From a virus: a stretch of 64,000 nucleotides of DNA. Every line of letters starts with the position of its first letter. Within the stretch, counting starts at the first letter, position 1. The position numbers and the translations under genes are program-made. Shown here piece by piece: positions 1 to 64,000 of this stretch. A model generated the notes under the pieces. The model did no database searches, had not been told where the DNA came from, and saw only the letters and a program-made list of their open reading frames with translations. The stretch is taken from the IMG/VR virus record IMGVR_UViG_3300050015_000481, positions 19,399 through 83,398 of that record; one strand, given 5' to 3'.

Positions 1-2
1 AG

Positions 3-122
3 CCAACGTGGAGAATAAAAAAGGAATGGGTAAGTGGGAATGTTAAATTAATGGGTTTTCCGAATGGTGATCAGTCGTATTCATATATTTGGAACAGTGG
101 TGGAACATACACTTATTATTAA
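3..122 (+). CDS. C-terminal fragment of a small phage protein (start outside window)
   Basis: The window opens inside a reading frame that ends with TAA at 120-122 and gives 39 residues. The fragment shares the pattern W-(R/K)-IKK...FPNGDQSYS(Y/F)(I/V)W with the end of the next gene (147-407), so the two are tandem paralogues. No known domain is recognised. The upstream part lies outside the window. Both sit just before a tail-fibre gene, so an accessory tail or host-surface role is possible, but that is only inferred from position. Confidence 0.7.
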   Translation, partial: PTWRIKKEWVSGNVKLMGFPNGDQSYSYIWNSGGTYTYY

Positions 123-146
123 TATTTTTATTTAAAAACTACAACA

Positions 147-407
147 ATGAGCGATTTTAATAATTTTAACGACAGTTATAATGGTCAACCACCAGCAGCA
201 ATTGAGCCGATTATGTTGGTTGATCAATTTTCACCCGGTGAGATATACATTGGAATTTCTGTAAATGGAAATGACGGTGCAGCACCTGTTTGGAAAATAA
301 AAAAGATTCTGCTTGATGGCACTGTGTGGAAATTTCAATTTCCTAACGGTGATCAATCATATTCTTTTGTTTGGGATGACAGAATTAGTGGATATACATA
401 TCAATAA
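147..407 (+). CDS. Small hypothetical protein, tandem paralogue of the preceding gene
   Basis: This is an 86-residue protein of unknown function. It is Asn/Gly/aromatic rich, with no signal peptide or membrane segment. The C-terminal half (about residues 48-80) matches the preceding gene fragment around FPNGDQSYSF, which indicates tandem duplication. The start ATG lies 25 bases after the upstream stop in an A-rich leader. The gene is followed by a clear terminator at 434-464, so the pair ends a transcription unit. Function cannot be assigned from sequence. Confidence 0.75.
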   Translation: MSDFNNFNDSYNGQPPAAIEPIMLVDQFSPGEIYIGISVNGNDGAAPVWKIKKILLDGTVWKFQFPNGDQSYSFVWDDRISGYTYQ

Positions 408-433
408 CCTGCTGTTATTTAAAAGATAATATT

Positions 434-464
434 AAAAAGGATGAATTTATTTTCATCCTTTTTT
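434..464 (+). terminator. Rho-independent terminator
   Basis: Inverted repeat AAGGATGAA / TTCATCCTT with a short T-rich loop, followed by a run of T. It closes the small-paralogue unit before the fibre gene. Confidence 0.85.
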
Positions 465-497
465 GTTTATAACCGATATTTAATTAGCTATTGTTTA

Positions 498-506
498 GTA
501 TTTATT
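498..506 (+). promoter_or_regulatory. GTATTTATW phage promoter motif
   Basis: GTATTTATT ends 14 bases before the ATG of the fibre gene at 521 and just after a terminator. It is one of a family of near-identical sites in the window. No -35 element is apparent. Confidence 0.6.
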
Positions 507-520
507 AAAAATGGTATAAT

Positions 521-1780
521 ATGTCAACATTCGCAATAGATTTAATTACAGGCAAACAGTTTCTATTCAACGAAACTTTTATTAATAGCGGTACTACTGT
601 CTTTTCAGGTATTACTTCAGGAAATAACGGCTTAAGCTGTGGTGCTCCATTTCAACTTAAGCTCGGTGGTACATTAACTTGTTCTACAGTATTAACCAGA
701 GGCGTTGGAAACACTGCAGGTGTTGAATATGGTGGAGATTATTCTGCAAGTTATAGCAGCCGTTCTTTGGTGGATAAGGGGTATGCAGATACCAAATTAA
801 AAATATCTGTATTTACTGGCTACAGTGCCAGCACATTAGTTAACATTAATACCAGAGCATTAAAAACAAGCATTGCAACATACACTGGTACTACAGCAGT
901 AGCAACTTATGTCTTAAAATCAAGTATCAATACTTATACTGGTACGACAGCACCGAATTTATATGTTTGTAAAACTAATTTCAATACATATACTGGTGCA
1001 ACTCATACTTGTATGGACAGACATGCTTATTTAAGCGGTGCAACATTTACAGGTGTAGTTCGTGGTGTAACTCCTGCAATAAATGATAACACCACATGTT
1101 TTGCAACAACAGCATATTACATTGGTCAGGCAGGTACTGCAAATCCACTTATGAATGCTGGTGTTTGTGTGGGTACATCAAATTTATTTGCACGTCAAGA
1201 TCACGTACATCCAAAAGACAGTACAAAATTATCACTGAGTGGTGGTACAATGACAGGTGCATTAGTAATCGATTCAAATCTTACAGTAACTGGTACAACT
1301 ATTCTTCGTGGAACAACTTGTTTAGGAACTCCAGCAGCAGGTAGTATTGTAACAGATAGAACATTATTTTGGAATCCTACTACATGTGCAGTTCATGCAG
1401 TTCATTTAACTGGTGGTAGTGATTCATATTTTTATACAGAAAAAACAACTACTGCAACTATTGCTGCAGGAGTTACAGTAACACCATATTTATCAGGAAC
1501 ACCTTGGACTTTTCTCGCTGGTAGATATGAAATTTATTTTAACGCACAATTTGGTAATAGTGCTGCTGGTGGTACTTGCCTACAATTTTTGTGTGACAAT
1601 ACAATAATTGGTACTCGTTATTTAAATGGTGGACAAACAGGAGGTTGGGTGTCAAGTGCATCATTATCAAGGGACGTTACAATGACAGCAGGTTGTCACT
1701 GTTTAGAAATTAGATTTTCTCGTGATGCAAACACAGCATGTGTAACATATGGTATGATTAGAGCAAAGAGAATTTGTTAA
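521..1780 (+). CDS. Cys-rich tail fibre protein
   Basis: This 419-residue protein is dominated by Thr, Gly, Ser, Ala and short repeats, as in phage fibre shafts. Residues about 118-172 carry three copies of an 18-residue unit beginning TYTG. Residues about 205-250 contain the fibre-type segments FARQDHVHPKDST and LSGGTMTGAL. The last 110 residues look like a globular receptor-binding head, with a GTCLQFLCDN segment and an ending rich in Cys. About 16 cysteines in all is unusual for a virion protein. It likely forms a trimeric adsorption fibre. The start is placed by the promoter motif at 498-506 and the nearby ATG. Confidence 0.75.
   Translation: MSTFAIDLITGKQFLFNETFINSGTTVFSGITSGNNGLSCGAPFQLKLGGTLTCSTVLTRGVGNTAGVEYGGDYSASYSSRSLVDKGYADTKLKISVFTGYSASTLVNINTRALKTSIATYTGTTAVATYVLKSSINTYTGTTAPNLYVCKTNFNTYTGATHTCMDRHAYLSGATFTGVVRGVTPAINDNTTCFATTAYYIGQAGTANPLMNAGVCVGTSNLFARQDHVHPKDSTKLSLSGGTMTGALVIDSNLTVTGTTILRGTTCLGTPAAGSIVTDRTLFWNPTTCAVHAVHLTGGSDSYFYTEKTTTATIAAGVTVTPYLSGTPWTFLAGRYEIYFNAQFGNSAAGGTCLQFLCDNTIIGTRYLNGGQTGGWVSSASLSRDVTMTAGCHCLEIRFSRDANTACVTYGMIRAKRIC
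878..1039 (+). repeat. 54-base tandem repeats inside fibre gene
   Basis: Three in-frame units start at 878, 932 and 986. Each encodes TYTG(T/A)T followed by about 12 variable residues. The DNA copies differ by many synonymous changes, so the repeat is old and kept at protein level. Confidence 0.65.
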
Positions 1781-1784
1781 TATA

Positions 1785-1793
1785 GTATTTATA
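1785..1793 (+). promoter_or_regulatory. GTATTTATW phage promoter motif
   Basis: GTATTTATA lies 13 bases before the ATG at 1807, in the short gap after the fibre gene. Confidence 0.6.
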
Positions 1794-1806
1794 TAAAAAT
1801 ATTATC

Positions 1807-2253
1807 ATGGGTGAGTTTTTTAATACAATTTTTGGAGAATATAGTACAGTTCAATTATTGGGATATTTGTGGTTCTTTGTTATTGGATATATTATTTATT
1901 TTTTAACCGAAGTAAGTGGTAGGGATGTTCATAGCTCACACACACCAATTAAATGGAGTTGGAAATTCTGGTTTTTTGATAACTGGCGCAGATATTTAGC
2001 AACAATTTTATGTACATATATACTTTTTAGATTTTATATTGAAATAAATGGTCATCCGTTCGGTAATTTTGATGCGGTTACATTGGGTCTTCTTGGTGAT
2101 GGAATTGCAGCAACCGCTAAGAGAAGAATTGGTGGAATTGGTGGAGATCGAGATGAATTAATGAGAGAATATCATACAGATGAATTCAGATCAGATCAAA
2201 AACAAATTGTAGATGAAGTTAAAGCTAATAGTAAAGAAGAACAAACAACATAA
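1807..2253 (+). CDS. Small membrane protein, possible holin
   Basis: This 148-residue protein has hydrophobic segments at about residues 14-36 (aromatic-rich, WFFVIGYIIYF) and 60-80 (LATILCTYILFRFYIEI). A third, weaker segment (VTLGLLGDGIAATA) is followed by a charged, soluble C-terminal tail. Size and topology (two or three membrane spans plus a charged tail) fit phage holins, and it sits at the end of a fibre block where lysis genes often lie. No family is recognised and a structural or host-takeover membrane protein is equally possible. It carries its own GTATTTATA motif and is separated by 2 bases from the next gene. Confidence 0.5.
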   Translation: MGEFFNTIFGEYSTVQLLGYLWFFVIGYIIYFLTEVSGRDVHSSHTPIKWSWKFWFFDNWRRYLATILCTYILFRFYIEINGHPFGNFDAVTLGLLGDGIAATAKRRIGGIGGDRDELMREYHTDEFRSDQKQIVDEVKANSKEEQTT

Positions 2254-2255
2254 TT

Positions 2256-2675
2256 ATGAATTATAGTACATTTGATATTAACAATTTTTTTATTAAGAAA
2301 GACAGTACACTTCCCGAATTAGAATATCCACTTGTTCAACAAGTAATGGAAATGTATAATATTACGGAAGATATGCTTGAAAATGTAGCTGTTACATTTT
2401 CTATGATCGATGCTCAAACTGGTTTATATCGCATTGCAAACGTACCCGCAAGTCTTGTTATTAGAAATGACAGACCAGCTTTTCCTGCAGATGAAAAATA
2501 TACCTTCACATATAGATTTACATTAAGAGATACAAAAAAAGCTGGTAGATACAATGCAGAATTTGTCATCGATTTTTTAGGTGAGCAAATTGGTTGCGGA
2601 AAAATTAAATTACCTGTAAATGGTTATATCAATGTATTAATAAGTGATTCAATTACTAAAACCACTGTCGTCTAA
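2256..2675 (+). CDS. Hypothetical protein with beta-rich composition
   Basis: This 139-residue protein has alternating hydrophobic/polar stretches that suggest a beta-sandwich. It is co-transcribed with the membrane protein 2 bases upstream. The N-terminus resembles phage baseplate-associated Ig-like proteins in style only. The segment YTFTYRFTLRD followed by AEFVIDFLGEQIG would form adjacent strands. The stop overlaps the end of the convergent homing endonuclease gene by 4 bases. Function unknown. Confidence 0.65.
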   Translation: MNYSTFDINNFFIKKDSTLPELEYPLVQQVMEMYNITEDMLENVAVTFSMIDAQTGLYRIANVPASLVIRNDRPAFPADEKYTFTYRFTLRDTKKAGRYNAEFVIDFLGEQIGCGKIKLPVNGYINVLISDSITKTTVV

Positions 2676-3415
2676 CCAATTAACATATGTGAACATATTG
2701 TATCAAGCCAATTCTTTTTAAATGCAGCAGAATAAGCACTAACTGATTTTTTTTGAAATTCATATCTTGTATTATACTTAAGTGCTTCGGTTTGACATTT
2801 TTCAATACTCCAATAACCAGTAGGTTTTTGAGTTTTAATCATGTGTGTTGTAATTATATCAAGCCAATTATTTTTTAGTGCCGAATTATATGCAGAACCA
2901 GAGGTTTTTTCAAATTTATATTTCGTATTGTATTTTAATGCTTCTTCTTTACATTTTTCAAAAGTCCAATATATCTTATTTCCACCTAAAGCACCAGTTT
3001 TTGCTTTATTTAAAAGTTTCCATCCATTTGTTTTATAATTATTATACCAATAATTTTCTAATATTTTTGCTTCATCAATATCGACAAATTCATTAACTAA
3101 TATTTTATGCGTTGGTATTATGTTAGTTTTTAAAATGTGTTTATAAACAGGACTTTTAATATCGGTTATATGTTCCCAATTTCTTTTTATAATATTATAT
3201 GTTAAACCAACATATACATAATTATCTGAAAATTCATATGAATATATTAATTTTTTATGTTGATTACCCAAAGGTATCATATGTGTACATATTTCATTTA
3301 AAAAATTTTTTCTTCTTGCTGTTTGATATGCTGAACTTGATTGATTTTTAAAATCAATTTTCGTTATATATTTTAATGCTTCTTTTTTGCATGTTTCAAA
3401 ATTCCATTTATTCAT
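2672..3415 (-). CDS. GIY-YIG homing endonuclease with triplicated DNA-binding repeats
   Basis: This 247-residue protein is one of only two minus-strand genes in the window. The central part (about residues 57-135) is a GIY-YIG nuclease core: IYSYEF, then YVYVGLT and the catalytic-type Arg in IIKRNWEH. Flanking it are three copies of a ~43-residue module of the form W-(N/T/S)-x-E-x-C-...-EALKY-...-AY-...-(I/C)-x-H-M: one N-terminal and two C-terminal. These are likely sequence-reading modules. The gene sits between two plus-strand units, overlaps the upstream gene end by 4 bases and carries its own GTATTTATA motif upstream, so it is a free-standing mobile gene. Confidence 0.85.
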   Translation of the reverse strand: MNKWNFETCKKEALKYITKIDFKNQSSSAYQTARRKNFLNEICTHMIPLGNQHKKLIYSYEFSDNYVYVGLTYNIIKRNWEHITDIKSPVYKHILKTNIIPTHKILVNEFVDIDEAKILENYWYNNYKTNGWKLLNKAKTGALGGNKIYWTFEKCKEEALKYNTKYKFEKTSGSAYNSALKNNWLDIITTHMIKTQKPTGYWSIEKCQTEALKYNTRYEFQKKSVSAYSAAFKKNWLDTICSHMLIG

Positions 3416-3431
3416 AGCAGATACAATTTAT

Positions 3432-3440
3432 TATAAATAC
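3432..3440 (-). promoter_or_regulatory. GTATTTATW motif in minus orientation
   Basis: Read on the minus strand this is GTATTTATA, 16 bases before the start of the GIY-YIG gene. The flip in orientation together with the gene is strong support that the motif is directional. Confidence 0.6.
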
Positions 3441-3461
3441 AGGGATATGTTTTAATAATCG

Positions 3462-3492
3462 TTGCAATTGAATTATTTATTATATATATTTG
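3462..3492 (+). promoter_or_regulatory. Bacteroidota-type promoter TTG-N20-TATATTTG
   Basis: TTG at 3462-3464 is followed after exactly 20 bases by TATATTTG at 3485-3492. This matches the known Bacteroidota primary-sigma consensus (TTTG or TTG, about 20 bases, TAnnTTTG). It lies 18 bases before the helicase start. Confidence 0.7.
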
Positions 3493-3510
3493 TAAAAATT
3501 TTAAAATTTT

Positions 3511-5304
3511 ATGTCAGAACCAGTTTTTATTGTTCATTGTTTAAGAGTTCGCAAGACATCCTTATATCAGTTAAGATTTCCAATTAACGACCAACTTACT
3601 AATAGAATCAAAGAATTGCCACACGCTTCAAGAAGATGGGTTGCATTAGAATATGCATGGGAAGTTAATAGTGCAGGACTGCTCAGTTTAATTAAAAGAT
3701 ACAAAGGCTCAAATAAAATTCATTTTGATTTTGGTAATGACGAAAGTAAAAAAATTTTTATTAATCAAATTAAAAAGGTTGAAGCTGCCGAAGAAGAAAA
3801 ACGTAAATTTATAGCCGATCTTAATATTAAAAAGGAGCATTGGGTTAAATATAAACAGGAGTTAGAAGCAACATACGAGAAGTATAGCGATCAGTTACAT
3901 GCATTGTTAAAACCAGAGATAAAACTTTATCCTCACCAAATTCAAGCAGCCTTATTTGCAAATGCTACACGTAATACGCTGATCTCTCACGAGATGGGAC
4001 TCGGAAAAACTGCCGTTTCCATACTTTATGTTGAAATGAATAAATTTGAAAAAGTAATTGTAGTTACTCCTAATTCATTAAAATTTAACTACTATAATGA
4101 AATTGAAAAATTTACAAATAGTAATGCACACATTATTGGTTGGAGAAAAAATAAATGTGGTATTCAGGATGCTAAGTATGTGATTGTTAATTATGATTTC
4201 TTTAATCCAAGTAGTAAAGATAAGTTTTTAAAGAAGTGGCAAAAACTAAAGATTGAAGAAATTGATGCAGTTATTTGTGACGAAAGCCAGAAGTTAAAAA
4301 ATACAAAAGCAAACACATATAAAAATTTCAACAGAACATTCAATAAACTTTTATTTAAAAGTGGTAAAATCAGCAAGATTTTCCTCTCTGGTACTCCTGC
4401 ACCGAATAGAGCATATGAACTTTATACTGTCCTGAACCAGATATCTCCTGCAGATTTTGCAACAAAAGAATATTTTTATGAATATTATTGTGGTATGATT
4501 TATGACCATGATAGTGGTTGGGGTTATGTTACAAATAGTGCAGAAGCAAAACTTGAAGAACTTTATCATAAAGCAGCACCATATACTCACAGAAAACGTA
4601 AATTCGAAGTATTGACCGATCTTCCTGATAAAATTTATCAGAAGATTATGTTTGAAATGGATGATGACGAATATGCAGTTTATGATGAAATTGAAGAAGG
4701 TGTTGCAAATGAATTTGTTGCACATCCAAATGGAAATCCGTTGACAACGATGTTGCGATTAAGACAATACACAGCTTCATTAAAGATTAAGCATGTTATT
4801 GAATTGGTTGAAAATATTCTTGAAACAGGCGAAAAGGTTGTAATTGTTGATTATTTTAAAGATGCATTATATGAATTGAAAGAAAAACTTGGTGATGTTG
4901 CTGCACTTCATACTGGCGATCAAAAGGATGATGAAAGAGCAGAGATTGTAAAGAAATTTCAAGACCCAAATAGTGATTTAAAAGTATTTTTAGGTACAGT
5001 ACAGACATGTGGATACGGATTAACCCTTACAGCAGCCAGCAAATTGTTTTTTCTGACACTTCCTTATTCGGTAGGTGAATATGATCAGGTAAGTGACAGA
5101 CTTCATAGGATTGGTCAAAAAGCAGTTGTAAACATATATCCTTTGATGTTCAGGGATACTATTGATGATTATGTATTTAGTTCAATTGAAAATAAAAGAA
5201 AAGAAATCGTGAAAGTGATTGATAATGAAGATTACAAATCTGATGTCAGCGAATCAGTGCTGAGTGAGGTTATTGCTAAAATTAAAGAAAAACATGGGAA
5301 GTGA
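3511..5304 (+). CDS. SNF2-family DNA helicase/translocase
   Basis: This 597-residue superfamily 2 ATPase is related to SNF2/SMARCAL1. Walker A is MGLGKT near residues 162-167, the DEAH-type Walker B is DESQ at about 257-260, and motif III is LSGTPAP at about 294. The second RecA lobe ends in the SNF2 signature DRLHRIGQK near residue 530. The N-terminal 130 residues are a charged region without a clear domain. It probably remodels or anneals forked DNA during replication or recombination. It leads an operon with a small protein and the DNA polymerase, driven by the host-type promoter just upstream. Its last 11 bases overlap the next gene. Confidence 0.9.
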   Translation: MSEPVFIVHCLRVRKTSLYQLRFPINDQLTNRIKELPHASRRWVALEYAWEVNSAGLLSLIKRYKGSNKIHFDFGNDESKKIFINQIKKVEAAEEEKRKFIADLNIKKEHWVKYKQELEATYEKYSDQLHALLKPEIKLYPHQIQAALFANATRNTLISHEMGLGKTAVSILYVEMNKFEKVIVVTPNSLKFNYYNEIEKFTNSNAHIIGWRKNKCGIQDAKYVIVNYDFFNPSSKDKFLKKWQKLKIEEIDAVICDESQKLKNTKANTYKNFNRTFNKLLFKSGKISKIFLSGTPAPNRAYELYTVLNQISPADFATKEYFYEYYCGMIYDHDSGWGYVTNSAEAKLEELYHKAAPYTHRKRKFEVLTDLPDKIYQKIMFEMDDDEYAVYDEIEEGVANEFVAHPNGNPLTTMLRLRQYTASLKIKHVIELVENILETGEKVVIVDYFKDALYELKEKLGDVAALHTGDQKDDERAEIVKKFQDPNSDLKVFLGTVQTCGYGLTLTAASKLFFLTLPYSVGEYDQVSDRLHRIGQKAVVNIYPLMFRDTIDDYVFSSIENKRKEIVKVIDNEDYKSDVSESVLSEVIAKIKEKHGK

Positions 5305-5665
5305 GTATATTTACGGGAGAAATCCGTTTAGAGATTTTTTGCTTGAGTCAATTATGACTGATGTTGATATATCAACAAAAGAAGCAAAAAGGGATATTGA
5401 TAGTGCATTTAAATATATTTTAGGAAACATTTTGATTAATCGTGACGAGGTAGTATATTTGGATTTTGAAATAAAGAAAAATGAAGAGCATTATAAACTT
5501 CACGGAAAGAATTCAATAAGTGCCTTATGGTTAAGTGGATTTTTCCCAAGTGATGCTACATTGATTGTAAAAAGTACAACATTTTTAATTGGAAACAGAA
5601 AATATGTTTTCAATAAAGAAACAAATGAGTTAACATATACAGTGGTTTATGAGCAAAATGAATAA
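5294..5665 (+). CDS. Hypothetical protein between helicase and polymerase
   Basis: This is a protein of about 123 residues of unknown family. The ATG at 5294 is preferred over an upstream GTG at 5264 because it follows an A-rich leader and gives a normal 11-base overlap with the helicase end. It ends inside the first codons of the polymerase gene (overlap 17 bases), so translation is coupled to both neighbours. It has no membrane segment and is of mixed alpha/beta composition. Its position implies a role with the replication fork, but no motif shows this. Confidence 0.65.
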   Translation: MGSEYIYGRNPFRDFLLESIMTDVDISTKEAKRDIDSAFKYILGNILINRDEVVYLDFEIKKNEEHYKLHGKNSISALWLSGFFPSDATLIVKSTTFLIGNRKYVFNKETNELTYTVVYEQNE

Positions 5666-8600
5666 GTTACAGGTTTTAGCTGAAATCAAAGGATTTCTTG
5701 AAGGCTATAATAATGACCTCAAGTATCTTGTAAATGTCGAGACCGACCCGACAACAAATATTGCCGATTGTATTATACACGAACCTAATAAGGAAAAGAA
5801 AATCGTTAAAATGCGATACGAACCTTTCGTGTATGTTAAGGACTTGGAAAAACTTGGTCGTACATTGTATGAAGGCTATTCTCAAGAATATATTGAAAGT
5901 AAAAAAATAAAATACGGAATAACAATTACCAAATTAAAAACTGGTAATCAAAAAAGACTCGTTGATGGTTATTGTTATAAAGTAACAAGTAGTAAATCAA
6001 ATAATGCCATTATTAATTATTTTAAAGATGGTGGTATCGACACATTCTTAAAAGTTGTTGATGCTGATGGTAATATAGTTAAGGATAAAAAAACTGGTAA
6101 ACCGAAGTATGTTAATCGTGAATTATTTCAGTCACCAAGCACAACAGAACAATTCTTTATTTCAACACAATCAAGGCTTTATAAGGGTTTTGAAGAATAC
6201 AAACAAGTACATAAACTGACCTTTGACTGTGAAACAACTGGTTTGCGTTATGCAATGGCAAGATTATTTGCTATTGGTGTAAGAGATAACAGAGGTTTTG
6301 AAACAATTCTGGAAGTCGAGAAGATTAACGATAATGATGCTGAGATTAAGTTAATCCAGATGTTTTTTAATCTTATACATGAATTAAAACCAGCAGTAAT
6401 TGCAGGATTCAACTCAGAAATGTTTGACTTTGAATTTATTCTTGGTAGAGCAAAATTATTGGGAATGGATTTAACTCTGCTTCCAACAGGACTTAAAGCT
6501 GATGTATCATTAAAAAGAAGACCAAACACCAGTGTAAAATACGGTAATACTGCCGACAAATACACCGCAACTCAAATGTGGGGTTATTCTGTTATTGACA
6601 TTCTGCATGCTGTAAGACGAACTGCTGCAGTTAATAGCGAGATAAAAGAAAACAAGTTAAAGTATATTGCAAAACTTGAAAAGATCGCCAAACCCAACAG
6701 AACATATATTGCAGGGGAAGACAATCAAATCGGTAGGTTTTACAGTGAGAATAAAGTATTTGTTATTGATGAAAATAATAATTACTGTCAAATACCCAAT
6801 GAATATCAGGAAGTAGCAAAGAATCTCTATAAATTACAAGCAAATCGTGCTAAATTAACTGATGATGAATATAAAGCATACAGGACTACATATTTAACTG
6901 GTTCTGAAAAGTTTATTAAGTGGTTCAGAGAAGAAGCATTAGTGAAAAAAATGAACAAGTTCATTGGTGGTAAAACACTTTTGAGACAATATCTTCTTGA
7001 TGACCTTTGGGAAACTGAACAGGTTGATGAACTTTACAATCAATCATCATTCATGTTAGCGAAGATAGTACCAACGACTTATCAGAGGATTTGTACAATG
7101 GGAACTGCTGCTATTTGGAATTTACTTATGACTGCTTGGAGTTATGAAAATGATATTGCCATACCCCATTGTGATGTCAACATGAAATTCTCTGGTGGTC
7201 TGGCAAGATGTTATAAATCTGGCTTTTCAAAGCGTATAATTAAGATTGACTATGCCAGTCTTTACCCAATGCTTCAATTAACATGGGACATCTTTCCAAT
7301 ATTTGATATCACTGGTGTTATGAAGAAAATTTTGTTGTATTTAACAACAACTCGTAATATCTATAAGAAATTAGCAAACATTACTGACCTGAATACTGAA
7401 GAGGTTGACTTATTAAGACAAATCGACCCTGAAATGTACGTGAAGTATGTACAAAAGGCATTTACACCTGAAGACATTGCAATGTTCAAGATTAAACAGT
7501 TGCCTATAAAGATTTTGAACAACTCATTATTTGGTGCTTTGGGTTCAGGTATATCGTTCAACTGGTCAGATAACGTTTGTGCTGCACGTATCACCTGCTG
7601 TGGACGTATTGAGTTACGTCATGCTATTAATTGGTTTAGTAAATATAAGTGTGTGGCATTACTTGCCGTAACTGATGGTATAAACTTTCAATATCCTGAA
7701 ACCACAAATATCGGATTTAATGATAGTGGTGAAGTACCTGTGGGTGTTGATACTCCAATTGAGCAAGCATGGCAATATGGTGGAAAGACTGGTATAAATG
7801 CACTTATTTTAAAGTTCAATAAAGAAGAAATGCGTGCTCCTTATATGTCGGTTGATAATGACGGTGAATCAATTAGTTGTTTGAACCTTTCAAGAATAAA
7901 CTATGCTACACTTGCATTGGCTAAAGATAAGAAGAGTGGTGAAATGAAAGAGAAAATCAAATTAACTGGTAACACAATCAAATCGAAGGTCATGCCCGGG
8001 TACATACAGGAATTTATTGATAAAGGTTTGGAATTAATTCTTCACGATAAAGGTAAAGAATTTGTAGATTATTATAACGAATATGCTAAATTATTATATT
8101 ATCGACAGATTCCCTTGAGAAAAATTGCAAGTAAGAGCAGGATAAAATCAACCATTAATCAATACAAAAAAAGAGGCAATGATAAGAATGGTAGAGCAAA
8201 AGGAAAACAAGCTCACATGGAACTTCTGATAGCTAAAAGAAATAAAATTGCTGAAGAAGTATTTCAAAAGTACAAAGGCAGTTTATTATTTGTTAAGGCT
8301 GAAGAAAAACTGACCATTGAGGATAAGTTAAAACTCGTTAATGACTATATGCCACCAGAACCTGAACTTGATAGTGTTGTTTATTTTGTAAACACTGGAA
8401 CTAAAATATCTGATAGTAATTCAGGTATTATGAAAGACAAGGTTACTGGCGAAGAAAAATTCTGTGCTGCAATTATTACTGCCGATGATATGTTGGAGAA
8501 TCCCGATATGAAGGGTGAATATAATATTGCTAAGTATTTGAATGCTTTTAATAAAAGGGTTAAATCATTACTGGTCGGCTTCGAACCTGAAGTAAGCAAA

Positions 8601-9341
8601 GCAATACTTGCAAAGATCGTTAAGGATAAGAAAACCAAAGAAGTTGACTTGAAATGTGGTGGTGAGAACTACGCATCATATGATTTAAAACTTAAGAATT
8701 TCGATTTAAATGATTTGGATGAATCAATGTATTTGGAAACCAAAGAGGTTGAATTCTGGAATAGAACGGGTTATGACCCAAGAAAAGTCTGGACAGGTTT
8801 TAAGATGTATGATGACAATAGGGTTTATTATGAAATTTACGATCATGCACTCAATCATCTGAATACTTTAATGGCAGCAAAGAATCTTCCAAAGATCAAG
8901 TCAATTAATGAAGAATATGGTGAAGGTGATATGGTCTTAATTAAAAATGAAAAGATTTTTAGTGTTGGAAAGCATAATGGAACATTCATTGAAATCATCA
9001 GACCAGTGGTTGAGATACCAAAATGTGAACTGGAACTCGAACTCGATAAGAAAAAAGCCGAAGAAGAAGAGAAAATCAGAAATCTTGAAATGACGTTGAT
9101 CGCCAAAACAGAGGAAGAGAAAAAAATCGAATTACAGAAGTTAAAACGTGAACAGTATTTTGATAGGTTCAAGAGACGAATGAACGCACCTGAATTAATG
9201 ACAATTGATGATTTTTTCCGTGATGAATCAGAAGCAGGTGATATGTTGGATTACTATATAAGTCAAATGGAAGGAGAGGATGAGGATGATTCAGAAAATC
9301 CTGACGATGAAAATGATGATGGCGGTGACGGTGCATATTAA
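5649..9341 (+). CDS. Family B DNA polymerase with 3'-5' exonuclease
   Basis: This replicative polymerase has 1230 residues, long for a phage PolB (T4 gp43 is about 900). ExoI is FDCETTG near residues 192-198, ExoII is GFNSEMFDFEF near 252, motif A is DYASLYPM near 533, motif B is LNNSLFGALGSG near 621, and motif C is AVTDGINF near 672. Motif C keeps the catalytic second Asp, but the usual YGDTDS is changed so that the first Asp is absent. The C-terminus carries a coiled, Lys/Glu-rich stretch and a strongly acidic tail (residues about 1195-1230) that may bind a clamp or other partners. It is the third gene of the helicase operon. Confidence 0.93.
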   Translation: MSKMNKLQVLAEIKGFLEGYNNDLKYLVNVETDPTTNIADCIIHEPNKEKKIVKMRYEPFVYVKDLEKLGRTLYEGYSQEYIESKKIKYGITITKLKTGNQKRLVDGYCYKVTSSKSNNAIINYFKDGGIDTFLKVVDADGNIVKDKKTGKPKYVNRELFQSPSTTEQFFISTQSRLYKGFEEYKQVHKLTFDCETTGLRYAMARLFAIGVRDNRGFETILEVEKINDNDAEIKLIQMFFNLIHELKPAVIAGFNSEMFDFEFILGRAKLLGMDLTLLPTGLKADVSLKRRPNTSVKYGNTADKYTATQMWGYSVIDILHAVRRTAAVNSEIKENKLKYIAKLEKIAKPNRTYIAGEDNQIGRFYSENKVFVIDENNNYCQIPNEYQEVAKNLYKLQANRAKLTDDEYKAYRTTYLTGSEKFIKWFREEALVKKMNKFIGGKTLLRQYLLDDLWETEQVDELYNQSSFMLAKIVPTTYQRICTMGTAAIWNLLMTAWSYENDIAIPHCDVNMKFSGGLARCYKSGFSKRIIKIDYASLYPMLQLTWDIFPIFDITGVMKKILLYLTTTRNIYKKLANITDLNTEEVDLLRQIDPEMYVKYVQKAFTPEDIAMFKIKQLPIKILNNSLFGALGSGISFNWSDNVCAARITCCGRIELRHAINWFSKYKCVALLAVTDGINFQYPETTNIGFNDSGEVPVGVDTPIEQAWQYGGKTGINALILKFNKEEMRAPYMSVDNDGESISCLNLSRINYATLALAKDKKSGEMKEKIKLTGNTIKSKVMPGYIQEFIDKGLELILHDKGKEFVDYYNEYAKLLYYRQIPLRKIASKSRIKSTINQYKKRGNDKNGRAKGKQAHMELLIAKRNKIAEEVFQKYKGSLLFVKAEEKLTIEDKLKLVNDYMPPEPELDSVVYFVNTGTKISDSNSGIMKDKVTGEEKFCAAIITADDMLENPDMKGEYNIAKYLNAFNKRVKSLLVGFEPEVSKAILAKIVKDKKTKEVDLKCGGENYASYDLKLKNFDLNDLDESMYLETKEVEFWNRTGYDPRKVWTGFKMYDDNRVYYEIYDHALNHLNTLMAAKNLPKIKSINEEYGEGDMVLIKNEKIFSVGKHNGTFIEIIRPVVEIPKCELELELDKKKAEEEEKIRNLEMTLIAKTEEEKKIELQKLKREQYFDRFKRRMNAPELMTIDDFFRDESEAGDMLDYYISQMEGEDEDDSENPDDENDDGGDGAY

Positions 9342-9350
9342 TATTTAATA

Positions 9351-9359
9351 GTATTTATA
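9351..9359 (+). promoter_or_regulatory. GTATTTATW phage promoter motif
   Basis: GTATTTATA lies 15 bases before the start at 9375, directly after the polymerase gene. Confidence 0.6.
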
Positions 9360-9374
9360 TGAAAATATGTACTA

Positions 9375-9995
9375 ATGAAATTTACAAAAGCTCAGATAAA
9401 TGAGATCATCGATTCAAACGGTGAGCTAATTGGTAAAAATGACGTACCATCAACTGGTAGCGACTTAGAGTCAGCAGCAAATAATACAACAGACTATAAC
9501 CAAAAAATTGGTCAGCAACCATTTAGGTATGACATGTTGGGTCGTTTCGGCTTCACAATGATGCCGTTTATGGAAGGTAAGGAAAGTCAGGAACAGCTTG
9601 AATTAGTGAAAGACCTGAAAGAACTTATGCATCAGAGATTTATGGATATCGCTGGATATTATTACAAAAATCCTGAGAAATTGAAATCAGATTATAGAAG
9701 ACAAGACGGTGGTGAACACACCAAAGAATGTGAAAAACTCGATGCGGAATACGCAAATAAGATTATGGCTGTAATACGCAAACATTTCGAGAAAGCATTT
9801 GAACCTAACAATATTGATGAATCTGCTGTTGTTGAAGACAAGGTTGTTGACAAGAAAACTGAAGACGAAATGTCCAGCAAAGCTGAAGATAAAGAAGTAC
9901 AGGAAAAAAAACTTGAAAAGATCGCTGGTTTAATTAGTAAACTCGATCAAGAAGCTAAAGATAAACTTAAAAACCTACTGGAAAGAAATGGCTAA
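9375..9995 (+). CDS. Hypothetical protein with charged C-terminal tail
   Basis: This is a 206-residue protein with no recognised domain. The middle (about residues 50-100) has a conserved-looking aromatic stretch (FRYDMLGRFGFTMMPFM) followed by helices. The last 70 residues are Lys/Glu/Asp-rich and predicted coiled. It overlaps the Nudix gene by 8 bases and shares the GTATTTATA promoter at 9351, so the two are translated together. It may be a virion or assembly protein, judging only by promoter class and neighbours. Confidence 0.65.
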   Translation: MKFTKAQINEIIDSNGELIGKNDVPSTGSDLESAANNTTDYNQKIGQQPFRYDMLGRFGFTMMPFMEGKESQEQLELVKDLKELMHQRFMDIAGYYYKNPEKLKSDYRRQDGGEHTKECEKLDAEYANKIMAVIRKHFEKAFEPNNIDESAVVEDKVVDKKTEDEMSSKAEDKEVQEKKLEKIAGLISKLDQEAKDKLKNLLERNG

Positions 9996-10764
9996 TCAAC
10001 AATTGTACGATAAAACGTATACAATACCCCCAGAAGTGCTTAATGGCATACAGGTGGCAAAAGCATCGAGTTCTAATGGAAATGGTCTTAAACGAGCTAA
10101 TTTCATCCTTAAAAACGGTGCAATGCCTTATACTGCATTGGTGAAACTCAAACATGATTTTGATAATAATAATTTTACGGATGCTAAACAATATGCTCTT
10201 GCTGGCGGTGATCAGATGAAAGCATTTATTGAAAAAACTCTTGCTGCAGATCGAAATGCTGTTGAACAGTCGAAAACAATTAAACAGGACATGACTACTG
10301 ACCCGAATTCAGAATTAGCACCATACCAAACGCCCAGACTGAATGAGGAAGATAAAAAGAAAAAGGAATTAACGAAGAATGTTTGTGCTGTAATTGTTGA
10401 TAAAGACGATAAGATATTATTACTCAAACGTGCATCTACTCCAAAAATCTGGATGCCTTCGAAATGGGCATTAGTTGGTGGTGGCATTGAAAAAGATGAA
10501 ACACCTTTACAGGCAATCAAAAGAGAGATAATGGAAGAGATTGGTCTGGAGATCGATAAGTTTGTTAAAACCTTCACAATACAAAGACATGAAAGCAGTG
10601 TCGAACACATATTTGCATGTCGTTATGAGGGTGAACCAACTGATATTAAATTAAATGAAGAGAATACTAACTATGGATGGTATGATGTGGATGAAATGCA
10701 GTATTTGGATACTGTACCGCATTTATTGGAATATATTACATTAACATTTGTAAAATACGATTAA
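9988..10764 (+). CDS. Nudix hydrolase fused to an N-terminal phage domain
   Basis: This 258-residue protein is in two parts. Residues about 128-250 are a Nudix pyrophosphohydrolase, with the full Nudix box from G165 through E171, R179-E180 and E183-E184 to G186. Residues 1-115 are a separate domain seen here without a named family. The joint contains the motif LNE at 118-120, the form cut by T4-type prohead proteases. Nudix enzymes hydrolyse nucleoside diphosphates linked to another group, such as oxidised dNTPs, NAD or caps; the substrate cannot be told. An alternative is that the N-part only anchors the enzyme in the virion. Confidence 0.85.
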   Translation: MANQQLYDKTYTIPPEVLNGIQVAKASSSNGNGLKRANFILKNGAMPYTALVKLKHDFDNNNFTDAKQYALAGGDQMKAFIEKTLAADRNAVEQSKTIKQDMTTDPNSELAPYQTPRLNEEDKKKKELTKNVCAVIVDKDDKILLLKRASTPKIWMPSKWALVGGGIEKDETPLQAIKREIMEEIGLEIDKFVKTFTIQRHESSVEHIFACRYEGEPTDIKLNEENTNYGWYDVDEMQYLDTVPHLLEYITLTFVKYD

Positions 10765-10767
10765 TTC

Positions 10768-10776
10768 GTATTTATA
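10768..10776 (+). promoter_or_regulatory. GTATTTATW phage promoter motif
   Basis: GTATTTATA lies 36 bases before the start at 10813, in the intergenic gap after the Nudix gene. Confidence 0.55.
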
Positions 10777-10812
10777 TATAAATAATATTAACAAAATTAA
10801 AAACAAAATAAA

Positions 10813-11073
10813 ATGGCAGATAATACAACAGACCCAAGCAGACTTCTTGCTAATAGTGTACAGTTCAGAGATAAAAATGTTGCGAAGAATCGTTACAAAA
10901 CCAACAACGAATATGTTGCTGGTCATCCAGACGCATTATCCACAGGTGATGAATTGGGTAAAGACGAATTAAATGGTAATACTGGTAGTGCAACTGATAT
11001 TAAAGAAAGACAAAAAGAAATTGTCAAAAACAAATTTAATTCAAACAGAACATATAACGCAAGCAACGCATAA
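10813..11073 (+). CDS. Small hypothetical protein
   Basis: This 86-residue hydrophilic protein is rich in Asn, Asp, Lys and Thr and contains two similar segments, each of the form (E/N)...KNRYKTNNEY or KNKFNSNRTY. This suggests an internal duplication of about 45 residues. It has no membrane or nucleic-acid motif. Its stop overlaps the start of the next gene by one base (TAATG), so the pair is coupled. Function unknown. Confidence 0.65.
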   Translation: MADNTTDPSRLLANSVQFRDKNVAKNRYKTNNEYVAGHPDALSTGDELGKDELNGNTGSATDIKERQKEIVKNKFNSNRTYNASNA

Positions 11074-11999
11074 TGTTGAGTGAGGCTAAAATACTGTTCG
11101 AGAATATCAGACATTTTCGCCAGCTTCTTAGCGAAGCTGTTAGCGATAGTGTAATCGTTGATGCAATTAACGAGCATAAATATCTTTATATTTATTATGA
11201 AGGTGAGACAACTCAAGAAACTGGTTATCGAACAATCAGACCATTCGTTTTAGGTAAATTGAAAAACGGTAATTTAGCACTGAGAGCTTGGCAGGATAAG
11301 GGTAGAAGTGATAGTCTCAGGGCAGATTCTCCAAGAAACAGATTACATCACGAACATGAATTTGATGAAGGCAAAACAAAACCGGGTTGGCGTTTATTCC
11401 TTGTTGATAACATTAAATCAGCATATCCTACTGGTGTGAAATTTAATAAAAAAGATGGTAGCGTAATGATACCGACTGGTTATAAAGAGCATGATAAGTC
11501 AATGACTGGTGGAATCGTTGCATTTATTTCGGCAAATGGTAGAGAAGAAATGCAAGCAAGTGGTACAACAGGTACAACTACACAAAAAATTCCGAGATAC
11601 GAGAAGTTCAAGAATGCCGATATTAATAAGAGGAAACTCACGAAAGCTGATGTCATTGGTTTATACGATATTGCTACACGTGTTATGAAAAAATCAATTA
11701 ATAGGTTCTTTGTATCAATTGATGATCAGAATTATTATTACTTACAGGATAAGAATATTAAAGCCAGATTTCCACAGAATGCAATTGTTGGTGATCTTGA
11801 TGTATTATATGATCAGTTTGTAAGAAAACAGCCACAAGAGCCACAGCAATTGAGCCAGACTGATGCTTATATGAAACAGGAATTGGATAAACTTGCTAAG
11901 AGTACAGCAGCAAATAATGCAAAAACACCTGAAGAACAAAAAATGATGAAAGAAAATGAAAAATTCCCTGTTGACAAAAGGACCTTTTTCAAAATCTAA
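11073..11999 (+). CDS. WYL-domain-like protein
   Basis: This is a 308-residue protein. Residues about 30-115 resemble a WYL fold: a YIYYEGE strand, R-x-I-R-P-F, an aromatic AW, and then WRLFLVDNIKSAY, which matches the usual R-x-F-x-(L/V)-x-R/N-I element. WYL domains bind nucleic acid or nucleotides and often regulate defence genes, but here no helix-turn-helix is visible. The C-terminal 80 residues are Gln/Lys-rich and disordered. The N-terminus contains two LSEA motifs, of the prohead-protease L-x-E form. The WYL assignment is moderate. Confidence 0.55.
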   Translation: MLSEAKILFENIRHFRQLLSEAVSDSVIVDAINEHKYLYIYYEGETTQETGYRTIRPFVLGKLKNGNLALRAWQDKGRSDSLRADSPRNRLHHEHEFDEGKTKPGWRLFLVDNIKSAYPTGVKFNKKDGSVMIPTGYKEHDKSMTGGIVAFISANGREEMQASGTTGTTTQKIPRYEKFKNADINKRKLTKADVIGLYDIATRVMKKSINRFFVSIDDQNYYYLQDKNIKARFPQNAIVGDLDVLYDQFVRKQPQEPQQLSQTDAYMKQELDKLAKSTAANNAKTPEEQKMMKENEKFPVDKRTFFKI

Positions 12000-12000
12000 C

Positions 12001-12009
12001 GTATTTATA
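12001..12009 (+). promoter_or_regulatory. GTATTTATW phage promoter motif
   Basis: GTATTTATA lies 22 bases before the start at 12032. Confidence 0.6.
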
Positions 12010-12031
12010 AAAAAATATAAAATTTTATAAA

Positions 12032-12697
12032 ATGGCAAAACCCGATTTAAATAAACTAAAAAACGAAATTGATAGTCGTAAAAGGGAAAGAAATACTACC
12101 TTAACACCTAATGGTGAAAATATTGCACCACGTGATGTATTTCTTAACGGCTTGCTTGAATCATATAAGACTGGTAGAGAAACTACTGCAAGTGCATTAG
12201 TTAAGACCGTTAATAACAAAGCTGCTGCAAAGAGTGGTGAAAAAAATCTTCAAATTACTGAAGCACCAGTACAACAGCCACAGCAACCACAAGGCACTCC
12301 AAGAAGAATAACTGATGTTGATATGTCACCTGAAAGGGATGAATTATTATGGGCAGAAGTTGAAAGAAAGAAAAAAATGACATTGGCTGAACAGATTGGT
12401 GATTTCAGGAATACACCACCAGTGGGCGCACCAATGAATAACAATGTTAAACAGCCATCTGCTCTCAATGAGGTATATTTAACAGAGAACATGAAGAAAT
12501 ACATGGATAATTATCTGGTTGAAAATCTGGGTCCTGTTTTCGAAGAAGCTATTAAAGGTACAATAATTGAAATGTACGCTGCAGAACGAATCAAAGAAGT
12601 TCTGGCAGAGAATAAAGATATGATAAAAGAATTGGTCAAAGAAACCATTCGAGAAATTCAAAAAGCTAACGCAGATAAAAAGAAAGCACAATCTTAA
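12032..12697 (+). CDS. Hypothetical, helical, possibly virion-associated protein
   Basis: This 221-residue protein has a basic N-terminus, a disordered Gln/Pro segment near residue 80 (QQPQQPQ) and a helical C-terminal half. The segment ALNEVYLTENMKKYM near residue 145 contains two adjacent L-x-E motifs. The C-terminal helix (EVLAENKDMIKELVKETIREI) resembles in style the small protein at 54709. It is a single-gene unit bounded by a GTATTTATA promoter and a strong terminator. It has no known family. Confidence 0.65.
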   Translation: MAKPDLNKLKNEIDSRKRERNTTLTPNGENIAPRDVFLNGLLESYKTGRETTASALVKTVNNKAAAKSGEKNLQITEAPVQQPQQPQGTPRRITDVDMSPERDELLWAEVERKKKMTLAEQIGDFRNTPPVGAPMNNNVKQPSALNEVYLTENMKKYMDNYLVENLGPVFEEAIKGTIIEMYAAERIKEVLAENKDMIKELVKETIREIQKANADKKKAQS

Positions 12698-12713
12698 TTG
12701 TGCTTTCTTTTTT
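12677..12713 (+). terminator. Rho-independent terminator
   Basis: AAAGAAAGCACAA pairs with TTGTGCTTTCTTT across a 6-base loop, ending in a T run. The left arm encodes the last residues of the upstream gene. Confidence 0.9.
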
Positions 12714-12725
12714 GATAGTAAGTTT

Positions 12726-12734
12726 GTATTTATG
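12726..12734 (+). promoter_or_regulatory. GTATTTATW-like promoter motif
   Basis: GTATTTATG, one mismatch in the last position, lies 22 bases before the polyvalent protein start and just after a terminator. Confidence 0.5.
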
Positions 12735-12756
12735 AATATAGTATAAATCTTCGATA

Positions 12757-15700
12757 ATGGTTAAACTAAAAATATTCGAATTATACAACAATGCCGATGG
12801 AAATGACGATATGCTTTCTGATATCGGTAATGTTGGCATGGAAGTAAGACAAGGCATGTGGACATTTATGCCTGATAGAGTTGGCGATAATAGTCCAGCA
12901 ATTCAAGAAGACGAAAATTTTAAATCTCCACAGGTAGACCAAGGTGTGTTAAAAAATCACGCATATGCCAGAGAATTAGCATATACTTTTGCAAGAAAAA
13001 TTGGCATACAAATAACAAAAGATTTGGGTGGCGGTGGAAATGGACGTGCATTCGAAATTAGTCCAGAAGTTGTGCTAAAATTAACTACCGATGTCAGTGA
13101 AGTAGATGCTGCAATTAAAACGCTTAGAGAAGAACCAAAACATCTTGCTGAGATTTATGGAATTTATAAACTCATTGATACTGAGAAAAATGCATCGTTA
13201 TATGCCATACTTCAAGAGCACATTCAAGAAAAACCATTGGAAAAATTCAGGGAATATAATAAAATAATAAATGCTATTATGCCAAGTGGTCTGGGACTTG
13301 AAGATTTTTTTGGTTTAATGAGATTACCTAAAAAATTTAATTATAGTGATTTAGCTGAAAAAGCAAAATTACTTCTTACAGATACTCCAGAAGCGAACAT
13401 TAATGAACAAGATAGAAAGGAAGCATATAATTATCTTATTGCATTACTTGATATAAGACAGGAATTAATTGATTATGGTATTAAATCAACTGACTATTGG
13501 ACTATTGCAAATCTTGGATATGATAAAGGTATATTAAAATATTTTGATGTCGGTGGATATGTTGCACCAAAACCAGAAATTCCAAAAGATCATGTGGTAA
13601 CGTTGCCTGAAGATGGTAGCGCAAAATTTAGCACAGATAATGGTATTGGTCAAGATGATGAACCACCATATGATAACAATGACACTTCACCCTCAATAGA
13701 AAATGATCTCAATGCAAATTTAAATATGCGTGAAGATTTGGAATACAATCACGTTAGTGATGCAACACAAGATCAATACGAGCTTGATGAAAGACAATTA
13801 TCTTCAATGGCTGGAAGCAGTACTGTTGAAGTTAAACAGAAATGCAGATTAGCTGGAAATGGCAATACTTCAACCGCTTGCAATCAGGGTGATATAAGAA
13901 ATCTGAATATCAAGCCATTGCATGAAAGTGCAAGTCTTAATATACCCGAAAATCTCAGTGGATATGATTCACTTAAAATAATGAATGGTGATCAGACTGT
14001 AGGTGAGGTTGGAATTATGGACAGAGGTGTACATGGTGGAAATCATTATATTGCAATTGACAAAATCTTTATTAATAAGGAATTTAGGGGTAACGATTAT
14101 GCAAATGATGCAATGAAATTGATTTTTGCTTATGCTGATAAAAATAATTTAATTGTTACCTTGACACCAGATAATATCTGGGGTGCAAGTGTACCAAAGT
14201 TAAAAGCATGGTATAAATCACTGGGATTTATTGAAAATAAAGGCAAGAAAAAAGATTTCCAGACTATGCAGTTAATGTATAGATTACCAAAAACTCCTAC
14301 AAATCTCAATGAAGACATTGACCCTAAAACAATTAATACAAACAGAAGGGCAATATATTCCGTAATTACTGGCAAAAGAAAATTGGCATTTGGTGAAGTT
14401 GATAAGCCATTAGGACAGGCAATTGAGAAAAGAGGTTTTGGTATAATACCAGTGAGAATGACTTCACGTCATGGTATGATGAGCATAGTTTATAATAAAG
14501 ATTCATATGAAAATGCAAGAAAACTTTATGAAATAGCTAAGACGCATGGTGATTATCTTACAGATAATACGGCAAGTGAAGCTCGTGAAATAGGTAGATT
14601 ATTAGAATATAAAGAAGAAAGTATTGCAGAATATATAAAACAGAAATATGGTGACAGAGCATTATCTACACATGAAAAATCACCAGAAGACTTCGATGAT
14701 CTTTCTGAAGATATGGATTTTTGGGATTTGAATGATTTAAATGAAGAGAACTTTCCAGCATTCGAAAAACAAATCGAAAAAGATGAAATTACTCACGGTC
14801 TTGATAAAAAAGTTCTTTATGAACAAGATGATTTTAAAGTATGTGTAGTTAATGGCGATGCTGTCAGAGGTAATGGTTTTGATGAATGGGTAGATGGTGG
14901 TCATCATTATGTAGATGCTGATTTACCGAAAGACGAACAAAAATACGCTAAATTTATTCCAGAGGATGAAATTTGGATTGATGACGTATTTTTATCAAAA
15001 CCAAATGATATGGCAGCAATTATACTTCATGAAAAACTCGAAAGATATTTAATGAAGAATTATGGTATTGAATACGAAAATGCACACACAGATTATGCAA
15101 ATAAAGCAGAAGTTGTCTTCAGAAAATTAGTTAAGGATGGTACTGGCTCACTTATAAGCCAGAAAATTTTCGATGCATTTGTAAATAAATTTATACAAGA
15201 CCATTCCGATAAAAAAGTTCATGAAGGAGTAGCAGATGTAGCTGCAGATAAACAGTTTGGTATACAACAACCACATGCGGGTTTTGAAGACAAATTCAAC
15301 AGGGAAGAAAATGAAGAAGATGTAGTCTTTGCTGGTGATACTGATGGTATGATAATAATAAGAAATCCCAAATCATGGAAAAACATATATGGCTATGTTA
15401 GGGGAATTATTGACCCAGAAGGTAATCTTTATATTCAACAAAAACCCGTAGGCATTCACTTTGAAATGCTTGAGGAATTGAATAAATTAGGACTTGTTGA
15501 CAATGAAGCAGATTGGGATGAAAAATTACCAACGAACTTTCTTACAGTACAACGATATTTAAGGTCGAATAAAATTTTACTCGGTGAATCAAACTCACCA
15601 AGATATCCAGAACCAAGAGACCCAAATTCTATGTTTTGGAGCAAAATTCCACCAGTTGAGGTAGCTATCCCATATTATCAGGCTTTCTTAGATAAGGCTA

Positions 15701-17082
15701 AAAAGAAAAATCCCAGCATGGATTTTATTAATGAGATAATAAGTACATATAGGAAACAGCATGAGAATGATGAAACGTTTGGTGGTAATGATTTTAATGA
15801 AAATTTAAAAAATTCTGATAATCATAATGATTTATATGTAGAAAATGTTAACTTTGCAAAAAATGATTCGATGAATGAGAATGAAATAATGTCATTAGAT
15901 GATTTGCCTTTCAAAGATGATGTTGAACGTCAAGGCGGTAAGGTATATAGTGTTGGTGGTGCAGTAAGGGATAAATTTTTAGGTAAAGAATCTAAGGACT
16001 TGGATGTTATTGTTACTGGCATTCCACTTGATAAATTGGAGAGAATCATATCGAGATATGGTGTTGTTAACTCAGTTGGTAAATCATATGGTGTGTTGAA
16101 GTTCAAGCCACGTGGTGCTCCTGAAGACAGTGAAGATATTGATATTGTTATTCCACGTACAGATACCCCAACAGGCGGTGGTGGATATCAGGATTTTGAT
16201 ATTCAATCAGATCATACCATACCACTTGAAAAAGATTTGGAACGTAGGGACTTTACCATTAATGCAATGGCAAGAGATAGAAATGGCGAAATAATTGACC
16301 CTTATGGTGGTCAGGAAGACCTGAAGAATAAAATTATTCGTGCAGTTAATCCCGAAGCATTTAGTGATGACCCACTGAGAATGTTACGTGCTGTGCAATT
16401 TGCATGCCGTTTCGGTTTTACTATTGAGCCACACACAATGAAAATGATCAAAGACAATGTTGCGGAAATCAAACGTATTTCTGCTGAAAGATACTTAATT
16501 GAATTTGATAAGATCATTAAAAAGGGCAATATAGTAATGGGTGTTGAACTACTTATGGAAACAGGCTTGTTTTCACAGATATTTAATGCACAGCCAAAAA
16601 ATGTTACTCCTTTATTTGCCAAAGTTAAGACAATGGCTGAATTTCTTTATTTGCTTATGACTGGTTCTGTAAATAATCCTGCAGAATTCTATTTGGAACA
16701 TTTTGCAAGTGATGAAGATGCAAAAAGAAGTAAGAACTACAAAGAGATTCGTGCACTTGAAACAGGATTTGAAAGCGGTGAAGCAACAAACTTAATCGAA
16801 GCACGTTCAATTGCACATAATATGTATCTTATATTTCCACAAGTGTTGGAAAGCCAGATATTACCAAACATAATCAGGGTTGCATCGCAGGAATTACTTC
16901 AAGGTAAATATCCTAAGACTGTGAATGAATTGGCGGTTAATGGTAATGATTTAATGGAACTTGGTTTACAAGGTAAAGCAGTTGGTGATATGCAAAAATC
17001 ATTATTATTGAAGATTTATTCAAATAAAGTTATGAATAATAAAGAAGATTTACTATCTTTGGCGGGTCAAAATGGAAAATAA
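12757..17082 (+). CDS. Polyvalent protein: kinase-like, GNAT, zincin-like and CCA-adding nucleotidyltransferase parts
   Basis: This is a 1441-residue multi-enzyme chain. Residues about 70-270 look like a protein-kinase fold: glycine-rich loop LGGGGNGRAF near 89-98, VLKLT with the beta-3 Lys, hinge YAILQEH, and YFDVGG in the DFG position. Residues about 390-512 are a GNAT acetyltransferase (FRGNDYANDAM, then AWYKSLGF). Residues about 685-800 resemble a zincin (ILHEKLERYL...AHTDYANKAE). Residues about 1047-1441 are a class II tRNA nucleotidyltransferase/poly(A) polymerase head (SVGGAVRDKFLG, DLDVIV, RRDFTINAMA, DPLRMLRAVQFA). L-x-E or M-N-E motifs fall at 388, 517, 649, 661 and 1039, close to each joint. 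The last 11 bases overlap a homing endonuclease. Confidence 0.85.
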   Translation: MVKLKIFELYNNADGNDDMLSDIGNVGMEVRQGMWTFMPDRVGDNSPAIQEDENFKSPQVDQGVLKNHAYARELAYTFARKIGIQITKDLGGGGNGRAFEISPEVVLKLTTDVSEVDAAIKTLREEPKHLAEIYGIYKLIDTEKNASLYAILQEHIQEKPLEKFREYNKIINAIMPSGLGLEDFFGLMRLPKKFNYSDLAEKAKLLLTDTPEANINEQDRKEAYNYLIALLDIRQELIDYGIKSTDYWTIANLGYDKGILKYFDVGGYVAPKPEIPKDHVVTLPEDGSAKFSTDNGIGQDDEPPYDNNDTSPSIENDLNANLNMREDLEYNHVSDATQDQYELDERQLSSMAGSSTVEVKQKCRLAGNGNTSTACNQGDIRNLNIKPLHESASLNIPENLSGYDSLKIMNGDQTVGEVGIMDRGVHGGNHYIAIDKIFINKEFRGNDYANDAMKLIFAYADKNNLIVTLTPDNIWGASVPKLKAWYKSLGFIENKGKKKDFQTMQLMYRLPKTPTNLNEDIDPKTINTNRRAIYSVITGKRKLAFGEVDKPLGQAIEKRGFGIIPVRMTSRHGMMSIVYNKDSYENARKLYEIAKTHGDYLTDNTASEAREIGRLLEYKEESIAEYIKQKYGDRALSTHEKSPEDFDDLSEDMDFWDLNDLNEENFPAFEKQIEKDEITHGLDKKVLYEQDDFKVCVVNGDAVRGNGFDEWVDGGHHYVDADLPKDEQKYAKFIPEDEIWIDDVFLSKPNDMAAIILHEKLERYLMKNYGIEYENAHTDYANKAEVVFRKLVKDGTGSLISQKIFDAFVNKFIQDHSDKKVHEGVADVAADKQFGIQQPHAGFEDKFNREENEEDVVFAGDTDGMIIIRNPKSWKNIYGYVRGIIDPEGNLYIQQKPVGIHFEMLEELNKLGLVDNEADWDEKLPTNFLTVQRYLRSNKILLGESNSPRYPEPRDPNSMFWSKIPPVEVAIPYYQAFLDKAKKKNPSMDFINEIISTYRKQHENDETFGGNDFNENLKNSDNHNDLYVENVNFAKNDSMNENEIMSLDDLPFKDDVERQGGKVYSVGGAVRDKFLGKESKDLDVIVTGIPLDKLERIISRYGVVNSVGKSYGVLKFKPRGAPEDSEDIDIVIPRTDTPTGGGGYQDFDIQSDHTIPLEKDLERRDFTINAMARDRNGEIIDPYGGQEDLKNKIIRAVNPEAFSDDPLRMLRAVQFACRFGFTIEPHTMKMIKDNVAEIKRISAERYLIEFDKIIKKGNIVMGVELLMETGLFSQIFNAQPKNVTPLFAKVKTMAEFLYLLMTGSVNNPAEFYLEHFASDEDAKRSKNYKEIRALETGFESGEATNLIEARSIAHNMYLIFPQVLESQILPNIIRVASQELLQGKYPKTVNELAVNGNDLMELGLQGKAVGDMQKSLLLKIYSNKVMNNKEDLLSLAGQNGK

Positions 17083-18013
17083 TAGAAAAGAAATATTGAT
17101 TTGTAATGAATGTAATAAAGAATTTAATTCATTAAAAGGATTGAAAAATCATAATAGATACGGATGTAGTACCAAATTACATTCAAATTATTTTAAATAT
17201 TGCCCAATATGTAATGAAATAATACATTATGAAAGTAAAACTAAATATGATTATGCAATTAAAAATGATTCAAAATGCCATAAATGTGGTAATATTGGTA
17301 GAGAAGTGTCTGAAAACACAAAAATTAAAACATCTAAAACATTAAAAGAAAAATATGATAATGGCACACTAATTCCAAACATGATAGGCGCACATTCAAA
17401 TGAATCAAGAAAAAAACAATCTGCAAAGAGAAAGAATTGTAAGTTAACTGAATCGCATAAATTAAATATTTCGATTGGTTTAAATAAATCTGAAAATTTT
17501 AAAATATCCGTACATTCAAAAGAAAGAGGTAATAAAATTTCAAAAAAATTAACAAATAAAAAATTTTCAAAAGAACATATCATTAAACTTTCTGAATCAC
17601 ATGCAAATGTTGCGAACGAAAATAATCCGTTTTATAATAAAAGTCATACTAATGAAGCTAAGAATAAAATGAGAATTAGTGCCATTGAAAGAATTAGATT
17701 AAATAAGTTTGAAAATAATCAAATAGTGCCGTTTTATAACAAAAGAGGTTGTGAATATTTTAATAATCTAATGAAAATCAATAATTGTTTCATACAACAC
17801 GCTGAAAATGGTGGTGAATTTTATATTAAGAAATTAGGATATTTTGTTGATGGATATGACGAAAAAAACAATATTGTTTATGAATGGGATGAAAAACGTC
17901 ATTTTCAAAAAGGTAAATTAATTGAAAGGGATATTATTAGAGAAAATGAAATTACCAATTTACTAAAATGTGCTTTTATTAGAATTAAAGAAAGTGAGGT
18001 AAATAATGATTAA
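17072..18013 (+). CDS. Homing endonuclease, zinc-finger/NUMOD3 plus EDxHD-type nuclease
   Basis: This is a 313-residue mobile nuclease. The N-terminus has paired Cys motifs (CNEC, CPIC, CHKC) expected to bind zinc. The middle is a Lys/Ser/Asn-rich array with NUMOD3-like repeats such as NNPFYNKSHTNEAKNKM near residue 190. The C-terminal domain (about 215-305) contains VDGYDEKNNIVYEWDEKRHF, matching the E-x-D-x-x-x-H core of Vsr-like (PD-(D/E)XK superfamily) homing nucleases. It overlaps both neighbours (11 bases upstream, 8 downstream), so it has fitted itself into an existing operon. The target is unknown. Confidence 0.8.
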   Translation: MENNRKEILICNECNKEFNSLKGLKNHNRYGCSTKLHSNYFKYCPICNEIIHYESKTKYDYAIKNDSKCHKCGNIGREVSENTKIKTSKTLKEKYDNGTLIPNMIGAHSNESRKKQSAKRKNCKLTESHKLNISIGLNKSENFKISVHSKERGNKISKKLTNKKFSKEHIIKLSESHANVANENNPFYNKSHTNEAKNKMRISAIERIRLNKFENNQIVPFYNKRGCEYFNNLMKINNCFIQHAENGGEFYIKKLGYFVDGYDEKNNIVYEWDEKRHFQKGKLIERDIIRENEITNLLKCAFIRIKESEVNND

Positions 18014-18611
18014 GAAAATTATAGTTGAGGAAATTAAAAAATTTTTCTTAAATGAATTTGCTTATCCTGAAATGAGACCAGAAGAAAAGAATACTTGGGA
18101 CATAAATGGAGAAAATGTTGACATTAATTTCTTTGTACATAAATATGATGAATGGAATCATCAGGGTGGTGAAAATAGTGGTTATAAAGACCCTTCAGAA
18201 GCATCAGTGTTAGAATTTATAGAGAATAACTATGAAGATTTTACACATGATGAAAAATTAAAAAAAGAGTTGCTTTGGGCATTGACAGATCGAGAAGTTT
18301 TAAATGAGAATGAATCTAAATATAATAAAGAAAAAGAAGCATTAATGAAATCAAAAAGTATTGATGCTGAAATGAAAGAAAAGATTCTAAAATATTTTAC
18401 TGCTGGTTCAACATATAAAGAAGGTGGACATGTACATGGTTTAAGCAAGCCAAAAGAATTAATGGACAAAACATCTAAAACAGAAGGTGTTAGTATGGGT
18501 GCAGATAAAGACGGATTCTTTGTATATACACATCGTCAAAGGTCTAAGTCATATGAATCACCCGAAAAAATATCAATAAAAGACATTGAATTTACTGAAA
18601 GTACTGGCTAA
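18006..18611 (+). CDS. Hypothetical protein
   Basis: This is a 201-residue acidic protein without a recognised domain. It begins with an amphipathic helix (KKIIVEEIKKFFLNEF), continues with Trp/His-containing segments (YDEWNHQGGENSGY) and ends in a beta-type segment. The N-terminus carries FLNE and the middle VLNE, the L-x-E form. It overlaps the homing endonuclease by 8 bases and abuts the next gene by one base. It was probably the original neighbour of the polyvalent protein before the endonuclease arrived. Confidence 0.65.
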   Translation: MIKKIIVEEIKKFFLNEFAYPEMRPEEKNTWDINGENVDINFFVHKYDEWNHQGGENSGYKDPSEASVLEFIENNYEDFTHDEKLKKELLWALTDREVLNENESKYNKEKEALMKSKSIDAEMKEKILKYFTAGSTYKEGGHVHGLSKPKELMDKTSKTEGVSMGADKDGFFVYTHRQRSKSYESPEKISIKDIEFTESTG

Positions 18612-19267
18612 TGAAAAAAGAAAAATTACTTAAAGAACAACAACGCAATAAATTACTCGAAGATTCGGGCATAAATCTTGTTCAAAATGCAAATTTATTG
18701 TCAATTGATATTCAACCAGAATATCAAAATGCATTTAATTTTCAATTGAGTAATTATATACGATTTTTAAATAGAAATTTTGATACTATGAATTCTCTTA
18801 CATTTTTATATAATGGTGAGAATACTGTTGGTGGCGTAAGTGAAGGAGAATATAAAATGTGGTTAATAGAAAATGGTATTAAAGAATCAATACTTGATTA
18901 TGCCAGATTTTACGATAAAGGTTATGCATTTTTCAGAAGCTGTATGGATGATGGTCATGATGAAAAAGAAATTGTTAACTTAGTAAAATATATGATTAAA
19001 CATGACATTAACGATAGTAGAGACATTGATGAAGAAATGTGGCAAGGTTTTATGACAGAATATGGATATGATTCAAGTGATGTTCGTGATTTTCTTGAAC
19101 CAGCACAGGATTGCATTAATATACCAGATTTAATGGATTACTTACAAAAATTTTCTGGAAAAATAGTTATATGTGGCGGTGGAATAAACCAATGCTTTAA
19201 AGAAGTAGAAATTGCTTTAAATGCATTGGAAAAAATTTATAATGTTTTAACAAAATTTACTTATTAA
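18611..19267 (+). CDS. Hypothetical protein with alpha/beta (Rossmann-like) pattern
   Basis: This is a 218-residue protein. A hydrophobic strand LLSIDIQPEYQNAF near residue 30 and a final strand-turn-helix KIVICGGGINQCFKEV near residue 185 resemble the first and last strands of isochorismatase-like hydrolases, where an Asp after the first strand and a late Cys are catalytic. The similarity is weak: the middle region is different and a catalytic Lys is not placed with certainty. It may equally be a phage-specific Rossmann protein. It is coupled to the upstream gene by a TAATG junction. Confidence 0.55.
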   Translation: MKKEKLLKEQQRNKLLEDSGINLVQNANLLSIDIQPEYQNAFNFQLSNYIRFLNRNFDTMNSLTFLYNGENTVGGVSEGEYKMWLIENGIKESILDYARFYDKGYAFFRSCMDDGHDEKEIVNLVKYMIKHDINDSRDIDEEMWQGFMTEYGYDSSDVRDFLEPAQDCINIPDLMDYLQKFSGKIVICGGGINQCFKEVEIALNALEKIYNVLTKFTY

Positions 19268-19307
19268 TTTTATTATTGTATAAGTGTGAGTTACTAAATC
19301 CTATAAA

Positions 19308-19316
19308 GTATTTATT
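19308..19316 (+). promoter_or_regulatory. GTATTTATW motif abutting a start codon
   Basis: GTATTTATT is followed at once by ATG at 19317. If the motif is a -10 element, that first ATG would be at or upstream of the transcript start, which favours the in-frame ATG at 19353. Confidence 0.5.
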
Positions 19317-19460
19317 ATGAAAAGCAAAGACAAAACAAAAACAGTTACACCAATGGATGTAGCAAGATTTGTTGGTGCTGAAAAAGACTATCAAGATGTT
19401 TTAAATAAGAATAGGGGTGCTTTGGTTGAAAATTTTTATAGCTTATTGAAAAAATTATGA
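19317..19460 (+). CDS. Small protein of 47 (or 35) residues
   Basis: This is a short frame ending in ATGA shared with the next gene, a typical translational-coupling junction, which supports it being real. From 19317 it encodes 47 residues; from the in-frame ATG at 19353 it encodes 35, beginning MDVARFVGAEKDYQDVLN. The shorter form fits better with the promoter motif directly upstream. It is helical and charged, with no known family. It may be a small partner of the downstream 2H phosphoesterase. Confidence 0.55.
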   Translation: MKSKDKTKTVTPMDVARFVGAEKDYQDVLNKNRGALVENFYSLLKKL

Positions 19461-19840
19461 GTAATATTTCTTATAGTGCAGTAGTTCTTGATGAAAGTTC
19501 AAGAAACCGATTAATCAGAAGATTCGAGTCATTAATACCCGAAGGCTGGGAAGTTGTTGCACATCATGCCACAATAAAGTTGGGCGAACTTGACCCAAAT
19601 GAAAAATGGATGATTAATGAAGAAATTACATTGAGTGTAAATGATTTTGCAATGGATGATAAGGTTATGGCAGTTGGTGTTAGTGGCTCTGAAAGCCACA
19701 ATGCCAAGCCACATATAACCATTGCTGTAAATCGACAAGCGGGTGGTAAACCAATGATGTCGAATAAATTAATTGACTGGAAAAAAATAAGAGTTCCCTT
19801 GGTGATAAGAGGAATCGTGACTGAAGTTGAATATAAGTAA
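19457..19840 (+). CDS. 2H phosphoesterase (LigT/CPDase-like)
   Basis: This 127-residue protein has the two hallmark H-x-T motifs of the 2H superfamily: H37-A-T39 in HHATIKL and H86-I-T88 in KPHITIAV. These enzymes open 2',3'-cyclic phosphates, ligate 2'-5' RNA ends or cut cyclic oligonucleotides; T4 Acb1, which degrades CBASS signals, belongs to the same fold. It starts within the ATGA end of the small upstream gene and is followed 1 base later by a PD-(D/E)XK-like gene and then the HAD gene remnant, forming an RNA-end-processing set. Whether it acts on RNA ends or on defence signals cannot be told. Confidence 0.8.
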   Translation: MSNISYSAVVLDESSRNRLIRRFESLIPEGWEVVAHHATIKLGELDPNEKWMINEEITLSVNDFAMDDKVMAVGVSGSESHNAKPHITIAVNRQAGGKPMMSNKLIDWKKIRVPLVIRGIVTEVEYK

Positions 19841-19841
19841 A

Positions 19842-20438
19842 ATGAGTAATGATGAGTATGTTGCAAAAAAACAGCAAAAAGATTTTGAAGAAGGTAAAAA
19901 ACCACAAAAATTATTCGCAGATTTAATGCAGAAGAACGGGTTTCGCTGTTATAGCGCAACCAGTTATCAAGATAAATATGAACATTGGGATATCCTGACT
20001 GTTGAAGACCTTGGAAATGGTACGAAAGTTTTTGAACGTTCGGACATAAAAGGTCTAAAGAACTGTGTAAAAGAAGGTTTCGAATGGATGGAATTACAAA
20101 CAATCGATGGAAGAATGGGTTGGTTGTATTCGGAATTTACAGATAATATAATATTTGAAATTGAAGATTGCTTTCTTTTCATAAAAAGAGCAGAATTACT
20201 TCCAATCATTGTAGCAAATGTAGCAAAGATGGACAAATTGGATGAAGAAGATGGGGAACGTCCACCAGTAGTTCATGTGATAAAAGACGGTCTTAAATAT
20301 TATCAGAGGTACTGTAGAATATTGTGGGGTAATACAGATATAACTGTTATGTCACCATTTACGGATTTTCAGCATTTAATTTATATGAAACTATATAAAG
20401 CAGACGGTAAAATAGAAAAATTTAATAGAAAACAATGA
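19842..20438 (+). CDS. PD-(D/E)XK nuclease-like protein
   Basis: This is a protein of about 198 residues. ATG at 19842 is used rather than an upstream TTG because it follows the previous stop by one base. Residues about 35-75 show the likely PD-(D/E)XK core: an Asp in EHWDILTV and, about 20 residues later, SDIKGLK (the D-x-K pair), followed by a WMELQT strand and GWLYSEF. This pattern occurs in phage nucleases and Holliday-junction-type enzymes. It ends in ATGA shared with the remnant start of the HAD gene, showing that it was once directly coupled to that gene. Assignment is by motif only. Confidence 0.6.
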   Translation: MSNDEYVAKKQQKDFEEGKKPQKLFADLMQKNGFRCYSATSYQDKYEHWDILTVEDLGNGTKVFERSDIKGLKNCVKEGFEWMELQTIDGRMGWLYSEFTDNIIFEIEDCFLFIKRAELLPIIVANVAKMDKLDEEDGERPPVVHVIKDGLKYYQRYCRILWGNTDITVMSPFTDFQHLIYMKLYKADGKIEKFNRKQ

Positions 20439-20458
20439 AAAGATTGGCAGTATTTGAT
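20435..20458 (+). pseudogene. Orphaned 5' end of the HAD phosphatase gene
   Basis: ATG at 20435 overlaps the upstream stop as ATGA and reads MKRLAVFD, then runs into the reverse complement of the homing endonuclease. MKRLAVFD is nearly identical to residues 11-17 (KRLSVFD) of the intact HAD protein that starts at 21517. It therefore marks the original start of that gene, cut off after eight codons by the insertion. Confidence 0.75.
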
Positions 20459-21468
20459 TATATGTACTTAAAAGAATATCCTTTACAATGTTTTCTATCC
20501 CCCCTAGTAACTCTTTGTATACTTTCATATTTTACATTAATTTTATTGGATGCTTCATGTATATTATTAAATGTTTTAATATAATTATTTGATATATAAT
20601 CATACATTTCTATTTTACGTAAATTTGGGGTTCTATCATACGTTCCTATTTTATATTCTTTAAGTGTTTGGAATAAATTATATTTTCTTGTAAGTCTAAG
20701 ATTTTCGGAATCTTCGTAAATATTATTTTTTAATATTAAAAGGTCTTTATATGAATTATATTTTAGTACTACAAGCCTATTATTATTTGAAGAATATTTG
20801 GTGATACTTACTTTAGTGTTTGATAAACCATATAAATTAAAACTTTTCTTTATCTCAGTAATTAAATTTTCTGAACCGATAATTGAAAAACATAATGCAC
20901 CATTCTTTCTCTTTTTTTCTTTATTAATTGATCCATCCCCATCGAAAACACCACGTATGAAGTGCCAAAAATATTCTTGAGGTATGTCAGGCATTATACA
21001 ATTAAATGACTTATTTGAGTGAACACCTAATTTATTGAGATCATTAACAATTTCTTTAGATGCTATTTGTAGAGAATAGCGTGTATATGTTTTATTGGTT
21101 CTTTTATCAAAGACATTATATTTGGCTAATTTATGCTCGGATTTAATTTCCCTTTTTAACATATCAACTAACTCGATGTCTCTTGAAGTTAAAACTAACT
21201 TATATCGGTTATCAACATATCCATCAGATATAATCAAGCCCAATAAATATGCTTTATTTTTAGCATTAATAATTTTGAAAAATTCGGTATTAATTTTATA
21301 TCTTCTATTATTACCGTCATGTGATTTATTGTTTATTGTGTATCCATGCTTTTTTAATTGATATTTAATGGTTGAATACGAAACATTAATAATTTTTGAA
21401 ATTTTTGTTATTGTATAATTTTCATTAAAATAATAATGAGCAATTTGATTAATATCATATTTATTCAT
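20458..21468 (-). CDS. LAGLIDADG homing endonuclease inserted in the HAD gene
   Basis: This is a 336-residue protein on the minus strand. The start is set at 21468 (MNKYDINQ) because an upstream extension would run through the promoter motif. An N-terminal helix-turn-helix (TITKISKIINVSYSTIKYQL) is followed by two LAGLIDADG helices: AYLLGLIISDG near 73-83 and FIRGVFDGDGS near 170-180, each with an acidic catalytic residue. A C-terminal segment (KTFNNIHEASNKINVKYESI) resembles NUMOD1. Its stop codon lies at the exact break in the HAD gene. The two motif copies suggest a monomeric two-domain enzyme. Confidence 0.9.
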   Translation of the reverse strand: MNKYDINQIAHYYFNENYTITKISKIINVSYSTIKYQLKKHGYTINNKSHDGNNRRYKINTEFFKIINAKNKAYLLGLIISDGYVDNRYKLVLTSRDIELVDMLKREIKSEHKLAKYNVFDKRTNKTYTRYSLQIASKEIVNDLNKLGVHSNKSFNCIMPDIPQEYFWHFIRGVFDGDGSINKEKKRKNGALCFSIIGSENLITEIKKSFNLYGLSNTKVSITKYSSNNNRLVVLKYNSYKDLLILKNNIYEDSENLRLTRKYNLFQTLKEYKIGTYDRTPNLRKIEMYDYISNNYIKTFNNIHEASNKINVKYESIQRVTRGDRKHCKGYSFKYI

Positions 21469-21474
21469 ATCTTT

Positions 21475-21491
21475 GTATTTATAATAAATAC
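21475..21491. promoter_or_regulatory. Divergent, palindromic pair of GTATTTATW motifs
   Basis: GTATTTATAATAAATAC reads as GTATTTATA on the plus strand (serving the HAD gene at 21517) and GTATTTATT on the minus strand (serving the LAGLIDADG gene, start 6 bases away). It is palindromic except for the centre base. The inserted element appears to have brought a two-way promoter. Confidence 0.6.
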
Positions 21492-21516
21492 TTATAATTT
21501 CGAATAATATAACCTT

Positions 21517-22113
21517 ATGACTACGGAAAAACACAAAAATACAATTAAACGCCTCAGTGTCTTTGATCTGGATGCGACAATTCTTGACACTCCAACACCA
21601 GAAGAAGGAAAAAAAATATGGGAAAAATATTACAAAAAGCCATTTTCATATAAGGGTTGGTGGAGTAAGCCAGAGAGCCTTGATACTGAAGTATTCGATA
21701 TTAAACCTTTTCCAGCAGTTCTGGCAGAACTTAATAAAGAAAAAGCAACACCTGACACTGCTGTTATTATCTTAACATCAAGAGTGGAAAGATTACGTCC
21801 ACAGGTTGAGAACGTGCTTAAACTCAATAATATTTCCGTAGATGATGTTCTATTGAAAAATAGTAATGAAGATAAGGGTGATATTATTTTAAAAATCTCA
21901 GTTTATAATCCAGACCTTCGAGAAATCGTAGTGTATGATGACTTTATGGAAAAAAATGAAGCTAAGATTCAGGAATATACGAAAATCATCGGTGAATTAT
22001 CACCAGAGATTCAATATACTTTGTATTATGTTGACAACGGTAGGATTACTTTACTGGAATCCACTAATATAATATTGAAAATGATATCAGATGAAATTCG
22101 AAAATTAATTTAA
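21517..22113 (+). CDS. HAD phosphatase of the RNA-repair (SAK) type
   Basis: This is a 198-residue haloacid-dehalogenase-fold protein. Motif I is D17-L-D19-A-T21, followed by the TPTP and GWWSKPESL segments typical of the HAD family found in Swiss-Army-knife RNA-repair proteins. Motif II is LTSR near 86-89, and an acidic motif IV (VVYDDF) lies near residue 139. It likely removes phosphates from nucleic-acid ends. The first ten residues replace the original start, and codons for KRLSVFD are recoded relative to the remnant at 20435. Expression now depends on the GTATTTATA site at 21475 instead of coupling to the upstream gene. Confidence 0.8.
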   Translation: MTTEKHKNTIKRLSVFDLDATILDTPTPEEGKKIWEKYYKKPFSYKGWWSKPESLDTEVFDIKPFPAVLAELNKEKATPDTAVIILTSRVERLRPQVENVLKLNNISVDDVLLKNSNEDKGDIILKISVYNPDLREIVVYDDFMEKNEAKIQEYTKIIGELSPEIQYTLYYVDNGRITLLESTNIILKMISDEIRKLI

Positions 22114-22115
22114 AC

Positions 22116-22124
22116 GTATTTATA
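22116..22124 (+). promoter_or_regulatory. GTATTTATW phage promoter motif
   Basis: GTATTTATA lies 13 bases before the start of the homing endonuclease at 22138. Confidence 0.6.
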
Positions 22125-22137
22125 GTAAAATATTTGA

Positions 22138-22872
22138 ATGGGACTATGCTCAAATAAGGAAAAATTTATTATTGCTGCACAAATAAAGCATAATAGCAAA
22201 TATGACTATTCCAAAGTAGTATATGTTGGTAACAAAGATAAAATAACAATTATTTGTCCTAAACATGGTGAATTTTCACAGAGACCAAATGATCATTTAA
22301 CTGGATATGGCTGTAAGAAATGCCAATACGAAAAAATCTCAAAAGAAAATAAATTTACAAATAATATTTTTATTGAAAAGGCAAATAAAAAACATAATAA
22401 TACATATGATTATTCATTAGTTAAATATAATGGATATGAAAATAAAATTACTATTATTTGTAAAAAGCATGGTGAGTTTAATCAATCGCCACATGCACAT
22501 TTGGGTGGCGCAGGATGCCCTAAATGTAAAGAATCTTTTGGTGAGAAAAAAATTGCAGAAATCTTATTAAAATATAATATTCAATTTGAAAGAGAGAAAA
22601 CATTTAAAGATTTAAAATACAGAGCTAACTTATATTATGATTTTTATTTACCAAATCATAAAGTATTTATTGAATATCATGGAATACAACATTTTGCGCC
22701 AGTAAAATTTTTTGGCGGTAAAAATGCGCTTATTGAAACAAGAAAACGTGATATAATTAAATTGAAGTATGCTATAAATAATAATTATTTGTTAATTTCA
22801 TTATATAATATTCCAATAAAACATATGGATGAATTATTAACGAAAGCATTAAACTATAAATCAATAATATGA
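22138..22872 (+). CDS. Homing endonuclease with DUF723 repeats and PD-(D/E)XK domain
   Basis: This 244-residue protein is built from two ~60-residue DUF723-like zinc modules. Each has the pattern H-N-x-x-Y-D-Y-S followed by ITIIC-x-x-HGEF, then a Pro/His segment and a C-x-K-C pair, and probably reads DNA. The C-terminal nuclease has YYDFYLPNHKVFIEYHGIQH, the D-x(n)-E-x-x-G-x-Q-H core of Vsr-like PD-(D/E)XK enzymes. It is homologous to the proteins at 42290 and 58662. Its last codons overlap the ParB-like gene as ATGA, so it has merged into the operon without breaking it. Confidence 0.82.
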   Translation: MGLCSNKEKFIIAAQIKHNSKYDYSKVVYVGNKDKITIICPKHGEFSQRPNDHLTGYGCKKCQYEKISKENKFTNNIFIEKANKKHNNTYDYSLVKYNGYENKITIICKKHGEFNQSPHAHLGGAGCPKCKESFGEKKIAEILLKYNIQFEREKTFKDLKYRANLYYDFYLPNHKVFIEYHGIQHFAPVKFFGGKNALIETRKRDIIKLKYAINNNYLLISLYNIPIKHMDELLTKALNYKSII

Positions 22873-23693
22873 GCAGGATATCACCAAAATATTTACCACA
22901 AGTGGGTGCACCAATTGATTTAATTTTTGAAAAACTTATTGAAAATGACTGTGAGTATATGAACATTCAAATGAATCCTAATGAACTACAATCATCGCAA
23001 CCATTTACATTATCCGATGATGTTCACACTGCAGTAAACGATGATATGCATCCTATATGGATTGATAATGAAATGAAAATTATTGACGGTCATCATAAAT
23101 GGGTTAAAGCACTACTTGATAACACACCAATATTTGTTGTTAAATTAAGTATGGATTTTAAAAATGCTGCAAGACTTTTAAATAAGATTCAAGATATATA
23201 TGAATATGAACAGCATCAAGGAATGGAAGAAGTGGAAGCACAAGATGCAATCAACATGGATAATCAAGCAGATTCAGGCATTAGTGATAGTGAATTTCTT
23301 AATACATTAGAAGAAGATAATCTCAATGCACAATCAGGAGATACTTCAACTAACGGACAGGTAATCATTGGCTATAGAAAAGACCCAATAAAAGAAAATT
23401 CAGTTATTGGTAATTTTTTTATGTTGAAACCCGTTGAGGGTTTTGATAAATATGAAATTGAATTTGATAATTTACTTGATGTACATTCTCTGGGAGTCGT
23501 ATACAAAGATGGTCAGAATCCCATAGACATTCTTTCAAAGGTTTGGTTTCCACATGTGAATTTTGAAAAATTAAGTCAACAATATAATATGCCAGTAGAA
23601 AACCTGAAGTGTAAAGCAATTGCAGAAAAAGCAGTTAAAATGGGCTATGATGGCATTAAATATGGCGATACATTAGTACAAGGATTAAAATAA
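22869..23693 (+). CDS. ParB/sulfiredoxin-fold protein with C-terminal phage domain
   Basis: This is a 274-residue protein. Residues about 55-100 carry a ParB N-terminal-like signature (WIDNEMKIIDGHHKWVKALL), the I-x-D-G-H-H-R/K-W core that in ParB binds CTP and in relatives acts as nuclease or kinase. After an acidic linker (about 110-165), the C-terminal part ends in EKAVKMGYDGIKYG, a motif common in polyvalent phage proteins and some ADP-ribosyltransferase-like modules. No DNA-binding helix-turn-helix is visible, so chromosome-segregation function is unlikely. It overlaps the upstream homing gene by 4 bases. Confidence 0.65.
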   Translation: MSRISPKYLPQVGAPIDLIFEKLIENDCEYMNIQMNPNELQSSQPFTLSDDVHTAVNDDMHPIWIDNEMKIIDGHHKWVKALLDNTPIFVVKLSMDFKNAARLLNKIQDIYEYEQHQGMEEVEAQDAINMDNQADSGISDSEFLNTLEEDNLNAQSGDTSTNGQVIIGYRKDPIKENSVIGNFFMLKPVEGFDKYEIEFDNLLDVHSLGVVYKDGQNPIDILSKVWFPHVNFEKLSQQYNMPVENLKCKAIAEKAVKMGYDGIKYGDTLVQGLK

Positions 23694-23699
23694 AAAACT

Positions 23700-24053
23700 A
23701 TGAATACATACAAAATTACAAACATAACAAATTTCGCAGGTAAGCGTGATTATAAATTCAATTCCGATTTGGATATTGAGTACGTTGATAACATGATGAA
23801 AAAAACAGTTAAGGTTAAACCTAATCAAACAGTTTTCTTAACAGTTGAATCTCTTCCATTGTCTGTACACAGACTTAGGGTAAAAAATTTAGTAACAGTT
23901 ACTGAAGTCAGCAAAAACGAATTGGCTGGATTGATGGCAGAACAGAAAAAGCCTGTGCCAGTAGCAGCAGTAGTTCAGGTGGAAGTTCCTGAAGAAATGT
24001 CAGCAAATGAGATAAAGCCTATAAAGAGAAAGAAAAAAGATAACGAAGAGTAA
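23700..24053 (+). CDS. Hypothetical small protein with beta core and basic tail
   Basis: This is a 117-residue protein whose first 80 residues form alternating strands. A Pro/Val-rich linker follows (VPVAAVVQVEVPEE) and the ending is strongly basic (KPIKRKKKDNEE). It is 6 bases after the ParB-like gene and closes that unit, as a good terminator lies 30 bases downstream. This layout resembles small head- or tail-decorating proteins in large phages, but no family match can be claimed. Confidence 0.6.
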   Translation: MNTYKITNITNFAGKRDYKFNSDLDIEYVDNMMKKTVKVKPNQTVFLTVESLPLSVHRLRVKNLVTVTEVSKNELAGLMAEQKKPVPVAAVVQVEVPEEMSANEIKPIKRKKKDNEE

Positions 24054-24083
24054 ATCTTTGATTTTCTATATTTTAATTAATTG

Positions 24084-24110
24084 GTCGATATTTTTATCGA
24101 CCTTTTTTTT
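24084..24110 (+). terminator. Rho-independent terminator
   Basis: GGTCGATA / TATCGACC stem with a short T loop followed by eight or more T. Confidence 0.9.
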
Positions 24111-24204
24111 ATTTATTATAGCTATTTTGATAATTATGCAGTATATTTGTTCCAATAAATATTGTATATTTTCATGGCAAGATTGACTTTTGCAAAAATA
24201 ATTC

Positions 24205-24213
24205 GTATTTATT
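24205..24213 (+). promoter_or_regulatory. GTATTTATW phage promoter motif
   Basis: GTATTTATT lies 42 bases before the glycosyltransferase start. The ~200-base gap between genes here also holds a TATATTTG at 24142 without a matching -35 element. Confidence 0.5.
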
Positions 24214-24255
24214 TATAATTAATTACATAATTTTATAATAATTTATAAAGACAGT

Positions 24256-25638
24256 ATGAACGGAAAGATTAGAATTTTATTCTACAACCTTGATTCAGCG
24301 GGAGTAAACTACTTCAGAACATTAACACCAGCACAAGAACTTCAAAGAAATCATTCAGACGAATTTTTCGTTGAAATTAATCCACAAATTGATTTTAATG
24401 ACCCAAAGTATATTGATTACTTAAGATCATTTCATATTATACATTATCATCGTCAATTTCTTGGTGAAACAAAGGACATGATAAACTTAGCTACTGAATT
24501 AAGAAAATCGGGAACTATATTAATAGTGGATATTGATGACTACTGGCAGTTACATAAGAAACATCCGTTCTACACACTGAACCTTGAAAAGAAAATGCAT
24601 ATTCCAATAATGGAAAATCTTAAGATCGCTGATTACGTTACCACTACAACCGATTTATTTGCTGAAGAAATTCGCAAAGTAACTGGTAGAGATAATGTTG
24701 GGGTGTTTTATAACAGCATTGACCCTACATGGATGAAACAATTTCAGAATAACAGGAAGCCTGACCCTGATGGACTTGTAAGAATTACATACATGGCTGG
24801 TTCTTCTCACATGGGCGACATGGAACAACTTGATGGCGTATTCAACGTATTATCAAATGACTCAGACCTTAAGGACAAATTTAAAGTAATACTTGCTGGT
24901 TGGGATACTGAAGGTAACACGACTGATATCACATTCAATCAGGAATTTGGAACAATACTTCAAAAGAAAGGCTTATGGACACCACAGACTGTTAAGGCAA
25001 TTAATAGATCGAGGGGTGATGTTGATAAAATTCCTAAATTACCAGAAGATTTAAAAGAAAAATTCAGAGGCAAAATATTTGATCAGAAACAACGTGATAT
25101 CAAATCAACAGAAAGCGTATACCTTGTATATGAAAAAATCTTGACTGATAATCATCACATGATCAATAATCCCGACTATATTGAGTGGCTTAATAATTTT
25201 GAAAGAAATATTAAGTACGATAACGAAGGTAACTTTGCTCGTAGATGGACACAGAAAGCCAACACATATGCACAAGTTCTTGATGAAACTGATATAGTGA
25301 TTGCACCGCTTGCTGACAATTCATTCAACTGGATGAAATCGAATTTGAAACAAGTAGAGTGTTGGACAAGAAAACTTCCAATTGTTTGTTCAGATATTCC
25401 ACCATATAATGTTGATGGTAAGCATATGGAAAATTGTGTGTTGATTCCTGCAGAAAAGAATGCAAGAAAATACTGGCAGAAATACTTAAAGAAACTCATA
25501 CTTGATGCTGATCTCCGTAAACAACTTGGCGAACAACTATATGAAGACTTTAAAGATGAATATAACTTAGCAACGGTTACAAAAAAACGTGCTGACTTTT
25601 ATAAAGCAGCAGTTGCAAAAACATTAGCAGTAGTTTAA
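24256..25638 (+). CDS. Glycosyltransferase (GT4-like, GT-B fold)
   Basis: This is a 460-residue protein. The N-terminal lobe begins IRILFYNLDSAGVNYFR, continues with IIHYHRQF and IVDIDDYW, and the C-terminal lobe contains ITYMAGSSHMGDMEQL, FKVILAGWD and a late conserved segment (WTRKLPIVCSDIPPY followed by NCVLIPAEK). This is the order expected for GT4-like retaining enzymes. A ~100-residue insertion between the lobes is unusual. It probably glycosylates DNA, a virion protein or a host surface polymer. No signal peptide is present. It opens a unit whose other members are unknown, probably structural, proteins. Confidence 0.8.
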   Translation: MNGKIRILFYNLDSAGVNYFRTLTPAQELQRNHSDEFFVEINPQIDFNDPKYIDYLRSFHIIHYHRQFLGETKDMINLATELRKSGTILIVDIDDYWQLHKKHPFYTLNLEKKMHIPIMENLKIADYVTTTTDLFAEEIRKVTGRDNVGVFYNSIDPTWMKQFQNNRKPDPDGLVRITYMAGSSHMGDMEQLDGVFNVLSNDSDLKDKFKVILAGWDTEGNTTDITFNQEFGTILQKKGLWTPQTVKAINRSRGDVDKIPKLPEDLKEKFRGKIFDQKQRDIKSTESVYLVYEKILTDNHHMINNPDYIEWLNNFERNIKYDNEGNFARRWTQKANTYAQVLDETDIVIAPLADNSFNWMKSNLKQVECWTRKLPIVCSDIPPYNVDGKHMENCVLIPAEKNARKYWQKYLKKLILDADLRKQLGEQLYEDFKDEYNLATVTKKRADFYKAAVAKTLAVV

Positions 25639-25650
25639 TATAAAAACAAA

Positions 25651-26064
25651 ATGAAAAAATCAAAAAAAGAGCAGAAGAAAGCTCGTAAAGAAGAAAAACA
25701 AGTTCGCTCAACAGTAATAGAAGCATTTGCTGGAAGAAATACCGAAAACGCAGATAAATTACAAAAAGCGAATAGGAAAAATAAAAAGATCGATAACGTC
25801 TTGATTCAAAGTTTAACTCAATCAGTTTTATTTAACAAGAGTATGATAAAAAGAGACAGAAATCAAACAAAAAAATGGCAAGAATCTTATTATCAGCATT
25901 TATTTACTGAATTCAAGACCTTCATTGATAAATATAACGAAGGACTTCAGGTTAAGGGTGATAAATTATCTACCAGAGTGAACGACTTAAAAATAACGAA
26001 GAGAAATCTTCAAAATGAAATTGATAAACTTGAATTAAAGAAGAAAGTGTTAGCCAATGTTTAA
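25651..26064 (+). CDS. Coiled-coil hypothetical protein
   Basis: This 137-residue protein is strongly basic at its N-terminus (KKSKKEQKKARKEEKQ) and ends in a long predicted coiled coil (about residues 95-135, NDLKITKRNLQNEIDKLELK). It has no enzymatic motif. It overlaps the next gene by 8 bases, so the two are coupled. It may be a scaffold or tail-assembly factor; this is inferred from shape and position only. Confidence 0.65.
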   Translation: MKKSKKEQKKARKEEKQVRSTVIEAFAGRNTENADKLQKANRKNKKIDNVLIQSLTQSVLFNKSMIKRDRNQTKKWQESYYQHLFTEFKTFIDKYNEGLQVKGDKLSTRVNDLKITKRNLQNEIDKLELKKKVLANV

Positions 26065-27037
26065 TTTTTTAAAGAAAGCATATTTCTGGTGTTATATTAA
26101 GATACATACTATTTTAATAAGTATTAGCATTGCTTTGTATAATACTGAACAGGATATACTTAAAGCAGACCCTAATGATCTGACCGAAAAAGATAAAAGA
26201 ACCACAAGAAAACTTCATAGGAATCCTACTCTTGAAAAATTTTACGCAGGTAAAACTGATGAAAAGTACGTACAGGAATATTATGAAATCCTGAAGAAAG
26301 CTGATAAATTCATGCGTACTGCAACGCCACATCAAATGGCACTCGCAGCAGATAAACGTGGTACTAATTACGGTATGAAAGATCAATATGGTAGAAGATA
26401 TGAGCATTATGGTTTCTATGACGACAAGCACAAACACGCAGGTAAAACAGTTGGTGAAATACTCGTAGCAGAATTTGAAGAAAGACGTACTAAAGATGAT
26501 GATTATGAAATTCTGCATATCTTTAACAATAAACCAATTGAAGTCGGTTTAGGAAGAATTTTTGATGTGGTTAAGAAAACCGACAAGGTTGAAACAGTAC
26601 CAGTGATTTCGAGTATAACCAAAACTGAAAGTGCTGAGATAGCCAATGTTACTGATTATCAACAACAGAATGTATATGAGGTAAATGATATGCTTGAGAG
26701 ATCAAAGTCATTTGAATTTCCAATAAAAGTTTTGAGAGAAAATTATAGTAGTAAAAACAAAATCGAACAACTTACTGAATTTCTTCATGTAAAAAAGATT
26801 GGTTTTGAATACAGGCAATTGGAATTTTTTATACCTTTGAAATTTAAATCAACTGAGCTTACCGAAGACAGCGACATATTTAAAGAACTTATTGACATTA
26901 AAGAAGTTTATTTACATGGTGATTATGGTGAGCTTATTGGGTATGGAGTAATTAAATACATAAAAAGAATAACACATAATGAAACTCACGATGTGCTGAA
27001 ATTCGAAGCAATCGAAATGCAGAACGTGAGAACCTAA
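26057..27037 (+). CDS. Hypothetical protein with N-terminal membrane-like helix
   Basis: This is a 326-residue protein. Residues 4-30 are hydrophobic (AYFWCYIKIHTILISISIAL) and could be a membrane anchor or amphipathic helix. Residues about 75-150 contain a motif-rich part with ADKRGTNYGMKDQYGRRYEHYGFYD. The C-terminal 100 residues are beta-rich. No family is recognised. It lies in a run of genes leading to the baseplate block and may belong to virion assembly. Confidence 0.6.
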   Translation: MFNFLKKAYFWCYIKIHTILISISIALYNTEQDILKADPNDLTEKDKRTTRKLHRNPTLEKFYAGKTDEKYVQEYYEILKKADKFMRTATPHQMALAADKRGTNYGMKDQYGRRYEHYGFYDDKHKHAGKTVGEILVAEFEERRTKDDDYEILHIFNNKPIEVGLGRIFDVVKKTDKVETVPVISSITKTESAEIANVTDYQQQNVYEVNDMLERSKSFEFPIKVLRENYSSKNKIEQLTEFLHVKKIGFEYRQLEFFIPLKFKSTELTEDSDIFKELIDIKEVYLHGDYGELIGYGVIKYIKRITHNETHDVLKFEAIEMQNVRT

Positions 27038-27050
27038 TAATCAAATTAAT

Positions 27051-27518
27051 ATGGGAAATTTTTTGGAAGACTTAAAAAAATCTGTAGAAACTGGTGAATT
27101 TAATTCCGAAGCAGCTAAAAAAATAATCGAAGTGAGTAAACTCGCTGACGAAAAAGCAAAAGGAAATGCTTTTAAGATGGTTCAAGATCGTCTTGAAAAA
27201 GCTGGATACAATGATGCAATTCCTGAAGAAGAAAGGATTGAACTTAATTCAGAATACGAACAGGAAATGGAAAAGATTAAAAAACAGGATGCTGAAAATA
27301 AACGAATTGCGGATTTAACAAATTTAGCCGATAAACAAATTGCATTACTGATAGAAATGAACGACATGGTGATGGCAAGTATTACCGATATGATGTCATT
27401 TGTTACTGAACTTGAAGAAAAATTCAAGAAAGAAATTGAAGATAAAAACCCGATTTTTATCAGCCTTACACAAGAAATAGCAAAAATCAAAAACAAATAT
27501 AATATTACTAACAATTAA
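27051..27518 (+). CDS. Helical hypothetical protein
   Basis: This 155-residue, almost entirely helical, acidic protein begins MGNFLEDLKKSVETGEF and has heptad-like Leu/Ile spacing from residue 60 to 150. The run of Met residues near 100-118 (LIEMNDMVMASITDMMSF) is striking. It has no catalytic motif. It lies in the same unit as the flanking genes (gaps of about 13 bases). A tail-assembly chaperone or scaffold role would fit, without proof. Confidence 0.6.
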   Translation: MGNFLEDLKKSVETGEFNSEAAKKIIEVSKLADEKAKGNAFKMVQDRLEKAGYNDAIPEEERIELNSEYEQEMEKIKKQDAENKRIADLTNLADKQIALLIEMNDMVMASITDMMSFVTELEEKFKKEIEDKNPIFISLTQEIAKIKNKYNITNN

Positions 27519-27531
27519 AAATTAATTATTT

Positions 27532-28011
27532 ATGGCAAAAATTCAAAAAGCATCTGAAGAGATGGAAAACCTTTTCGATGAGGTAAAAGACACTACAACA
27601 GTGAAAGAATGGCTTAAATTCGAAGTTCTTTGTAATAATAAACAAAAAGAACTGTACAAAATCGTCAAAGCAAATGAAATCGTTGAAATCCTTACTGATG
27701 GAGTAAACTTCGCAGTGATATTCAATGAAGAAATCTTTGATCAACTCCCTGAAGATATGAAAAGAATGGCAATTACTGAATGCCTTGCAGGTGTTTGTGT
27801 AAACGAAAATGATGTTGTATCATTGGAGAAGCCAAATTTCAGTACTTACAGAGGCATCTTACAGAAGTTCGGTCACGACCCGATAATTGTACTGCATGAA
27901 AGCATTAAGAGTCTCTATGACGCTCAAAAGCAGAAAGCAGACGAAGAAAAGGCACAGAAGAAAGAAAAGAAAGGCAAAAAGGGTGCTTTTGCTAAAGCAT
28001 TCGAAGAGTAA
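27532..28011 (+). CDS. Hypothetical protein resembling phage metallopeptidase with lost active site
   Basis: This is a 159-residue protein. The order of elements (VNFAVIFNEEIFDQLPEDMKR, ITECLAGV, then VVSLEKPNF and a final KFG) parallels putative phage metallopeptidases of the SprT-like kind, in which the middle segment is HELxH. Here both His are replaced (TECLAG), so if related it is inactive. The C-terminus is a Lys/Ala-rich tail (KGKKGAFAKAFEE) typical of nucleic-acid- or capsid-associated proteins. The family link is tentative. A terminator follows directly. Confidence 0.45.
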   Translation: MAKIQKASEEMENLFDEVKDTTTVKEWLKFEVLCNNKQKELYKIVKANEIVEILTDGVNFAVIFNEEIFDQLPEDMKRMAITECLAGVCVNENDVVSLEKPNFSTYRGILQKFGHDPIIVLHESIKSLYDAQKQKADEEKAQKKEKKGKKGAFAKAFEE

Positions 28012-28030
28012 TTCATATTATTTTATTTGA

Positions 28031-28060
28031 AATCCCGATAATCACTTGTCGGGATTTTTT
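28031..28060 (+). terminator. Rho-independent terminator
   Basis: AATCCCGA pairs with TCGGGATT across a 10-base loop, followed by T6. It ends the unit before the baseplate operon. Confidence 0.88.
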
Positions 28061-28068
28061 ATTTATAA

Positions 28069-28077
28069 GTATTTATA
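28069..28077 (+). promoter_or_regulatory. GTATTTATW phage promoter motif
   Basis: GTATTTATA lies 15 bases before the gp25-like gene and after a terminator. It is the apparent promoter of the baseplate operon. Confidence 0.65.
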
Positions 28078-28092
28078 GAAAAATCTTTTATA

Positions 28093-28491
28093 ATGCAATC
28101 ATATAATATCAAATATCCGCTTCAAGATAACGTAGAGACAAATACTTATTTTAAAATGACTCAGGTAACTAAGGATGCATTTAGTTCTGACTTGCTTTTA
28201 TTACTACTGACTCAAAAGGGTGAAAGATATTACGAACCAGATTATGGCACTGACTTACTAAAATACATATTTGAACCCAATGATAATTTAACTGCAACTG
28301 ATGTAGAACAAGATATAAAAAAAACTGTTTCGCTTTACATACCTGCACTTAAAATTACAAATGTTACATTTAATCAGAATACAGATGATCAAGGACAACC
28401 AATCGATGCAAATCAATTGAATGTCAACATTAAATTCACATATAATGAAGATGCATTTACCGAAGCTGGTGAGATTGATTTAAACTTTTAA
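28093..28491 (+). CDS. Baseplate wedge protein, gp25/GPW-like
   Basis: This is a 132-residue protein of the GPW/gp25 family that joins the sheath initiator to the baseplate wedge in contractile tails. Typical features are the N-terminal VTKDAFSSDLLLLLLTQKGERYYEPDYGTDLLKYIFEP segment (residues about 24-62), where the GER/GTDLL pattern is diagnostic, and a C-terminal strand pair. Length is normal. It is followed 3 bases later by the gp6/J-like gene, the same order as in T4-like and P2-like phages. Confidence 0.88.
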   Translation: MQSYNIKYPLQDNVETNTYFKMTQVTKDAFSSDLLLLLLTQKGERYYEPDYGTDLLKYIFEPNDNLTATDVEQDIKKTVSLYIPALKITNVTFNQNTDDQGQPIDANQLNVNIKFTYNEDAFTEAGEIDLNF

Positions 28492-28494
28492 AAT

Positions 28495-30336
28495 ATGGCA
28501 ACAGATACAACAACAAACGTGATAAGATATGGTTCACGAACATTTGGCGAAATTCGCACAGACTTAATTTCATTAATTAAACAAACCTACCCAGAAGTTC
28601 TTTCAGACTTTACGGATTCAAGCGTTGGTGCAATGCTTATTGATGTGAATGCAGGTATTGGTAACAACTTGGCAATTAATACCGACAGAGCATTCCAAGA
28701 AACTCAATTGGAATACGCACAGCAACGTGCATCAATACTGAATATTGCAAAGAACATGGGTTTCAATATCCCAGCAAAACGTCCTTCAGTTACGGTAGTT
28801 GACTTCACAGTTACAGTGCCAGTACTTGGTGATGCTCCAGATGCAAGTTATTTTCCTGTATTAGCTGCTGGTGCACAGGTTATTGGTGGTGGTAAAATAT
28901 TTGAAACAACAGATAAGATTGACTTCAGCACACCATTGAGTAATTTAGGCACACCAAATCGTGCATGGTATCCAAATAAAGACCCTAACGGTATAATTGT
29001 TAGTTACAGGGTGGTAAAAAGAGAAGTGGTGGTTAATGGTTCAAGCAATATATTTAAAAGAACAATTGCCAGCACAGACGTAGTTCCATTTTTTCAAGTA
29101 ACACTGCCTGACCCAGATGTATTGGAAGTCAGTAATATTATCTTAATGGAAGGTACGAATTTTAGTTCAAACCCAACCGATGGCGATTTTAATAATCCCA
29201 GCCTTCAGTATTATGAAGTTGATGCACTTGCACAACAGAGAGTTTTCACTATTGACCCTAACAACTCCAAACCAAATGCTGATGGTATCAAAGCAGCTAC
29301 TTGGATAGACGTAACGAAGAAATTCATAAAAGAATTTACACCAAATGGTTTCTGTCGTATAACCTTCGGCTCTGGAGATTCTGATGTTAATGCATTTAAA
29401 CAAGGATTCTTAAAAGCAGGTGTTAGTAATATTTCATTTCTTGATAATTTCTTAAATAATACAGCTTTAGGTGAAAAGCTCAAAGCAAACTACACATTAT
29501 TCATTAAATATAAAACTGGTGGTGGTAGCAATTCAAACGTTGGTGCTGCAACATTAACACAACTTGGCAATTATAATTTAACTGTTCAAGGTTCTCGTCA
29601 GGATTATAATCAATCAGTACAAAGGAGTTTAATTGTTAATAATCCAATACCTGCTATTGGTGGTAATGATGGTCTGAGCACAGAGCAAATCAGACAATTA
29701 ATTAAATACAATTTTGCTAGTCAGAACAGGGATGTTACGTTAACTGACTATCTTCTACAGCTTTACAAGATGCCCGGGCAGTTTGGTTCACCATTTCGTG
29801 CAAATGCATTTAAATTAAATAATAAAGTTGTTATTTCAATGTTAGGTATTGGTGATGATGGTAAGTTGTCAAATACCAGCAACACATTATTACTGAGCAA
29901 TATCAGCGAATATCTTAGTTATTATCGAATGATTAATGATTATGTTGAAATAAAAAATGGCAAAATATTCAATTTGGGATTTGATATTGATGTATACGTG
30001 CAGAATATCACGGATAATCAGATTGCCAATAGCATTATTAGTATAGTCAGGAACTATTTTGATATTAACAATTACGAAATGAATCAGGATATTTTCTTGG
30101 GTCCGCTTCAAAAGCAGATTCTGTCAGCAAATGGCGTTATTAACGTTATTAATATTGTTGCATATAATAAAGTCGGTGGTTTGTATTCAAATAATGCAAT
30201 TTCTCAGGCTGTTGACCCAAATACTGGTCAAATAACATTGATTAACAATACGATTTACTCAACAGATGATTCGATGTTTGAAATAAAATTTCCAGAAAAG
30301 GATATAAGAGTATTTTTAAGAAAGAATGTTAGTTAA
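28495..30336 (+). CDS. Baseplate wedge protein, gp6/J-like
   Basis: This is a 613-residue protein placed directly after gp25, as in contractile phages. The N-terminus reads RTFGEIRTDLISLIKQTYPE and then DSSVGAMLIDVNAGIGNNL, close to the T4 gp6/baseplate J start. The middle contains GGNDGLSTEQIRQLIKYNF, which matches the J-like connector where consecutive blocks meet. The C-terminal part has repeated alpha/beta units (YFDINNYEMNQDIFLGPLQKQI). It forms the inner wedge ring that triggers sheath contraction. Its stop overlaps the next start by one base. Confidence 0.88.
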   Translation: MATDTTTNVIRYGSRTFGEIRTDLISLIKQTYPEVLSDFTDSSVGAMLIDVNAGIGNNLAINTDRAFQETQLEYAQQRASILNIAKNMGFNIPAKRPSVTVVDFTVTVPVLGDAPDASYFPVLAAGAQVIGGGKIFETTDKIDFSTPLSNLGTPNRAWYPNKDPNGIIVSYRVVKREVVVNGSSNIFKRTIASTDVVPFFQVTLPDPDVLEVSNIILMEGTNFSSNPTDGDFNNPSLQYYEVDALAQQRVFTIDPNNSKPNADGIKAATWIDVTKKFIKEFTPNGFCRITFGSGDSDVNAFKQGFLKAGVSNISFLDNFLNNTALGEKLKANYTLFIKYKTGGGSNSNVGAATLTQLGNYNLTVQGSRQDYNQSVQRSLIVNNPIPAIGGNDGLSTEQIRQLIKYNFASQNRDVTLTDYLLQLYKMPGQFGSPFRANAFKLNNKVVISMLGIGDDGKLSNTSNTLLLSNISEYLSYYRMINDYVEIKNGKIFNLGFDIDVYVQNITDNQIANSIISIVRNYFDINNYEMNQDIFLGPLQKQILSANGVINVINIVAYNKVGGLYSNNAISQAVDPNTGQITLINNTIYSTDDSMFEIKFPEKDIRVFLRKNVS

Positions 30337-31169
30337 TGGAATTCATAAAGAAAAAAATACTGCGCATAATGACGACAGGAACTACCACTGGTTGTACCGT
30401 TACTGGTATGACTACATATCAAGTTCCCAGCGAAAATCTTTATTATACTAAATTTGGTTGTACAAAGAATACAATTATTCCAGTAACAAATTCAGGCTTT
30501 ACATATGGCTTTCAGATTTTATTAACACAAAATATCACAGATATTGGATTTCTTGATGCATATCTGGTAGATGCTCCATATGATTACATCAATATTGCAG
30601 CAACACCTGATGGTTTGAACAAATTTAAAAAGTTCCTCAGTGGTGGTACAACACTTGCTGCAAGTGGATTAATAATCAGTCATTCGAATGGCAATATTAC
30701 TGGCACAACAGTACCAAACATTCCATATACAGTAACTGGTGTTTCTTCAAGCCGTTTACCTGAATTACGTAAATATAGTACAAGTCCAGTTTTCACCAAT
30801 CAATATTTTGGTGGTGGAAGTCCAACAGTTGATGGTGTTGATTTTCCTAATTCAAATCCCCTCACACGAATTGTTTATTATCTCGGTGGAATTCAATATG
30901 TTGATTTATTAACTGGTTTTACTTCTGGCACAACATATAGTTTTGCTGGTGTAGGATATAATAGTCCGAATTTTATTAATAAACCTCTTTATAAGAATCC
31001 TAACAAAGAAAATATTATCAGCAACCCAAAAATTAACGATGATGTATTTATAGTAAGACAAGAAGTATCAGCATTTGATTCGAATTACAGATTGGAGTAC
31101 ATAAAAAACATGATTGATTTGGAAACATATGCTGGTGGTAATTTCTTTAAAATAGTAAAAAATAGTTAA
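30336..31169 (+). CDS. Putative baseplate/tail protein
   Basis: This 277-residue, Thr/Gly-rich, beta-type protein is coupled to the gp6-like gene (TAATG). The N-terminus has a Cys/Thr-rich segment (TTGTTTGCTVTGMTTY), the middle a Gly/Thr-rich part, and the C-terminus a helical segment ending in DLETYAGGNFFKIV. The position fits a baseplate wedge or fibre connector such as those that follow gp6 in large phages. No family signature was recognised. Confidence 0.6.
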   Translation: MEFIKKKILRIMTTGTTTGCTVTGMTTYQVPSENLYYTKFGCTKNTIIPVTNSGFTYGFQILLTQNITDIGFLDAYLVDAPYDYINIAATPDGLNKFKKFLSGGTTLAASGLIISHSNGNITGTTVPNIPYTVTGVSSSRLPELRKYSTSPVFTNQYFGGGSPTVDGVDFPNSNPLTRIVYYLGGIQYVDLLTGFTSGTTYSFAGVGYNSPNFINKPLYKNPNKENIISNPKINDDVFIVRQEVSAFDSNYRLEYIKNMIDLETYAGGNFFKIVKNS

Positions 31170-31171
31170 TT

Positions 31172-32107
31172 ATGACAAACCAATATTGTGAATCGGAAAT
31201 TAATGAAATAATATCATTATATTCATCTGGAATGTCATTATCAAAAATGCGTGAAATTTTAAAAAGAAAAAAGGATAACATAAAGAAAATACTTATTGAA
31301 AATAACGTTTGGGTTGAAGAGAGAGATGTTCTAAAAAAATCATTTAATGAAAAGGAAATAATTTTAATTAAGAAAATGTATTTAAATGAAAATCTTAGCA
31401 CACAAAAAATAGCAAATAATTTTAATGTTAGTAAAGAACCAATAACACGAATATTGAAAGAACTACAGATATTAAGAAGAGGTAATAGTAGTGGTATTAA
31501 AATTAATTTAACTGAAAAACAAAAAGAAAACATAAAAAATTTATATTTAAATGAATATAAAAGTGTAAAAGAAATTGGGAAAATTATTGGTTGTTCGGAT
31601 AATTTTATTAGTAAATATTTAGCAAAAAATAAATTATTAAGAAGTAGAGGTGAAGCAACCACATTATCAAAAACAGGAAAAAAACTTTCAGAAAAAACAA
31701 TAAAAAATATGAAACAAGGACAAAGAAATTTAGTCCTTAGTGGTAAGAGAAAACAAACTGGAGGTGTCTGTAAAACGTTTATTGTTGAAAATTTAACTTG
31801 TAAAGGTACATATGAAAAATCATATATTGAGTATTTATTAAAAAATAATAAAATATTGCCAGAAAATTGTAATATGATTATGACTCCGCATGGTGGATAT
31901 TATCCAGATTTTAAATATCCTAATAAATTTATTGAAATAAAATCTCCATATACGTATGATATTTTATTGGGAATTAAAAAAAGTCGTTGGAGTAACCAAT
32001 ATGATTATAAACAATTAAAAAAAATAAAATGGGTTAATGAAAATATTATGCCTGTTGAAATTGTAGTTTTTGTTAAAAATAATATTATGAAAATTAATAC
32101 TCTATAA
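31172..32107 (+). CDS. Homing endonuclease with three helix-turn-helix units and PD-(D/E)XK core
   Basis: This is a 311-residue protein. Three helix-turn-helix units of the Hin/resolvase style occur in series: SLSKMREILKRKKDNIKKIL, STQKIANNFNVSKEPITRIL and SVKEIGKIIGCSDNFISKYL. The C-terminal nuclease (about 205-290) starts CKGTYEKSYIEYLL, then GGYYPDFKYPNKFIEIKSPY, where the Asp and E-I-K pair form a PD-(D/E)XK core. It sits between two baseplate genes with gaps of 2 and 1 bases and interrupts neither. The compact fit and different composition (more Lys, Asn, Ile) indicate a mobile gene. Confidence 0.78.
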   Translation: MTNQYCESEINEIISLYSSGMSLSKMREILKRKKDNIKKILIENNVWVEERDVLKKSFNEKEIILIKKMYLNENLSTQKIANNFNVSKEPITRILKELQILRRGNSSGIKINLTEKQKENIKNLYLNEYKSVKEIGKIIGCSDNFISKYLAKNKLLRSRGEATTLSKTGKKLSEKTIKNMKQGQRNLVLSGKRKQTGGVCKTFIVENLTCKGTYEKSYIEYLLKNNKILPENCNMIMTPHGGYYPDFKYPNKFIEIKSPYTYDILLGIKKSRWSNQYDYKQLKKIKWVNENIMPVEIVVFVKNNIMKINTL

Positions 32108-32108
32108 C

Positions 32109-33041
32109 GTGGCAGTTGGCACAATAGGCATAGTAAGACCCGCAGACGTTAGTATCGATGATATTGACATGTATTACAATTATACTCCGAACAGGCAAAC
32201 AAGCAACACTGTAATGCTTCCATTGGTAGCAACAGAAATATTATCATATGCTTATTTACCAGATGCAGACCCTCTTCGTCAACCAGTAACTAACCAGAGT
32301 TTACTTGAAAATTCCAACATATTGGAAGGAATTTATAATCTAAGATTGCCAGCATCAATTTTTAATCAATTGGGAATTTACACAATTTACATCAAACCCA
32401 AAACATATAAATTACAAATTACCGATTGTAGCGTATTATCATCACTTCCAAGCGTTAATGGTATTACAATTAATGTGAATGATCTGCCTACGACCTTACA
32501 AGCCAATAATGCCTTACAGGGATTTAAGGTTGAATATCTTAATGCCGATGGTACTAAATTAAGAAATGTGGTTAGATATGTTGTTACTTCAAATAAAGTC
32601 GTTCCAGTAAATGAAAATATTGGTAATACTACGCAAAAAGCCACACGTTATCGTTTTGATGATACTGGTAGTCTGATATTTTTACAATTAACTCCAAGTA
32701 GTTCATCAGATGTGAAGCCTAATGTGTTGCCATTTATTGGCAATCCAACAGGAATTATTTTATTATCAAATACTTTCTTTTCACCACTTGCAGTTGAAGT
32801 TGAAATGGTTGATACAACTCTTGAAACACTTGCTGATATCGTTGCTGGTGAGCAAATGAAAGATGTTCAGAATGGTATTTTGACATACTATGATAAGAAC
32901 AGAAATATAATCAAACAGTTCAATTTATTTGAAGCAAAAGATCAAGTTACGAACGTACCAGTATATGAATTAAAAGAATTACGAGACACTATTGATACAA
33001 CACAAGATATTACTACCGTATTGGGTGAAATACCACAATAA
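32109..33041 (+). CDS. Putative baseplate/tail protein (GTG start)
   Basis: This is a 310-residue protein. The start is GTG at 32109, chosen because it follows the endonuclease stop by one base and begins AVGTIGIVRPADVSIDDID. It is beta-rich with Val/Thr/Pro-heavy strands in residues 60-210 and ends in a helix (LKELRDTIDTTQDITTVLG). Its place between the gp6-like block and the very large FN3 protein makes a baseplate role likely. No domain was recognised. A terminator follows. Confidence 0.6.
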   Translation: MAVGTIGIVRPADVSIDDIDMYYNYTPNRQTSNTVMLPLVATEILSYAYLPDADPLRQPVTNQSLLENSNILEGIYNLRLPASIFNQLGIYTIYIKPKTYKLQITDCSVLSSLPSVNGITINVNDLPTTLQANNALQGFKVEYLNADGTKLRNVVRYVVTSNKVVPVNENIGNTTQKATRYRFDDTGSLIFLQLTPSSSSDVKPNVLPFIGNPTGIILLSNTFFSPLAVEVEMVDTTLETLADIVAGEQMKDVQNGILTYYDKNRNIIKQFNLFEAKDQVTNVPVYELKELRDTIDTTQDITTVLGEIPQ

Positions 33042-33069
33042 TTTTCCGTTGCGCAATTCAAATGCTAAA

Positions 33070-33102
33070 AAATTCCAATTCATGAGATTGGGATTTTTTT
33101 TT
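33070..33102 (+). terminator. Rho-independent terminator
   Basis: ATTCCAAT pairs with ATTGGGAT (one T-G pair) around a 7-base loop, followed by T9. Confidence 0.8.
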
Positions 33103-33105
33103 GTC

Positions 33106-33114
33106 GTATTTATA
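33106..33114 (+). promoter_or_regulatory. GTATTTATW phage promoter motif
   Basis: GTATTTATA lies 16 bases before the GTG start at 33131, just after the terminator. Confidence 0.6.
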
Positions 33115-33130
33115 GTAAAATGTAAATCTT

Positions 33131-36100
33131 GTGGCAAATTTAGTAAAGGTAGTAAATAACAATCTTGATCAGAACCTGAACGGAACGAATTTCACTCATA
33201 CTGCATCAGAAACTATATTCACGTTTGGTGACTTTGCAGTTACATCGAACTTCGAAGGTAGAAAATTTATTGATTATACAAATACTCTTAGCTCATTTGT
33301 GCGTCCAGTTACTCTTGAAACTCTGGGCGTAACATCTGGACAATCTGCAATTATGGATTTATTTACTAATAATGCAGTGCTGAATCTCGATAGGTCTGAC
33401 TTAAATACTTTTGTTAAATTTGGTAGTGCATATGAATTCCTTAGAGTGTCAATACAAAACATCATTGTAGCCTACCCGGGCAGCGTCTTCGCAAATTCTC
33501 AAACCAATAAAGTAAAACAAGCAACATTTACTAATTTCACCTATGACGTTGTTACAAATGTTTCAACATTTAGAGTACCAACAGGAATGACAGTTAACAC
33601 GTTTGGAATAATAACAAACTTTGGAAATATGAGTATTCCTGACGGACAGCAGATAAAGAACCTGAACGTTTCATATAATAATTATATTGTCTGGTCGGCT
33701 TTAGCACCAAGTGGAAACTCTTTTACTATAATTGGATATACAGGAAATACAGCAAGTAGAAAATATTTAACAATTAAAACAACTGGTAATCCATTTCCAT
33801 ATAATACTGGAAGCACTGGTTCATTTGATTTTCACATCAAGCCAAGTAGTGCAGTATTTGAAGAGTTCAGAGCAACACTGAGTGATTATGAAAGATATAT
33901 TGTTTCACAGAGAAATGGTACGGATGGCTTTATGTTTACCATGAAAGACCCAACATTACTCGATGATGGCTCAATTGTATATTCAGACACCCAGATTGTT
34001 TGGACAACTGGTGATAAATATAATATCGATACAAATACACCAAAGTATAGAAACTTTTTAAGTGCTGTTCTGGGCATTGGTAATAAGTATGATACAATAA
34101 AAACAGATTTAATTGCAAGATTCCTGACTCCTGCATCACTCAAAACATATGACCTTACTGAAGAAGGTAAGATGACAAAATTATTGAGAATTTATGGTAG
34201 GGAATTTGATCAATTAAAGCAATTTATTGATTCTCTGGTTGATATTAATCGTGTAACATATGATAAGATTAACAACGTACCAGATCAGCTTATAAGTAAT
34301 ATGGCAAGAACATTTGGATGGAATTACTTTTCATTGGTTAATGAAAATGAATTAGTTCAGAGCTTCTTAACCATTAGTGATGCTGAAAGAAATTTAAAAC
34401 AAGATTTATTACCTGCGGAAATTGACATAGAACTTTGGAGAAGAATCTTATTGAATACCAGTTATTTCTGGAAGTCAAAGGGCACACGTGAAGCAATTAA
34501 ATCAATGTTCCTGCTTATTGGTATCCCCGAACCTTTTATAAACATTACCGAATATGTATATACAGTTGAAGGCAAGATTGACCCAAACACTGTTGGTCTG
34601 ACCCTTGCAGATTTTCCTTCAAATTCATTACCGTATGATACAGATGGTTATCCTCAAGCACCATTAGAAACTTCAGATTTTTTCTTTCAGATTAGTGGTG
34701 ATACTGATGCTGGTCAGCATTACATGGATGTATTTCGTACTGCTGGTTTTGATTTAAGACAAAATGTTGATAATAGAAAATCTTGGGTACAAGCAGGTGC
34801 TGTTACAAGAGTTGATAGCACTACACCACAATATTTTCAACAGGATAGTAAATTGGTATTAAATACTAAAGAGGTTGATATTGCACTCGATACTGCACGT
34901 GGAATTGAATTTGATGTATACGATTATATTAATGGCATAGATTTTCCAGCTAACTCAAGCGGTTTTACATTGCCTTTTTCATATGTTAATATTTCTTTGG
35001 GAGTAAGTGCAACACAAAGTACATTTAATCTTCCAGCTAAAACACAGGGTGACTTTGAAGTTCGTTACAATGGTATTTTATTAAACGCACCAAAGACAGG
35101 GAGTACAACTGGTATTAGTACACAAGCTGATTATAGTATAAACTATATTGCTAATACCTTTACAATAACAAATCCAGCCATAAACACTGGCAATCGCAGG
35201 GATGTAATTCAAGTAACATATATTTATTCGGGTAACACTCATCCAGTTAGTGGAATAACAGTTGAATATATTGTAACTCGTGTTAGTGCAAATCCAAGTG
35301 GTACGGCTATTCCTTTACCAAGTTTTCCACGTGGTGACGTACAGGTAACAATTAATGGTATTGCTCTTACTAAAGGTACACCGCAATTCGCAGCAGATTA
35401 TGTTGTTGACCCAGCAAACACAAGTGGTTCAAGCCAAATTATCATAACAAATACCGATTTAATTAATTATTTAACAATTAATCCCGATATTCAGGTAGCA
35501 TATGTTCAGGTGGTTGGCAGCAATGATATAAATGCAAGAAGTGAAGTCGTGAGAATTGATAGTTTTAATAGTAGTAAAATATATTTTAATAATAGTGCAA
35601 ATAAATATGTTTATAAGCTCAATTATAAAGCAAATAATGCATCTGAAATTAAGGTACTTATAGATGGTATTGCATTAGAGCCATATACGGACTACGATAT
35701 AAACATACAAAATCAATATGAAGTATTCCTACCAAAAGGTCTGAGGTATGGTACGATTATTAGTGTATATTATCTCGTTGCTCTTAGTTCATTTTTTACT
35801 CCAATTGTAGGAAACACATTTGGCGTTGGCGATATAAGTACTTTATCATTTTTGGAATTTATTGAATTGATTCAGAGAAAAATGATAAATGCAAGAACCA
35901 GAAAAACTGTTACGGATTTTAAAGGTGGTTGGTATCCTTCATTATTAAATGTTTATATTCAATATCTTAAAAGAGGTTTATTACCAGAAAGTGATCCCCT
36001 GCATTCAAATGGTTATACTTTTGAAAATCTTTATGGTTTTCTTAGTAAATATAATTCTTTCTTTCAGAGATTTGTTGATAAATTACTTTCAGCAACGATT

Positions 36101-37672
36101 ATTTTAAAAGAAAGCGGACTTTTAATTAGAAATACTGTTTTCACAAAACAAAAATTCACATATAAAAGAGGTGTGAATCTTTATTCTGGTGGTTCTTCAA
36201 CTATTGATCTCAGAGGTAATGCAATGCTTCAGTATTTAGGTGATGATGGCAGCACATTTCAAATTTTACAAGGCGCACCAGCACCTTCAGCAACAATACC
36301 TACTGTGATAACAAGTAATATAATAAATATAACTCAAACTGGAGCAACAGGCGGTGGTAATGTTACATCAAACGGTGGATCACTCGTAACTTCACGTGGA
36401 ATTTGCTGGGATACAGTACCAGCACCAACAATTGGTGATAGTAAAACAATTAACGGTAATGGGGTTGGTGTATTTACCAGTACATTAACTGGATTATTAC
36501 CGAACACCAGATATTATGTGAGGGCATATGCAATAAATGTTATTGGCGTAGCATATGGTAACGAAATTAGTTTCTTAACTGCAGATATAGTACCAGCACC
36601 TATGATTTTAACAAAACCTGCAAGTAGTTTTGCACAGACCACAATTACTAATACTGGTGGTTATGGTATTACTGGTTTTACTGGTATTGATTATTATGCA
36701 ATGCAATATGCATTTAGTTCAATTACACCTATATGGCAGTTGTCACCTCCAGCACCATTAGTAGGACCGCTCGGAGTTAATAATTTTACTTTGAGTATTA
36801 GTGCTTTAGCACCAAATACAGATTATATGTATCGTGCATATATGGTTGTAAACGGAAGTCCATTCTATGGAAATATATTAAACGTACATACTTTATCGTT
36901 CACACCTACATTACCTGTAGTTACAACAGCAGCAGTAACATCTATAACAACAAGTGATGCAACTACTGGTGGTGATGTAACATCAAGCGGTACTGATGCA
37001 TCTGGCAATCCTGAAACAGTTACTGAACGTGGTATTGTATATGGATTAGCACCAAACCCAACAACAGGAAATACAAAAATCATTAGTGGTAGTGGTTTAG
37101 GTGCATTTGTGGTTAATTTAACTGGATTAGTATCAAATACAACATATTTTGTAAGAGCATATGCTATTAATGGTGCTGGACTTGTATACGGAAATCAAAT
37201 TACTTTTACAACTGTGGCATTACCAGTATTTAATATTGGTATTGTTCGTACTGGTAGTGGCGGTACTGGCGGTGGCGCACAAAGCAATGGTACTATAAAT
37301 CCAAGTCCAGCATTAAGTGCAGGTCAAACCATTACATTAAGTCTTAATATTTGTCATGTAATATTTGGTACAACTTTTGGTCAGAATTTAACAACAATTT
37401 ATTGTAGTACAAATAATGGAGCAACTTATAGTATTATAAGTCCGTCACCATTTACTACTAATTCTCCATCATCACCATATCCAAATAGAAATGTATCACA
37501 ACACACTTTAGGTGTTACTTTACATCAGAATGAAAGATTGTGCTATGTTAATCAAGTAGGATCAGCAATGAACAGTACGGGCACTTGTGCTTGTTTGAGT
37601 ATATCATCATACAGTAATAGTGGAAACATTAGTGTTATTGTAAGCAGTAATTGTGATTGTATTGTTATTTAA
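33131..37672 (+). CDS. Large baseplate/tail protein with C-terminal FN3-like domains
   Basis: This is a 1513-residue structural protein starting at GTG 33131. The N-terminal 500 residues include a tail-protein-I-like stretch (ERNLKQDLLPAEIDIELWRR followed by FWKSKGTREAIKSMFLLIG), typical of baseplate proteins that link wedge to fibre. Residues about 620-950 hold repeated Ig-like units, each with a (F/Y)-x-(V/L)-x-(Y/I)-N-G-I-x-L turn. From about 1055 there are FN3-like domains of Bacteroidota type (ITSNIINITQTGATGGGNVT, then GLLPNTRYYVRAYAIN), present in two close copies and one divergent copy. The last 100 residues are a Cys-containing domain also seen at the end of the next gene. Confidence 0.78.
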   Translation: MANLVKVVNNNLDQNLNGTNFTHTASETIFTFGDFAVTSNFEGRKFIDYTNTLSSFVRPVTLETLGVTSGQSAIMDLFTNNAVLNLDRSDLNTFVKFGSAYEFLRVSIQNIIVAYPGSVFANSQTNKVKQATFTNFTYDVVTNVSTFRVPTGMTVNTFGIITNFGNMSIPDGQQIKNLNVSYNNYIVWSALAPSGNSFTIIGYTGNTASRKYLTIKTTGNPFPYNTGSTGSFDFHIKPSSAVFEEFRATLSDYERYIVSQRNGTDGFMFTMKDPTLLDDGSIVYSDTQIVWTTGDKYNIDTNTPKYRNFLSAVLGIGNKYDTIKTDLIARFLTPASLKTYDLTEEGKMTKLLRIYGREFDQLKQFIDSLVDINRVTYDKINNVPDQLISNMARTFGWNYFSLVNENELVQSFLTISDAERNLKQDLLPAEIDIELWRRILLNTSYFWKSKGTREAIKSMFLLIGIPEPFINITEYVYTVEGKIDPNTVGLTLADFPSNSLPYDTDGYPQAPLETSDFFFQISGDTDAGQHYMDVFRTAGFDLRQNVDNRKSWVQAGAVTRVDSTTPQYFQQDSKLVLNTKEVDIALDTARGIEFDVYDYINGIDFPANSSGFTLPFSYVNISLGVSATQSTFNLPAKTQGDFEVRYNGILLNAPKTGSTTGISTQADYSINYIANTFTITNPAINTGNRRDVIQVTYIYSGNTHPVSGITVEYIVTRVSANPSGTAIPLPSFPRGDVQVTINGIALTKGTPQFAADYVVDPANTSGSSQIIITNTDLINYLTINPDIQVAYVQVVGSNDINARSEVVRIDSFNSSKIYFNNSANKYVYKLNYKANNASEIKVLIDGIALEPYTDYDINIQNQYEVFLPKGLRYGTIISVYYLVALSSFFTPIVGNTFGVGDISTLSFLEFIELIQRKMINARTRKTVTDFKGGWYPSLLNVYIQYLKRGLLPESDPLHSNGYTFENLYGFLSKYNSFFQRFVDKLLSATIILKESGLLIRNTVFTKQKFTYKRGVNLYSGGSSTIDLRGNAMLQYLGDDGSTFQILQGAPAPSATIPTVITSNIINITQTGATGGGNVTSNGGSLVTSRGICWDTVPAPTIGDSKTINGNGVGVFTSTLTGLLPNTRYYVRAYAINVIGVAYGNEISFLTADIVPAPMILTKPASSFAQTTITNTGGYGITGFTGIDYYAMQYAFSSITPIWQLSPPAPLVGPLGVNNFTLSISALAPNTDYMYRAYMVVNGSPFYGNILNVHTLSFTPTLPVVTTAAVTSITTSDATTGGDVTSSGTDASGNPETVTERGIVYGLAPNPTTGNTKIISGSGLGAFVVNLTGLVSNTTYFVRAYAINGAGLVYGNQITFTTVALPVFNIGIVRTGSGGTGGGAQSNGTINPSPALSAGQTITLSLNICHVIFGTTFGQNLTTIYCSTNNGATYSIISPSPFTTNSPSSPYPNRNVSQHTLGVTLHQNERLCYVNQVGSAMNSTGTCACLSISSYSNSGNISVIVSSNCDCIVI

Positions 37673-37686
37673 AAATTATATTATTA

Positions 37687-37695
37687 GTATTTATA
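37687..37695 (+). promoter_or_regulatory. GTATTTATW phage promoter motif
   Basis: GTATTTATA lies 17 bases before the ATG at 37713. Confidence 0.6.
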
Positions 37696-37712
37696 TTTAA
37701 ATTGTTGTAAAA

Positions 37713-40556
37713 ATGGCATTCATTGAGAAAAAAGACCCCGTAGTTTTAAATATTAAGCTGACCACAAAGGGTAGAGAATTACTTTCTACTGGTAATTTAT
37801 CGTTTAAATATTATGCTATTGGTGATAGTGAAATTGATTATAAATTTAATAACGATACTGGATTTAATCCCTTCAACGCAAATATCTTAAGACCAGCAGA
37901 TAACAGTCCAAAGATTATATCATTTATACCAAGGAATATGTCTGGCAGTACATTCAATGCAATACCAAGCATCCCTAATACAACATATTTGGTCACTAAT
38001 TCAACGCCAACAATTGGATTTTTTGACAGCACAACAGGTGCTACGTTTACATTTACAACCGATTCAAATCATGTTAAACAACCGAATGTTTATGTCGATA
38101 TGAGTGGAGTTACTGGCGGGACAAAATTACATTTGAGACTGATTCAGCCATTTAATGGTCAAGAACCTGCAACTGGTGACACAGTATTAATTAAATGGAC
38201 ATTTACTGTAGATACAACTGGATTTACAACACAAAAGAATAAGCCAGTAGCAATGTTGGTATATAAAATTCAAGCCAAAACAGGTACTTTGGCAGCAGAT
38301 AATTTATGGATTACTGTTGACAGACCATTGCCTAATTATACTGGTCTTGGTGCAACAGGTAGAGCAGGTGCGCTGGTTTATTATAATTTTATTAATTTTA
38401 GTGGTGACACGGTATTTAATATGAGTTCAACCGACTATATTGATCAGAGTGTAATAGATTTCTTTCAGAACAGTCAATGTCCGACAATAATATTCCCATT
38501 TTGGAATCTTTCGATTATATTTACTGACGAAATAGCTGGTGTCACTGGAAATAATAAGACATATGGTCAATTTAACACCAATGGATATGCTGGATTTGTT
38601 TCATATATTCAGACTCAACGACCTTTATATAAAAAATTAGGTGTTATACATTATACAAATGATTCACCTGCTAACGTATATGCTGAAGGTTTTTATTTAA
38701 ATTCTGCAAAAATTGATATGCCAACAATAATGTGGCATAATAATAGTGGAACTACTATTGGTGCAAGTTTTATATCTGCCAGTGGAAATGGCTTTACATT
38801 GGTTGATCTGGGCATTCACTATTTTGATCTTGTTGATGTCAACAGACCCAATATAAAAGTAGGTAAAGTATTTGATGAATTAAAAATATTTCTTATTGAA
38901 GATCAAGAATTATTATACGCAATGTCATATAAATCAAACAGGTCTTGGACTCTTCCACCATTTACAATAAATGGCGGTAGTGGTGGTTGTCCACCTTGCC
39001 CATCTATATCAGACGGACAAACATTATTCGTACAAACAATAATTGGTACACCCGGTTCTATTAAAAACACTGGTGGTAGAAATATTGTTGGATATCAAAA
39101 TGTTACAGAATATGGTGTAGAATATAAATTAACTGGTGCTACTGATTGGACACGTATAGTTATTGGTAATAGTTTAGCTGCCGATAACTTCACTTACACT
39201 ATTACTGGTACTACTCCAAGTGCATCATATAATTATCGTTCATATGTTAAAATCGGTAAGAACGAATTTATTGATCATTCAAATGATAATAATGTAATTA
39301 CAATGTTACCACCACCTGTAGTTCCACCTCCACCTCCACCTCCAATTATTCCTACTGTTGCAACAATTGTTGGTAATGCAGGTATTGGTAGAATTATTAA
39401 TACTGGTGGATTTAATATTGGTTGCACCAGTCCTATACCTCAAAGTGTATTTGTTGCTGTTGAAAAATACGGTATGCAATATAAATTACATACAGATAGT
39501 GCTTGGTCATGTTCACCAGCAGTACTGAATGCAGGACCACTGGCTGTTGATAATTTCTCAACAACAATTGCTGGATTAACTGAATGTGCTTGTTATGATT
39601 ATGCAGCACTTATTCAAGTAGCTGGAATAAAATATTGTGGTGCATGTAATTCTCTTACAACTTGTGCTTCACCAGCACCAGTACTTTTTGTTCCTACTGT
39701 TACAACAGGTGTACCATTTAAATTACTTTCAACTTCTATGATTACCAAAAATAATTATGTTAATGATAATGGCGGTACTGCAATTCTGGAATATGGTGTA
39801 CTTTATTCACAAAATCCAGCGACTCCATTAATTTATGGTAATGCTGGAGTAGGAAAAGCATCGATAGTTGGTGATTACCCAGACACATCGCTTCCATTTA
39901 CGATGACAATATCTCCGCTTACTGATTCATCTACTGTAAATTATAGAGCATTTGCAATAAACTCTGCTGGTATTGGATATGGTGATACAGCAAATACTAC
40001 AACACCAGCAATACCCGCACCACCACAACAGGCATTACTTTACATTACAAATTCAACACAGTTGGGAGCAAATACTGATGTAAGAAGTTGTATTTGTGGA
40101 AAACTTGCAGTAACAGTACCTTTAACAGCAGGACAAACTGTTAGATTATGTTTTACCGATTGCGCATATTCACAATCAAGCAGTCCGTTACAACGTCAAA
40201 TCAGTGCATGCTCATGGATAACAACAAGTGGTGGCGTTGGTGCAACACAATGCAATCCAATAAGTTCAGTGTTACCAATTAATTCTGTTGATAGTTGTTC
40301 TAATGAAAGTACTTCATTTGTTGATATTACTTCTGATAACATTGCCAATATAACATTATGGACAGTAGCAACAAGTCATGCAAGTAATGTCAGTGTACAA
40401 TATCATAACGTTGCATCAGTTAATTTAGCTGCTGTGGTTAATTCTGGTGGTGCTAATTATACTATTGGAACATCACTTTTACAAGCATATAATACTTCAT
40501 GCTGTGTAGGTGGCGGTGGTGGCGCAACAGGCGGTGGAACTTCAATGATACAATAA
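37713..40556 (+). CDS. Tail fibre/baseplate protein with Ig-like repeats and polyproline hinge
   Basis: This is a 947-residue protein. The N-terminus (IEKKDPVVLNIKLTTKGREL, then STGNLSFKYYAIGDSEIDY) resembles baseplate-attachment regions of large-phage fibres. Residues about 435-780 contain three Ig/FN3-like repeats (each with NTGG or similar, EYGV(E/L)Y and YRS/YRA elements). They are separated by the proline hinge PPPPPPP near residue 540. The C-terminal 180 residues form a Cys-rich head (RSCICGKLAV, CFTDCAYS, SCCVGGGG) whose core LTAGQTVRLCF parallels the end of the preceding gene. It likely binds host surface polysaccharide. Confidence 0.75.
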   Translation: MAFIEKKDPVVLNIKLTTKGRELLSTGNLSFKYYAIGDSEIDYKFNNDTGFNPFNANILRPADNSPKIISFIPRNMSGSTFNAIPSIPNTTYLVTNSTPTIGFFDSTTGATFTFTTDSNHVKQPNVYVDMSGVTGGTKLHLRLIQPFNGQEPATGDTVLIKWTFTVDTTGFTTQKNKPVAMLVYKIQAKTGTLAADNLWITVDRPLPNYTGLGATGRAGALVYYNFINFSGDTVFNMSSTDYIDQSVIDFFQNSQCPTIIFPFWNLSIIFTDEIAGVTGNNKTYGQFNTNGYAGFVSYIQTQRPLYKKLGVIHYTNDSPANVYAEGFYLNSAKIDMPTIMWHNNSGTTIGASFISASGNGFTLVDLGIHYFDLVDVNRPNIKVGKVFDELKIFLIEDQELLYAMSYKSNRSWTLPPFTINGGSGGCPPCPSISDGQTLFVQTIIGTPGSIKNTGGRNIVGYQNVTEYGVEYKLTGATDWTRIVIGNSLAADNFTYTITGTTPSASYNYRSYVKIGKNEFIDHSNDNNVITMLPPPVVPPPPPPPIIPTVATIVGNAGIGRIINTGGFNIGCTSPIPQSVFVAVEKYGMQYKLHTDSAWSCSPAVLNAGPLAVDNFSTTIAGLTECACYDYAALIQVAGIKYCGACNSLTTCASPAPVLFVPTVTTGVPFKLLSTSMITKNNYVNDNGGTAILEYGVLYSQNPATPLIYGNAGVGKASIVGDYPDTSLPFTMTISPLTDSSTVNYRAFAINSAGIGYGDTANTTTPAIPAPPQQALLYITNSTQLGANTDVRSCICGKLAVTVPLTAGQTVRLCFTDCAYSQSSSPLQRQISACSWITTSGGVGATQCNPISSVLPINSVDSCSNESTSFVDITSDNIANITLWTVATSHASNVSVQYHNVASVNLAAVVNSGGANYTIGTSLLQAYNTSCCVGGGGGATGGGTSMIQ

Positions 40557-40576
40557 AAATTTAAATAAATAAAAGA

Positions 40577-41338
40577 ATGATACAAGATTTTTCAATATTT
40601 GCCACATACATTTTAGTACCAATAAGCGGTAACAGCGAAGCAATACACTGTAATTACATTCAGAGATTGCCAATTGAAACCGATAATCTTAGCATACAGG
40701 AAGTTCTTATGAATTTCTCTGGTGGAACTACTGGTGCAACTGCTGGTTTTAAATTTTTAAATAGCAGTATTACTGGTAGTACTGCAGGTACTGGATTTAC
40801 TGCAAATAAAATATATGCACTGATTCAAACTGGATTAACTAATCTTACTGGCACTACCACACCAGACCCCGCTTTATGGAAAATGTATGATCTTACTTCC
40901 CAAATAACTAAGCCTACTCCACACATTGCAGGACAACCATTGACTGCAAAAGAATTAACACAGAATAATTTTAAAATTCCGTTAAGCGATTACAATACCA
41001 CTGGTTTTACTGCATATACACTGACATATCTTAATTATCCTACAAATTTACCAGCCGATGCAGATAAATTATCATTTGGTGATGAAAAGTATTTTATGGG
41101 TAATGTTTCAGGAGAAATTCATGCTGATGTATTCGTAACTGATCTTTCAATTGTATTAAATCTTAACGAATTTAATTCAAGCACAAATCTTACATGGGAT
41201 GGAGTATCAAAAGTGGCAATAACAGAAATTGGTGTATATGATGCCAATATGAATTTAGTTGCTATTGGTAAACTAAATGACCCAATTGTAAAGGATTCAA
41301 CTATCTCAAGAACAATCGTTTTTGATATAGATTTTTAA
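40577..41338 (+). CDS. Putative tail/baseplate protein
   Basis: This 253-residue, Thr/Gly-rich protein begins with MIQDFSIFATYILVPISG. A region near residue 60 contains the repeat-like TGSTAGTGFTANKIY, and later segments are beta-rich (EIHADVFVTDLSIVLNLNEF, VAITEIGVYDANMNLVAIG). It is 20 bases after the fibre gene without its own promoter motif, so it is presumably co-transcribed. The C-terminal strands resemble fibre-attachment domains, but no family was recognised. Confidence 0.6.
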   Translation: MIQDFSIFATYILVPISGNSEAIHCNYIQRLPIETDNLSIQEVLMNFSGGTTGATAGFKFLNSSITGSTAGTGFTANKIYALIQTGLTNLTGTTTPDPALWKMYDLTSQITKPTPHIAGQPLTAKELTQNNFKIPLSDYNTTGFTAYTLTYLNYPTNLPADADKLSFGDEKYFMGNVSGEIHADVFVTDLSIVLNLNEFNSSTNLTWDGVSKVAITEIGVYDANMNLVAIGKLNDPIVKDSTISRTIVFDIDF

Positions 41339-41384
41339 TTGTTGAAAATAATCATAAAAATTTATATTTTTTTATAAATTCTTA

Positions 41385-41393
41385 GTATTTATT
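41385..41393 (+). promoter_or_regulatory. GTATTTATW phage promoter motif
   Basis: GTATTTATT lies 28 bases before the RHH gene start at 41422, in an 83-base AT-rich gap. Confidence 0.55.
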
Positions 41394-41421
41394 ATAAATT
41401 GTATAAAAATTTATAATATAT

Positions 41422-41658
41422 ATGGGAAATAATAATGAAACAAAGCCTAAGTCAATTATAATTGATGGCGAACTACATAATAGGTTCAAAATATTATGTA
41501 AGGGTAAAAGTATGAAGATTGGCGGTATTATCGAAGACCTAATCAGGTTATATCTAAGATATCCGAAAGAAACTCAAAAACAGATTGATGAAATTAAAGA
41601 AGAGGAATCTTCAAAATTACTTCGTGCTCAAATGTTTGAAGCAGTAACTAAAAAATAA
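41422..41658 (+). CDS. Ribbon-helix-helix DNA-binding protein
   Basis: This 78-residue protein has a short strand (KSIIIDGELHNRFKILC) followed by two helices (SMKIGGIIEDLIRLYL), the Arc/MetJ arrangement of ribbon-helix-helix repressors. The acidic C-terminal tail is helical. Such proteins bind DNA as dimers. It is 3 bases before the resolvase gene and could regulate this replication/recombination block or act as an accessory to the resolvase. Confidence 0.7.
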   Translation: MGNNNETKPKSIIIDGELHNRFKILCKGKSMKIGGIIEDLIRLYLRYPKETQKQIDEIKEEESSKLLRAQMFEAVTKK

Positions 41659-41661
41659 TTT

Positions 41662-42309
41662 ATGGAAAAGTATATATGGTCGTTGGATATAAGCACCACC
41701 AACATTGGTAGTGCATTGTGGAGTACAGATGGAAAGCTAATTGAATTAAAGCACCTTGAATTAAAACTCGGTAAAGATATTAATATTGATGATCGCATAA
41801 TTCACAAATCAGAAATATTCAGAAAATATGTTGAAGATTTTAAAAAGAGAATATTGAATGAACTTAACGGTGAAATTAGTCATATTGTTGTGGAAGAACC
41901 TCTGGGTGGTAGTAATAACAGCAACACTGTTTCACTACTGTATGGTTTTAATGGCATATGTAGGTATATTCTCTTCAGAATATTCGACATTTACCCCAAA
42001 AAGATCAGCGTATACGATTCACGAAAGTTGTTCTGTACTGAATTGGTTCATACTTCAAAAAAGAAGAATAGAAAGACTGGCGAAATTGAGGTTGTTGAAA
42101 CGCTCTCATTTCCACCAGAATATATAAAAGAAAAAAAGTTGTATATTTGGAAAAAAGTTTGTACCTTAGAACCCCAAATCGAGTGGTTTTATAAGAAAGA
42201 CTCAAATGAACCTAAAGACATGTGTTTCGATCTAAGTGATTCATATGCAGTAGGTTACGCTGGTTTAAAATTATTGGGAATTATAAAAGATGGGAAAAAG
42301 AATATATAA
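41662..42309 (+). CDS. RuvC-like Holliday junction resolvase
   Basis: This 215-residue RNase H-fold protein has the RuvC acidic set in order: D9 in WSLDISTTNIGSALW, Glu in HIVVEEPLGG near residue 78, and D190/D193 in DLSDSYAVGYAG. Length and motifs fit phage resolvases that cut branched replication intermediates before packaging. It lies between the RHH gene and a homing endonuclease, with which its 3' end overlaps by 20 bases. The segment between residues 110 and 175 is longer and more basic than in RuvC itself. Confidence 0.85.
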   Translation: MEKYIWSLDISTTNIGSALWSTDGKLIELKHLELKLGKDINIDDRIIHKSEIFRKYVEDFKKRILNELNGEISHIVVEEPLGGSNNSNTVSLLYGFNGICRYILFRIFDIYPKKISVYDSRKLFCTELVHTSKKKNRKTGEIEVVETLSFPPEYIKEKKLYIWKKVCTLEPQIEWFYKKDSNEPKDMCFDLSDSYAVGYAGLKLLGIIKDGKKNI

Positions 42310-43183
42310 TTTAGAATTTTTTAAAAAATTGGCAATTAGTAAAAACGGTGAATGTTTATCAACAGAATACATTGCTTGTGATAAAAAATTAAAATTTAAA
42401 TGTTCTTTTGGACATATCTGGGAAACAAAACCATACTATTTGGTTAACAACAATTCATGGTGTCCTCAATGTAACAAATCACATAAAGACAAGATTGAAA
42501 CATTTCAAAAAATTGCCATAGAAAATGGTGGTGAATGTTTATCTACAGAATATATTAATGCTAAAAATAAATTAAAATTTAAATGTGGTAAAGGACATAT
42601 TTGGGAAACAACAGCAAATGATATTAAATATTCAAAAGTATGGTGTCCTTATTGTTCAAATAATGCTAAGTTAACTATTGAAGAAATGCAAGAAATTGCA
42701 AATAAAAGAGGTGGTAAATGTTTATCTGAAACATATATTGATTCACACACTAAATTATTATGGGAATGTAAACATGGACATCAATGGATGGCTAAACCAT
42801 GTCAAATAAAAAATTCAAATAATTGGTGTCCAATATGTAAAGAATCTTTAGGTGAAAGAACAATAAGTAATTATTTAAAACAAAATAATATTCTTTTTGA
42901 AAGAGAAAAGAAATTTAATGATTGTAAAGGAAAAAGACAAGTGCTTCCCTTTGATTTTTATCTTCCAGAGTATAGTATTTTAATTGAATTTGATGGCAGA
43001 CAGCACTATGTGCCAGTTAATTTTTATGGATGTTCTGATGAACAAGCACAAAAAACACATATTGAATTAATTGAAAATGATAAATTAAAAAATAAATATT
43101 GTATTGAGAATAATATTCAACTAATAAGAATACCATACACAGTAAAAAATGTTGAAGAACACTTAAATAACGTTTTAAGATAA
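42290..43183 (+). CDS. Homing endonuclease with zinc-ribbon repeats and PD-(D/E)XK domain
   Basis: This is a 297-residue protein. Three ~60-residue modules repeat the pattern GGECLSTEYI...KLKFKC-x-x-GH-x-W-x-T...WCP-x-C, a zinc-binding array that probably contacts DNA. The C-terminal nuclease begins CKESLGERTISNYL and has LPFDFYLPEYSILIEFDGRQ, the Vsr-like PD-(D/E)XK core shared with the proteins at 22138 and 58662. It overlaps the resolvase by 20 bases and the following GIY-YIG gene by one base. Confidence 0.82.
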   Translation: MGKRIYNLEFFKKLAISKNGECLSTEYIACDKKLKFKCSFGHIWETKPYYLVNNNSWCPQCNKSHKDKIETFQKIAIENGGECLSTEYINAKNKLKFKCGKGHIWETTANDIKYSKVWCPYCSNNAKLTIEEMQEIANKRGGKCLSETYIDSHTKLLWECKHGHQWMAKPCQIKNSNNWCPICKESLGERTISNYLKQNNILFEREKKFNDCKGKRQVLPFDFYLPEYSILIEFDGRQHYVPVNFYGCSDEQAQKTHIELIENDKLKNKYCIENNIQLIRIPYTVKNVEEHLNNVLR

Positions 43184-43491
43184 TGAAATATGTTTATTTA
43201 ATTCAATCACTGGAAAACGGATATTATAAGGTTGGTGTGTCAAAACACCCACAAAAGAGAATCGAACAGTTGCAAACAGGTAACAGTTCAGAATTAAAAC
43301 TGGTTGAAATATATCAATCAGAAATTGCAAATAAAATTGAAAAAATTTTACAAAACAGACTATCCCCTTATCGCAAGACGGGGGAATGGTTTGATATGCC
43401 TATGGAGAGTATTGCAAATTTTGGTCGTGAATGCCAGAGTATTGAGGAAATGATCGGCTTCCTTAAAAAAAATGATAATGTATTTATATAA
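43183..43491 (+). CDS. GIY-YIG (T5orf172/MUG113-like) protein
   Basis: This 102-residue single-domain protein starts KYVYLIQSLENGYYKVGVSK, the GIY-YIG beta-hairpin, followed by PQKRIEQLQTGN (catalytic-type Arg) and a Glu-bearing helix. It matches the compact T5orf172/MUG113 class, which lacks an extra DNA-binding domain. It may be a DNA repair or host-DNA-degrading nuclease instead of a homing enzyme. It begins within the stop of the upstream homing endonuclease (TAATG). Its last codons coincide with a GTATTTATA motif (43480-43488). Confidence 0.75.
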   Translation: MKYVYLIQSLENGYYKVGVSKHPQKRIEQLQTGNSSELKLVEIYQSEIANKIEKILQNRLSPYRKTGEWFDMPMESIANFGRECQSIEEMIGFLKKNDNVFI

Positions 43492-43495
43492 AGTC

Positions 43496-43526
43496 TTGTC
43501 TTTATGACATTTTTGTTATAAGTTTG
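43496..43526 (+). promoter_or_regulatory. Bacteroidota-type promoter TTG-N20-TAAGTTTG
   Basis: TTG at 43496-43498 and TAAGTTTG at 43519-43526 are separated by exactly 20 bases, upstream of the phosphoesterase at 43563. Confidence 0.65.
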
Positions 43527-43562
43527 ACGCAAAATTAAATAATTTTATCTAAGTTATGTAAT

Positions 43563-45020
43563 ATGGAAAGAAAACGAATTGAAAAAGCAGTAGAAATTAT
43601 CGATTATGCAATCAAAAATCAAATATCAGTTAAAGAGGCATCCAAACAATGCGGAATGGCTAATACGTATGTGAAAAACGTTAAAGCTCTCGTATATGAA
43701 TTATATTCAGAAGGTGAACTTGACAAAGAATTGTTCCAGTTATTCGATGAAGCATATAAACTCTATGTAGAGAATAAAGGTTTCGGGTATAAAGAAGATC
43801 AAATAACCGAAACAAAAAAACCCTCAGACATTCCATCTGATACATCAAACGAAAAAACCGAATTTAGTGTTAATGGTAACACAGCCACAATTGAGTGGAA
43901 AAGCGGTTCAAATTATCCCGCAGATCACATTAGAACACTTAAGCAATTACTTAAACTTGCAGAAGTAGATCAAAACCTTTGGGATGTCGCACAGTATACA
44001 GTAAATAAATGGGATGTTACTGCAGTTATTGATAAAATGCCCAGAACATTTCAGAATTTTCAGGTTAAAGCACGTCTGGATAAGAAACTCGCAGTTGTTA
44101 AAGAAAGAGCAATTGGCGAAATGTTTCTTGATATGGTGAAAAACTACAAAGCACCAGTACTTGAAATTAATCCAAAAATTAGTTCTGTTGAAGGAAAAGA
44201 GAGTAGTAATCTCTTCGAAGTAACAATTTTTGACCTGCACTTAGGCAAACTTGCATGGGGTGGTGAAACTGGCGAGAACTACGATACGAAGATTGCTCGT
44301 GAGAGATTTTTAACTACAATCAAAACACTTATAAAGAATGCCAGTGGATTTCAATACAATAGAATTCTTTTTCCAATCGGTAGTGACTTCTTCAACAGTG
44401 ATACCATATTCAATACAACAACCAAAGGTACTCCACAGGATGAAGACTTACGTTGGCAGAAAACATTCAATGTTGGTGTAAGACTTCTCATTGATGCAAT
44501 CAGCTTATTGAAACAAACGGGTGTACCAATTGACGTGGTGAATATCCCGGGTAATCATGACTTTGAACGTAGTTTTTATTTGGGTTCATACCTTGAAGCA
44601 TGGTTCAATCACGATTCTCAGGTGAGAATCAATAATGGTGCATCACCAAGAAAATATTATCGTTTTGGCAAGGTTCTTTTAGGACTGACCCACGGAAGCG
44701 AAGAAAAAGAGGGTTCATTACCATTGCTTATGGCAAGTGATATTGAATCAAAACCAATGTGGAGTGATACGGTATATCATGAATGGCATGTTGGTCATAT
44801 ACACAGAAAAAGAGACGTGAAATACGTAGTTCTTGATAAATCAAGAATGACTAATGAAGATTTAGGCGTTACCGTAAGGTATCTGTCAAGTCTGACAGGT
44901 ACGGAAGAATGGCATCACAAGAAAGGTTTTATTGGTTGTATTAAAGCAGGAGAAGGCTTTATATGGAACGATGAAGCAGGTCTGGTTGCACATTTAAATG
45001 CAAACTTAATAATAGATTAA
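43563..45020 (+). CDS. Calcineurin-like metallophosphoesterase with N-terminal helix-turn-helix
   Basis: This is a 485-residue protein. Residues 5-60 form a helix-turn-helix (VKEASKQCGMANTYVKNVKA). Residues about 218-470 are a metallophosphoesterase with all five motifs: FDLHLGK near 222, GSDFFNSD near 275, PGNHDF near 330, LTHG near 378 and GHIHRK near 410. It is larger than SbcD-type nucleases and carries its own DNA-binding part. Likely a DNA-acting phosphoesterase in recombination or repair. Driven by a host-type promoter and followed 4 bases later by a coiled-coil partner. Confidence 0.82.
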   Translation: MERKRIEKAVEIIDYAIKNQISVKEASKQCGMANTYVKNVKALVYELYSEGELDKELFQLFDEAYKLYVENKGFGYKEDQITETKKPSDIPSDTSNEKTEFSVNGNTATIEWKSGSNYPADHIRTLKQLLKLAEVDQNLWDVAQYTVNKWDVTAVIDKMPRTFQNFQVKARLDKKLAVVKERAIGEMFLDMVKNYKAPVLEINPKISSVEGKESSNLFEVTIFDLHLGKLAWGGETGENYDTKIARERFLTTIKTLIKNASGFQYNRILFPIGSDFFNSDTIFNTTTKGTPQDEDLRWQKTFNVGVRLLIDAISLLKQTGVPIDVVNIPGNHDFERSFYLGSYLEAWFNHDSQVRINNGASPRKYYRFGKVLLGLTHGSEEKEGSLPLLMASDIESKPMWSDTVYHEWHVGHIHRKRDVKYVVLDKSRMTNEDLGVTVRYLSSLTGTEEWHHKKGFIGCIKAGEGFIWNDEAGLVAHLNANLIID

Positions 45021-45024
45021 CAAT

Positions 45025-45576
45025 ATGACAGCACAAAAAGGAAAAAGTTTAGTAAAATTTGCGAAGGGTAAAGGAAAAGAAACTAAAATCCCAGCAAAAC
45101 CAAAGGTAGTAGCACCAGTTGAAAAACCGCTTACTCCTGAAGAAGAACGTGATATCAAAGCAAAAGAAACAGTGGCTTCCTTATTGGAAGGTGTTGATTT
45201 GACTTTGAAGAAAGACCCAGAACTTCTTGAAGTAGCACCAGAGGAAGCCGAAGATGAGGTTTCGAATGATGTAGATTGGCTACAAGAACAGGTTCAAAAA
45301 TTAGCTGAAGATAATGACAGACTGAAATCTGAAGCAGAAGTCGCAAAAGGTGATTATGCCAAAATTTACGATGCATATCAGCAACTTAAAGGCGGTGTAT
45401 CATTATCTGCTCCCGATGGAAATACTGAGGCAATAAGGTTAAAAGTAGTTCAGTTGTTTAATGAAATTCAAGCACAGCACCTTTCATTGAGACACAACTT
45501 TATTATTTATCCTGAAGCATTCTTAAACAGGTTAATAGTGTTCTTTCCATTCTTGGATAGAGAGAAAAGATACTAA
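45025..45576 (+). CDS. Coiled-coil hypothetical protein downstream of phosphoesterase
   Basis: This is a 183-residue protein with a basic N-terminal part (residues 1-35, Lys/Pro-rich), an acidic middle and a coiled coil near residues 85-120 (WLQEQVQKLAEDNDRLKSEA). The C-terminal 40 residues form an aromatic/Leu-rich helix pair (LRHNFIIYPEAFLNRLIVFF). It is co-transcribed with the phosphoesterase and terminated after its end. It may be a structural partner of that enzyme. Function unknown. Confidence 0.65.
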   Translation: MTAQKGKSLVKFAKGKGKETKIPAKPKVVAPVEKPLTPEEERDIKAKETVASLLEGVDLTLKKDPELLEVAPEEAEDEVSNDVDWLQEQVQKLAEDNDRLKSEAEVAKGDYAKIYDAYQQLKGGVSLSAPDGNTEAIRLKVVQLFNEIQAQHLSLRHNFIIYPEAFLNRLIVFFPFLDREKRY

Positions 45577-45595
45577 TTTGAATTAAAATAACGAA

Positions 45596-45630
45596 TTTGC
45601 TCTGAAACTGTTGTTTTGGAGCAAATTTTT
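45596..45630 (+). terminator. Terminator overlapping the next promoter
   Basis: AATTTGCTC pairs with GAGCAAATT around a 16-base loop, followed by T5. The primase promoter (TTG at 45611) lies inside its loop, so the two share sequence. Confidence 0.65.
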
Positions 45631-45641
45631 TTATATATTTG
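45611..45641 (+). promoter_or_regulatory. Bacteroidota-type promoter TTG-N20-TATATTTG
   Basis: TTG at 45611-45613 and TATATTTG at 45634-45641 with exactly 20 bases between, 24 bases before the primase start. Confidence 0.7.
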
Positions 45642-45665
45642 TCGTAATAATTATTGAATATATAA

Positions 45666-46745
45666 ATGAGTCATATTCGTGGTCAAGAGTTTCATGCTAT
45701 AATTGAGAATGTATTTGGGGATGTCCAGAATTTAATGCAATCTGAACAGATACAGGTTTGTTGTCCACATTGCCAAGAGCGTGAAGGTCTTAGCGAACCC
45801 GATGGTAAATTCAATCTGGAGATCAATACAGCCAGACGACAATTTCGTTGTTGGAAATGTGATGAACCACAATTCAGTGGGTCTCTGGGTAGACTGATCA
45901 GAACATTTGGCACACATGCTGATTACGAAATGTATAAAGCATATGCAGGTTCATTTGATGACTATGAGTTTGAAGAAGATGAAAAAGAATATGTTGCAGT
46001 AAAACTTCCAGAAGAAATGATATTATTTTCACAAATGGAGGTTGGCAATCTTGAGCATTTTGAAGCATATAATTATTTAGTTAATGAAAGAAAGATCAGC
46101 AGAGATATAATATTAAAATTTCGGCTTGGTTTTTGTACTACTGGAAAATATGCCAAAAGAATAATAGTACCGTCATACGATGCAAAAGGCGAGGTAAATT
46201 ATTTTGTTGGCAGAACTTATGACCCAAAAGAAAAGAAAAGAAAATATTTAAATCCTTTTGCTGATAAGGATAAAATTATTTTTAATGAGGGTCTTGTAAA
46301 TTGGGACTCTACTGTATACCTTGTTGAAGGTGCGTTTGAAGTGTTATCATTTCCTGTTAATATCATACCGATGTTAGGAAAGACATTATCAACCACATTA
46401 TTTATGAAACTGAAAGATTTAAAACCAGATGTTGTTGTATTGTTAGACCCTGACGCATATAAAAGTAGTATCGAACTGTATTATAAATTACATAATATCT
46501 ACATTGATTGCGAAGAAAGGGTACGATTAGTTAAATTACCCACAATGGATGATTTGGATGAACTCAGAAGACATGAAGGTCAGGATGCTGTAATAAAAGC
46601 ATTGCGTACCGCAAGGGGTTTAACTGTCGATGATTACTTTATTAATAAGTTGCAGAAACCCTATGATAGAAAAGGATACGGAAGACGTGATGTTGATTCA
46701 AAATATTTTGAATGGAGATCGGGTAGCACAAGAAACGTTTTATAA
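45666..46745 (+). CDS. DnaG-type DNA primase
   Basis: This is a 359-residue primase. The N-terminal zinc module has CCPHC near residues 31-35 and CWKC near 61-64. The Toprim part contains the Glu motif YLVEGAFEVL near 218 and the acidic motif VVLLDPDAYKS near 258. A basic C-terminal tail follows. No helicase domain is fused, as in T4 gp61 instead of T7 gp4. Its 3' end overlaps the sigma-factor gene by about 80 bases. Driven by the host-type promoter at 45611. Confidence 0.87.
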   Translation: MSHIRGQEFHAIIENVFGDVQNLMQSEQIQVCCPHCQEREGLSEPDGKFNLEINTARRQFRCWKCDEPQFSGSLGRLIRTFGTHADYEMYKAYAGSFDDYEFEEDEKEYVAVKLPEEMILFSQMEVGNLEHFEAYNYLVNERKISRDIILKFRLGFCTTGKYAKRIIVPSYDAKGEVNYFVGRTYDPKEKKRKYLNPFADKDKIIFNEGLVNWDSTVYLVEGAFEVLSFPVNIIPMLGKTLSTTLFMKLKDLKPDVVVLLDPDAYKSSIELYYKLHNIYIDCEERVRLVKLPTMDDLDELRRHEGQDAVIKALRTARGLTVDDYFINKLQKPYDRKGYGRRDVDSKYFEWRSGSTRNVL

Positions 46746-47313
46746 AAAATACGAAAAAATAATTAGAGATTTTATACGAAGCAAATTTCCACCATTAAAA
46801 CATCAAGACGATCTTGATGATTGTGTGCAAATGATCTTAATTCAAGTCTTTGAACATCTTAAAACATATGATCAGGAAAAATCCAGTGTGAAAACATGGG
46901 TATTAGCTATCACTAAACACTTCATGATTAGTGAATCAAGAAAGCCAGTCTCAATGTTTAATAACTGCACAATATCACTGAGTAATAATTCTGGTCAGAA
47001 TCTCGTATTCAACGGTGAATCTACAGTGTGGGCTAATGGTGGTGTTGTGACCTCAACAGGTATTGATGGCTCTGCAGTAATAGGTAATTCATCATTTAGT
47101 TGTAGTGGGATGGATTTTGAGAACTGTAATTCCGTATCATATATTTCCTCGCAACTTTCACCTGAAGACTTTAGTTTGTTGAATATGAAGTATATTCAAG
47201 GCTATGATTATAATGAAATTGCACAAGAATTTAATCTCACCAGCAGTACAATCAGCAACAAAATAAATTACATAAAAAGCAAAATCAAAAAGAATAATAA
47301 GGAAGAAATATAA
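46663..47313 (+). CDS. ECF-like RNA polymerase sigma factor
   Basis: This protein of about 216 residues has sigma-70 regions 2 and 4. Region 2 (residues about 10-90) includes MLIQNILNGDRVAQETFYKKY, DDLDDCVQMILIQVFEHL and SVKTWVLAITKHFMI. Region 4 (about 158-210) reads LSPEDFSLLNMKYIQGYDY and a helix-turn-helix EIAQEFNLTSSTISNKINYI. A ~65-residue Asn/Ser/Gly-rich linker between them is longer than in usual ECF factors. The start is set at 46663; 46690 is an alternative. It overlaps the primase in another frame, so it is read from the same early transcript. Likely directs host polymerase to phage promoters. Confidence 0.82.
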   Translation: MIEKDTEDVMLIQNILNGDRVAQETFYKKYEKIIRDFIRSKFPPLKHQDDLDDCVQMILIQVFEHLKTYDQEKSSVKTWVLAITKHFMISESRKPVSMFNNCTISLSNNSGQNLVFNGESTVWANGGVVTSTGIDGSAVIGNSSFSCSGMDFENCNSVSYISSQLSPEDFSLLNMKYIQGYDYNEIAQEFNLTSSTISNKINYIKSKIKKNNKEEI

Positions 47314-47318
47314 AACCC

Positions 47319-47349
47319 TTGCATTTAACGTGTAAGATCGATATATTTG
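47319..47349 (+). promoter_or_regulatory. Bacteroidota-type promoter TTG-N20-TATATTTG
   Basis: TTG at 47319-47321 and TATATTTG at 47342-47349 with exactly 20 bases between, 15 bases before the Mre11-Rad50 start. Confidence 0.72.
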
Positions 47350-47364
47350 TAAAAATTTTTATTA

Positions 47365-50300
47365 ATGATAGAAAAAATAGCACACCTTGGTGACATTCAT
47401 ATCCGTAAAACACCCACCCGCAATGAAGAATATCAATTAGTATTCGACAGACTAATAAAATCATTAGAAGTATATAAACCTGATAGGATTGTAATCGTTG
47501 GTGATTTAAATCACGATTACATTGATATACAGGGCGAACACCTAATTTTGGCAAGCGAATTTCTTAATTCATTAAGTAAAATAGCACCTGTACGTATAAC
47601 CAGAGGTAATCATGATTGCAGAAAAAAGAATCTAAATAGGACTGATAGTATTAAAGCAATTGTGGAAACCCTGCATAATCCAAACGTTAAATATTATGAT
47701 GAAACGGGATTCTATTATGATGAAAATATTGCATGGGCAGTTTGGCATCATGGTGAATCAAAGAACAATCCTTGGAAAACTAAAGTTGGAAAAGAAAATT
47801 TAAGAATTAAAGAAGAAGGAACTGAAAAAATTACAATTGATTTATTTCATGACCCCGTTAGTGGCTGTAAATCCACAACAGGCTTTGAAATGAAAAGTAA
47901 GTCATATTACAAGATCGGTGATTTTAAAGGCGATTATTCTTTCTTTGGCGACATTCATAAAATGCAGTTCTTAGATAAGAAGCATACAAAAGCATATTGT
48001 GGGTCACTCATAGCACAGGATGTTTCGGAAGGTGATGATAACTTTCATGGCTTTCTACTTTGGAACATAAAGGATGGTTCTGTTGAAGAAATCCAGATAC
48101 CAAACGACTGGTCATATAAAAATATTTTAATTTCACAATACACCGACTTTGATGATCTGGATTTTGAAATTCAGAATCCCACAGATCATATGAAAATCAG
48201 ATTCATCTGGAACACCTTGCCACAAACAAGAACAAAAGAGGCTGAAAGGAAATTAGCTGAATATGTCAAAGGTAAATATCCTAAAGACAGTATTCAAACA
48301 ATCTCACAAGCAAATAATTTTATTGAAACCGACAAGATTGATATAAATGAAAATGTTACATTGGAAAATATTAGTGACAAAGGTGTTCAACACGAAATAT
48401 TTAAAGAATACCTTAGTAAAATAGGTATTGAGGATAAAGTCATTACTGATGTTATTGCTCTGGATGAAGAAATTCTCAAAGAGATTGAGATCACCGATGA
48501 TCAGAGCATTGAATGGAATGTCGTGAAGTTTGGTGGTAAGAATTTCATGTCATATGAAACTCTGGATATCGACTGGCGTGATAAAGATGGATTATTTCAG
48601 ATTGTCGGTGAAAACACCGCAGGAAAAACGACCATCATGAAGATTTTAACCTATATTCTCTTTGGCAAAGCATTGGAAACCGAAACACGTGTTAAATATG
48701 GTGACATGCGTTTTGTTAATAACAGGAATGGTGCAAAAAGTTGTGAAGCATACCTTATTATTGAAGCTAATGGTGAGTATTTTGGAATCAAAAAGAAAAC
48801 CGAAATAACCAGAACCAAAGGTGGTGAAATTAATGGTGCTCCAACTACATTAAGTTATTTTGCATTATCGAATCCTGATGAAGAAATGGATGACAATACT
48901 TCATTGGAAAAACTCGATGAAGATCGTAGGGCAAAAACACAGCAGAAAATCGAAGCAATTATTGGCTCATATGATAACTTCATGCGAATTGTAATGACTA
49001 CCAGTGATACGCTTAATAGAATACTATCAAATGATATGGCGATCTTTATTGATTCACTGCTCTTTGATAGTGGCTTGGATATCTTCGACAAGAAACTCGA
49101 AGGCTGGAAGATCGTTAATAAGCGTATCAATGAAAAAAGTAGAATAACTTGTGATGTTGATGGTGTGACTTTACAGAATACCGTACTGAGACAGGAAATT
49201 CAAACACTTGAAAATGAAGTTGTGAATATTGAAGACGTTATATTACCAGACATACAAAAGAGAATTCTCACTGGTAGGAAGTACGTGGAAGACCTCACAA
49301 AGAAATTATTCAAAATAGACCCTGAAATCTACACGCTAAACACCGAAGACACAAATGAAGAGATTACCACTCATGAATTGTCTATAGATGATCTAAACGC
49401 ACGAGAAGCAGTTTTAAAGCAAAGCATAATTCCGTTGAAACAAAGCTATGATGTAGATAGGCTTAATGTGCTCATTCAAAAGAAAGATAGTCATAAAATT
49501 GTTGAGTACAATAAAAAATTACAAGTTAAAGCATTGGAACAAATTGTTCGTGATGAAGAGCATGCGATTGAAATCATTAATGGCGATATCTTCAGAGCAA
49601 AACAAAAGGGTGCTGATTATAAAAAACAAATTCAGGAACTAAAGGAAAGCAAAACCTGTAGTCAATGTGGACAATTATTAACTGCAGAACATCAGGTACA
49701 TATAACTGAAAAGATCAAATCAATAGAAGCACTCATGTTTCCTCTTGGTACAGACATTAAAAAATGGGATGGTGAAGATAAAAAAGTTCATCTGGATAAA
49801 ATTATAGAAAAAAAGGGTGAAATTGGTCACATTAGGGTTGACATTGAAGCTCATTCCCTTGAAATGGAAGACATTCTTAAAGAAATTGGTACAATTACAA
49901 ATGAAAAGAATGATGTTGAAAAACGTGCACAGCTTCAAGCAGAATTAGATCAAATTCCTACAAAAATTCTTAATGAAGAACTGCAGATCACCATACTTCA
50001 ACAAAAAATTGATAACTACGATAACTCATTACTTCAAATTGAAGAGAATCAGAATATTGAAAAGGGTATTGCAGCAGCTAAAGTAAAAATAACTACACTC
50101 GAAACCGAAGAAAGTAATGAAAAGGAACTAATCTTAATTAAAAAGACCAGTATTGGTGACAAGGAATTGAAGATTAGAACTTCTGAACAACTTATAAAGG
50201 ATTTCAAAGCACAAGAATATCGTGATTTGGTTATGGGACTTTATAAGAAGTGTGTTCATAGGGATGGCATACCAAGACAGATGCTTGCCAATTATATTTT

Positions 50301-50703
50301 ACCTAAGATTAATATAACATTGGAAAAGATACTGGCAGTTGCACCGTTTAAGGTTTGGCTTGACCCAGATGATCTACGTCCTAAATTAGCATATAATAAC
50401 AGACCAACCTCTGTAATTGATTGTATAAGTGCCAGTGGTAAGGAAAGAACATTCTCCAGTATTGTATTGAAGTTTGCATTGAATCAAATCAACGTTAAAG
50501 CCAAACCATCAATATTCTTATTGGATGAAATCATGGGTAAACTACTCAATGATAGCGTTGAGGAATTTATTGAAATACTTCAGTTGATAAAAGGTGGTAT
50601 GAAGAAAGTATTAGTTATCGAACCTAAAGAAGAAATTAACCCTGACTATCTGATTAAGGTGGAGTTAGATGATAACGGCATATCCTCATTAGTTCTGGAA
50701 TAA
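47365..50703 (+). CDS. Fused Mre11-Rad50 (SbcD-SbcC / gp47-gp46-like) recombination nuclease
   Basis: This 1112-residue chain unites both subunits of the Mre11-Rad50 complex. Residues 1-340 are the Mre11-like nuclease: D10/H12 in LGDIHIRK, GDLNHD near 46-51, GNHD at 81-84, WHHGES and FGDIHKM. Residues about 390-1112 are the Rad50-like ABC ATPase: Walker A GENTAGKTT at 415-423, coiled coils, zinc hook C765-S-Q-C768, signature SASGKE near 1022, and Walker B FLLDEIMG with D1054/E1055. T4 encodes these as adjacent genes 47 and 46 in the same order. Functions in DNA-end processing and recombination-dependent replication. Confidence 0.92.
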   Translation: MIEKIAHLGDIHIRKTPTRNEEYQLVFDRLIKSLEVYKPDRIVIVGDLNHDYIDIQGEHLILASEFLNSLSKIAPVRITRGNHDCRKKNLNRTDSIKAIVETLHNPNVKYYDETGFYYDENIAWAVWHHGESKNNPWKTKVGKENLRIKEEGTEKITIDLFHDPVSGCKSTTGFEMKSKSYYKIGDFKGDYSFFGDIHKMQFLDKKHTKAYCGSLIAQDVSEGDDNFHGFLLWNIKDGSVEEIQIPNDWSYKNILISQYTDFDDLDFEIQNPTDHMKIRFIWNTLPQTRTKEAERKLAEYVKGKYPKDSIQTISQANNFIETDKIDINENVTLENISDKGVQHEIFKEYLSKIGIEDKVITDVIALDEEILKEIEITDDQSIEWNVVKFGGKNFMSYETLDIDWRDKDGLFQIVGENTAGKTTIMKILTYILFGKALETETRVKYGDMRFVNNRNGAKSCEAYLIIEANGEYFGIKKKTEITRTKGGEINGAPTTLSYFALSNPDEEMDDNTSLEKLDEDRRAKTQQKIEAIIGSYDNFMRIVMTTSDTLNRILSNDMAIFIDSLLFDSGLDIFDKKLEGWKIVNKRINEKSRITCDVDGVTLQNTVLRQEIQTLENEVVNIEDVILPDIQKRILTGRKYVEDLTKKLFKIDPEIYTLNTEDTNEEITTHELSIDDLNAREAVLKQSIIPLKQSYDVDRLNVLIQKKDSHKIVEYNKKLQVKALEQIVRDEEHAIEIINGDIFRAKQKGADYKKQIQELKESKTCSQCGQLLTAEHQVHITEKIKSIEALMFPLGTDIKKWDGEDKKVHLDKIIEKKGEIGHIRVDIEAHSLEMEDILKEIGTITNEKNDVEKRAQLQAELDQIPTKILNEELQITILQQKIDNYDNSLLQIEENQNIEKGIAAAKVKITTLETEESNEKELILIKKTSIGDKELKIRTSEQLIKDFKAQEYRDLVMGLYKKCVHRDGIPRQMLANYILPKINITLEKILAVAPFKVWLDPDDLRPKLAYNNRPTSVIDCISASGKERTFSSIVLKFALNQINVKAKPSIFLLDEIMGKLLNDSVEEFIEILQLIKGGMKKVLVIEPKEEINPDYLIKVELDDNGISSLVLE

Positions 50704-50717
50704 ATTATAGTTTTTTA

Positions 50718-50726
50718 CTATTTATT
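50718..50726 (+). promoter_or_regulatory. GTATTTATW-like motif (first base C)
   Basis: CTATTTATT lies 14 bases before the start at 50741. It deviates from the family in the first position, so its activity is less certain. Confidence 0.4.
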
Positions 50727-50740
50727 GGTAAAGCATTGAT

Positions 50741-51892
50741 ATGGATTTAAAAAAGTATGATGAGTTAAAAAAGAAAATTAATACGAAGGATTTCGAAGGC
50801 AATAACAAGGCACTGGATAAATGGTGGTTTGGCTTCTCATTCGTGGGGAACATTGGCTCGATTTTCTTTTCGTATTTTTTACTGTATCCTGCACTGTTAA
50901 AAGCAATAAGTATTAATTTGGTTTCGGGTTTTTGGGGAACAGCATTGGCATTTATATTTACAATTGTTTTTCTTGCGATCTTTGAAATTATTAAAAGATA
51001 TCTATTCAGAAACTTCAGTAGTGATTATGTTGCAAGTAACAAGAAGCTAACCAAACCAATTATGGGTTGGCTCATTGCTTCAGTTGCAATAGTCATTTTG
51101 AGTTTTTATCTTTCAGTCGTGGGTTCAAGAAATCTTGCAAGCACCAGCACAATAAAAAATGATATTGCCATCACACAGGTTGATGTACAAAAGGATAGTT
51201 TGGCTGTTCAATATGAAAGAAAGAAAAGAACATACGAAGCAGATAATCAGGCGTTACGTGTTGTTAATAACAATCTAAGGCAGAATATAGCCCAAACACC
51301 TGTTGGTTGGATGTCAATACGTAGGGATTATCAGTCAAGCATTGATAAGAATGTCGAAATAATTAAAGGCAATCAAAATGAGATAAACAGCATCGATCAA
51401 CAACTTAAATTGAGAGTCGATGAATTAAAATCGGGTTTAAATGGTACAATTAGTGGAAATGCGACAGAAGATAGTAGAAATATAATTTTATTTATTATCA
51501 TTGCAGTATTTTCTGAATTAATAATTATTAGTGGTATATATTTCAGAGAATGGTATGAACATACGCTTTACGTTCTTAATCAACAAAAGTATGATAAAAT
51601 ACATCAGAGAAAAGATAGATATCGTGCATTACTGACCTTTGTTTATAGTGACGGTAAGCTAACTACTGGTGATAAAGTTATTAGTGGATTGGATTTAAAA
51701 GCAATTGTTGCAGAGAAGACCGCCATACAAAATTCCAATAAATTTGTTGATGAATTTTTAAAGGATATGGATAATTTGGGTGTATTTACGACTGTTGGTA
51801 AAAGAAGATCAATAGGCTTAACATATAATGAAGCAGTGAATATTGTTGAAAACTATGATGACGCATTTAGAGTATTAGAAAATATGAAATAA
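50741..51892 (+). CDS. Integral membrane protein with central coiled coil
   Basis: This is a 383-residue protein. Hydrophobic segments occur at about residues 28-50 (FSFVGNIGSIFFSYFLLY), 60-85 (FWGTALAFIFTIVFLAIFEI), 103-125 (PIMGWLIASVAIVILSFYLS) and 245-265 (NIILFIIIAVFSELIIISGI). Between the third and fourth lies a ~110-residue coiled coil, and the last 115 residues are a soluble helical domain. The topology resembles host and prophage membrane sensors. Function unknown; it may modify the host envelope during replication or act in exclusion of other phages. Confidence 0.65.
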   Translation: MDLKKYDELKKKINTKDFEGNNKALDKWWFGFSFVGNIGSIFFSYFLLYPALLKAISINLVSGFWGTALAFIFTIVFLAIFEIIKRYLFRNFSSDYVASNKKLTKPIMGWLIASVAIVILSFYLSVVGSRNLASTSTIKNDIAITQVDVQKDSLAVQYERKKRTYEADNQALRVVNNNLRQNIAQTPVGWMSIRRDYQSSIDKNVEIIKGNQNEINSIDQQLKLRVDELKSGLNGTISGNATEDSRNIILFIIIAVFSELIIISGIYFREWYEHTLYVLNQQKYDKIHQRKDRYRALLTFVYSDGKLTTGDKVISGLDLKAIVAEKTAIQNSNKFVDEFLKDMDNLGVFTTVGKRRSIGLTYNEAVNIVENYDDAFRVLENMK

Positions 51893-51894
51893 TT

Positions 51895-52104
51895 ATGGCA
51901 CAATTAACAAAAGAACAACAGAAGCAATATGCCGAAGATCATGAAAAGGCAGAACTTATAAAATCAGCATTAAAAATTGTTGATAAATTAAGCGACATGG
52001 ATGCAGACGACATCTTTGCTGAAGATGACGAAAGAGAGAAACTGGAAGACTTAATAGAAAAAGCAAAAAAATTGAAGAAAAACAGATTGTGGAAATTAAA
52101 TTAA
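51895..52104 (+). CDS. Small acidic helical protein
   Basis: This 69-residue helical protein is rich in Glu, Asp and Lys (KIVDKLSDMDADDIFAEDD), with a basic C-terminus. It is 2 bases after the membrane protein gene and 6 bases before the dCMP deaminase, so it is clearly within the operon. No known family. Confidence 0.6.
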   Translation: MAQLTKEQQKQYAEDHEKAELIKSALKIVDKLSDMDADDIFAEDDEREKLEDLIEKAKKLKKNRLWKLN

Positions 52105-52110
52105 AACATT

Positions 52111-52587
52111 ATGAGTGAAAAAAGTTTGGAATTAAAAATGATGGAACATGCCGACTACATAGCTGGTTGGAGTAAAGACCGTAGTACCGTTGTTGGTGCA
52201 ACAATAGTAAGAGGAAAAAACCCTATCTCAATGGGTGTGAATGGTTTCCCAAGTGGTTGTGATGACAGCAAGCCTGAGAGACACGAAAGACCGTTGAAGT
52301 ATGATTGGGTACTTCATGCCGAAGAAAATGCAATCATTAATGCAGCCAAGTATGGTCAAGCTACCAATGGTGCTGATATGTACGTAAACTGGTTTCCTTG
52401 CGCCAGATGCGCAGGTATGATTGTTCAAGCAGGTATTAAAAGGTTATTTTGTGATAAAGAACCTGATTTTGAGAATGTGCAATTCGGTGCAGGTTTCAAA
52501 TTAGCAATTGAGAAATTAACCGAAGGTGGAGTAGAAATAATATATATGAATTTTGAAGCTCATAGAAATGCTAAAGATAGACATTGA
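52111..52587 (+). CDS. Deoxycytidylate (dCMP) deaminase
   Basis: This 158-residue zinc enzyme converts dCMP to dUMP for thymidylate supply. The zinc site is complete: H69-A-E71 in LHAEENAIINAA and the P-C-x-x-C pair C97/C100 in PCARCAGMIVQAGIKRL. The N-terminus (AGWSKDRSTVVGATIV) contains the usual SKDRST substrate-binding segment. Length is normal for the T4 gpcd/ComEB family. It lies in the nucleotide/DNA-metabolism operon and overlaps the amidase-like gene by 20 bases. Confidence 0.92.
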   Translation: MSEKSLELKMMEHADYIAGWSKDRSTVVGATIVRGKNPISMGVNGFPSGCDDSKPERHERPLKYDWVLHAEENAIINAAKYGQATNGADMYVNWFPCARCAGMIVQAGIKRLFCDKEPDFENVQFGAGFKLAIEKLTEGGVEIIYMNFEAHRNAKDRH

Positions 52588-53173
52588 TAAATATAAAATT
52601 GATAACAGTAATCATCATATAGCTGAGAATGCCAAGACTCAAATAGTGTTGGGTACAAGTTTACGTAAAAGTAATTATCATATTACGAGATTACAGCACA
52701 AGGACTTCGGTAAATCCAAAAAATGGAGTACATATACTATTACCAGAGAAGGATTAGTATATCAACACTTTGAGGACAAATTTCATAGTGATTTTCTCGG
52801 AATTAAAGATGCTGATAGAAAAATCATATCGGTTATTCTTGAAAACATGGGTTGTTTATTTAAAACACCCACAGATACCTATATTAATTGGCTAAATGAA
52901 GTTTGTGAGGAAGTCAATATAACTGAAAAAACATGGCTTGGTTATAATTTCTGGGAAAAATTCGCTGAACAGCAAATGGAAAGTATTGTATTGCTTTGCA
53001 AACAACTTTGTGAAGAACATAATATACCAAAGGTTTGTATGGACTTTCATCATTATCATAAAGATACAATCAAATTCAGGGGAATAGTCTTCAGAAGTAA
53101 TTACATTGAAGACAGTAGCGATATAAATCCACTATTTGATATACAGAAATTTAATGAAATGCTTAATAGTTAG
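52568..53173 (+). CDS. Amidase-like protein with altered zinc ligands
   Basis: This protein of about 201 residues starts at ATG 52568. The order TYTITREGLVYQHFEDKFHS, then ISVILENMG and WEKFAEQQMESIVLLC...EEHNIP parallels N-acetylmuramoyl-L-alanine amidase/PGRP proteins such as T7 lysozyme. The first zinc His (IVIHHT in the family) appears as IVLGTS, while a His remains in FHSDFLG and more His near the end (FHHYHKD). It may be an inactive relative, a binder of peptidoglycan, or a divergent enzyme. Family assignment is tentative. Confidence 0.5.
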   Translation: MLKIDIDKYKIDNSNHHIAENAKTQIVLGTSLRKSNYHITRLQHKDFGKSKKWSTYTITREGLVYQHFEDKFHSDFLGIKDADRKIISVILENMGCLFKTPTDTYINWLNEVCEEVNITEKTWLGYNFWEKFAEQQMESIVLLCKQLCEEHNIPKVCMDFHHYHKDTIKFRGIVFRSNYIEDSSDINPLFDIQKFNEMLNS

Positions 53174-53181
53174 TATTTATA
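53173..53181 (+). promoter_or_regulatory. GTATTTATW phage promoter motif
   Basis: GTATTTATA begins at the last base of the amidase-like stop codon and ends 13 bases before the start at 53195. Confidence 0.6.
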
Positions 53182-53194
53182 CAAAAAGACCGAT

Positions 53195-53710
53195 ATGAAT
53201 ATTAATGATAAGACCACACCAAACCAAATGAGAATACTAATGAAACGTATGCGTACAGGTAATTATGTTGTTGCAGAAAACAAAGAAACAACAAAACATG
53301 AATTATCTATGCGTGACATGTTAAAAATCACACGTACACGTAGTATTAATGAAGACGTTGAAGATCAGGAAGCCGTTGAGCCAGAGAATAAAAAGACCGC
53401 ACAAGATCAGGCAAACGAAGAGCAAAAACTCACTGCACGTCTGGGCGATAATGTTGACATAAAATTCAGTGACTTGGTTGTGACTGACAAATACGTATTT
53501 TTCGGTGGTACTGTTAATAATGAATTCATATTCACGTATAAAGTACCGAATAATGAAGAAACTGATGGTGTGCAATTCAATTATTTCAATAGCTTCAATC
53601 CAGATGATGAAGAAAACAAAAGAATAATTAAGGAGATTGAGAATTATTATAATGAATTTGCAGCCTACTGGATGCGAAACGCCATTCAAAAATTCGATAA
53701 TCGAATGTAA
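53195..53710 (+). CDS. Hypothetical, possibly virion-associated protein
   Basis: This is a 171-residue protein. The N-terminal 85 residues are Arg/Lys/Glu-rich and probably disordered, with VVAENKE and SINEDVE (x-x-E motifs of the prohead-protease form). The C-terminal 85 residues form a compact alpha/beta domain (DIKFSDLVVTDKYVFFGG, then EFIFTYKVP). It is a single-gene unit with its own GTATTTATA and a strong terminator. Removal of a basic pro-segment in the capsid is a reasonable but untested idea. Confidence 0.6.
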   Translation: MNINDKTTPNQMRILMKRMRTGNYVVAENKETTKHELSMRDMLKITRTRSINEDVEDQEAVEPENKKTAQDQANEEQKLTARLGDNVDIKFSDLVVTDKYVFFGGTVNNEFIFTYKVPNNEETDGVQFNYFNSFNPDDEENKRIIKEIENYYNEFAAYWMRNAIQKFDNRM

Positions 53711-53719
53711 TAACTTATA

Positions 53720-53746
53720 ACCGACATGAAAATGTCGGTTTTTTTA
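53720..53746 (+). terminator. Rho-independent terminator
   Basis: ACCGACAT / ATGTCGGT stem with a GAAA tetraloop, followed by T7. Confidence 0.92.
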
Positions 53747-53753
53747 TGTTTGA

Positions 53754-53762
53754 GTATTTATT
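53754..53762 (+). promoter_or_regulatory. GTATTTATW phage promoter motif
   Basis: GTATTTATT lies 14 bases before the start at 53777, right after the terminator. Confidence 0.6.
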
Positions 53763-53776
53763 ATAAAATATTATAA

Positions 53777-54595
53777 ATGGGAGCACTATTAAAAAAATTA
53801 TGGACATGGTTATTACAAAAAAATCATATGATTATCGTAATAATCTTATTGTTGTTATTTGGGATGGGAGCAACAATATATTTTCAGCACAAAAGTATTT
53901 TAAATTTAAAAGATAAATATCAAACCGAAGTGAAATTAAAAGATGCTTTGCTTGATAGTAATCATTATTACATTAATAAAAGGGGTGAATGGGTTGTAGA
54001 AAGACTATCATTGCAAGAATCTCTGAAGAATCTTGAAAAAATGAATGGTCAACTAACTACCAGTCAAAAAGAAATGCTTGCAAGAATTGAAGACTTAAAT
54101 AAAAGTAATACCACAATTGCAGCAGCATTGATTAAATCTCAAGTAACAATTGATTCATTATTAAGTCATAGCAGTGCAATTATTGATAGCGTAAATAAAA
54201 ATTTGACATTTCGAGATTCAGTACTTAATAAGAAAAAGGAAGCCATATTTAAATACGATATAACAATTAATAAAGCAGTTCCAGCGTTTGCAAGTATTAA
54301 GCCAACGATAATGTTTAATAATATAACATTACCAAACACACAATTTATCGAATTTCATTGGAAGAATGAAAAGAAAATTGGCTATCCAATTGCATTTAGT
54401 GTAACAAACAGTAATGATTTATTTAAAACAACAAATATTGATAGTTATGTAATACCTGAAATAAAGAAGGAAACAGTAAAACCAAGTTTTTGGAACAATT
54501 TAGGTACATTCTTTAATACTACTGGTGGAAAGGTATTATGGTTTGGCATTGGCGGTCTTGCAGGTGCGGAAGCCTATCATTTATTAACAAAATAA
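53777..54595 (+). CDS. Membrane-anchored coiled-coil protein, spanin-like
   Basis: This is a 272-residue protein. A short basic N-terminus is followed by one membrane span at about residues 18-35 (MIIVIILLLLFGMGATIYF), a long coiled coil (about 40-155) and a beta-type C-terminal part. A second weakly hydrophobic Gly-rich stretch lies at the end (VLWFGIGGLAGAEAYHLL). The N-in anchor plus periplasmic coil resembles inner-membrane spanins and Rz-like lysis proteins, though it is longer than usual. An alternative is a tail-tube or injection-related membrane protein. Confidence 0.55.
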   Translation: MGALLKKLWTWLLQKNHMIIVIILLLLFGMGATIYFQHKSILNLKDKYQTEVKLKDALLDSNHYYINKRGEWVVERLSLQESLKNLEKMNGQLTTSQKEMLARIEDLNKSNTTIAAALIKSQVTIDSLLSHSSAIIDSVNKNLTFRDSVLNKKKEAIFKYDITINKAVPAFASIKPTIMFNNITLPNTQFIEFHWKNEKKIGYPIAFSVTNSNDLFKTTNIDSYVIPEIKKETVKPSFWNNLGTFFNTTGGKVLWFGIGGLAGAEAYHLLTK

Positions 54596-54632
54596 TATAC
54601 TCCGTAAGTGGAGGACAAATTAATATCTTGGG

Positions 54633-54669
54633 GAACGCATATCTTATTTGGTATGCGTTCTTTCTTTTT
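54633..54669 (+). terminator. Rho-independent terminator
   Basis: GAACGCATA / TATGCGTTC stem around a 10-base loop, followed by a T-rich tract. Confidence 0.9.
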
Positions 54670-54680
54670 GAGTTCTGTAA

Positions 54681-54689
54681 GTATTTATA
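54681..54689 (+). promoter_or_regulatory. GTATTTATW phage promoter motif
   Basis: GTATTTATA lies 19 bases before the start at 54709, after the terminator. Confidence 0.6.
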
Positions 54690-54708
54690 AACAACAGATA
54701 AGCGTAAC

Positions 54709-54915
54709 ATGGATAAAACTGAAATAGAAAAAATCGCTCGTGATGAAATTAAGAAATTCGTTAAGGATTCTCTTGATAAAGAGGTAAAAAAGGCATTGGG
54801 CAGTTCTAATAGTCAGACCAGAGCAGAAATGATTAATACTATCAAGAATGCAATGGAAGCTGTGGTTAAAGTGTTATGGCAGAAGAAAGATTTCTGGCGT
54901 TCTGATATTAAATAA
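54709..54915 (+). CDS. Small helical protein
   Basis: This 68-residue charged helical protein (IEKIARDEIKKFVKDSLDKE) has an aromatic C-terminus (VVKVLWQKKDFWRSDI). It resembles in composition the C-terminal helix of the protein at 12032. Its stop lies 10 bases before the HNH gene, which has probably inserted behind it. Function unknown. Confidence 0.65.
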   Translation: MDKTEIEKIARDEIKKFVKDSLDKEVKKALGSSNSQTRAEMINTIKNAMEAVVKVLWQKKDFWRSDIK

Positions 54916-54925
54916 TCTAAATGTT

Positions 54926-55579
54926 ATGAACACAAGAAGTGAATATGATAAGGATTATTATTTAAAGAATAAAGAAAAGAAAAAAGAACGAGAGAAAAAA
55001 CGTTATTTAAATAATAAAGAAAACGTTAAAGAAAAAAGAAGAAATGATTATTTAAATAATAAAGCAATAATTACCGAAAGAGTTAATAAATATTATTTAA
55101 ACAATATCGAAAAAATTAGTCTTTATAAAAAAGATTATCGTACAAAAAATTCTGAAAGTATAAAAAAATATCGTTTAACTCATAAAGAAAATTTAAGAGT
55201 ATATTATAACAATAAATATGCCACAGATATTTCATATAAACTGAGTCATTGCATAAGATGCTTAATTAATGATTCTCTGAAAGAAGTACATCATAAGAAA
55301 ACATCAAAAACTCAAGATATTTTAGGGTGTACATATAGTGAATTTAAAACATATTTGGAATCGAAATTCGAACCTTGGATGAATTGGTCAAATCATGGGA
55401 ACTGGAATGGTTGTCCGCAAAAAATAAATACCGCATGGGACATCGATCATATTGTACCAATATCTTCAGCAAGAAATGAAGAAGAAATAATGAAATTAAA
55501 TCACTACACGAATCTTCAACCGCTTTGCTCATATACTAACAGGCATATTAAATGTAATATCATTAATTTTACTGAATAA
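54926..55579 (+). CDS. HNH homing endonuclease
   Basis: This is a 217-residue protein starting at ATG 54926 (MNTRSEYDKDYYLKNK). The first 110 residues are a Lys/Asn/Tyr array of about 13-residue repeats (YYLKNKEKKKE, RYLNNKENVKE, DYLNNKAIITE, YYLNNIEKIS), probably wrapping DNA. The C-terminal HNH domain has WDIDHIVPIS, NLQPLCSYTNR and a final KCN. It stands between a small unknown gene and the large DUF3008 gene. The HNH motif has the normal Asp-His-Ile-x-P core, so the enzyme should be active. Confidence 0.82.
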   Translation: MNTRSEYDKDYYLKNKEKKKEREKKRYLNNKENVKEKRRNDYLNNKAIITERVNKYYLNNIEKISLYKKDYRTKNSESIKKYRLTHKENLRVYYNNKYATDISYKLSHCIRCLINDSLKEVHHKKTSKTQDILGCTYSEFKTYLESKFEPWMNWSNHGNWNGCPQKINTAWDIDHIVPISSARNEEEIMKLNHYTNLQPLCSYTNRHIKCNIINFTE

Positions 55580-55583
55580 ATTA

Positions 55584-55592
55584 GTATTTATA
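55584..55592 (+). promoter_or_regulatory. GTATTTATW phage promoter motif
   Basis: GTATTTATA lies 22 bases before the start at 55615. Confidence 0.6.
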
Positions 55593-55614
55593 TAAAACGT
55601 ATACGTAAAGTAAA

Positions 55615-58206
55615 ATGAATACATTTAAACCAACATTAAGTAAACCAACACCACAAGGTGCGAATTTTGAAAAGAATTTTAAGAAAACCATGAATGCAAA
55701 TAATGTAGTATTAAATGAAACAGATGGTTTATTGAGTGAAGCAGAACAATCACTTAAGAAGAAAATTTTTAGCTTGGCTAAAATGGAAGCATTGGTTTTT
55801 TCTGACCCAAAATTAAAAGCCAAATATGAAGAAATGGCTGAGAACGGTGAAGAAAAATATGGTTATCATTATAATGAAACCATTCAAAATATGTTATTTA
55901 ATGATTACGTTTTAAATAGTCCACTGTATTTACAGAAATATAAGCAAGCAATTCCACAAGTCGAAAAGAAACGTAGGGATAAAAGCGGTATAAATCAATT
56001 AAAGAAAACGGGAGAGAAGAAAATGCAACATAAACTTGACATACAAAAGCCGAAACCAGCAGCAGGTATCGATTTACAGAAACCAGAAGAAAATGAAGAA
56101 ACTGGTTCAGCAAGCTCTGGCGCATTTGCACCAGCATTGGGAATGCAAAAAAAAGAAATAGCTGAAATGACAGGTACTGGCGGTGGTAGCGGTGCTATTG
56201 GTGGTGCAGGTGCATCAGGCAATGGCGAAACTGGCACAGGTGCATATTACACACCCACAGCATGGGGTAAAGGAGATTTAATGAAAGCCAAAGGTAAAGC
56301 AAAAGTAAAAACTATACCAATGATTAAAGGCGGTACAATAATTGCCGAAAGTAATTACCTTACCGAAACCGATGGTTTTGAAAAGTTTATTCAGATGCTT
56401 AATGAAGAAGATGATGCAGATATGCGTCAAATGGGACAAGTATACCAGCAAACACATACAGGAAGCAATAAGGGTTTGGGTGTTAGTGAATTACCACAAT
56501 CACCTGAACGAACACAAAAGATAAAAGATATTGAAGACAACACCATGTTATTTCTTGGTCAGGATATTCAACATAGCCCAGATGCTGATGTTGAAATTTT
56601 TCATCAGGACATGACAGAACCACATACACTTATTCCACATCAGGACAATAAAATTCCCGAAATGCAAGTAGATGGTATTGCATCAAAACTACCTAAAACA
56701 CCAGTTGGCACATGGGATAAAATTAACATGAAAGGCAGAAAAGCAGCTAATGATGAAATGGTTAATAAAACCAGTGCATTCACAAGCGACACAATAAAAA
56801 ATTGGGATGATGCAGATGCAAAAACAGAAATGGATACATTAAAAACTGGCGACCCAGATAAAGTAAATTTACAAGCTATGGAAGAATCAAAACAAATTAA
56901 AGAAGTTGCAAAATCAAAAGAACAGCAACGACTATTCGGTATGGCACATGCTGTACAAAAAGGCGAATTAAGTCCAAGTAAGGTTGGCGGTGCAGTTAAA
57001 AAAATTGCAAAAGATGTAAGTCCTGAAGATGTTGAAGATTTTGCTTCAACCAAGCATAAGGGTTTACCTGAAAAAGTTAAAAGCGTTGATGAAGATGCTA
57101 TGACAATGGCAAATGCTTCAAAAATGCAACCTAAAGAAGATTCTATGTCAAATAAAATGGATAGCACCATGCCTGTTGGTATGCAAGATATACAAGAAAG
57201 TATGGCACTATTGGAAGAATTAAATAACGAATTGAATGCATATTCAGTTCATCAAAGTAAATTAATGAAAATGAGCGAAGATAAAAAACCATCATCATTG
57301 ATAATGAAAGATCGTCTTGGTGATGAAAATAAAGCAAACTTCAAAAAAGATTTTAACAACAGCGACACAAAGGAAACCATTGATGTTGAAAAAGAATTAC
57401 AATGGAAAGATCAACAAACTGATGTTCCAGAAAATCCACAAGATTTAGCACAGGACATCGAAGATACTGAAGTTAAAACTGCTGATATGAAATCAGGTGA
57501 AGGACTTAAAGATGTTGGTGATAGCGCAAATGATAAGGGTGATGAGATACCAAAACGTAATTTCACAACTAAAGAACAGGAAGAAGTAAATATGTATCGT
57601 AATGGTCAGCATAGTCTGGTTTATGATAATGACCCGGGCAAACGTTTTGAAGATCGTATGAAAGCTGATATGGGTGACAAAGTTTATGAAATGAGAAAAA
57701 AACAACTCGAATTTAAAGGCAAAGCACCTATGTATAATAAAGTTGCACAACCTGTACAGGACACCAAAGCAGAAAGATCAGAGTTTGATAAAGAAAAATC
57801 TGGCTGGAACGAAAGAGAAGGACTTAAAGAGTCTATGGTTACTGGTAGATATATTAATGCTTTGAATAAAAGACGTTTGATTGATTTCAAATTGAATGAA
57901 GTTCTTATTGCAGACAAGGTTAATGAAAACTTATTTGAAATTGATTTCACTGGTCTTGGCAATACATATGATAGCAAAACTATTAACAATAAAGTCATTG
58001 TTAACGAAGCAGTTGTAAATGTAATAGCTGAAAATAAATTCTATACTGATGGTCAGAAGATATTTGCAGTAAAGAATCCAGTTCAAAGTCTTAATGAGAA
58101 TGATCAAAAGGCTAAACCAGTAATAAATGAACAGTTTGAAAAAATGAAACATTTAAGTGGATATAAACCAAATAATTTCATTAATACCAAAAATATTAAA
58201 CTATAA
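55615..58206 (+). CDS. Large, mostly disordered protein with DUF3008 domain; probable virion or core protein
   Basis: This is an 863-residue protein. Residues about 440-500 form a DUF3008-like domain (KSKEQQRLFGMAHAVQKGEL, then ASTKHKGLPEKV in that order). The rest is low-complexity: Gly-rich near 185-210, and Asp/Lys/Glu-rich elsewhere. Many x-x-E motifs occur (VLNETDGLLSEAE near 32-43, LTETDG, MLNEEDD, LNEVLI, VNEAVV, SLNENDQ, INEQFE), of the T4 prohead-protease form L/I-x-E. This would suit a capsid core protein cut during maturation. Ends one base into the next gene. Confidence 0.68.
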   Translation: MNTFKPTLSKPTPQGANFEKNFKKTMNANNVVLNETDGLLSEAEQSLKKKIFSLAKMEALVFSDPKLKAKYEEMAENGEEKYGYHYNETIQNMLFNDYVLNSPLYLQKYKQAIPQVEKKRRDKSGINQLKKTGEKKMQHKLDIQKPKPAAGIDLQKPEENEETGSASSGAFAPALGMQKKEIAEMTGTGGGSGAIGGAGASGNGETGTGAYYTPTAWGKGDLMKAKGKAKVKTIPMIKGGTIIAESNYLTETDGFEKFIQMLNEEDDADMRQMGQVYQQTHTGSNKGLGVSELPQSPERTQKIKDIEDNTMLFLGQDIQHSPDADVEIFHQDMTEPHTLIPHQDNKIPEMQVDGIASKLPKTPVGTWDKINMKGRKAANDEMVNKTSAFTSDTIKNWDDADAKTEMDTLKTGDPDKVNLQAMEESKQIKEVAKSKEQQRLFGMAHAVQKGELSPSKVGGAVKKIAKDVSPEDVEDFASTKHKGLPEKVKSVDEDAMTMANASKMQPKEDSMSNKMDSTMPVGMQDIQESMALLEELNNELNAYSVHQSKLMKMSEDKKPSSLIMKDRLGDENKANFKKDFNNSDTKETIDVEKELQWKDQQTDVPENPQDLAQDIEDTEVKTADMKSGEGLKDVGDSANDKGDEIPKRNFTTKEQEEVNMYRNGQHSLVYDNDPGKRFEDRMKADMGDKVYEMRKKQLEFKGKAPMYNKVAQPVQDTKAERSEFDKEKSGWNEREGLKESMVTGRYINALNKRRLIDFKLNEVLIADKVNENLFEIDFTGLGNTYDSKTINNKVIVNEAVVNVIAENKFYTDGQKIFAVKNPVQSLNENDQKAKPVINEQFEKMKHLSGYKPNNFINTKNIKL

Positions 58207-58580
58207 TGGCAAATATTACTGATAGAATATCTAAGGAACAATTCGATTTAGCTTATGGTCATCATGACGCAAGCAAATGGATTAGCTTTGCATATGAATA
58301 TTTTTCAACAAGTTCTGAAGCAAAAAATCTCAGTCTTAAGAAAGATATTGTTTATTTTTTAGCTGGTTTATTTGTTTTTGGTCTTGTGGGAACAGTCTTT
58401 AATTTTGCAAGAGCATTGGTCGCATTGACAGTAATACCTTATTGTTTTGTATTGGCAGTACTTGTTCTGTACTTATTTTCTGCCGTAATTCTCAATAACA
58501 TCAGGATTGGAAAAATTAAAAAAGAACTCGGCATAAACTCCGATGAATACAATGCACTGGTTTCAGTGTATTATTCATAA
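58206..58580 (+). CDS. Small membrane protein with two spans
   Basis: This is a 124-residue protein. Two hydrophobic stretches lie at about residues 47-70 (IVYFLAGLFVFGLVGTVFNF) and 73-97 (LVALTVIPYCFVLAVLVLYL). The N-terminus is soluble (AYGHHDASKWISFAYEYFS) and the C-terminus is charged. A hairpin topology fits a holin or a host-membrane modifier. Coupled to the preceding gene by one base and followed by a terminator. Confidence 0.55.
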   Translation: MANITDRISKEQFDLAYGHHDASKWISFAYEYFSTSSEAKNLSLKKDIVYFLAGLFVFGLVGTVFNFARALVALTVIPYCFVLAVLVLYLFSAVILNNIRIGKIKKELGINSDEYNALVSVYYS

Positions 58581-58585
58581 AAATA

Positions 58586-58612
58586 AAAAGGCATCCTCAC
58601 AGATGCCTTTTT
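58586..58612 (+). terminator. Rho-independent terminator
   Basis: AAAAAGGCATC / GATGCCTTTTT stem with a 6-base loop. Confidence 0.9.
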
Positions 58613-58637
58613 CATTAGTATGAAATTATTCGTGACT

Positions 58638-58646
58638 GTATTTATT
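58638..58646 (+). promoter_or_regulatory. GTATTTATW phage promoter motif
   Basis: GTATTTATT lies 15 bases before the GTG start of the homing endonuclease at 58662. Confidence 0.55.
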
Positions 58647-58661
58647 TGAAAGGGAAGATAA

Positions 58662-59546
58662 GTGAAAAAGAATTTAACAAATATTGAATTTATTAAAAAA
58701 GCAAAAAGTGTTCATGGCGATAAGTATGATTATTTACAGTGTGAGTATAAAGGAGGAAAATTAAAAGTTAAAATTATTTGTCCTATTCATGGAATATTTG
58801 AAAAAACACCAAATAATCATTTAGTCGGTCAGGGATGTCCAAAATGCAGTAATAAATATAAGCCTACAACAGAAGAATATATAATAAAAGCAAATATTGT
58901 ACATAAAAATAAATATAATTATTTATTGGCTAACTATTCTAATGCAAACAATAAAATTAAAATAATTTGTTTTGAACATGGTGAGTTTTCACAAAAACCT
59001 AAAGATCATTTAAACGGTCAGGGTTGCCCCAAATGTGCAAAAAAATATAAACCAAACACAAAAGAATTTATTGAAAATGTTAAAAAAAGACATAATGATA
59101 AATATGATTACAACAAGGTTAATTATCTTAGTAATAAAGTTAAAGTAATTATCATATGTCCTAAACATGGAGAATTTTTACAAACTCCACATAATCATAT
59201 TGGTGGACAAGGCTGTCCCAAATGTAAACAACCAAAAGGCGAAATTGAAATTAATCAATTTCTAATTAAAAACAATATAAATTATGAATCACAAAAAACG
59301 TTTGATGGGTGTGTTAATGAACGTTCCTTATATTTTGATTTTTATTTGCCTAATTATAATACATGTATTGAATATGATGGTAAACAACATTTTAAGGCGG
59401 TTAAATATTTTGGAGGAAACGATGGATTTAAAATACGACAAGAAAGAGATAAAATAAAAGAAGATTTTTGTAAGAAGAATAATATAAATCTAATAAGAAT
59501 AAAATATAATGAAAGCATTGAAAATAACTTAAAAATATTTTTATAA
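58662..59546 (+). CDS. Homing endonuclease with three DUF723 modules and PD-(D/E)XK domain
   Basis: This is a 294-residue protein, start GTG at 58662. It contains three ~65-residue DUF723-like modules, each with H-x-(D/N)-K-Y-(D/N)-Y, (V/I)-(K/I)-IIC-x-x-HG-x-F, then GQGCPKC. The C-terminal nuclease reads CVNERSLYFDFYLPNYNTCI and EYDGKQHF (PD-(D/E)XK, Vsr-like). It is closest in plan to the protein at 22138, with one more module, and more distantly to 42290. It stands alone between a terminator and the lysozyme gene. Confidence 0.82.
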   Translation: MKKNLTNIEFIKKAKSVHGDKYDYLQCEYKGGKLKVKIICPIHGIFEKTPNNHLVGQGCPKCSNKYKPTTEEYIIKANIVHKNKYNYLLANYSNANNKIKIICFEHGEFSQKPKDHLNGQGCPKCAKKYKPNTKEFIENVKKRHNDKYDYNKVNYLSNKVKVIIICPKHGEFLQTPHNHIGGQGCPKCKQPKGEIEINQFLIKNNINYESQKTFDGCVNERSLYFDFYLPNYNTCIEYDGKQHFKAVKYFGGNDGFKIRQERDKIKEDFCKKNNINLIRIKYNESIENNLKIFL

Positions 59547-59558
59547 AAAATAATAATT

Positions 59559-60239
59559 ATGGTAACGACAATAACAAATAAACGATTAAATGAACTTGGA
59601 TGTGTTCTTGGACTGGACTGTTCAAAATATCAGGTAGATATTAATTGGGCACAAGCAAAAGCAGCAGGAATTGATTTTGCTTTTGTAAAAATAACCGAAG
59701 GTACAACAGGTCATGAAGATAATCTTTATAACTTAAAAGCCAGAGTGTTATCAGCACAAAAGAATGGTGTGAAAGTCGGATACTATCACTTTGCACGCCC
59801 GGGCAACGTTGCTCTTCCTGAAGACGATGCAAATGAAGAAGCACAAAATGTCTTAGGTCACATAGGCTTTCTTCCTGTTGTTAAACTACCCCTTGTTTTG
59901 GATATCGAAGCATATTCTGACCAGAACATCTGGGATAATAAAGTTGATCACATGAATAGGTTTATTAAAACATTCATTGCCAAAATGACTGCACGTAATA
60001 TTCAGGTCATTGTTTATTCATATAAAAGTTTTCTTGATGATAATACAGATCATTCATTTGGTGCATATCCTTTATGGGTGGCAGCTTATGTGAAAAATCC
60101 AGAGGTTAATTTACCAGTGATTCCACTTGGCTGGACTGAATGGAAAATCTGGCAGTTTACAGAAAAAGGTCAAGTCGGTGGTTATACTGGCGATATTGAC
60201 TTGAACATAATGAAAAAAAGTTATCTTAATTTATTCTAA
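59559..60239 (+). CDS. GH25 lysozyme (endolysin)
   Basis: This 226-residue glycoside hydrolase of family 25 cuts the bacterial cell wall between MurNAc and GlcNAc. The N-terminal strand has GLDCSKYQ with D20, the middle the catalytic pair D115-I-E117 in LVLDIEAY, and the C-terminus WKIWQFTEKGQVGGY followed by DIDLN. All are in the expected order. No signal peptide or binding domain, so it is a single-domain endolysin needing a holin. No promoter motif of its own; it follows the homing endonuclease by 12 bases. Confidence 0.93.
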   Translation: MVTTITNKRLNELGCVLGLDCSKYQVDINWAQAKAAGIDFAFVKITEGTTGHEDNLYNLKARVLSAQKNGVKVGYYHFARPGNVALPEDDANEEAQNVLGHIGFLPVVKLPLVLDIEAYSDQNIWDNKVDHMNRFIKTFIAKMTARNIQVIVYSYKSFLDDNTDHSFGAYPLWVAAYVKNPEVNLPVIPLGWTEWKIWQFTEKGQVGGYTGDIDLNIMKKSYLNLF

Positions 60240-60673
60240 TGAATAGTAGTCAGAAATATATTATAGTTAAAGACAGGGTTGAAATATTCAAGGATTTTGC
60301 ATTAAATCTTCTGAATTACATTCAATATTATTATCTTGACCCAGAAAGCCTGAGTAAAGATGAGGATATTTATAACCATTACTCATGGTGCTTTAAAAAG
60401 GTCTGTGATGAATTTCTGTTGGAAGAACTTGATTTTACCAAAAATAAAAAGCTCAAACAGTATTTCTACGACTATTACTATCATCAATTTTATAAAATCG
60501 ATAAAGACAATATGAATCAGAATACTACATTGGAATTTTACGATAAGTTCTGGAGAAACATATTTGAAATCGATAAGCAAAAAAACAAAAACCTGCTTAA
60601 TATTCTTATTGAAATATATACAATCTTCGATAAATCAATAAATCAAGAGAAAAATATACTTGAAATTGTTTAA
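60239..60673 (+). CDS. Hypothetical helical protein
   Basis: This 144-residue protein is rich in Tyr, Phe, Lys and Asp and predicted almost all helical (DFALNLLNYIQYYYLDPES, QYFYDYYYHQFYKIDKD). The aromatic content is striking. It has no membrane span or catalytic motif. It overlaps the lysozyme stop by one base and is probably translated with it. Function unknown. Confidence 0.62.
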   Translation: MNSSQKYIIVKDRVEIFKDFALNLLNYIQYYYLDPESLSKDEDIYNHYSWCFKKVCDEFLLEELDFTKNKKLKQYFYDYYYHQFYKIDKDNMNQNTTLEFYDKFWRNIFEIDKQKNKNLLNILIEIYTIFDKSINQEKNILEIV

Positions 60674-60688
60674 AAACTCTTGCATGTC

Positions 60689-60697
60689 GTATTTATA
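60689..60697 (+). promoter_or_regulatory. GTATTTATW phage promoter motif
   Basis: GTATTTATA lies 52 bases before the start at 60750. A TTG at 60680 precedes it, and 20 bases later TATTTTTA gives a partial host-type promoter as well, so the site may be mixed. Confidence 0.5.
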
Positions 60698-60749
60698 TTC
60701 ACTATTTTTACAAGCACAAAAATAATATTATTTTAATTTTAAAACAACT

Positions 60750-61043
60750 ATGGCAAATTTAAAAGTAGACCTTTTAAACAAATTGAACAACGACAAGTAC
60801 TTTGCAGAAATGGAATTGATTCGTCTCGCACAAGAACCAAACATGAATTACCAGCAGAAAATTGATGAAATGCAGTATCTTCTTGAAAGACTTGCAATTC
60901 TTAATGGTGAAATCGCTTTGGCATCACAGTACTTTCAAGACCCTGTAGCACCACCTGTAGCACAGCCTGAAGCTGCTGCACCAGCTAATACACAAGCACC
61001 AGCACAACAGATTGTACACCCGGGACAAACCTTTGGAGAGTAA
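60750..61043 (+). CDS. Small protein with Ala/Pro-rich tail
   Basis: This is a 97-residue protein. The first 60 residues form helices (YFAEMELIRLAQEPNMNYQQ and KIDEMQYLLERLAILN). The rest is an Ala/Pro/Gln tail (PVAPPVAQPEAAAPANTQAP) that is probably flexible. It may be a small structural or scaffold protein. Stands at the head of a run of small genes. Confidence 0.62.
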   Translation: MANLKVDLLNKLNNDKYFAEMELIRLAQEPNMNYQQKIDEMQYLLERLAILNGEIALASQYFQDPVAPPVAQPEAAAPANTQAPAQQIVHPGQTFGE

Positions 61044-61047
61044 GATC

Positions 61048-61245
61048 ATGACAGTAATTGCTGAAATATATCAGTTTTTATTTATTTCTTCCATCATTTT
61101 CATTCTCAATATCCTTGGGAGCTTGGGATTGAAAATGTATGGGAGATTTGCTCTTAAACAAAGCACCGTAACATTTGAATTATCCACAGCAGAAAAGATA
61201 ATGTTATGGATATCATTATCAATATTTTTTACATTTCTTATATAA
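61048..61245 (+). CDS. Small membrane protein
   Basis: This is a 65-residue protein. The start at ATG 61048 is preferred to an upstream in-frame start that overlaps the preceding gene. Two spans are visible: YQFLFISSIIFILNILGSLG near 8-27 and IMLWISLSIFFTFLI at the end. Separated by 8 bases from the next gene. A holin-like or host-membrane role is possible but not shown. Confidence 0.55.
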   Translation: MTVIAEIYQFLFISSIIFILNILGSLGLKMYGRFALKQSTVTFELSTAEKIMLWISLSIFFTFLI

Positions 61246-61253
61246 AACAATAA

Positions 61254-61790
61254 ATGAAACCAGTTGAAACCGCATTTGAACCAGTAAATGGTTATATATC
61301 ATCGATCACGAGAAATACTATCAATGGATGGTATGAAATAGAAATAGGCATTCCTAAAGGTTGGGTATTTGATGAGAATAAAGAAATAAAATGCGAAATC
61401 ATTACTGAACTCGCAGAAGGTAAGATCATTAAAATTTCACCAAAAAGCGATAAAACCGTCATTGATGACATACTTTTATTTATTGGCGTTATAGTTGAAA
61501 CCAATAGGAAAATCGCTGAAAAAGAAAAAGAATTCACGAACAAAATGGAAGAAATGAAGAATGTCTTGGAACAGGAAGCTAAAAAGTTTTACACTGAACT
61601 CGATGCTCTTAAAGAAAATTCATTTAAAAATCTCAATGCTAATTACGAAAAAAGTCTTGGCGATGAAGAATCTGAAGAAAAGAAAAGACACAGAAGAACC
61701 AAAGCTGAAATGGAATTAGCAAAAAAAGAAGCTGGTTTGATCAGCACCAGTGGTGATACTGAAACAACTATTCCACCTACAGTAAATTAA
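61254..61790 (+). CDS. Hypothetical protein with beta domain and coiled coil
   Basis: This is a 178-residue protein. Residues 1-75 form a beta-type domain (INGWYEIEIGIPKGWVFD). Residues 85-130 are a coiled coil, and the last 45 are charged and disordered, with the basic patch EKKRHRRTKAEMELAKKE. This could bind nucleic acid or a membrane neighbour. No family was recognised. It is 6 bases before the next gene. Confidence 0.62.
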   Translation: MKPVETAFEPVNGYISSITRNTINGWYEIEIGIPKGWVFDENKEIKCEIITELAEGKIIKISPKSDKTVIDDILLFIGVIVETNRKIAEKEKEFTNKMEEMKNVLEQEAKKFYTELDALKENSFKNLNANYEKSLGDEESEEKKRHRRTKAEMELAKKEAGLISTSGDTETTIPPTVN

Positions 61791-61796
61791 TTCTTA

Positions 61797-62150
61797 ATGG
61801 CATACGATAAGAAAATATTATCAATCGATTCTGATGATGATGATAAAAGCTATCTGGCATTCAGCGAATATCTTGAAGAAGACACAGAGAGAAAGAAAAA
61901 ACTAACTGCTCGTGAAATTCAGGAAATTGCTGATGATCTCGTTCTGGAGATCGAAAGAAAAAAAAGAAATCAAAAGCTCAAAAGTCAAAAATTAATTCCA
62001 TATATTCTCAAACATTCTGAAGAAAAATACAGCGAGAAGGAATTACTTGGCTATTCTTATAATGACGTGCAGGATATCTACAATGAAATCAAAGCACAGC
62101 GACAGGAATCTCCTGCTGTTAAATTTTTCCACTTTATTTTTAATTTATAA
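61797..62150 (+). CDS. Hypothetical protein, acidic-basic helical
   Basis: This is a 117-residue helical protein with an acidic N-terminus (LSIDSDDDDKSYLAFSEYLE) and a basic middle (ERKKRNQKLKSQKLIP). The segment DVQDIYNEIKAQ is amphipathic and the C-terminus is aromatic. Probably a small regulatory or structural factor. Ends just before the host-type promoter at 62154. Confidence 0.6.
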   Translation: MAYDKKILSIDSDDDDKSYLAFSEYLEEDTERKKKLTAREIQEIADDLVLEIERKKRNQKLKSQKLIPYILKHSEEKYSEKELLGYSYNDVQDIYNEIKAQRQESPAVKFFHFIFNL

Positions 62151-62153
62151 TCC

Positions 62154-62184
62154 TTGCAAGTCCCAAAACTTTGCAGTACATTTG
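62154..62184 (+). promoter_or_regulatory. Bacteroidota-type promoter TTG-N20-TACATTTG
   Basis: TTG at 62154-62156 and TACATTTG at 62177-62184 with exactly 20 bases between, 33 bases before the exonuclease-like gene. Confidence 0.68.
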
Positions 62185-62217
62185 CTTTATAATAATAATT
62201 AATTTAATATAAACACT

Positions 62218-63033
62218 ATGGCATTATTTGATGATGTATTTAACAGAAAAATGGTTTACGGAATGCTTTTCTTCAACATTAAAGCAGTATTGGTTTATCC
62301 GACACTCGTAGACTTACAAGCAAAAAACCCCAAAATGTATGATCGTTGGAAGTATCTTTCAAAAACGAAATATGCTTTTGATATGGATGTCAGACATTTT
62401 AACTCTGGCGGTGGTATTGACGAAACACCAGAATATTCACAAAGAATATACGAAGAGAATGCAGTTCAACATCCTGAGTTTAACAAAATCGTTGCAATAA
62501 CCTATGGCACGCTTTATAATGATGAGGGTAAAATTCAAAGACTCCTAAAGCGTATTGTGGGCGAAGACGAAGCAGTTGTAATCGATCAATTCTTGGAAGT
62601 CCTAAAGGCAATATCCAGTGATGGAAGCCAGTCAACACCACAAACATTCCCTGTATTGTGTGGACATAATATTATCGGGCACGATATTCCACTCTTAATT
62701 AAAAGATTTTATTTTAACAGAAATAAAACTGCTGAAGTAAAAGAACTGCCATTCATCTTGAAAAGAGCATTAAATGTTAAACCTTGGGAATCTGGCATTA
62801 TTGACACAGTTAATGTCTGGAAATTCAATGGCTTTGATTATTCATCTTTGATGTTAATTGCTAACTTCCTTGATCTTAAAGGTGATGATCTACTCACACA
62901 CGTGGAATTATCAAAATATTATTGGGCAAATGTCGGTGAAAAACCCAGCGAAACACTGGAGTTTGTAGCAAGACAATCGGCAACACAAACAAATCTTGTC
63001 GTTCAACTCATGAATGAATTAAGACTGGCATAA
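62218..63033 (+). CDS. PolB-type 3'-5' exonuclease homologue lacking most catalytic residues
   Basis: This 271-residue protein has the plan of the predicted 3'-5' exonuclease family related to the PolB proofreading domain. The first strand, normally FLDIET, is FFNIKAV (N20, K22), so both Asp and Glu are lost. The middle HN...(F/H)D element is kept (CGHNIIGHDIPLL, D156). An SGIIDTVNVWKFNGF element is kept. The late Y-x-x-x-D element is ARQSATQTN, lacking the Asp. Thus three of the four metal ligands appear gone. It likely binds DNA ends or a partner without cutting. Host-type promoter upstream suggests early expression. Confidence 0.75.
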   Translation: MALFDDVFNRKMVYGMLFFNIKAVLVYPTLVDLQAKNPKMYDRWKYLSKTKYAFDMDVRHFNSGGGIDETPEYSQRIYEENAVQHPEFNKIVAITYGTLYNDEGKIQRLLKRIVGEDEAVVIDQFLEVLKAISSDGSQSTPQTFPVLCGHNIIGHDIPLLIKRFYFNRNKTAEVKELPFILKRALNVKPWESGIIDTVNVWKFNGFDYSSLMLIANFLDLKGDDLLTHVELSKYYWANVGEKPSETLEFVARQSATQTNLVVQLMNELRLA

Positions 63034-63057
63034 ATTCTGTTTTCATATTATTCTCTT

Positions 63058-63093
63058 AAATAAAGTAAGTCACAATGGCTTACTTTATTTTTT
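63058..63093 (+). terminator. Rho-independent terminator
   Basis: AAATAAAGTAAG pairs with CTTACTTTATTT around a 9-base loop, ending in a T run. Confidence 0.9.
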
Positions 63094-63096
63094 TTG

Positions 63097-63105
63097 GTAT
63101 TTATA
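63097..63105 (+). promoter_or_regulatory. GTATTTATW phage promoter motif
   Basis: GTATTTATA lies 21 bases before the start at 63127, just after the terminator. Confidence 0.62.
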
Positions 63106-63126
63106 TGTAAATATAAGCCTGATAAT

Positions 63127-64000
63127 ATGAATTTGGAATTTGATAGTTCGATTAGTATAAAAAATGTTTACGCAACTGGAGTAATTACTGGTGCAACACT
63201 CTGTGGAACAACAATCTGTGGTATTTCAAAAATCTTTGAAGGTGGTAGTTGTTTAGCCAGTTTATATCTGGGTATTGCTGCATGTGCTTGTGATTCAAAG
63301 TGCTTGGGTGCTAAACTACCTGCTTATTATCTCAATACTGGTAGTACGGCACTGTGTGCGACTACAGCAGGAAATGCCTTGTGTCTTGGTGCTAAAGTAC
63401 CTGCATATTATCTTAACACTGGTAGCACAGCTTTATGTGCGACTACTGCGGGAAATGCTTTGTGCCTTGATGGTAAACTACCTGCTTATTATCTTAATAC
63501 AGGTTCAACAACTAACGGTCAGCAAACTAAATTTAGTGTAACTCAGGCATCACATGGATTGAGTGTTGGCAACGTTATTAAATCCAATGGTGCTAATACA
63601 TACGTGAAAGCAACTGGTAATACTGCTGTCAATGCCGAAGTGGTTGGTATTGTAACAGTAGTAAGTAGTATTAATGCATTTACTTTTGTAACACATGGCA
63701 TAATTGAGACAGGTGTTCCTGTACAATCATCAGGAACTGTTATGTTCTTATCGCCAACATCTGGTGGTGCTTTAACCACAACTGAGCCAATTACAATTGG
63801 ACAAATAAGTAAACCATTAATGGTTATATTAGAAAGTGGTTCAAAAGCATTATTCCAAATATTCAGGGGAATGATCATAACTGCAGATGGTAGTTATGCG
63901 CCATTAGATAGTCCAGTATTCACGACTAAAATAACAACACCTGTTATTCAATTAACTACAGTAGGTGCAAGAACAGTAGAGACTGCAATAGCTTATTTTA
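63127..64000 (+). CDS. Tail fibre protein, N-terminal part (continues beyond window)
   Basis: The frame opens at ATG 63127 and stays open to the end, giving at least 291 residues. The N-terminal 60 residues are strand-rich, with Cys pairs (TTICGI, CACDSKC). From residue 59 there are 27-residue tandem repeats with PAYYLNTGST...LCATTAGNALC. The remainder is Thr/Val/Gly-rich with a typical fibre segment (SQASHGLSVGNVI-like, then NAEVVGIVTVV) and later YAPLDSPVFT. Composition and Cys content match the fibre at 521. Likely a host-binding fibre. Confidence 0.75.
   Translation, partial: MNLEFDSSISIKNVYATGVITGATLCGTTICGISKIFEGGSCLASLYLGIAACACDSKCLGAKLPAYYLNTGSTALCATTAGNALCLGAKVPAYYLNTGSTALCATTAGNALCLDGKLPAYYLNTGSTTNGQQTKFSVTQASHGLSVGNVIKSNGANTYVKATGNTAVNAEVVGIVTVVSSINAFTFVTHGIIETGVPVQSSGTVMFLSPTSGGALTTTEPITIGQISKPLMVILESGSKALFQIFRGMIITADGSYAPLDSPVFTTKITTPVIQLTTVGARTVETAIAYF
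63301..63510 (+). repeat. 81-base tandem repeat inside fibre gene
   Basis: Two full in-frame copies (63301-63381 and 63382-63462) and a partial third (63463-63510) encode CLGAKLPAYYLNTGS followed by TALCATTAGNAL with minor changes. The copies are similar in DNA, so unit number could change by recombination. Confidence 0.75.

What the first reader, a model, noticed from the sequence alone, without database searches (positions are those of the whole stretch)
20435..21580. Homing endonuclease split a gene, leaving a start remnant and a recoded replacement 5' end
Seen: ATG at 20435 (ATGA overlap with the upstream stop) encodes MKRLAVFD, then meets the stop codon of the minus-strand LAGLIDADG gene. 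On the far side the HAD gene restarts as MTTEKHKNTIKRLSVFDLD. The shared segment K-R-L-(A/S)-V-F-D uses different codons in the two copies (AGA/CGC, TTG/CTC, GTA/GTC). Inference: the element inserted after codon 8 and the host gene was rescued by a duplicated 5' end with changed DNA, which would also make it resistant to cutting. This would be a way for a free-standing homing gene to enter a coding sequence without killing it.
Basis: partly seen in the sequence, partly recalled or inferred. Interest (0 to 1): 0.72.

Follow-up and report, generated by a model that had tools for sequence, protein, structure and literature searches.

The report
Homing gene carrying a replacement start
In a family of large phages, a selfish DNA-cutting gene has repeatedly inserted itself just inside the start of an RNA-repair-type phosphatase gene, apparently without destroying it, because it brings a new start codon and a rewritten beginning of the gene that its own enzyme probably can no longer cut.

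Summary
ATG 20435 (overlapping the upstream stop) encodes MKRLAVFD, then a minus-strand LAGLIDADG gene (20458-21468) follows, and the HAD phosphatase restarts at 21517 with a differently encoded KRLSVFD. Relatives show a recurrent arrangement. HEG-less relatives start the HAD gene as M-K-R-L-A-V-F-D-F-D right after the upstream gene. HEG carriers, and phages with HEG fragments or no HEG left, share a short DNA segment (TATGAYTACGRAAAA) on the HEG side of the HAD gene, which supplies its start codon in most of them. On the HAD-body tree these segment-bearing alleles are scattered (9 changes; shuffled mean 9.2), so the segment was probably gained repeatedly. In all 10, the next codons avoid AGA-TTR (0/10 against 18/36), while the rest of the gene keeps ordinary codon use. 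Stranded start remnants in four phages keep AGA-TTR and end at the same point, codon FD of the catalytic motif. I read this as a homing element with a recoded rescue 5' end. The nearest known case is fungal mitochondrial mobile ORFs that carry replacement gene 3' ends. Cleavage and resistance are inferred, not shown.

The parts
19842..20438 (+). upstream nuclease-like gene (198 aa; conserved YQDKYEHWD...D(V/I)KG motif); its stop overlaps the remnant start (ATGA)
   Evidence: relatives L091 (64%), L008, L054, L043 have the HAD gene directly after it
20435..20458 (+). stranded start remnant of a HAD gene: MKRLAVFD, with AGA TTG GCA GTA TTT GA as in HEG-less alleles
   Evidence: same end point in L082, L015, L008
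20458..21468 (-). LAGLIDADG homing endonuclease gene, two motifs (LGLIISDGY, FIRGVFDGDG), HTH at the N-terminus and NUMOD/I-HmuI-like C-terminus; ATG at 21468
   Evidence: only copy in the held record
21515..21546 (+). element-linked replacement segment (RS): TTATGACTACGGAAAAACACAAAAATACAATT; gives the new HAD start codon (ATG 21517) and a disordered N-terminal tail
   Evidence: near-identical core in 10 scattered HAD alleles and beside the HEG of L123 at another locus
21550..21564 (+). recoded tract, codons 12-16 (CGC CTC AGT GTC TTT), rebuilding strand beta-1 of the phosphatase
21565..21573 (+). HAD motif I (D17-L-D19), the catalytic aspartates; remnants end at the equivalent place, the inferred cut/insertion region
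21517..22113 (+). HAD phosphatase gene (198 aa), RNA-repair type
   Evidence: PF10307, E 1e-4, below its cut-off; phrog_415 polynucleotide kinase
20450..20460 (+). left copy of a short imperfect direct repeat flanking the HEG (GTATTTGATTA); the right copy TTATGACTA is at 21515-21523
   Evidence: a single copy in HEG-less L008 (GTATATGATTACG)

Best explanation
This is a free-standing LAGLIDADG homing element that targets the catalytic-motif codons at the start of a phage HAD phosphatase gene and carries its own rescue. Proposed cycle: (1) the endonuclease cuts HEG-less alleles at about AGATTRGCAGTATTTGA/TTTTGATGG (inferred from remnants that end there). (2) The break is repaired from a HEG-bearing genome, so the old start (MKRLAVFD) is stranded on the left. 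The HEG, the RS segment and a divergent copy of codons 11 to about 26 are copied in on the right. (3) RS or its surroundings supply a new start codon and the copied codons rebuild beta-1, so the HAD reading frame stays intact. (4) The copied codons differ from the target, so the carrier is probably not cut by its own enzyme. (5) HEGs later decay or are deleted, leaving RS-bearing scars. Shown here: the architecture, its recurrence, the scattered distribution of RS and the local recoding. Inferred: cutting, repair route, resistance, direction gain-then-loss, and that the rescued protein works.
For: Carriers at the same site: window/L001, L077 (HEG 62%), L082 (61%) and L090 (47%); HEG fragments in L015 and L018. 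Left remnants: MKRLAVFD (window), MKKRLVAFE (L082), MTKIKRLIAFDF (L015), MKRLAVYD (L008), each starting at the end of the upstream gene and ending at the FD codons (null fractions 0.0014-0.0043). HEG-less short-start alleles look like the remnants. RS+ needs 9 changes on a HAD tree built without codons 11-22, shuffled mean 9.2. Recoding: AGA-TTR 0/10 RS+ vs 18/36 RS- (Fisher p=0.0036); 15-nt distance to consensus 7.5 vs 3.5 (MWU p=2e-5). Leu13 is CTN in 10/10 (p=4e-5 against those genes' own usage). A/T at third position 54% vs 78% in the same gene bodies (p=1e-4). Synonymous mismatch in the rest of the gene is about equal, 37% vs 35%. RS-like DNA also lies beside the HEG of L123 at another locus. 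The model puts the RS-coded tail in disorder and codons 12-16 in beta-1. The rescued frame is open in all carriers.
Against: L077 and L090 have no recognisable KRL remnant. Four RS+ alleles have no HEG and could be pre-insertion targets rather than scars; in L002, L057 and L062 the trace upstream is short, lacks a start codon, and the one in L062 is not significant by itself. RS+ alleles were grouped by eye from the upstream DNA, and the codon statistics treat partly related alleles as independent; on starred branches only 5 independent pairs exist (all in the expected direction or tied, sign test not significant). Motif I and codons 17-21 are not clearly recoded. Divergence is also raised at codons 22-26, which fits import from a divergent donor as well as selection against cutting. 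Cleavage has not been tested.
Confidence: 0.68

Rival explanations
1. RS is the natural, older start region of some HAD alleles and is simply the homing site. The HEG inserts beside the start codon of such alleles; L008, L002, L057 and L062 are empty targets. The KRLAVFD piece is an old tandem duplication of the gene's start, present before the HEG.
For: L008 reads through in frame, MKRLAVYDYEKNLYI-MKRLSVFDFDG, with no HEG, and its junction is one copy of the repeat that flanks the HEG in the window. RS without HEG occurs four times.
Against: RS+ alleles sit singly among short-start alleles on the HAD tree, which would need many losses or repeated gains of near-identical DNA. HEG loss with a retained long start is seen directly in L015 and L018. 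RS-like DNA occurs beside the L123 HEG at a non-HAD locus. It does not explain codon avoidance.
Confidence: 0.17
2. Ordinary intergenic HEG upstream of HAD; allele exchange between divergent phages joined an old HAD start to a foreign HEG+HAD cassette. The codon differences are only divergence plus relaxed selection, because the KRL codons are no longer next to the start codon.
For: The window HAD belongs to a different class from that of its nearest backbone relatives. Short-start alleles are A/T-rich near the start, as expected for initiation regions. Excess divergence also covers codons 22-26.
Against: Relaxation would bring codons to the body average, but third-position A/T in the tract (54%) is below the body (78%, p=1e-4) and Leu13 is CTN in 10/10. 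L077 starts right before KRL and is still recoded. Remnants end at the same codon behind different upstream genes.
Confidence: 0.12
3. A self-splicing intron joins MKRLAVFD to the HAD frame at the LDAT codons.
For: MKRLAVFD + LDATILD would restore the protein sequence.
Against: No group I or II intron found in window or relatives. The HEG lies on the opposite strand. The downstream gene has its own start and full motif. L082's remnant has decayed to a stop (FE-stop).
Confidence: 0.02
4. The MKRLAVFD stretch is a chance match.
For: It is only eight codons.
Against: Null fraction 0.0014 for the window, and three further phages have one at the same place.
Confidence: 0.01

Closest known systems
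Fungal mitochondrial mobile ORFs with a replacement gene end (Allomyces atp6; Glomus atp6, atp9, cox2, nad3: Beaudet et al. 2013, PMC3630166)
   Same: An endonuclease gene splits a gene and brings a divergent copy of the lost end; the old end is left stranded; the foreign end is related to other species' alleles.
   Different: There the replaced part is the 3' end (C-terminus). Here it is the 5' end, so the element must also bring a start codon, and it is in phages with the HEG on the opposite strand.
Split phage genes made by homing endonucleases (mobE in nrdA of Aeh1, mobA in T4 topoisomerase; reviewed in PMC2988022)
   Same: Free-standing phage homing gene inside a coding sequence.
   Different: There both halves are translated and reassemble. 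Here the 5' piece is abandoned and the downstream gene is completed.
Intronless homing of T4 seg/mob endonucleases (PMC2988022)
   Same: Free-standing HEG, repair from the HEG+ genome with flanking DNA copied along.
   Different: T4 enzymes mostly sit between genes and cut at a distance. Here the inferred cut lies at the insertion point within the gene.
Engineered home-and-rescue gene drives (PMC7968924)
   Same: Logic of a homing nuclease linked to a rescue copy of its target that it cannot cut.
   Different: Engineered with Cas9 in flies. Analogy of logic only, no relation.

Membership tests
LAGLIDADG homing endonuclease (free-standing) | two LAGLIDADG motifs with acidic residues | tested here: met
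   LGLIISDGY and FIRGVFDGDG, conserved in L077, L082, L090; Pfam LAGLIDADG_3 E 6.5e-9; phrog_4645 endonuclease E 7e-47
LAGLIDADG homing endonuclease (free-standing) | no intron or intein around it | tested here: met
   no Rfam intron; own ORF, opposite strand to HAD
LAGLIDADG homing endonuclease (free-standing) | site-specific cleavage of HEG-less alleles and homing | not testable with these tools
   needs enzyme and mixed infection
Mobile ORF with replacement gene end (mitochondrial type) | old gene end stranded on the far side of the endonuclease gene | tested here: met
   remnants in window, L082, L015; L008 without HEG
Mobile ORF with replacement gene end (mitochondrial type) | replacement end is divergent from the native one | tested here: met
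Mobile ORF with replacement gene end (mitochondrial type) | replaced end is the C-terminal (3') end | tested here: not met
   it is the 5' end; hence works like, but is not filed as a member of, the mitochondrial type
Mobile ORF with replacement gene end (mitochondrial type) | hybrid gene expressed as mRNA | not testable with these tools
   no RNA data
Gene-in-pieces (mobE/nrdA type) | both halves translated and needed | tested here: not met
   downstream HAD contains the complete domain including beta-1 and motif I; the 5' piece is 8 codons and has decayed in L082 and L002
HAD phosphatase, RNA-repair type | DxD motif I and Rossmann-like core | tested here: met
   D17, D19 invariant; model pLDDT 90.8; best folds HAD enzymes including Pnkp1, TM 0.45-0.5. 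Substrate not tested; PF10307 score below its cut-off

The most novel reading that the evidence does not exclude
A natural 'cut and rescue' drive in phages: a homing element that attacks an enzyme's catalytic codons and each time supplies a new start codon plus an independently recoded, uncuttable 5' end of the target gene. The recoding arises anew at each acquisition, because it is selected by the enzyme's own cutting.
Probability: 0.4. Interest if true: 0.82.

Novelty: new variant of a known kind. Interest (0 to 1): 0.63.

Why it matters
Free-standing homing genes are thought to avoid coding sequence, or to need introns, inteins or lucky gene splits. This is a set of natural cases in which such a gene sits inside a gene's most conserved codons and the gene is completed by a recoded 5' end. 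It extends the replacement-end trick known from fungal mitochondria to phages and to the 5' end. It is a natural counterpart of the recoded-rescue design of engineered gene drives. The claim can be tested directly with one enzyme and a few short DNA duplexes.

Tried and rejected
A plain first reading, that L002's long start without HEG refutes the idea: set aside after L015/L018 showed HEG fragments with the same long start and the tree showed scattered gains. DNA-level comparison of left and right copies: no similarity, so recent duplication was rejected. A proposed duplicated junction at the second HEG site (L123): not significant (p 0.36), kept only as a lead. RS as a diverged copy of codons DFDGT (L008 reads like a 15-codon tandem repeat): suggestive, not provable. 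A pattern scan for more RS alleles gave only known loci and one chance hit in a tape-measure-like gene (L134). A genome-contig search with A1 failed for lack of conserved stretches. Introns: none. Solved-structure sequence search for the HAD: none. The split glycosyltransferase genes in L014/L037, first suspected to show the same trick, hold in-frame intein-like inserts instead.

Full report
What is in the window. The window is part of an 83-kb virus record whose relatives are contigs of large phages, up to about 365 kb. Gene order here is: 2H phosphoesterase (19457-19840), nuclease-like gene (19842-20438), a start codon overlapping its stop that gives MKRLAVFD (20435-20458), a minus-strand LAGLIDADG gene (20458-21468), HAD phosphatase (21517-22113), a treble-clef/DUF723 gene (22138-22872), and a ParB-like gene.

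Relatives without the homing gene. Most HAD alleles start directly after the upstream gene, whichever gene that is, as M-(K/I)-(K/T)-R-L-x-x-F-D-F-D-G or close to it. Examples behind the same nuclease-like gene are L054, L043, L030 and L091. Their DNA is commonly close to AAAAGATTAGCAGTATTTGATTTTGATGGA, which matches the window's stranded remnant AAAAGATTGGCAGTATTTGA.

Relatives with the homing gene at this site. L082 (HEG 61%), L077 (62%) and L090 (47%) have it, in the same orientation, just upstream of HAD. L015 and L018 keep only its first dozen to two dozen codons. Left of the HEG, L082 has ATGA + MKKRLVAFE-stop and L015 has MTKIKRLIAFDF, behind three different upstream genes counting the window; all end at the FD codons of motif I. 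L008 has MKRLAVYD but no HEG. L077 and L090 have no clear remnant; the L090 HEG is also truncated at its C-terminus.

The segment on the right. Between HEG and HAD, and in four HEG-less alleles (L002, L008, L057, L062), lies a conserved DNA stretch, TATGAYTACGRAAAA, then a short stretch (16-28 nt counted from GAY) to the KRL codons. In six or more phages its ATG is the HAD start. In L077 and L082 it is present in a looser form but another ATG is used, so it is conserved as DNA rather than only as a start. In all loci held the tight form of the motif occurs only at such HAD starts and beside the HEG of L123, a HEG at another locus. A looser form has a few chance copies. This links the segment to the element.

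Tree test. On a HAD tree built without codons 11-22, the ten segment-bearing alleles need 9 changes, as many as shuffled labels (mean 9.2; starred branches alone force 5). So the segment was probably gained many times, in both main HAD classes, while the HAD bodies stay with their local relatives. In the window the HAD body itself is of a different class from that of its nearest relatives by glycosyltransferase (L012, 91%), so here the whole cassette seems imported.

Recoding. In segment-bearing alleles the codons right after the segment depart from the common form: AGA-TTR in 0 of 10, against 18 of 36 others. Mean distance over 15 nt is 7.5 against 3.5 (p=2e-5), and third positions are 54% A/T against 87%. 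The alleles differ from one another as well. Elsewhere in the gene synonymous mismatch is about the same in both groups, 37% and 35%. Loss of the initiation-region bias does not explain it, because the tract is less A/T-rich than the bodies of the same genes (54% vs 78%, p=1e-4) and Leu13 is CTN in 10 of 10 (p=4e-5). In nearest-neighbour comparison the excess divergence lies at codons 12-16 and 22-26, either side of the conserved motif. These statistics treat alleles as independent; the strict paired test on well-supported branches has only 5 pairs, none in the wrong direction, and is not significant.

Structure. The model of the window HAD (pLDDT 90.8) has residues 1-7 disordered, residues 12-16 as strand beta-1, and the catalytic D17/D19 just after. 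The break at codon 8 therefore removes beta-1 and the recoded tract rebuilds it, while the segment codes for a loose tail. Structural neighbours are HAD phosphatases, including Pnkp1 of an RNA-repair complex, at modest TM scores.

Reading. The best account is a homing element that hits the catalytic-motif codons and is inherited together with a replacement 5' end that the enzyme probably cannot cut. It is supported by recurrence, scatter and local recoding. The cutting itself is inferred. The main rival is that the segment-bearing start is older and is the target; L008, which reads in frame through remnant and segment without HEG, is its best evidence. I consider L008, L002, L057 and L062 more likely scars, because L015 and L018 are visible intermediates and because near-identical segments would otherwise have to arise repeatedly.

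Known relatives of the idea. In Allomyces and Glomus mitochondria, endonuclease ORFs carry replacement C-terminal gene ends, with the native end stranded and divergent (PMC3630166). In T4-like phages, mobE and mobA split genes whose halves reassemble (PMC2988022). I found no report of a phage or 5'-end version in the six literature searches made, but the library holds open-licence papers only.

Noticed in passing
L123:3507-4511 (also L124, L125, L127): A 60% identical HEG sits at another place, between parts of the large multidomain polyprotein gene, again opposite in strand, with an RS-like TATAATTACGGAAAAA upstream of its start; the right-hand gene restarts with MRKQINES where the left part ends in HKKKIN. 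May be a second site with the same trick; flank similarity was not significant.
   Followed up: partly
L014:7311-9758 and L037:7325-9760: The glycosyltransferase gene holds an in-frame intein-like insert of about 350 residues (starts CYDD, ends WCGN/S) at the same site in both phages; the window copy lacks it.
   Followed up: partly
window 17072-18013 and 22138-22872: Two more mobile-looking genes (zinc finger + NUMOD3; DUF723/treble-clef) beside the same gene cluster; the second is present or absent between HAD and ParB in relatives (77% in L012, absent in L002).
   Followed up: no
window 12757-22113: RNA-repair-like cluster: poly(A)/CCA polymerase domain in a 1441-aa polyprotein, 2H phosphoesterase, HAD phosphatase; in relatives (L002, L018) the 2H domain is fused to the polymerase.
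   Followed up: no
window 21565-21579 and L077, L082, L090: All four alleles with an intact or nearly intact HEG have an unusual residue in motif I (DLDAT, DLDAT, DFDQC, DFDDT instead of DFDGT), unlike most HEG-less alleles; may also reduce cutting.
   Followed up: partly
L002:4001-4948, L015, L077, L090: Some HAD proteins are about 300 aa with an extra C-terminal domain (YVYHGTYDGA...SFTSKP...YYAEMKGG, possibly ADP-ribosyltransferase-like by eye); the window HAD (198 aa) lacks it.
   Followed up: no
window 21475-21483 (-): TATAAATAC, like the T4 late-promoter consensus, lies about 7 nt upstream of the HEG start ATG; also in L077.
   Followed up: no
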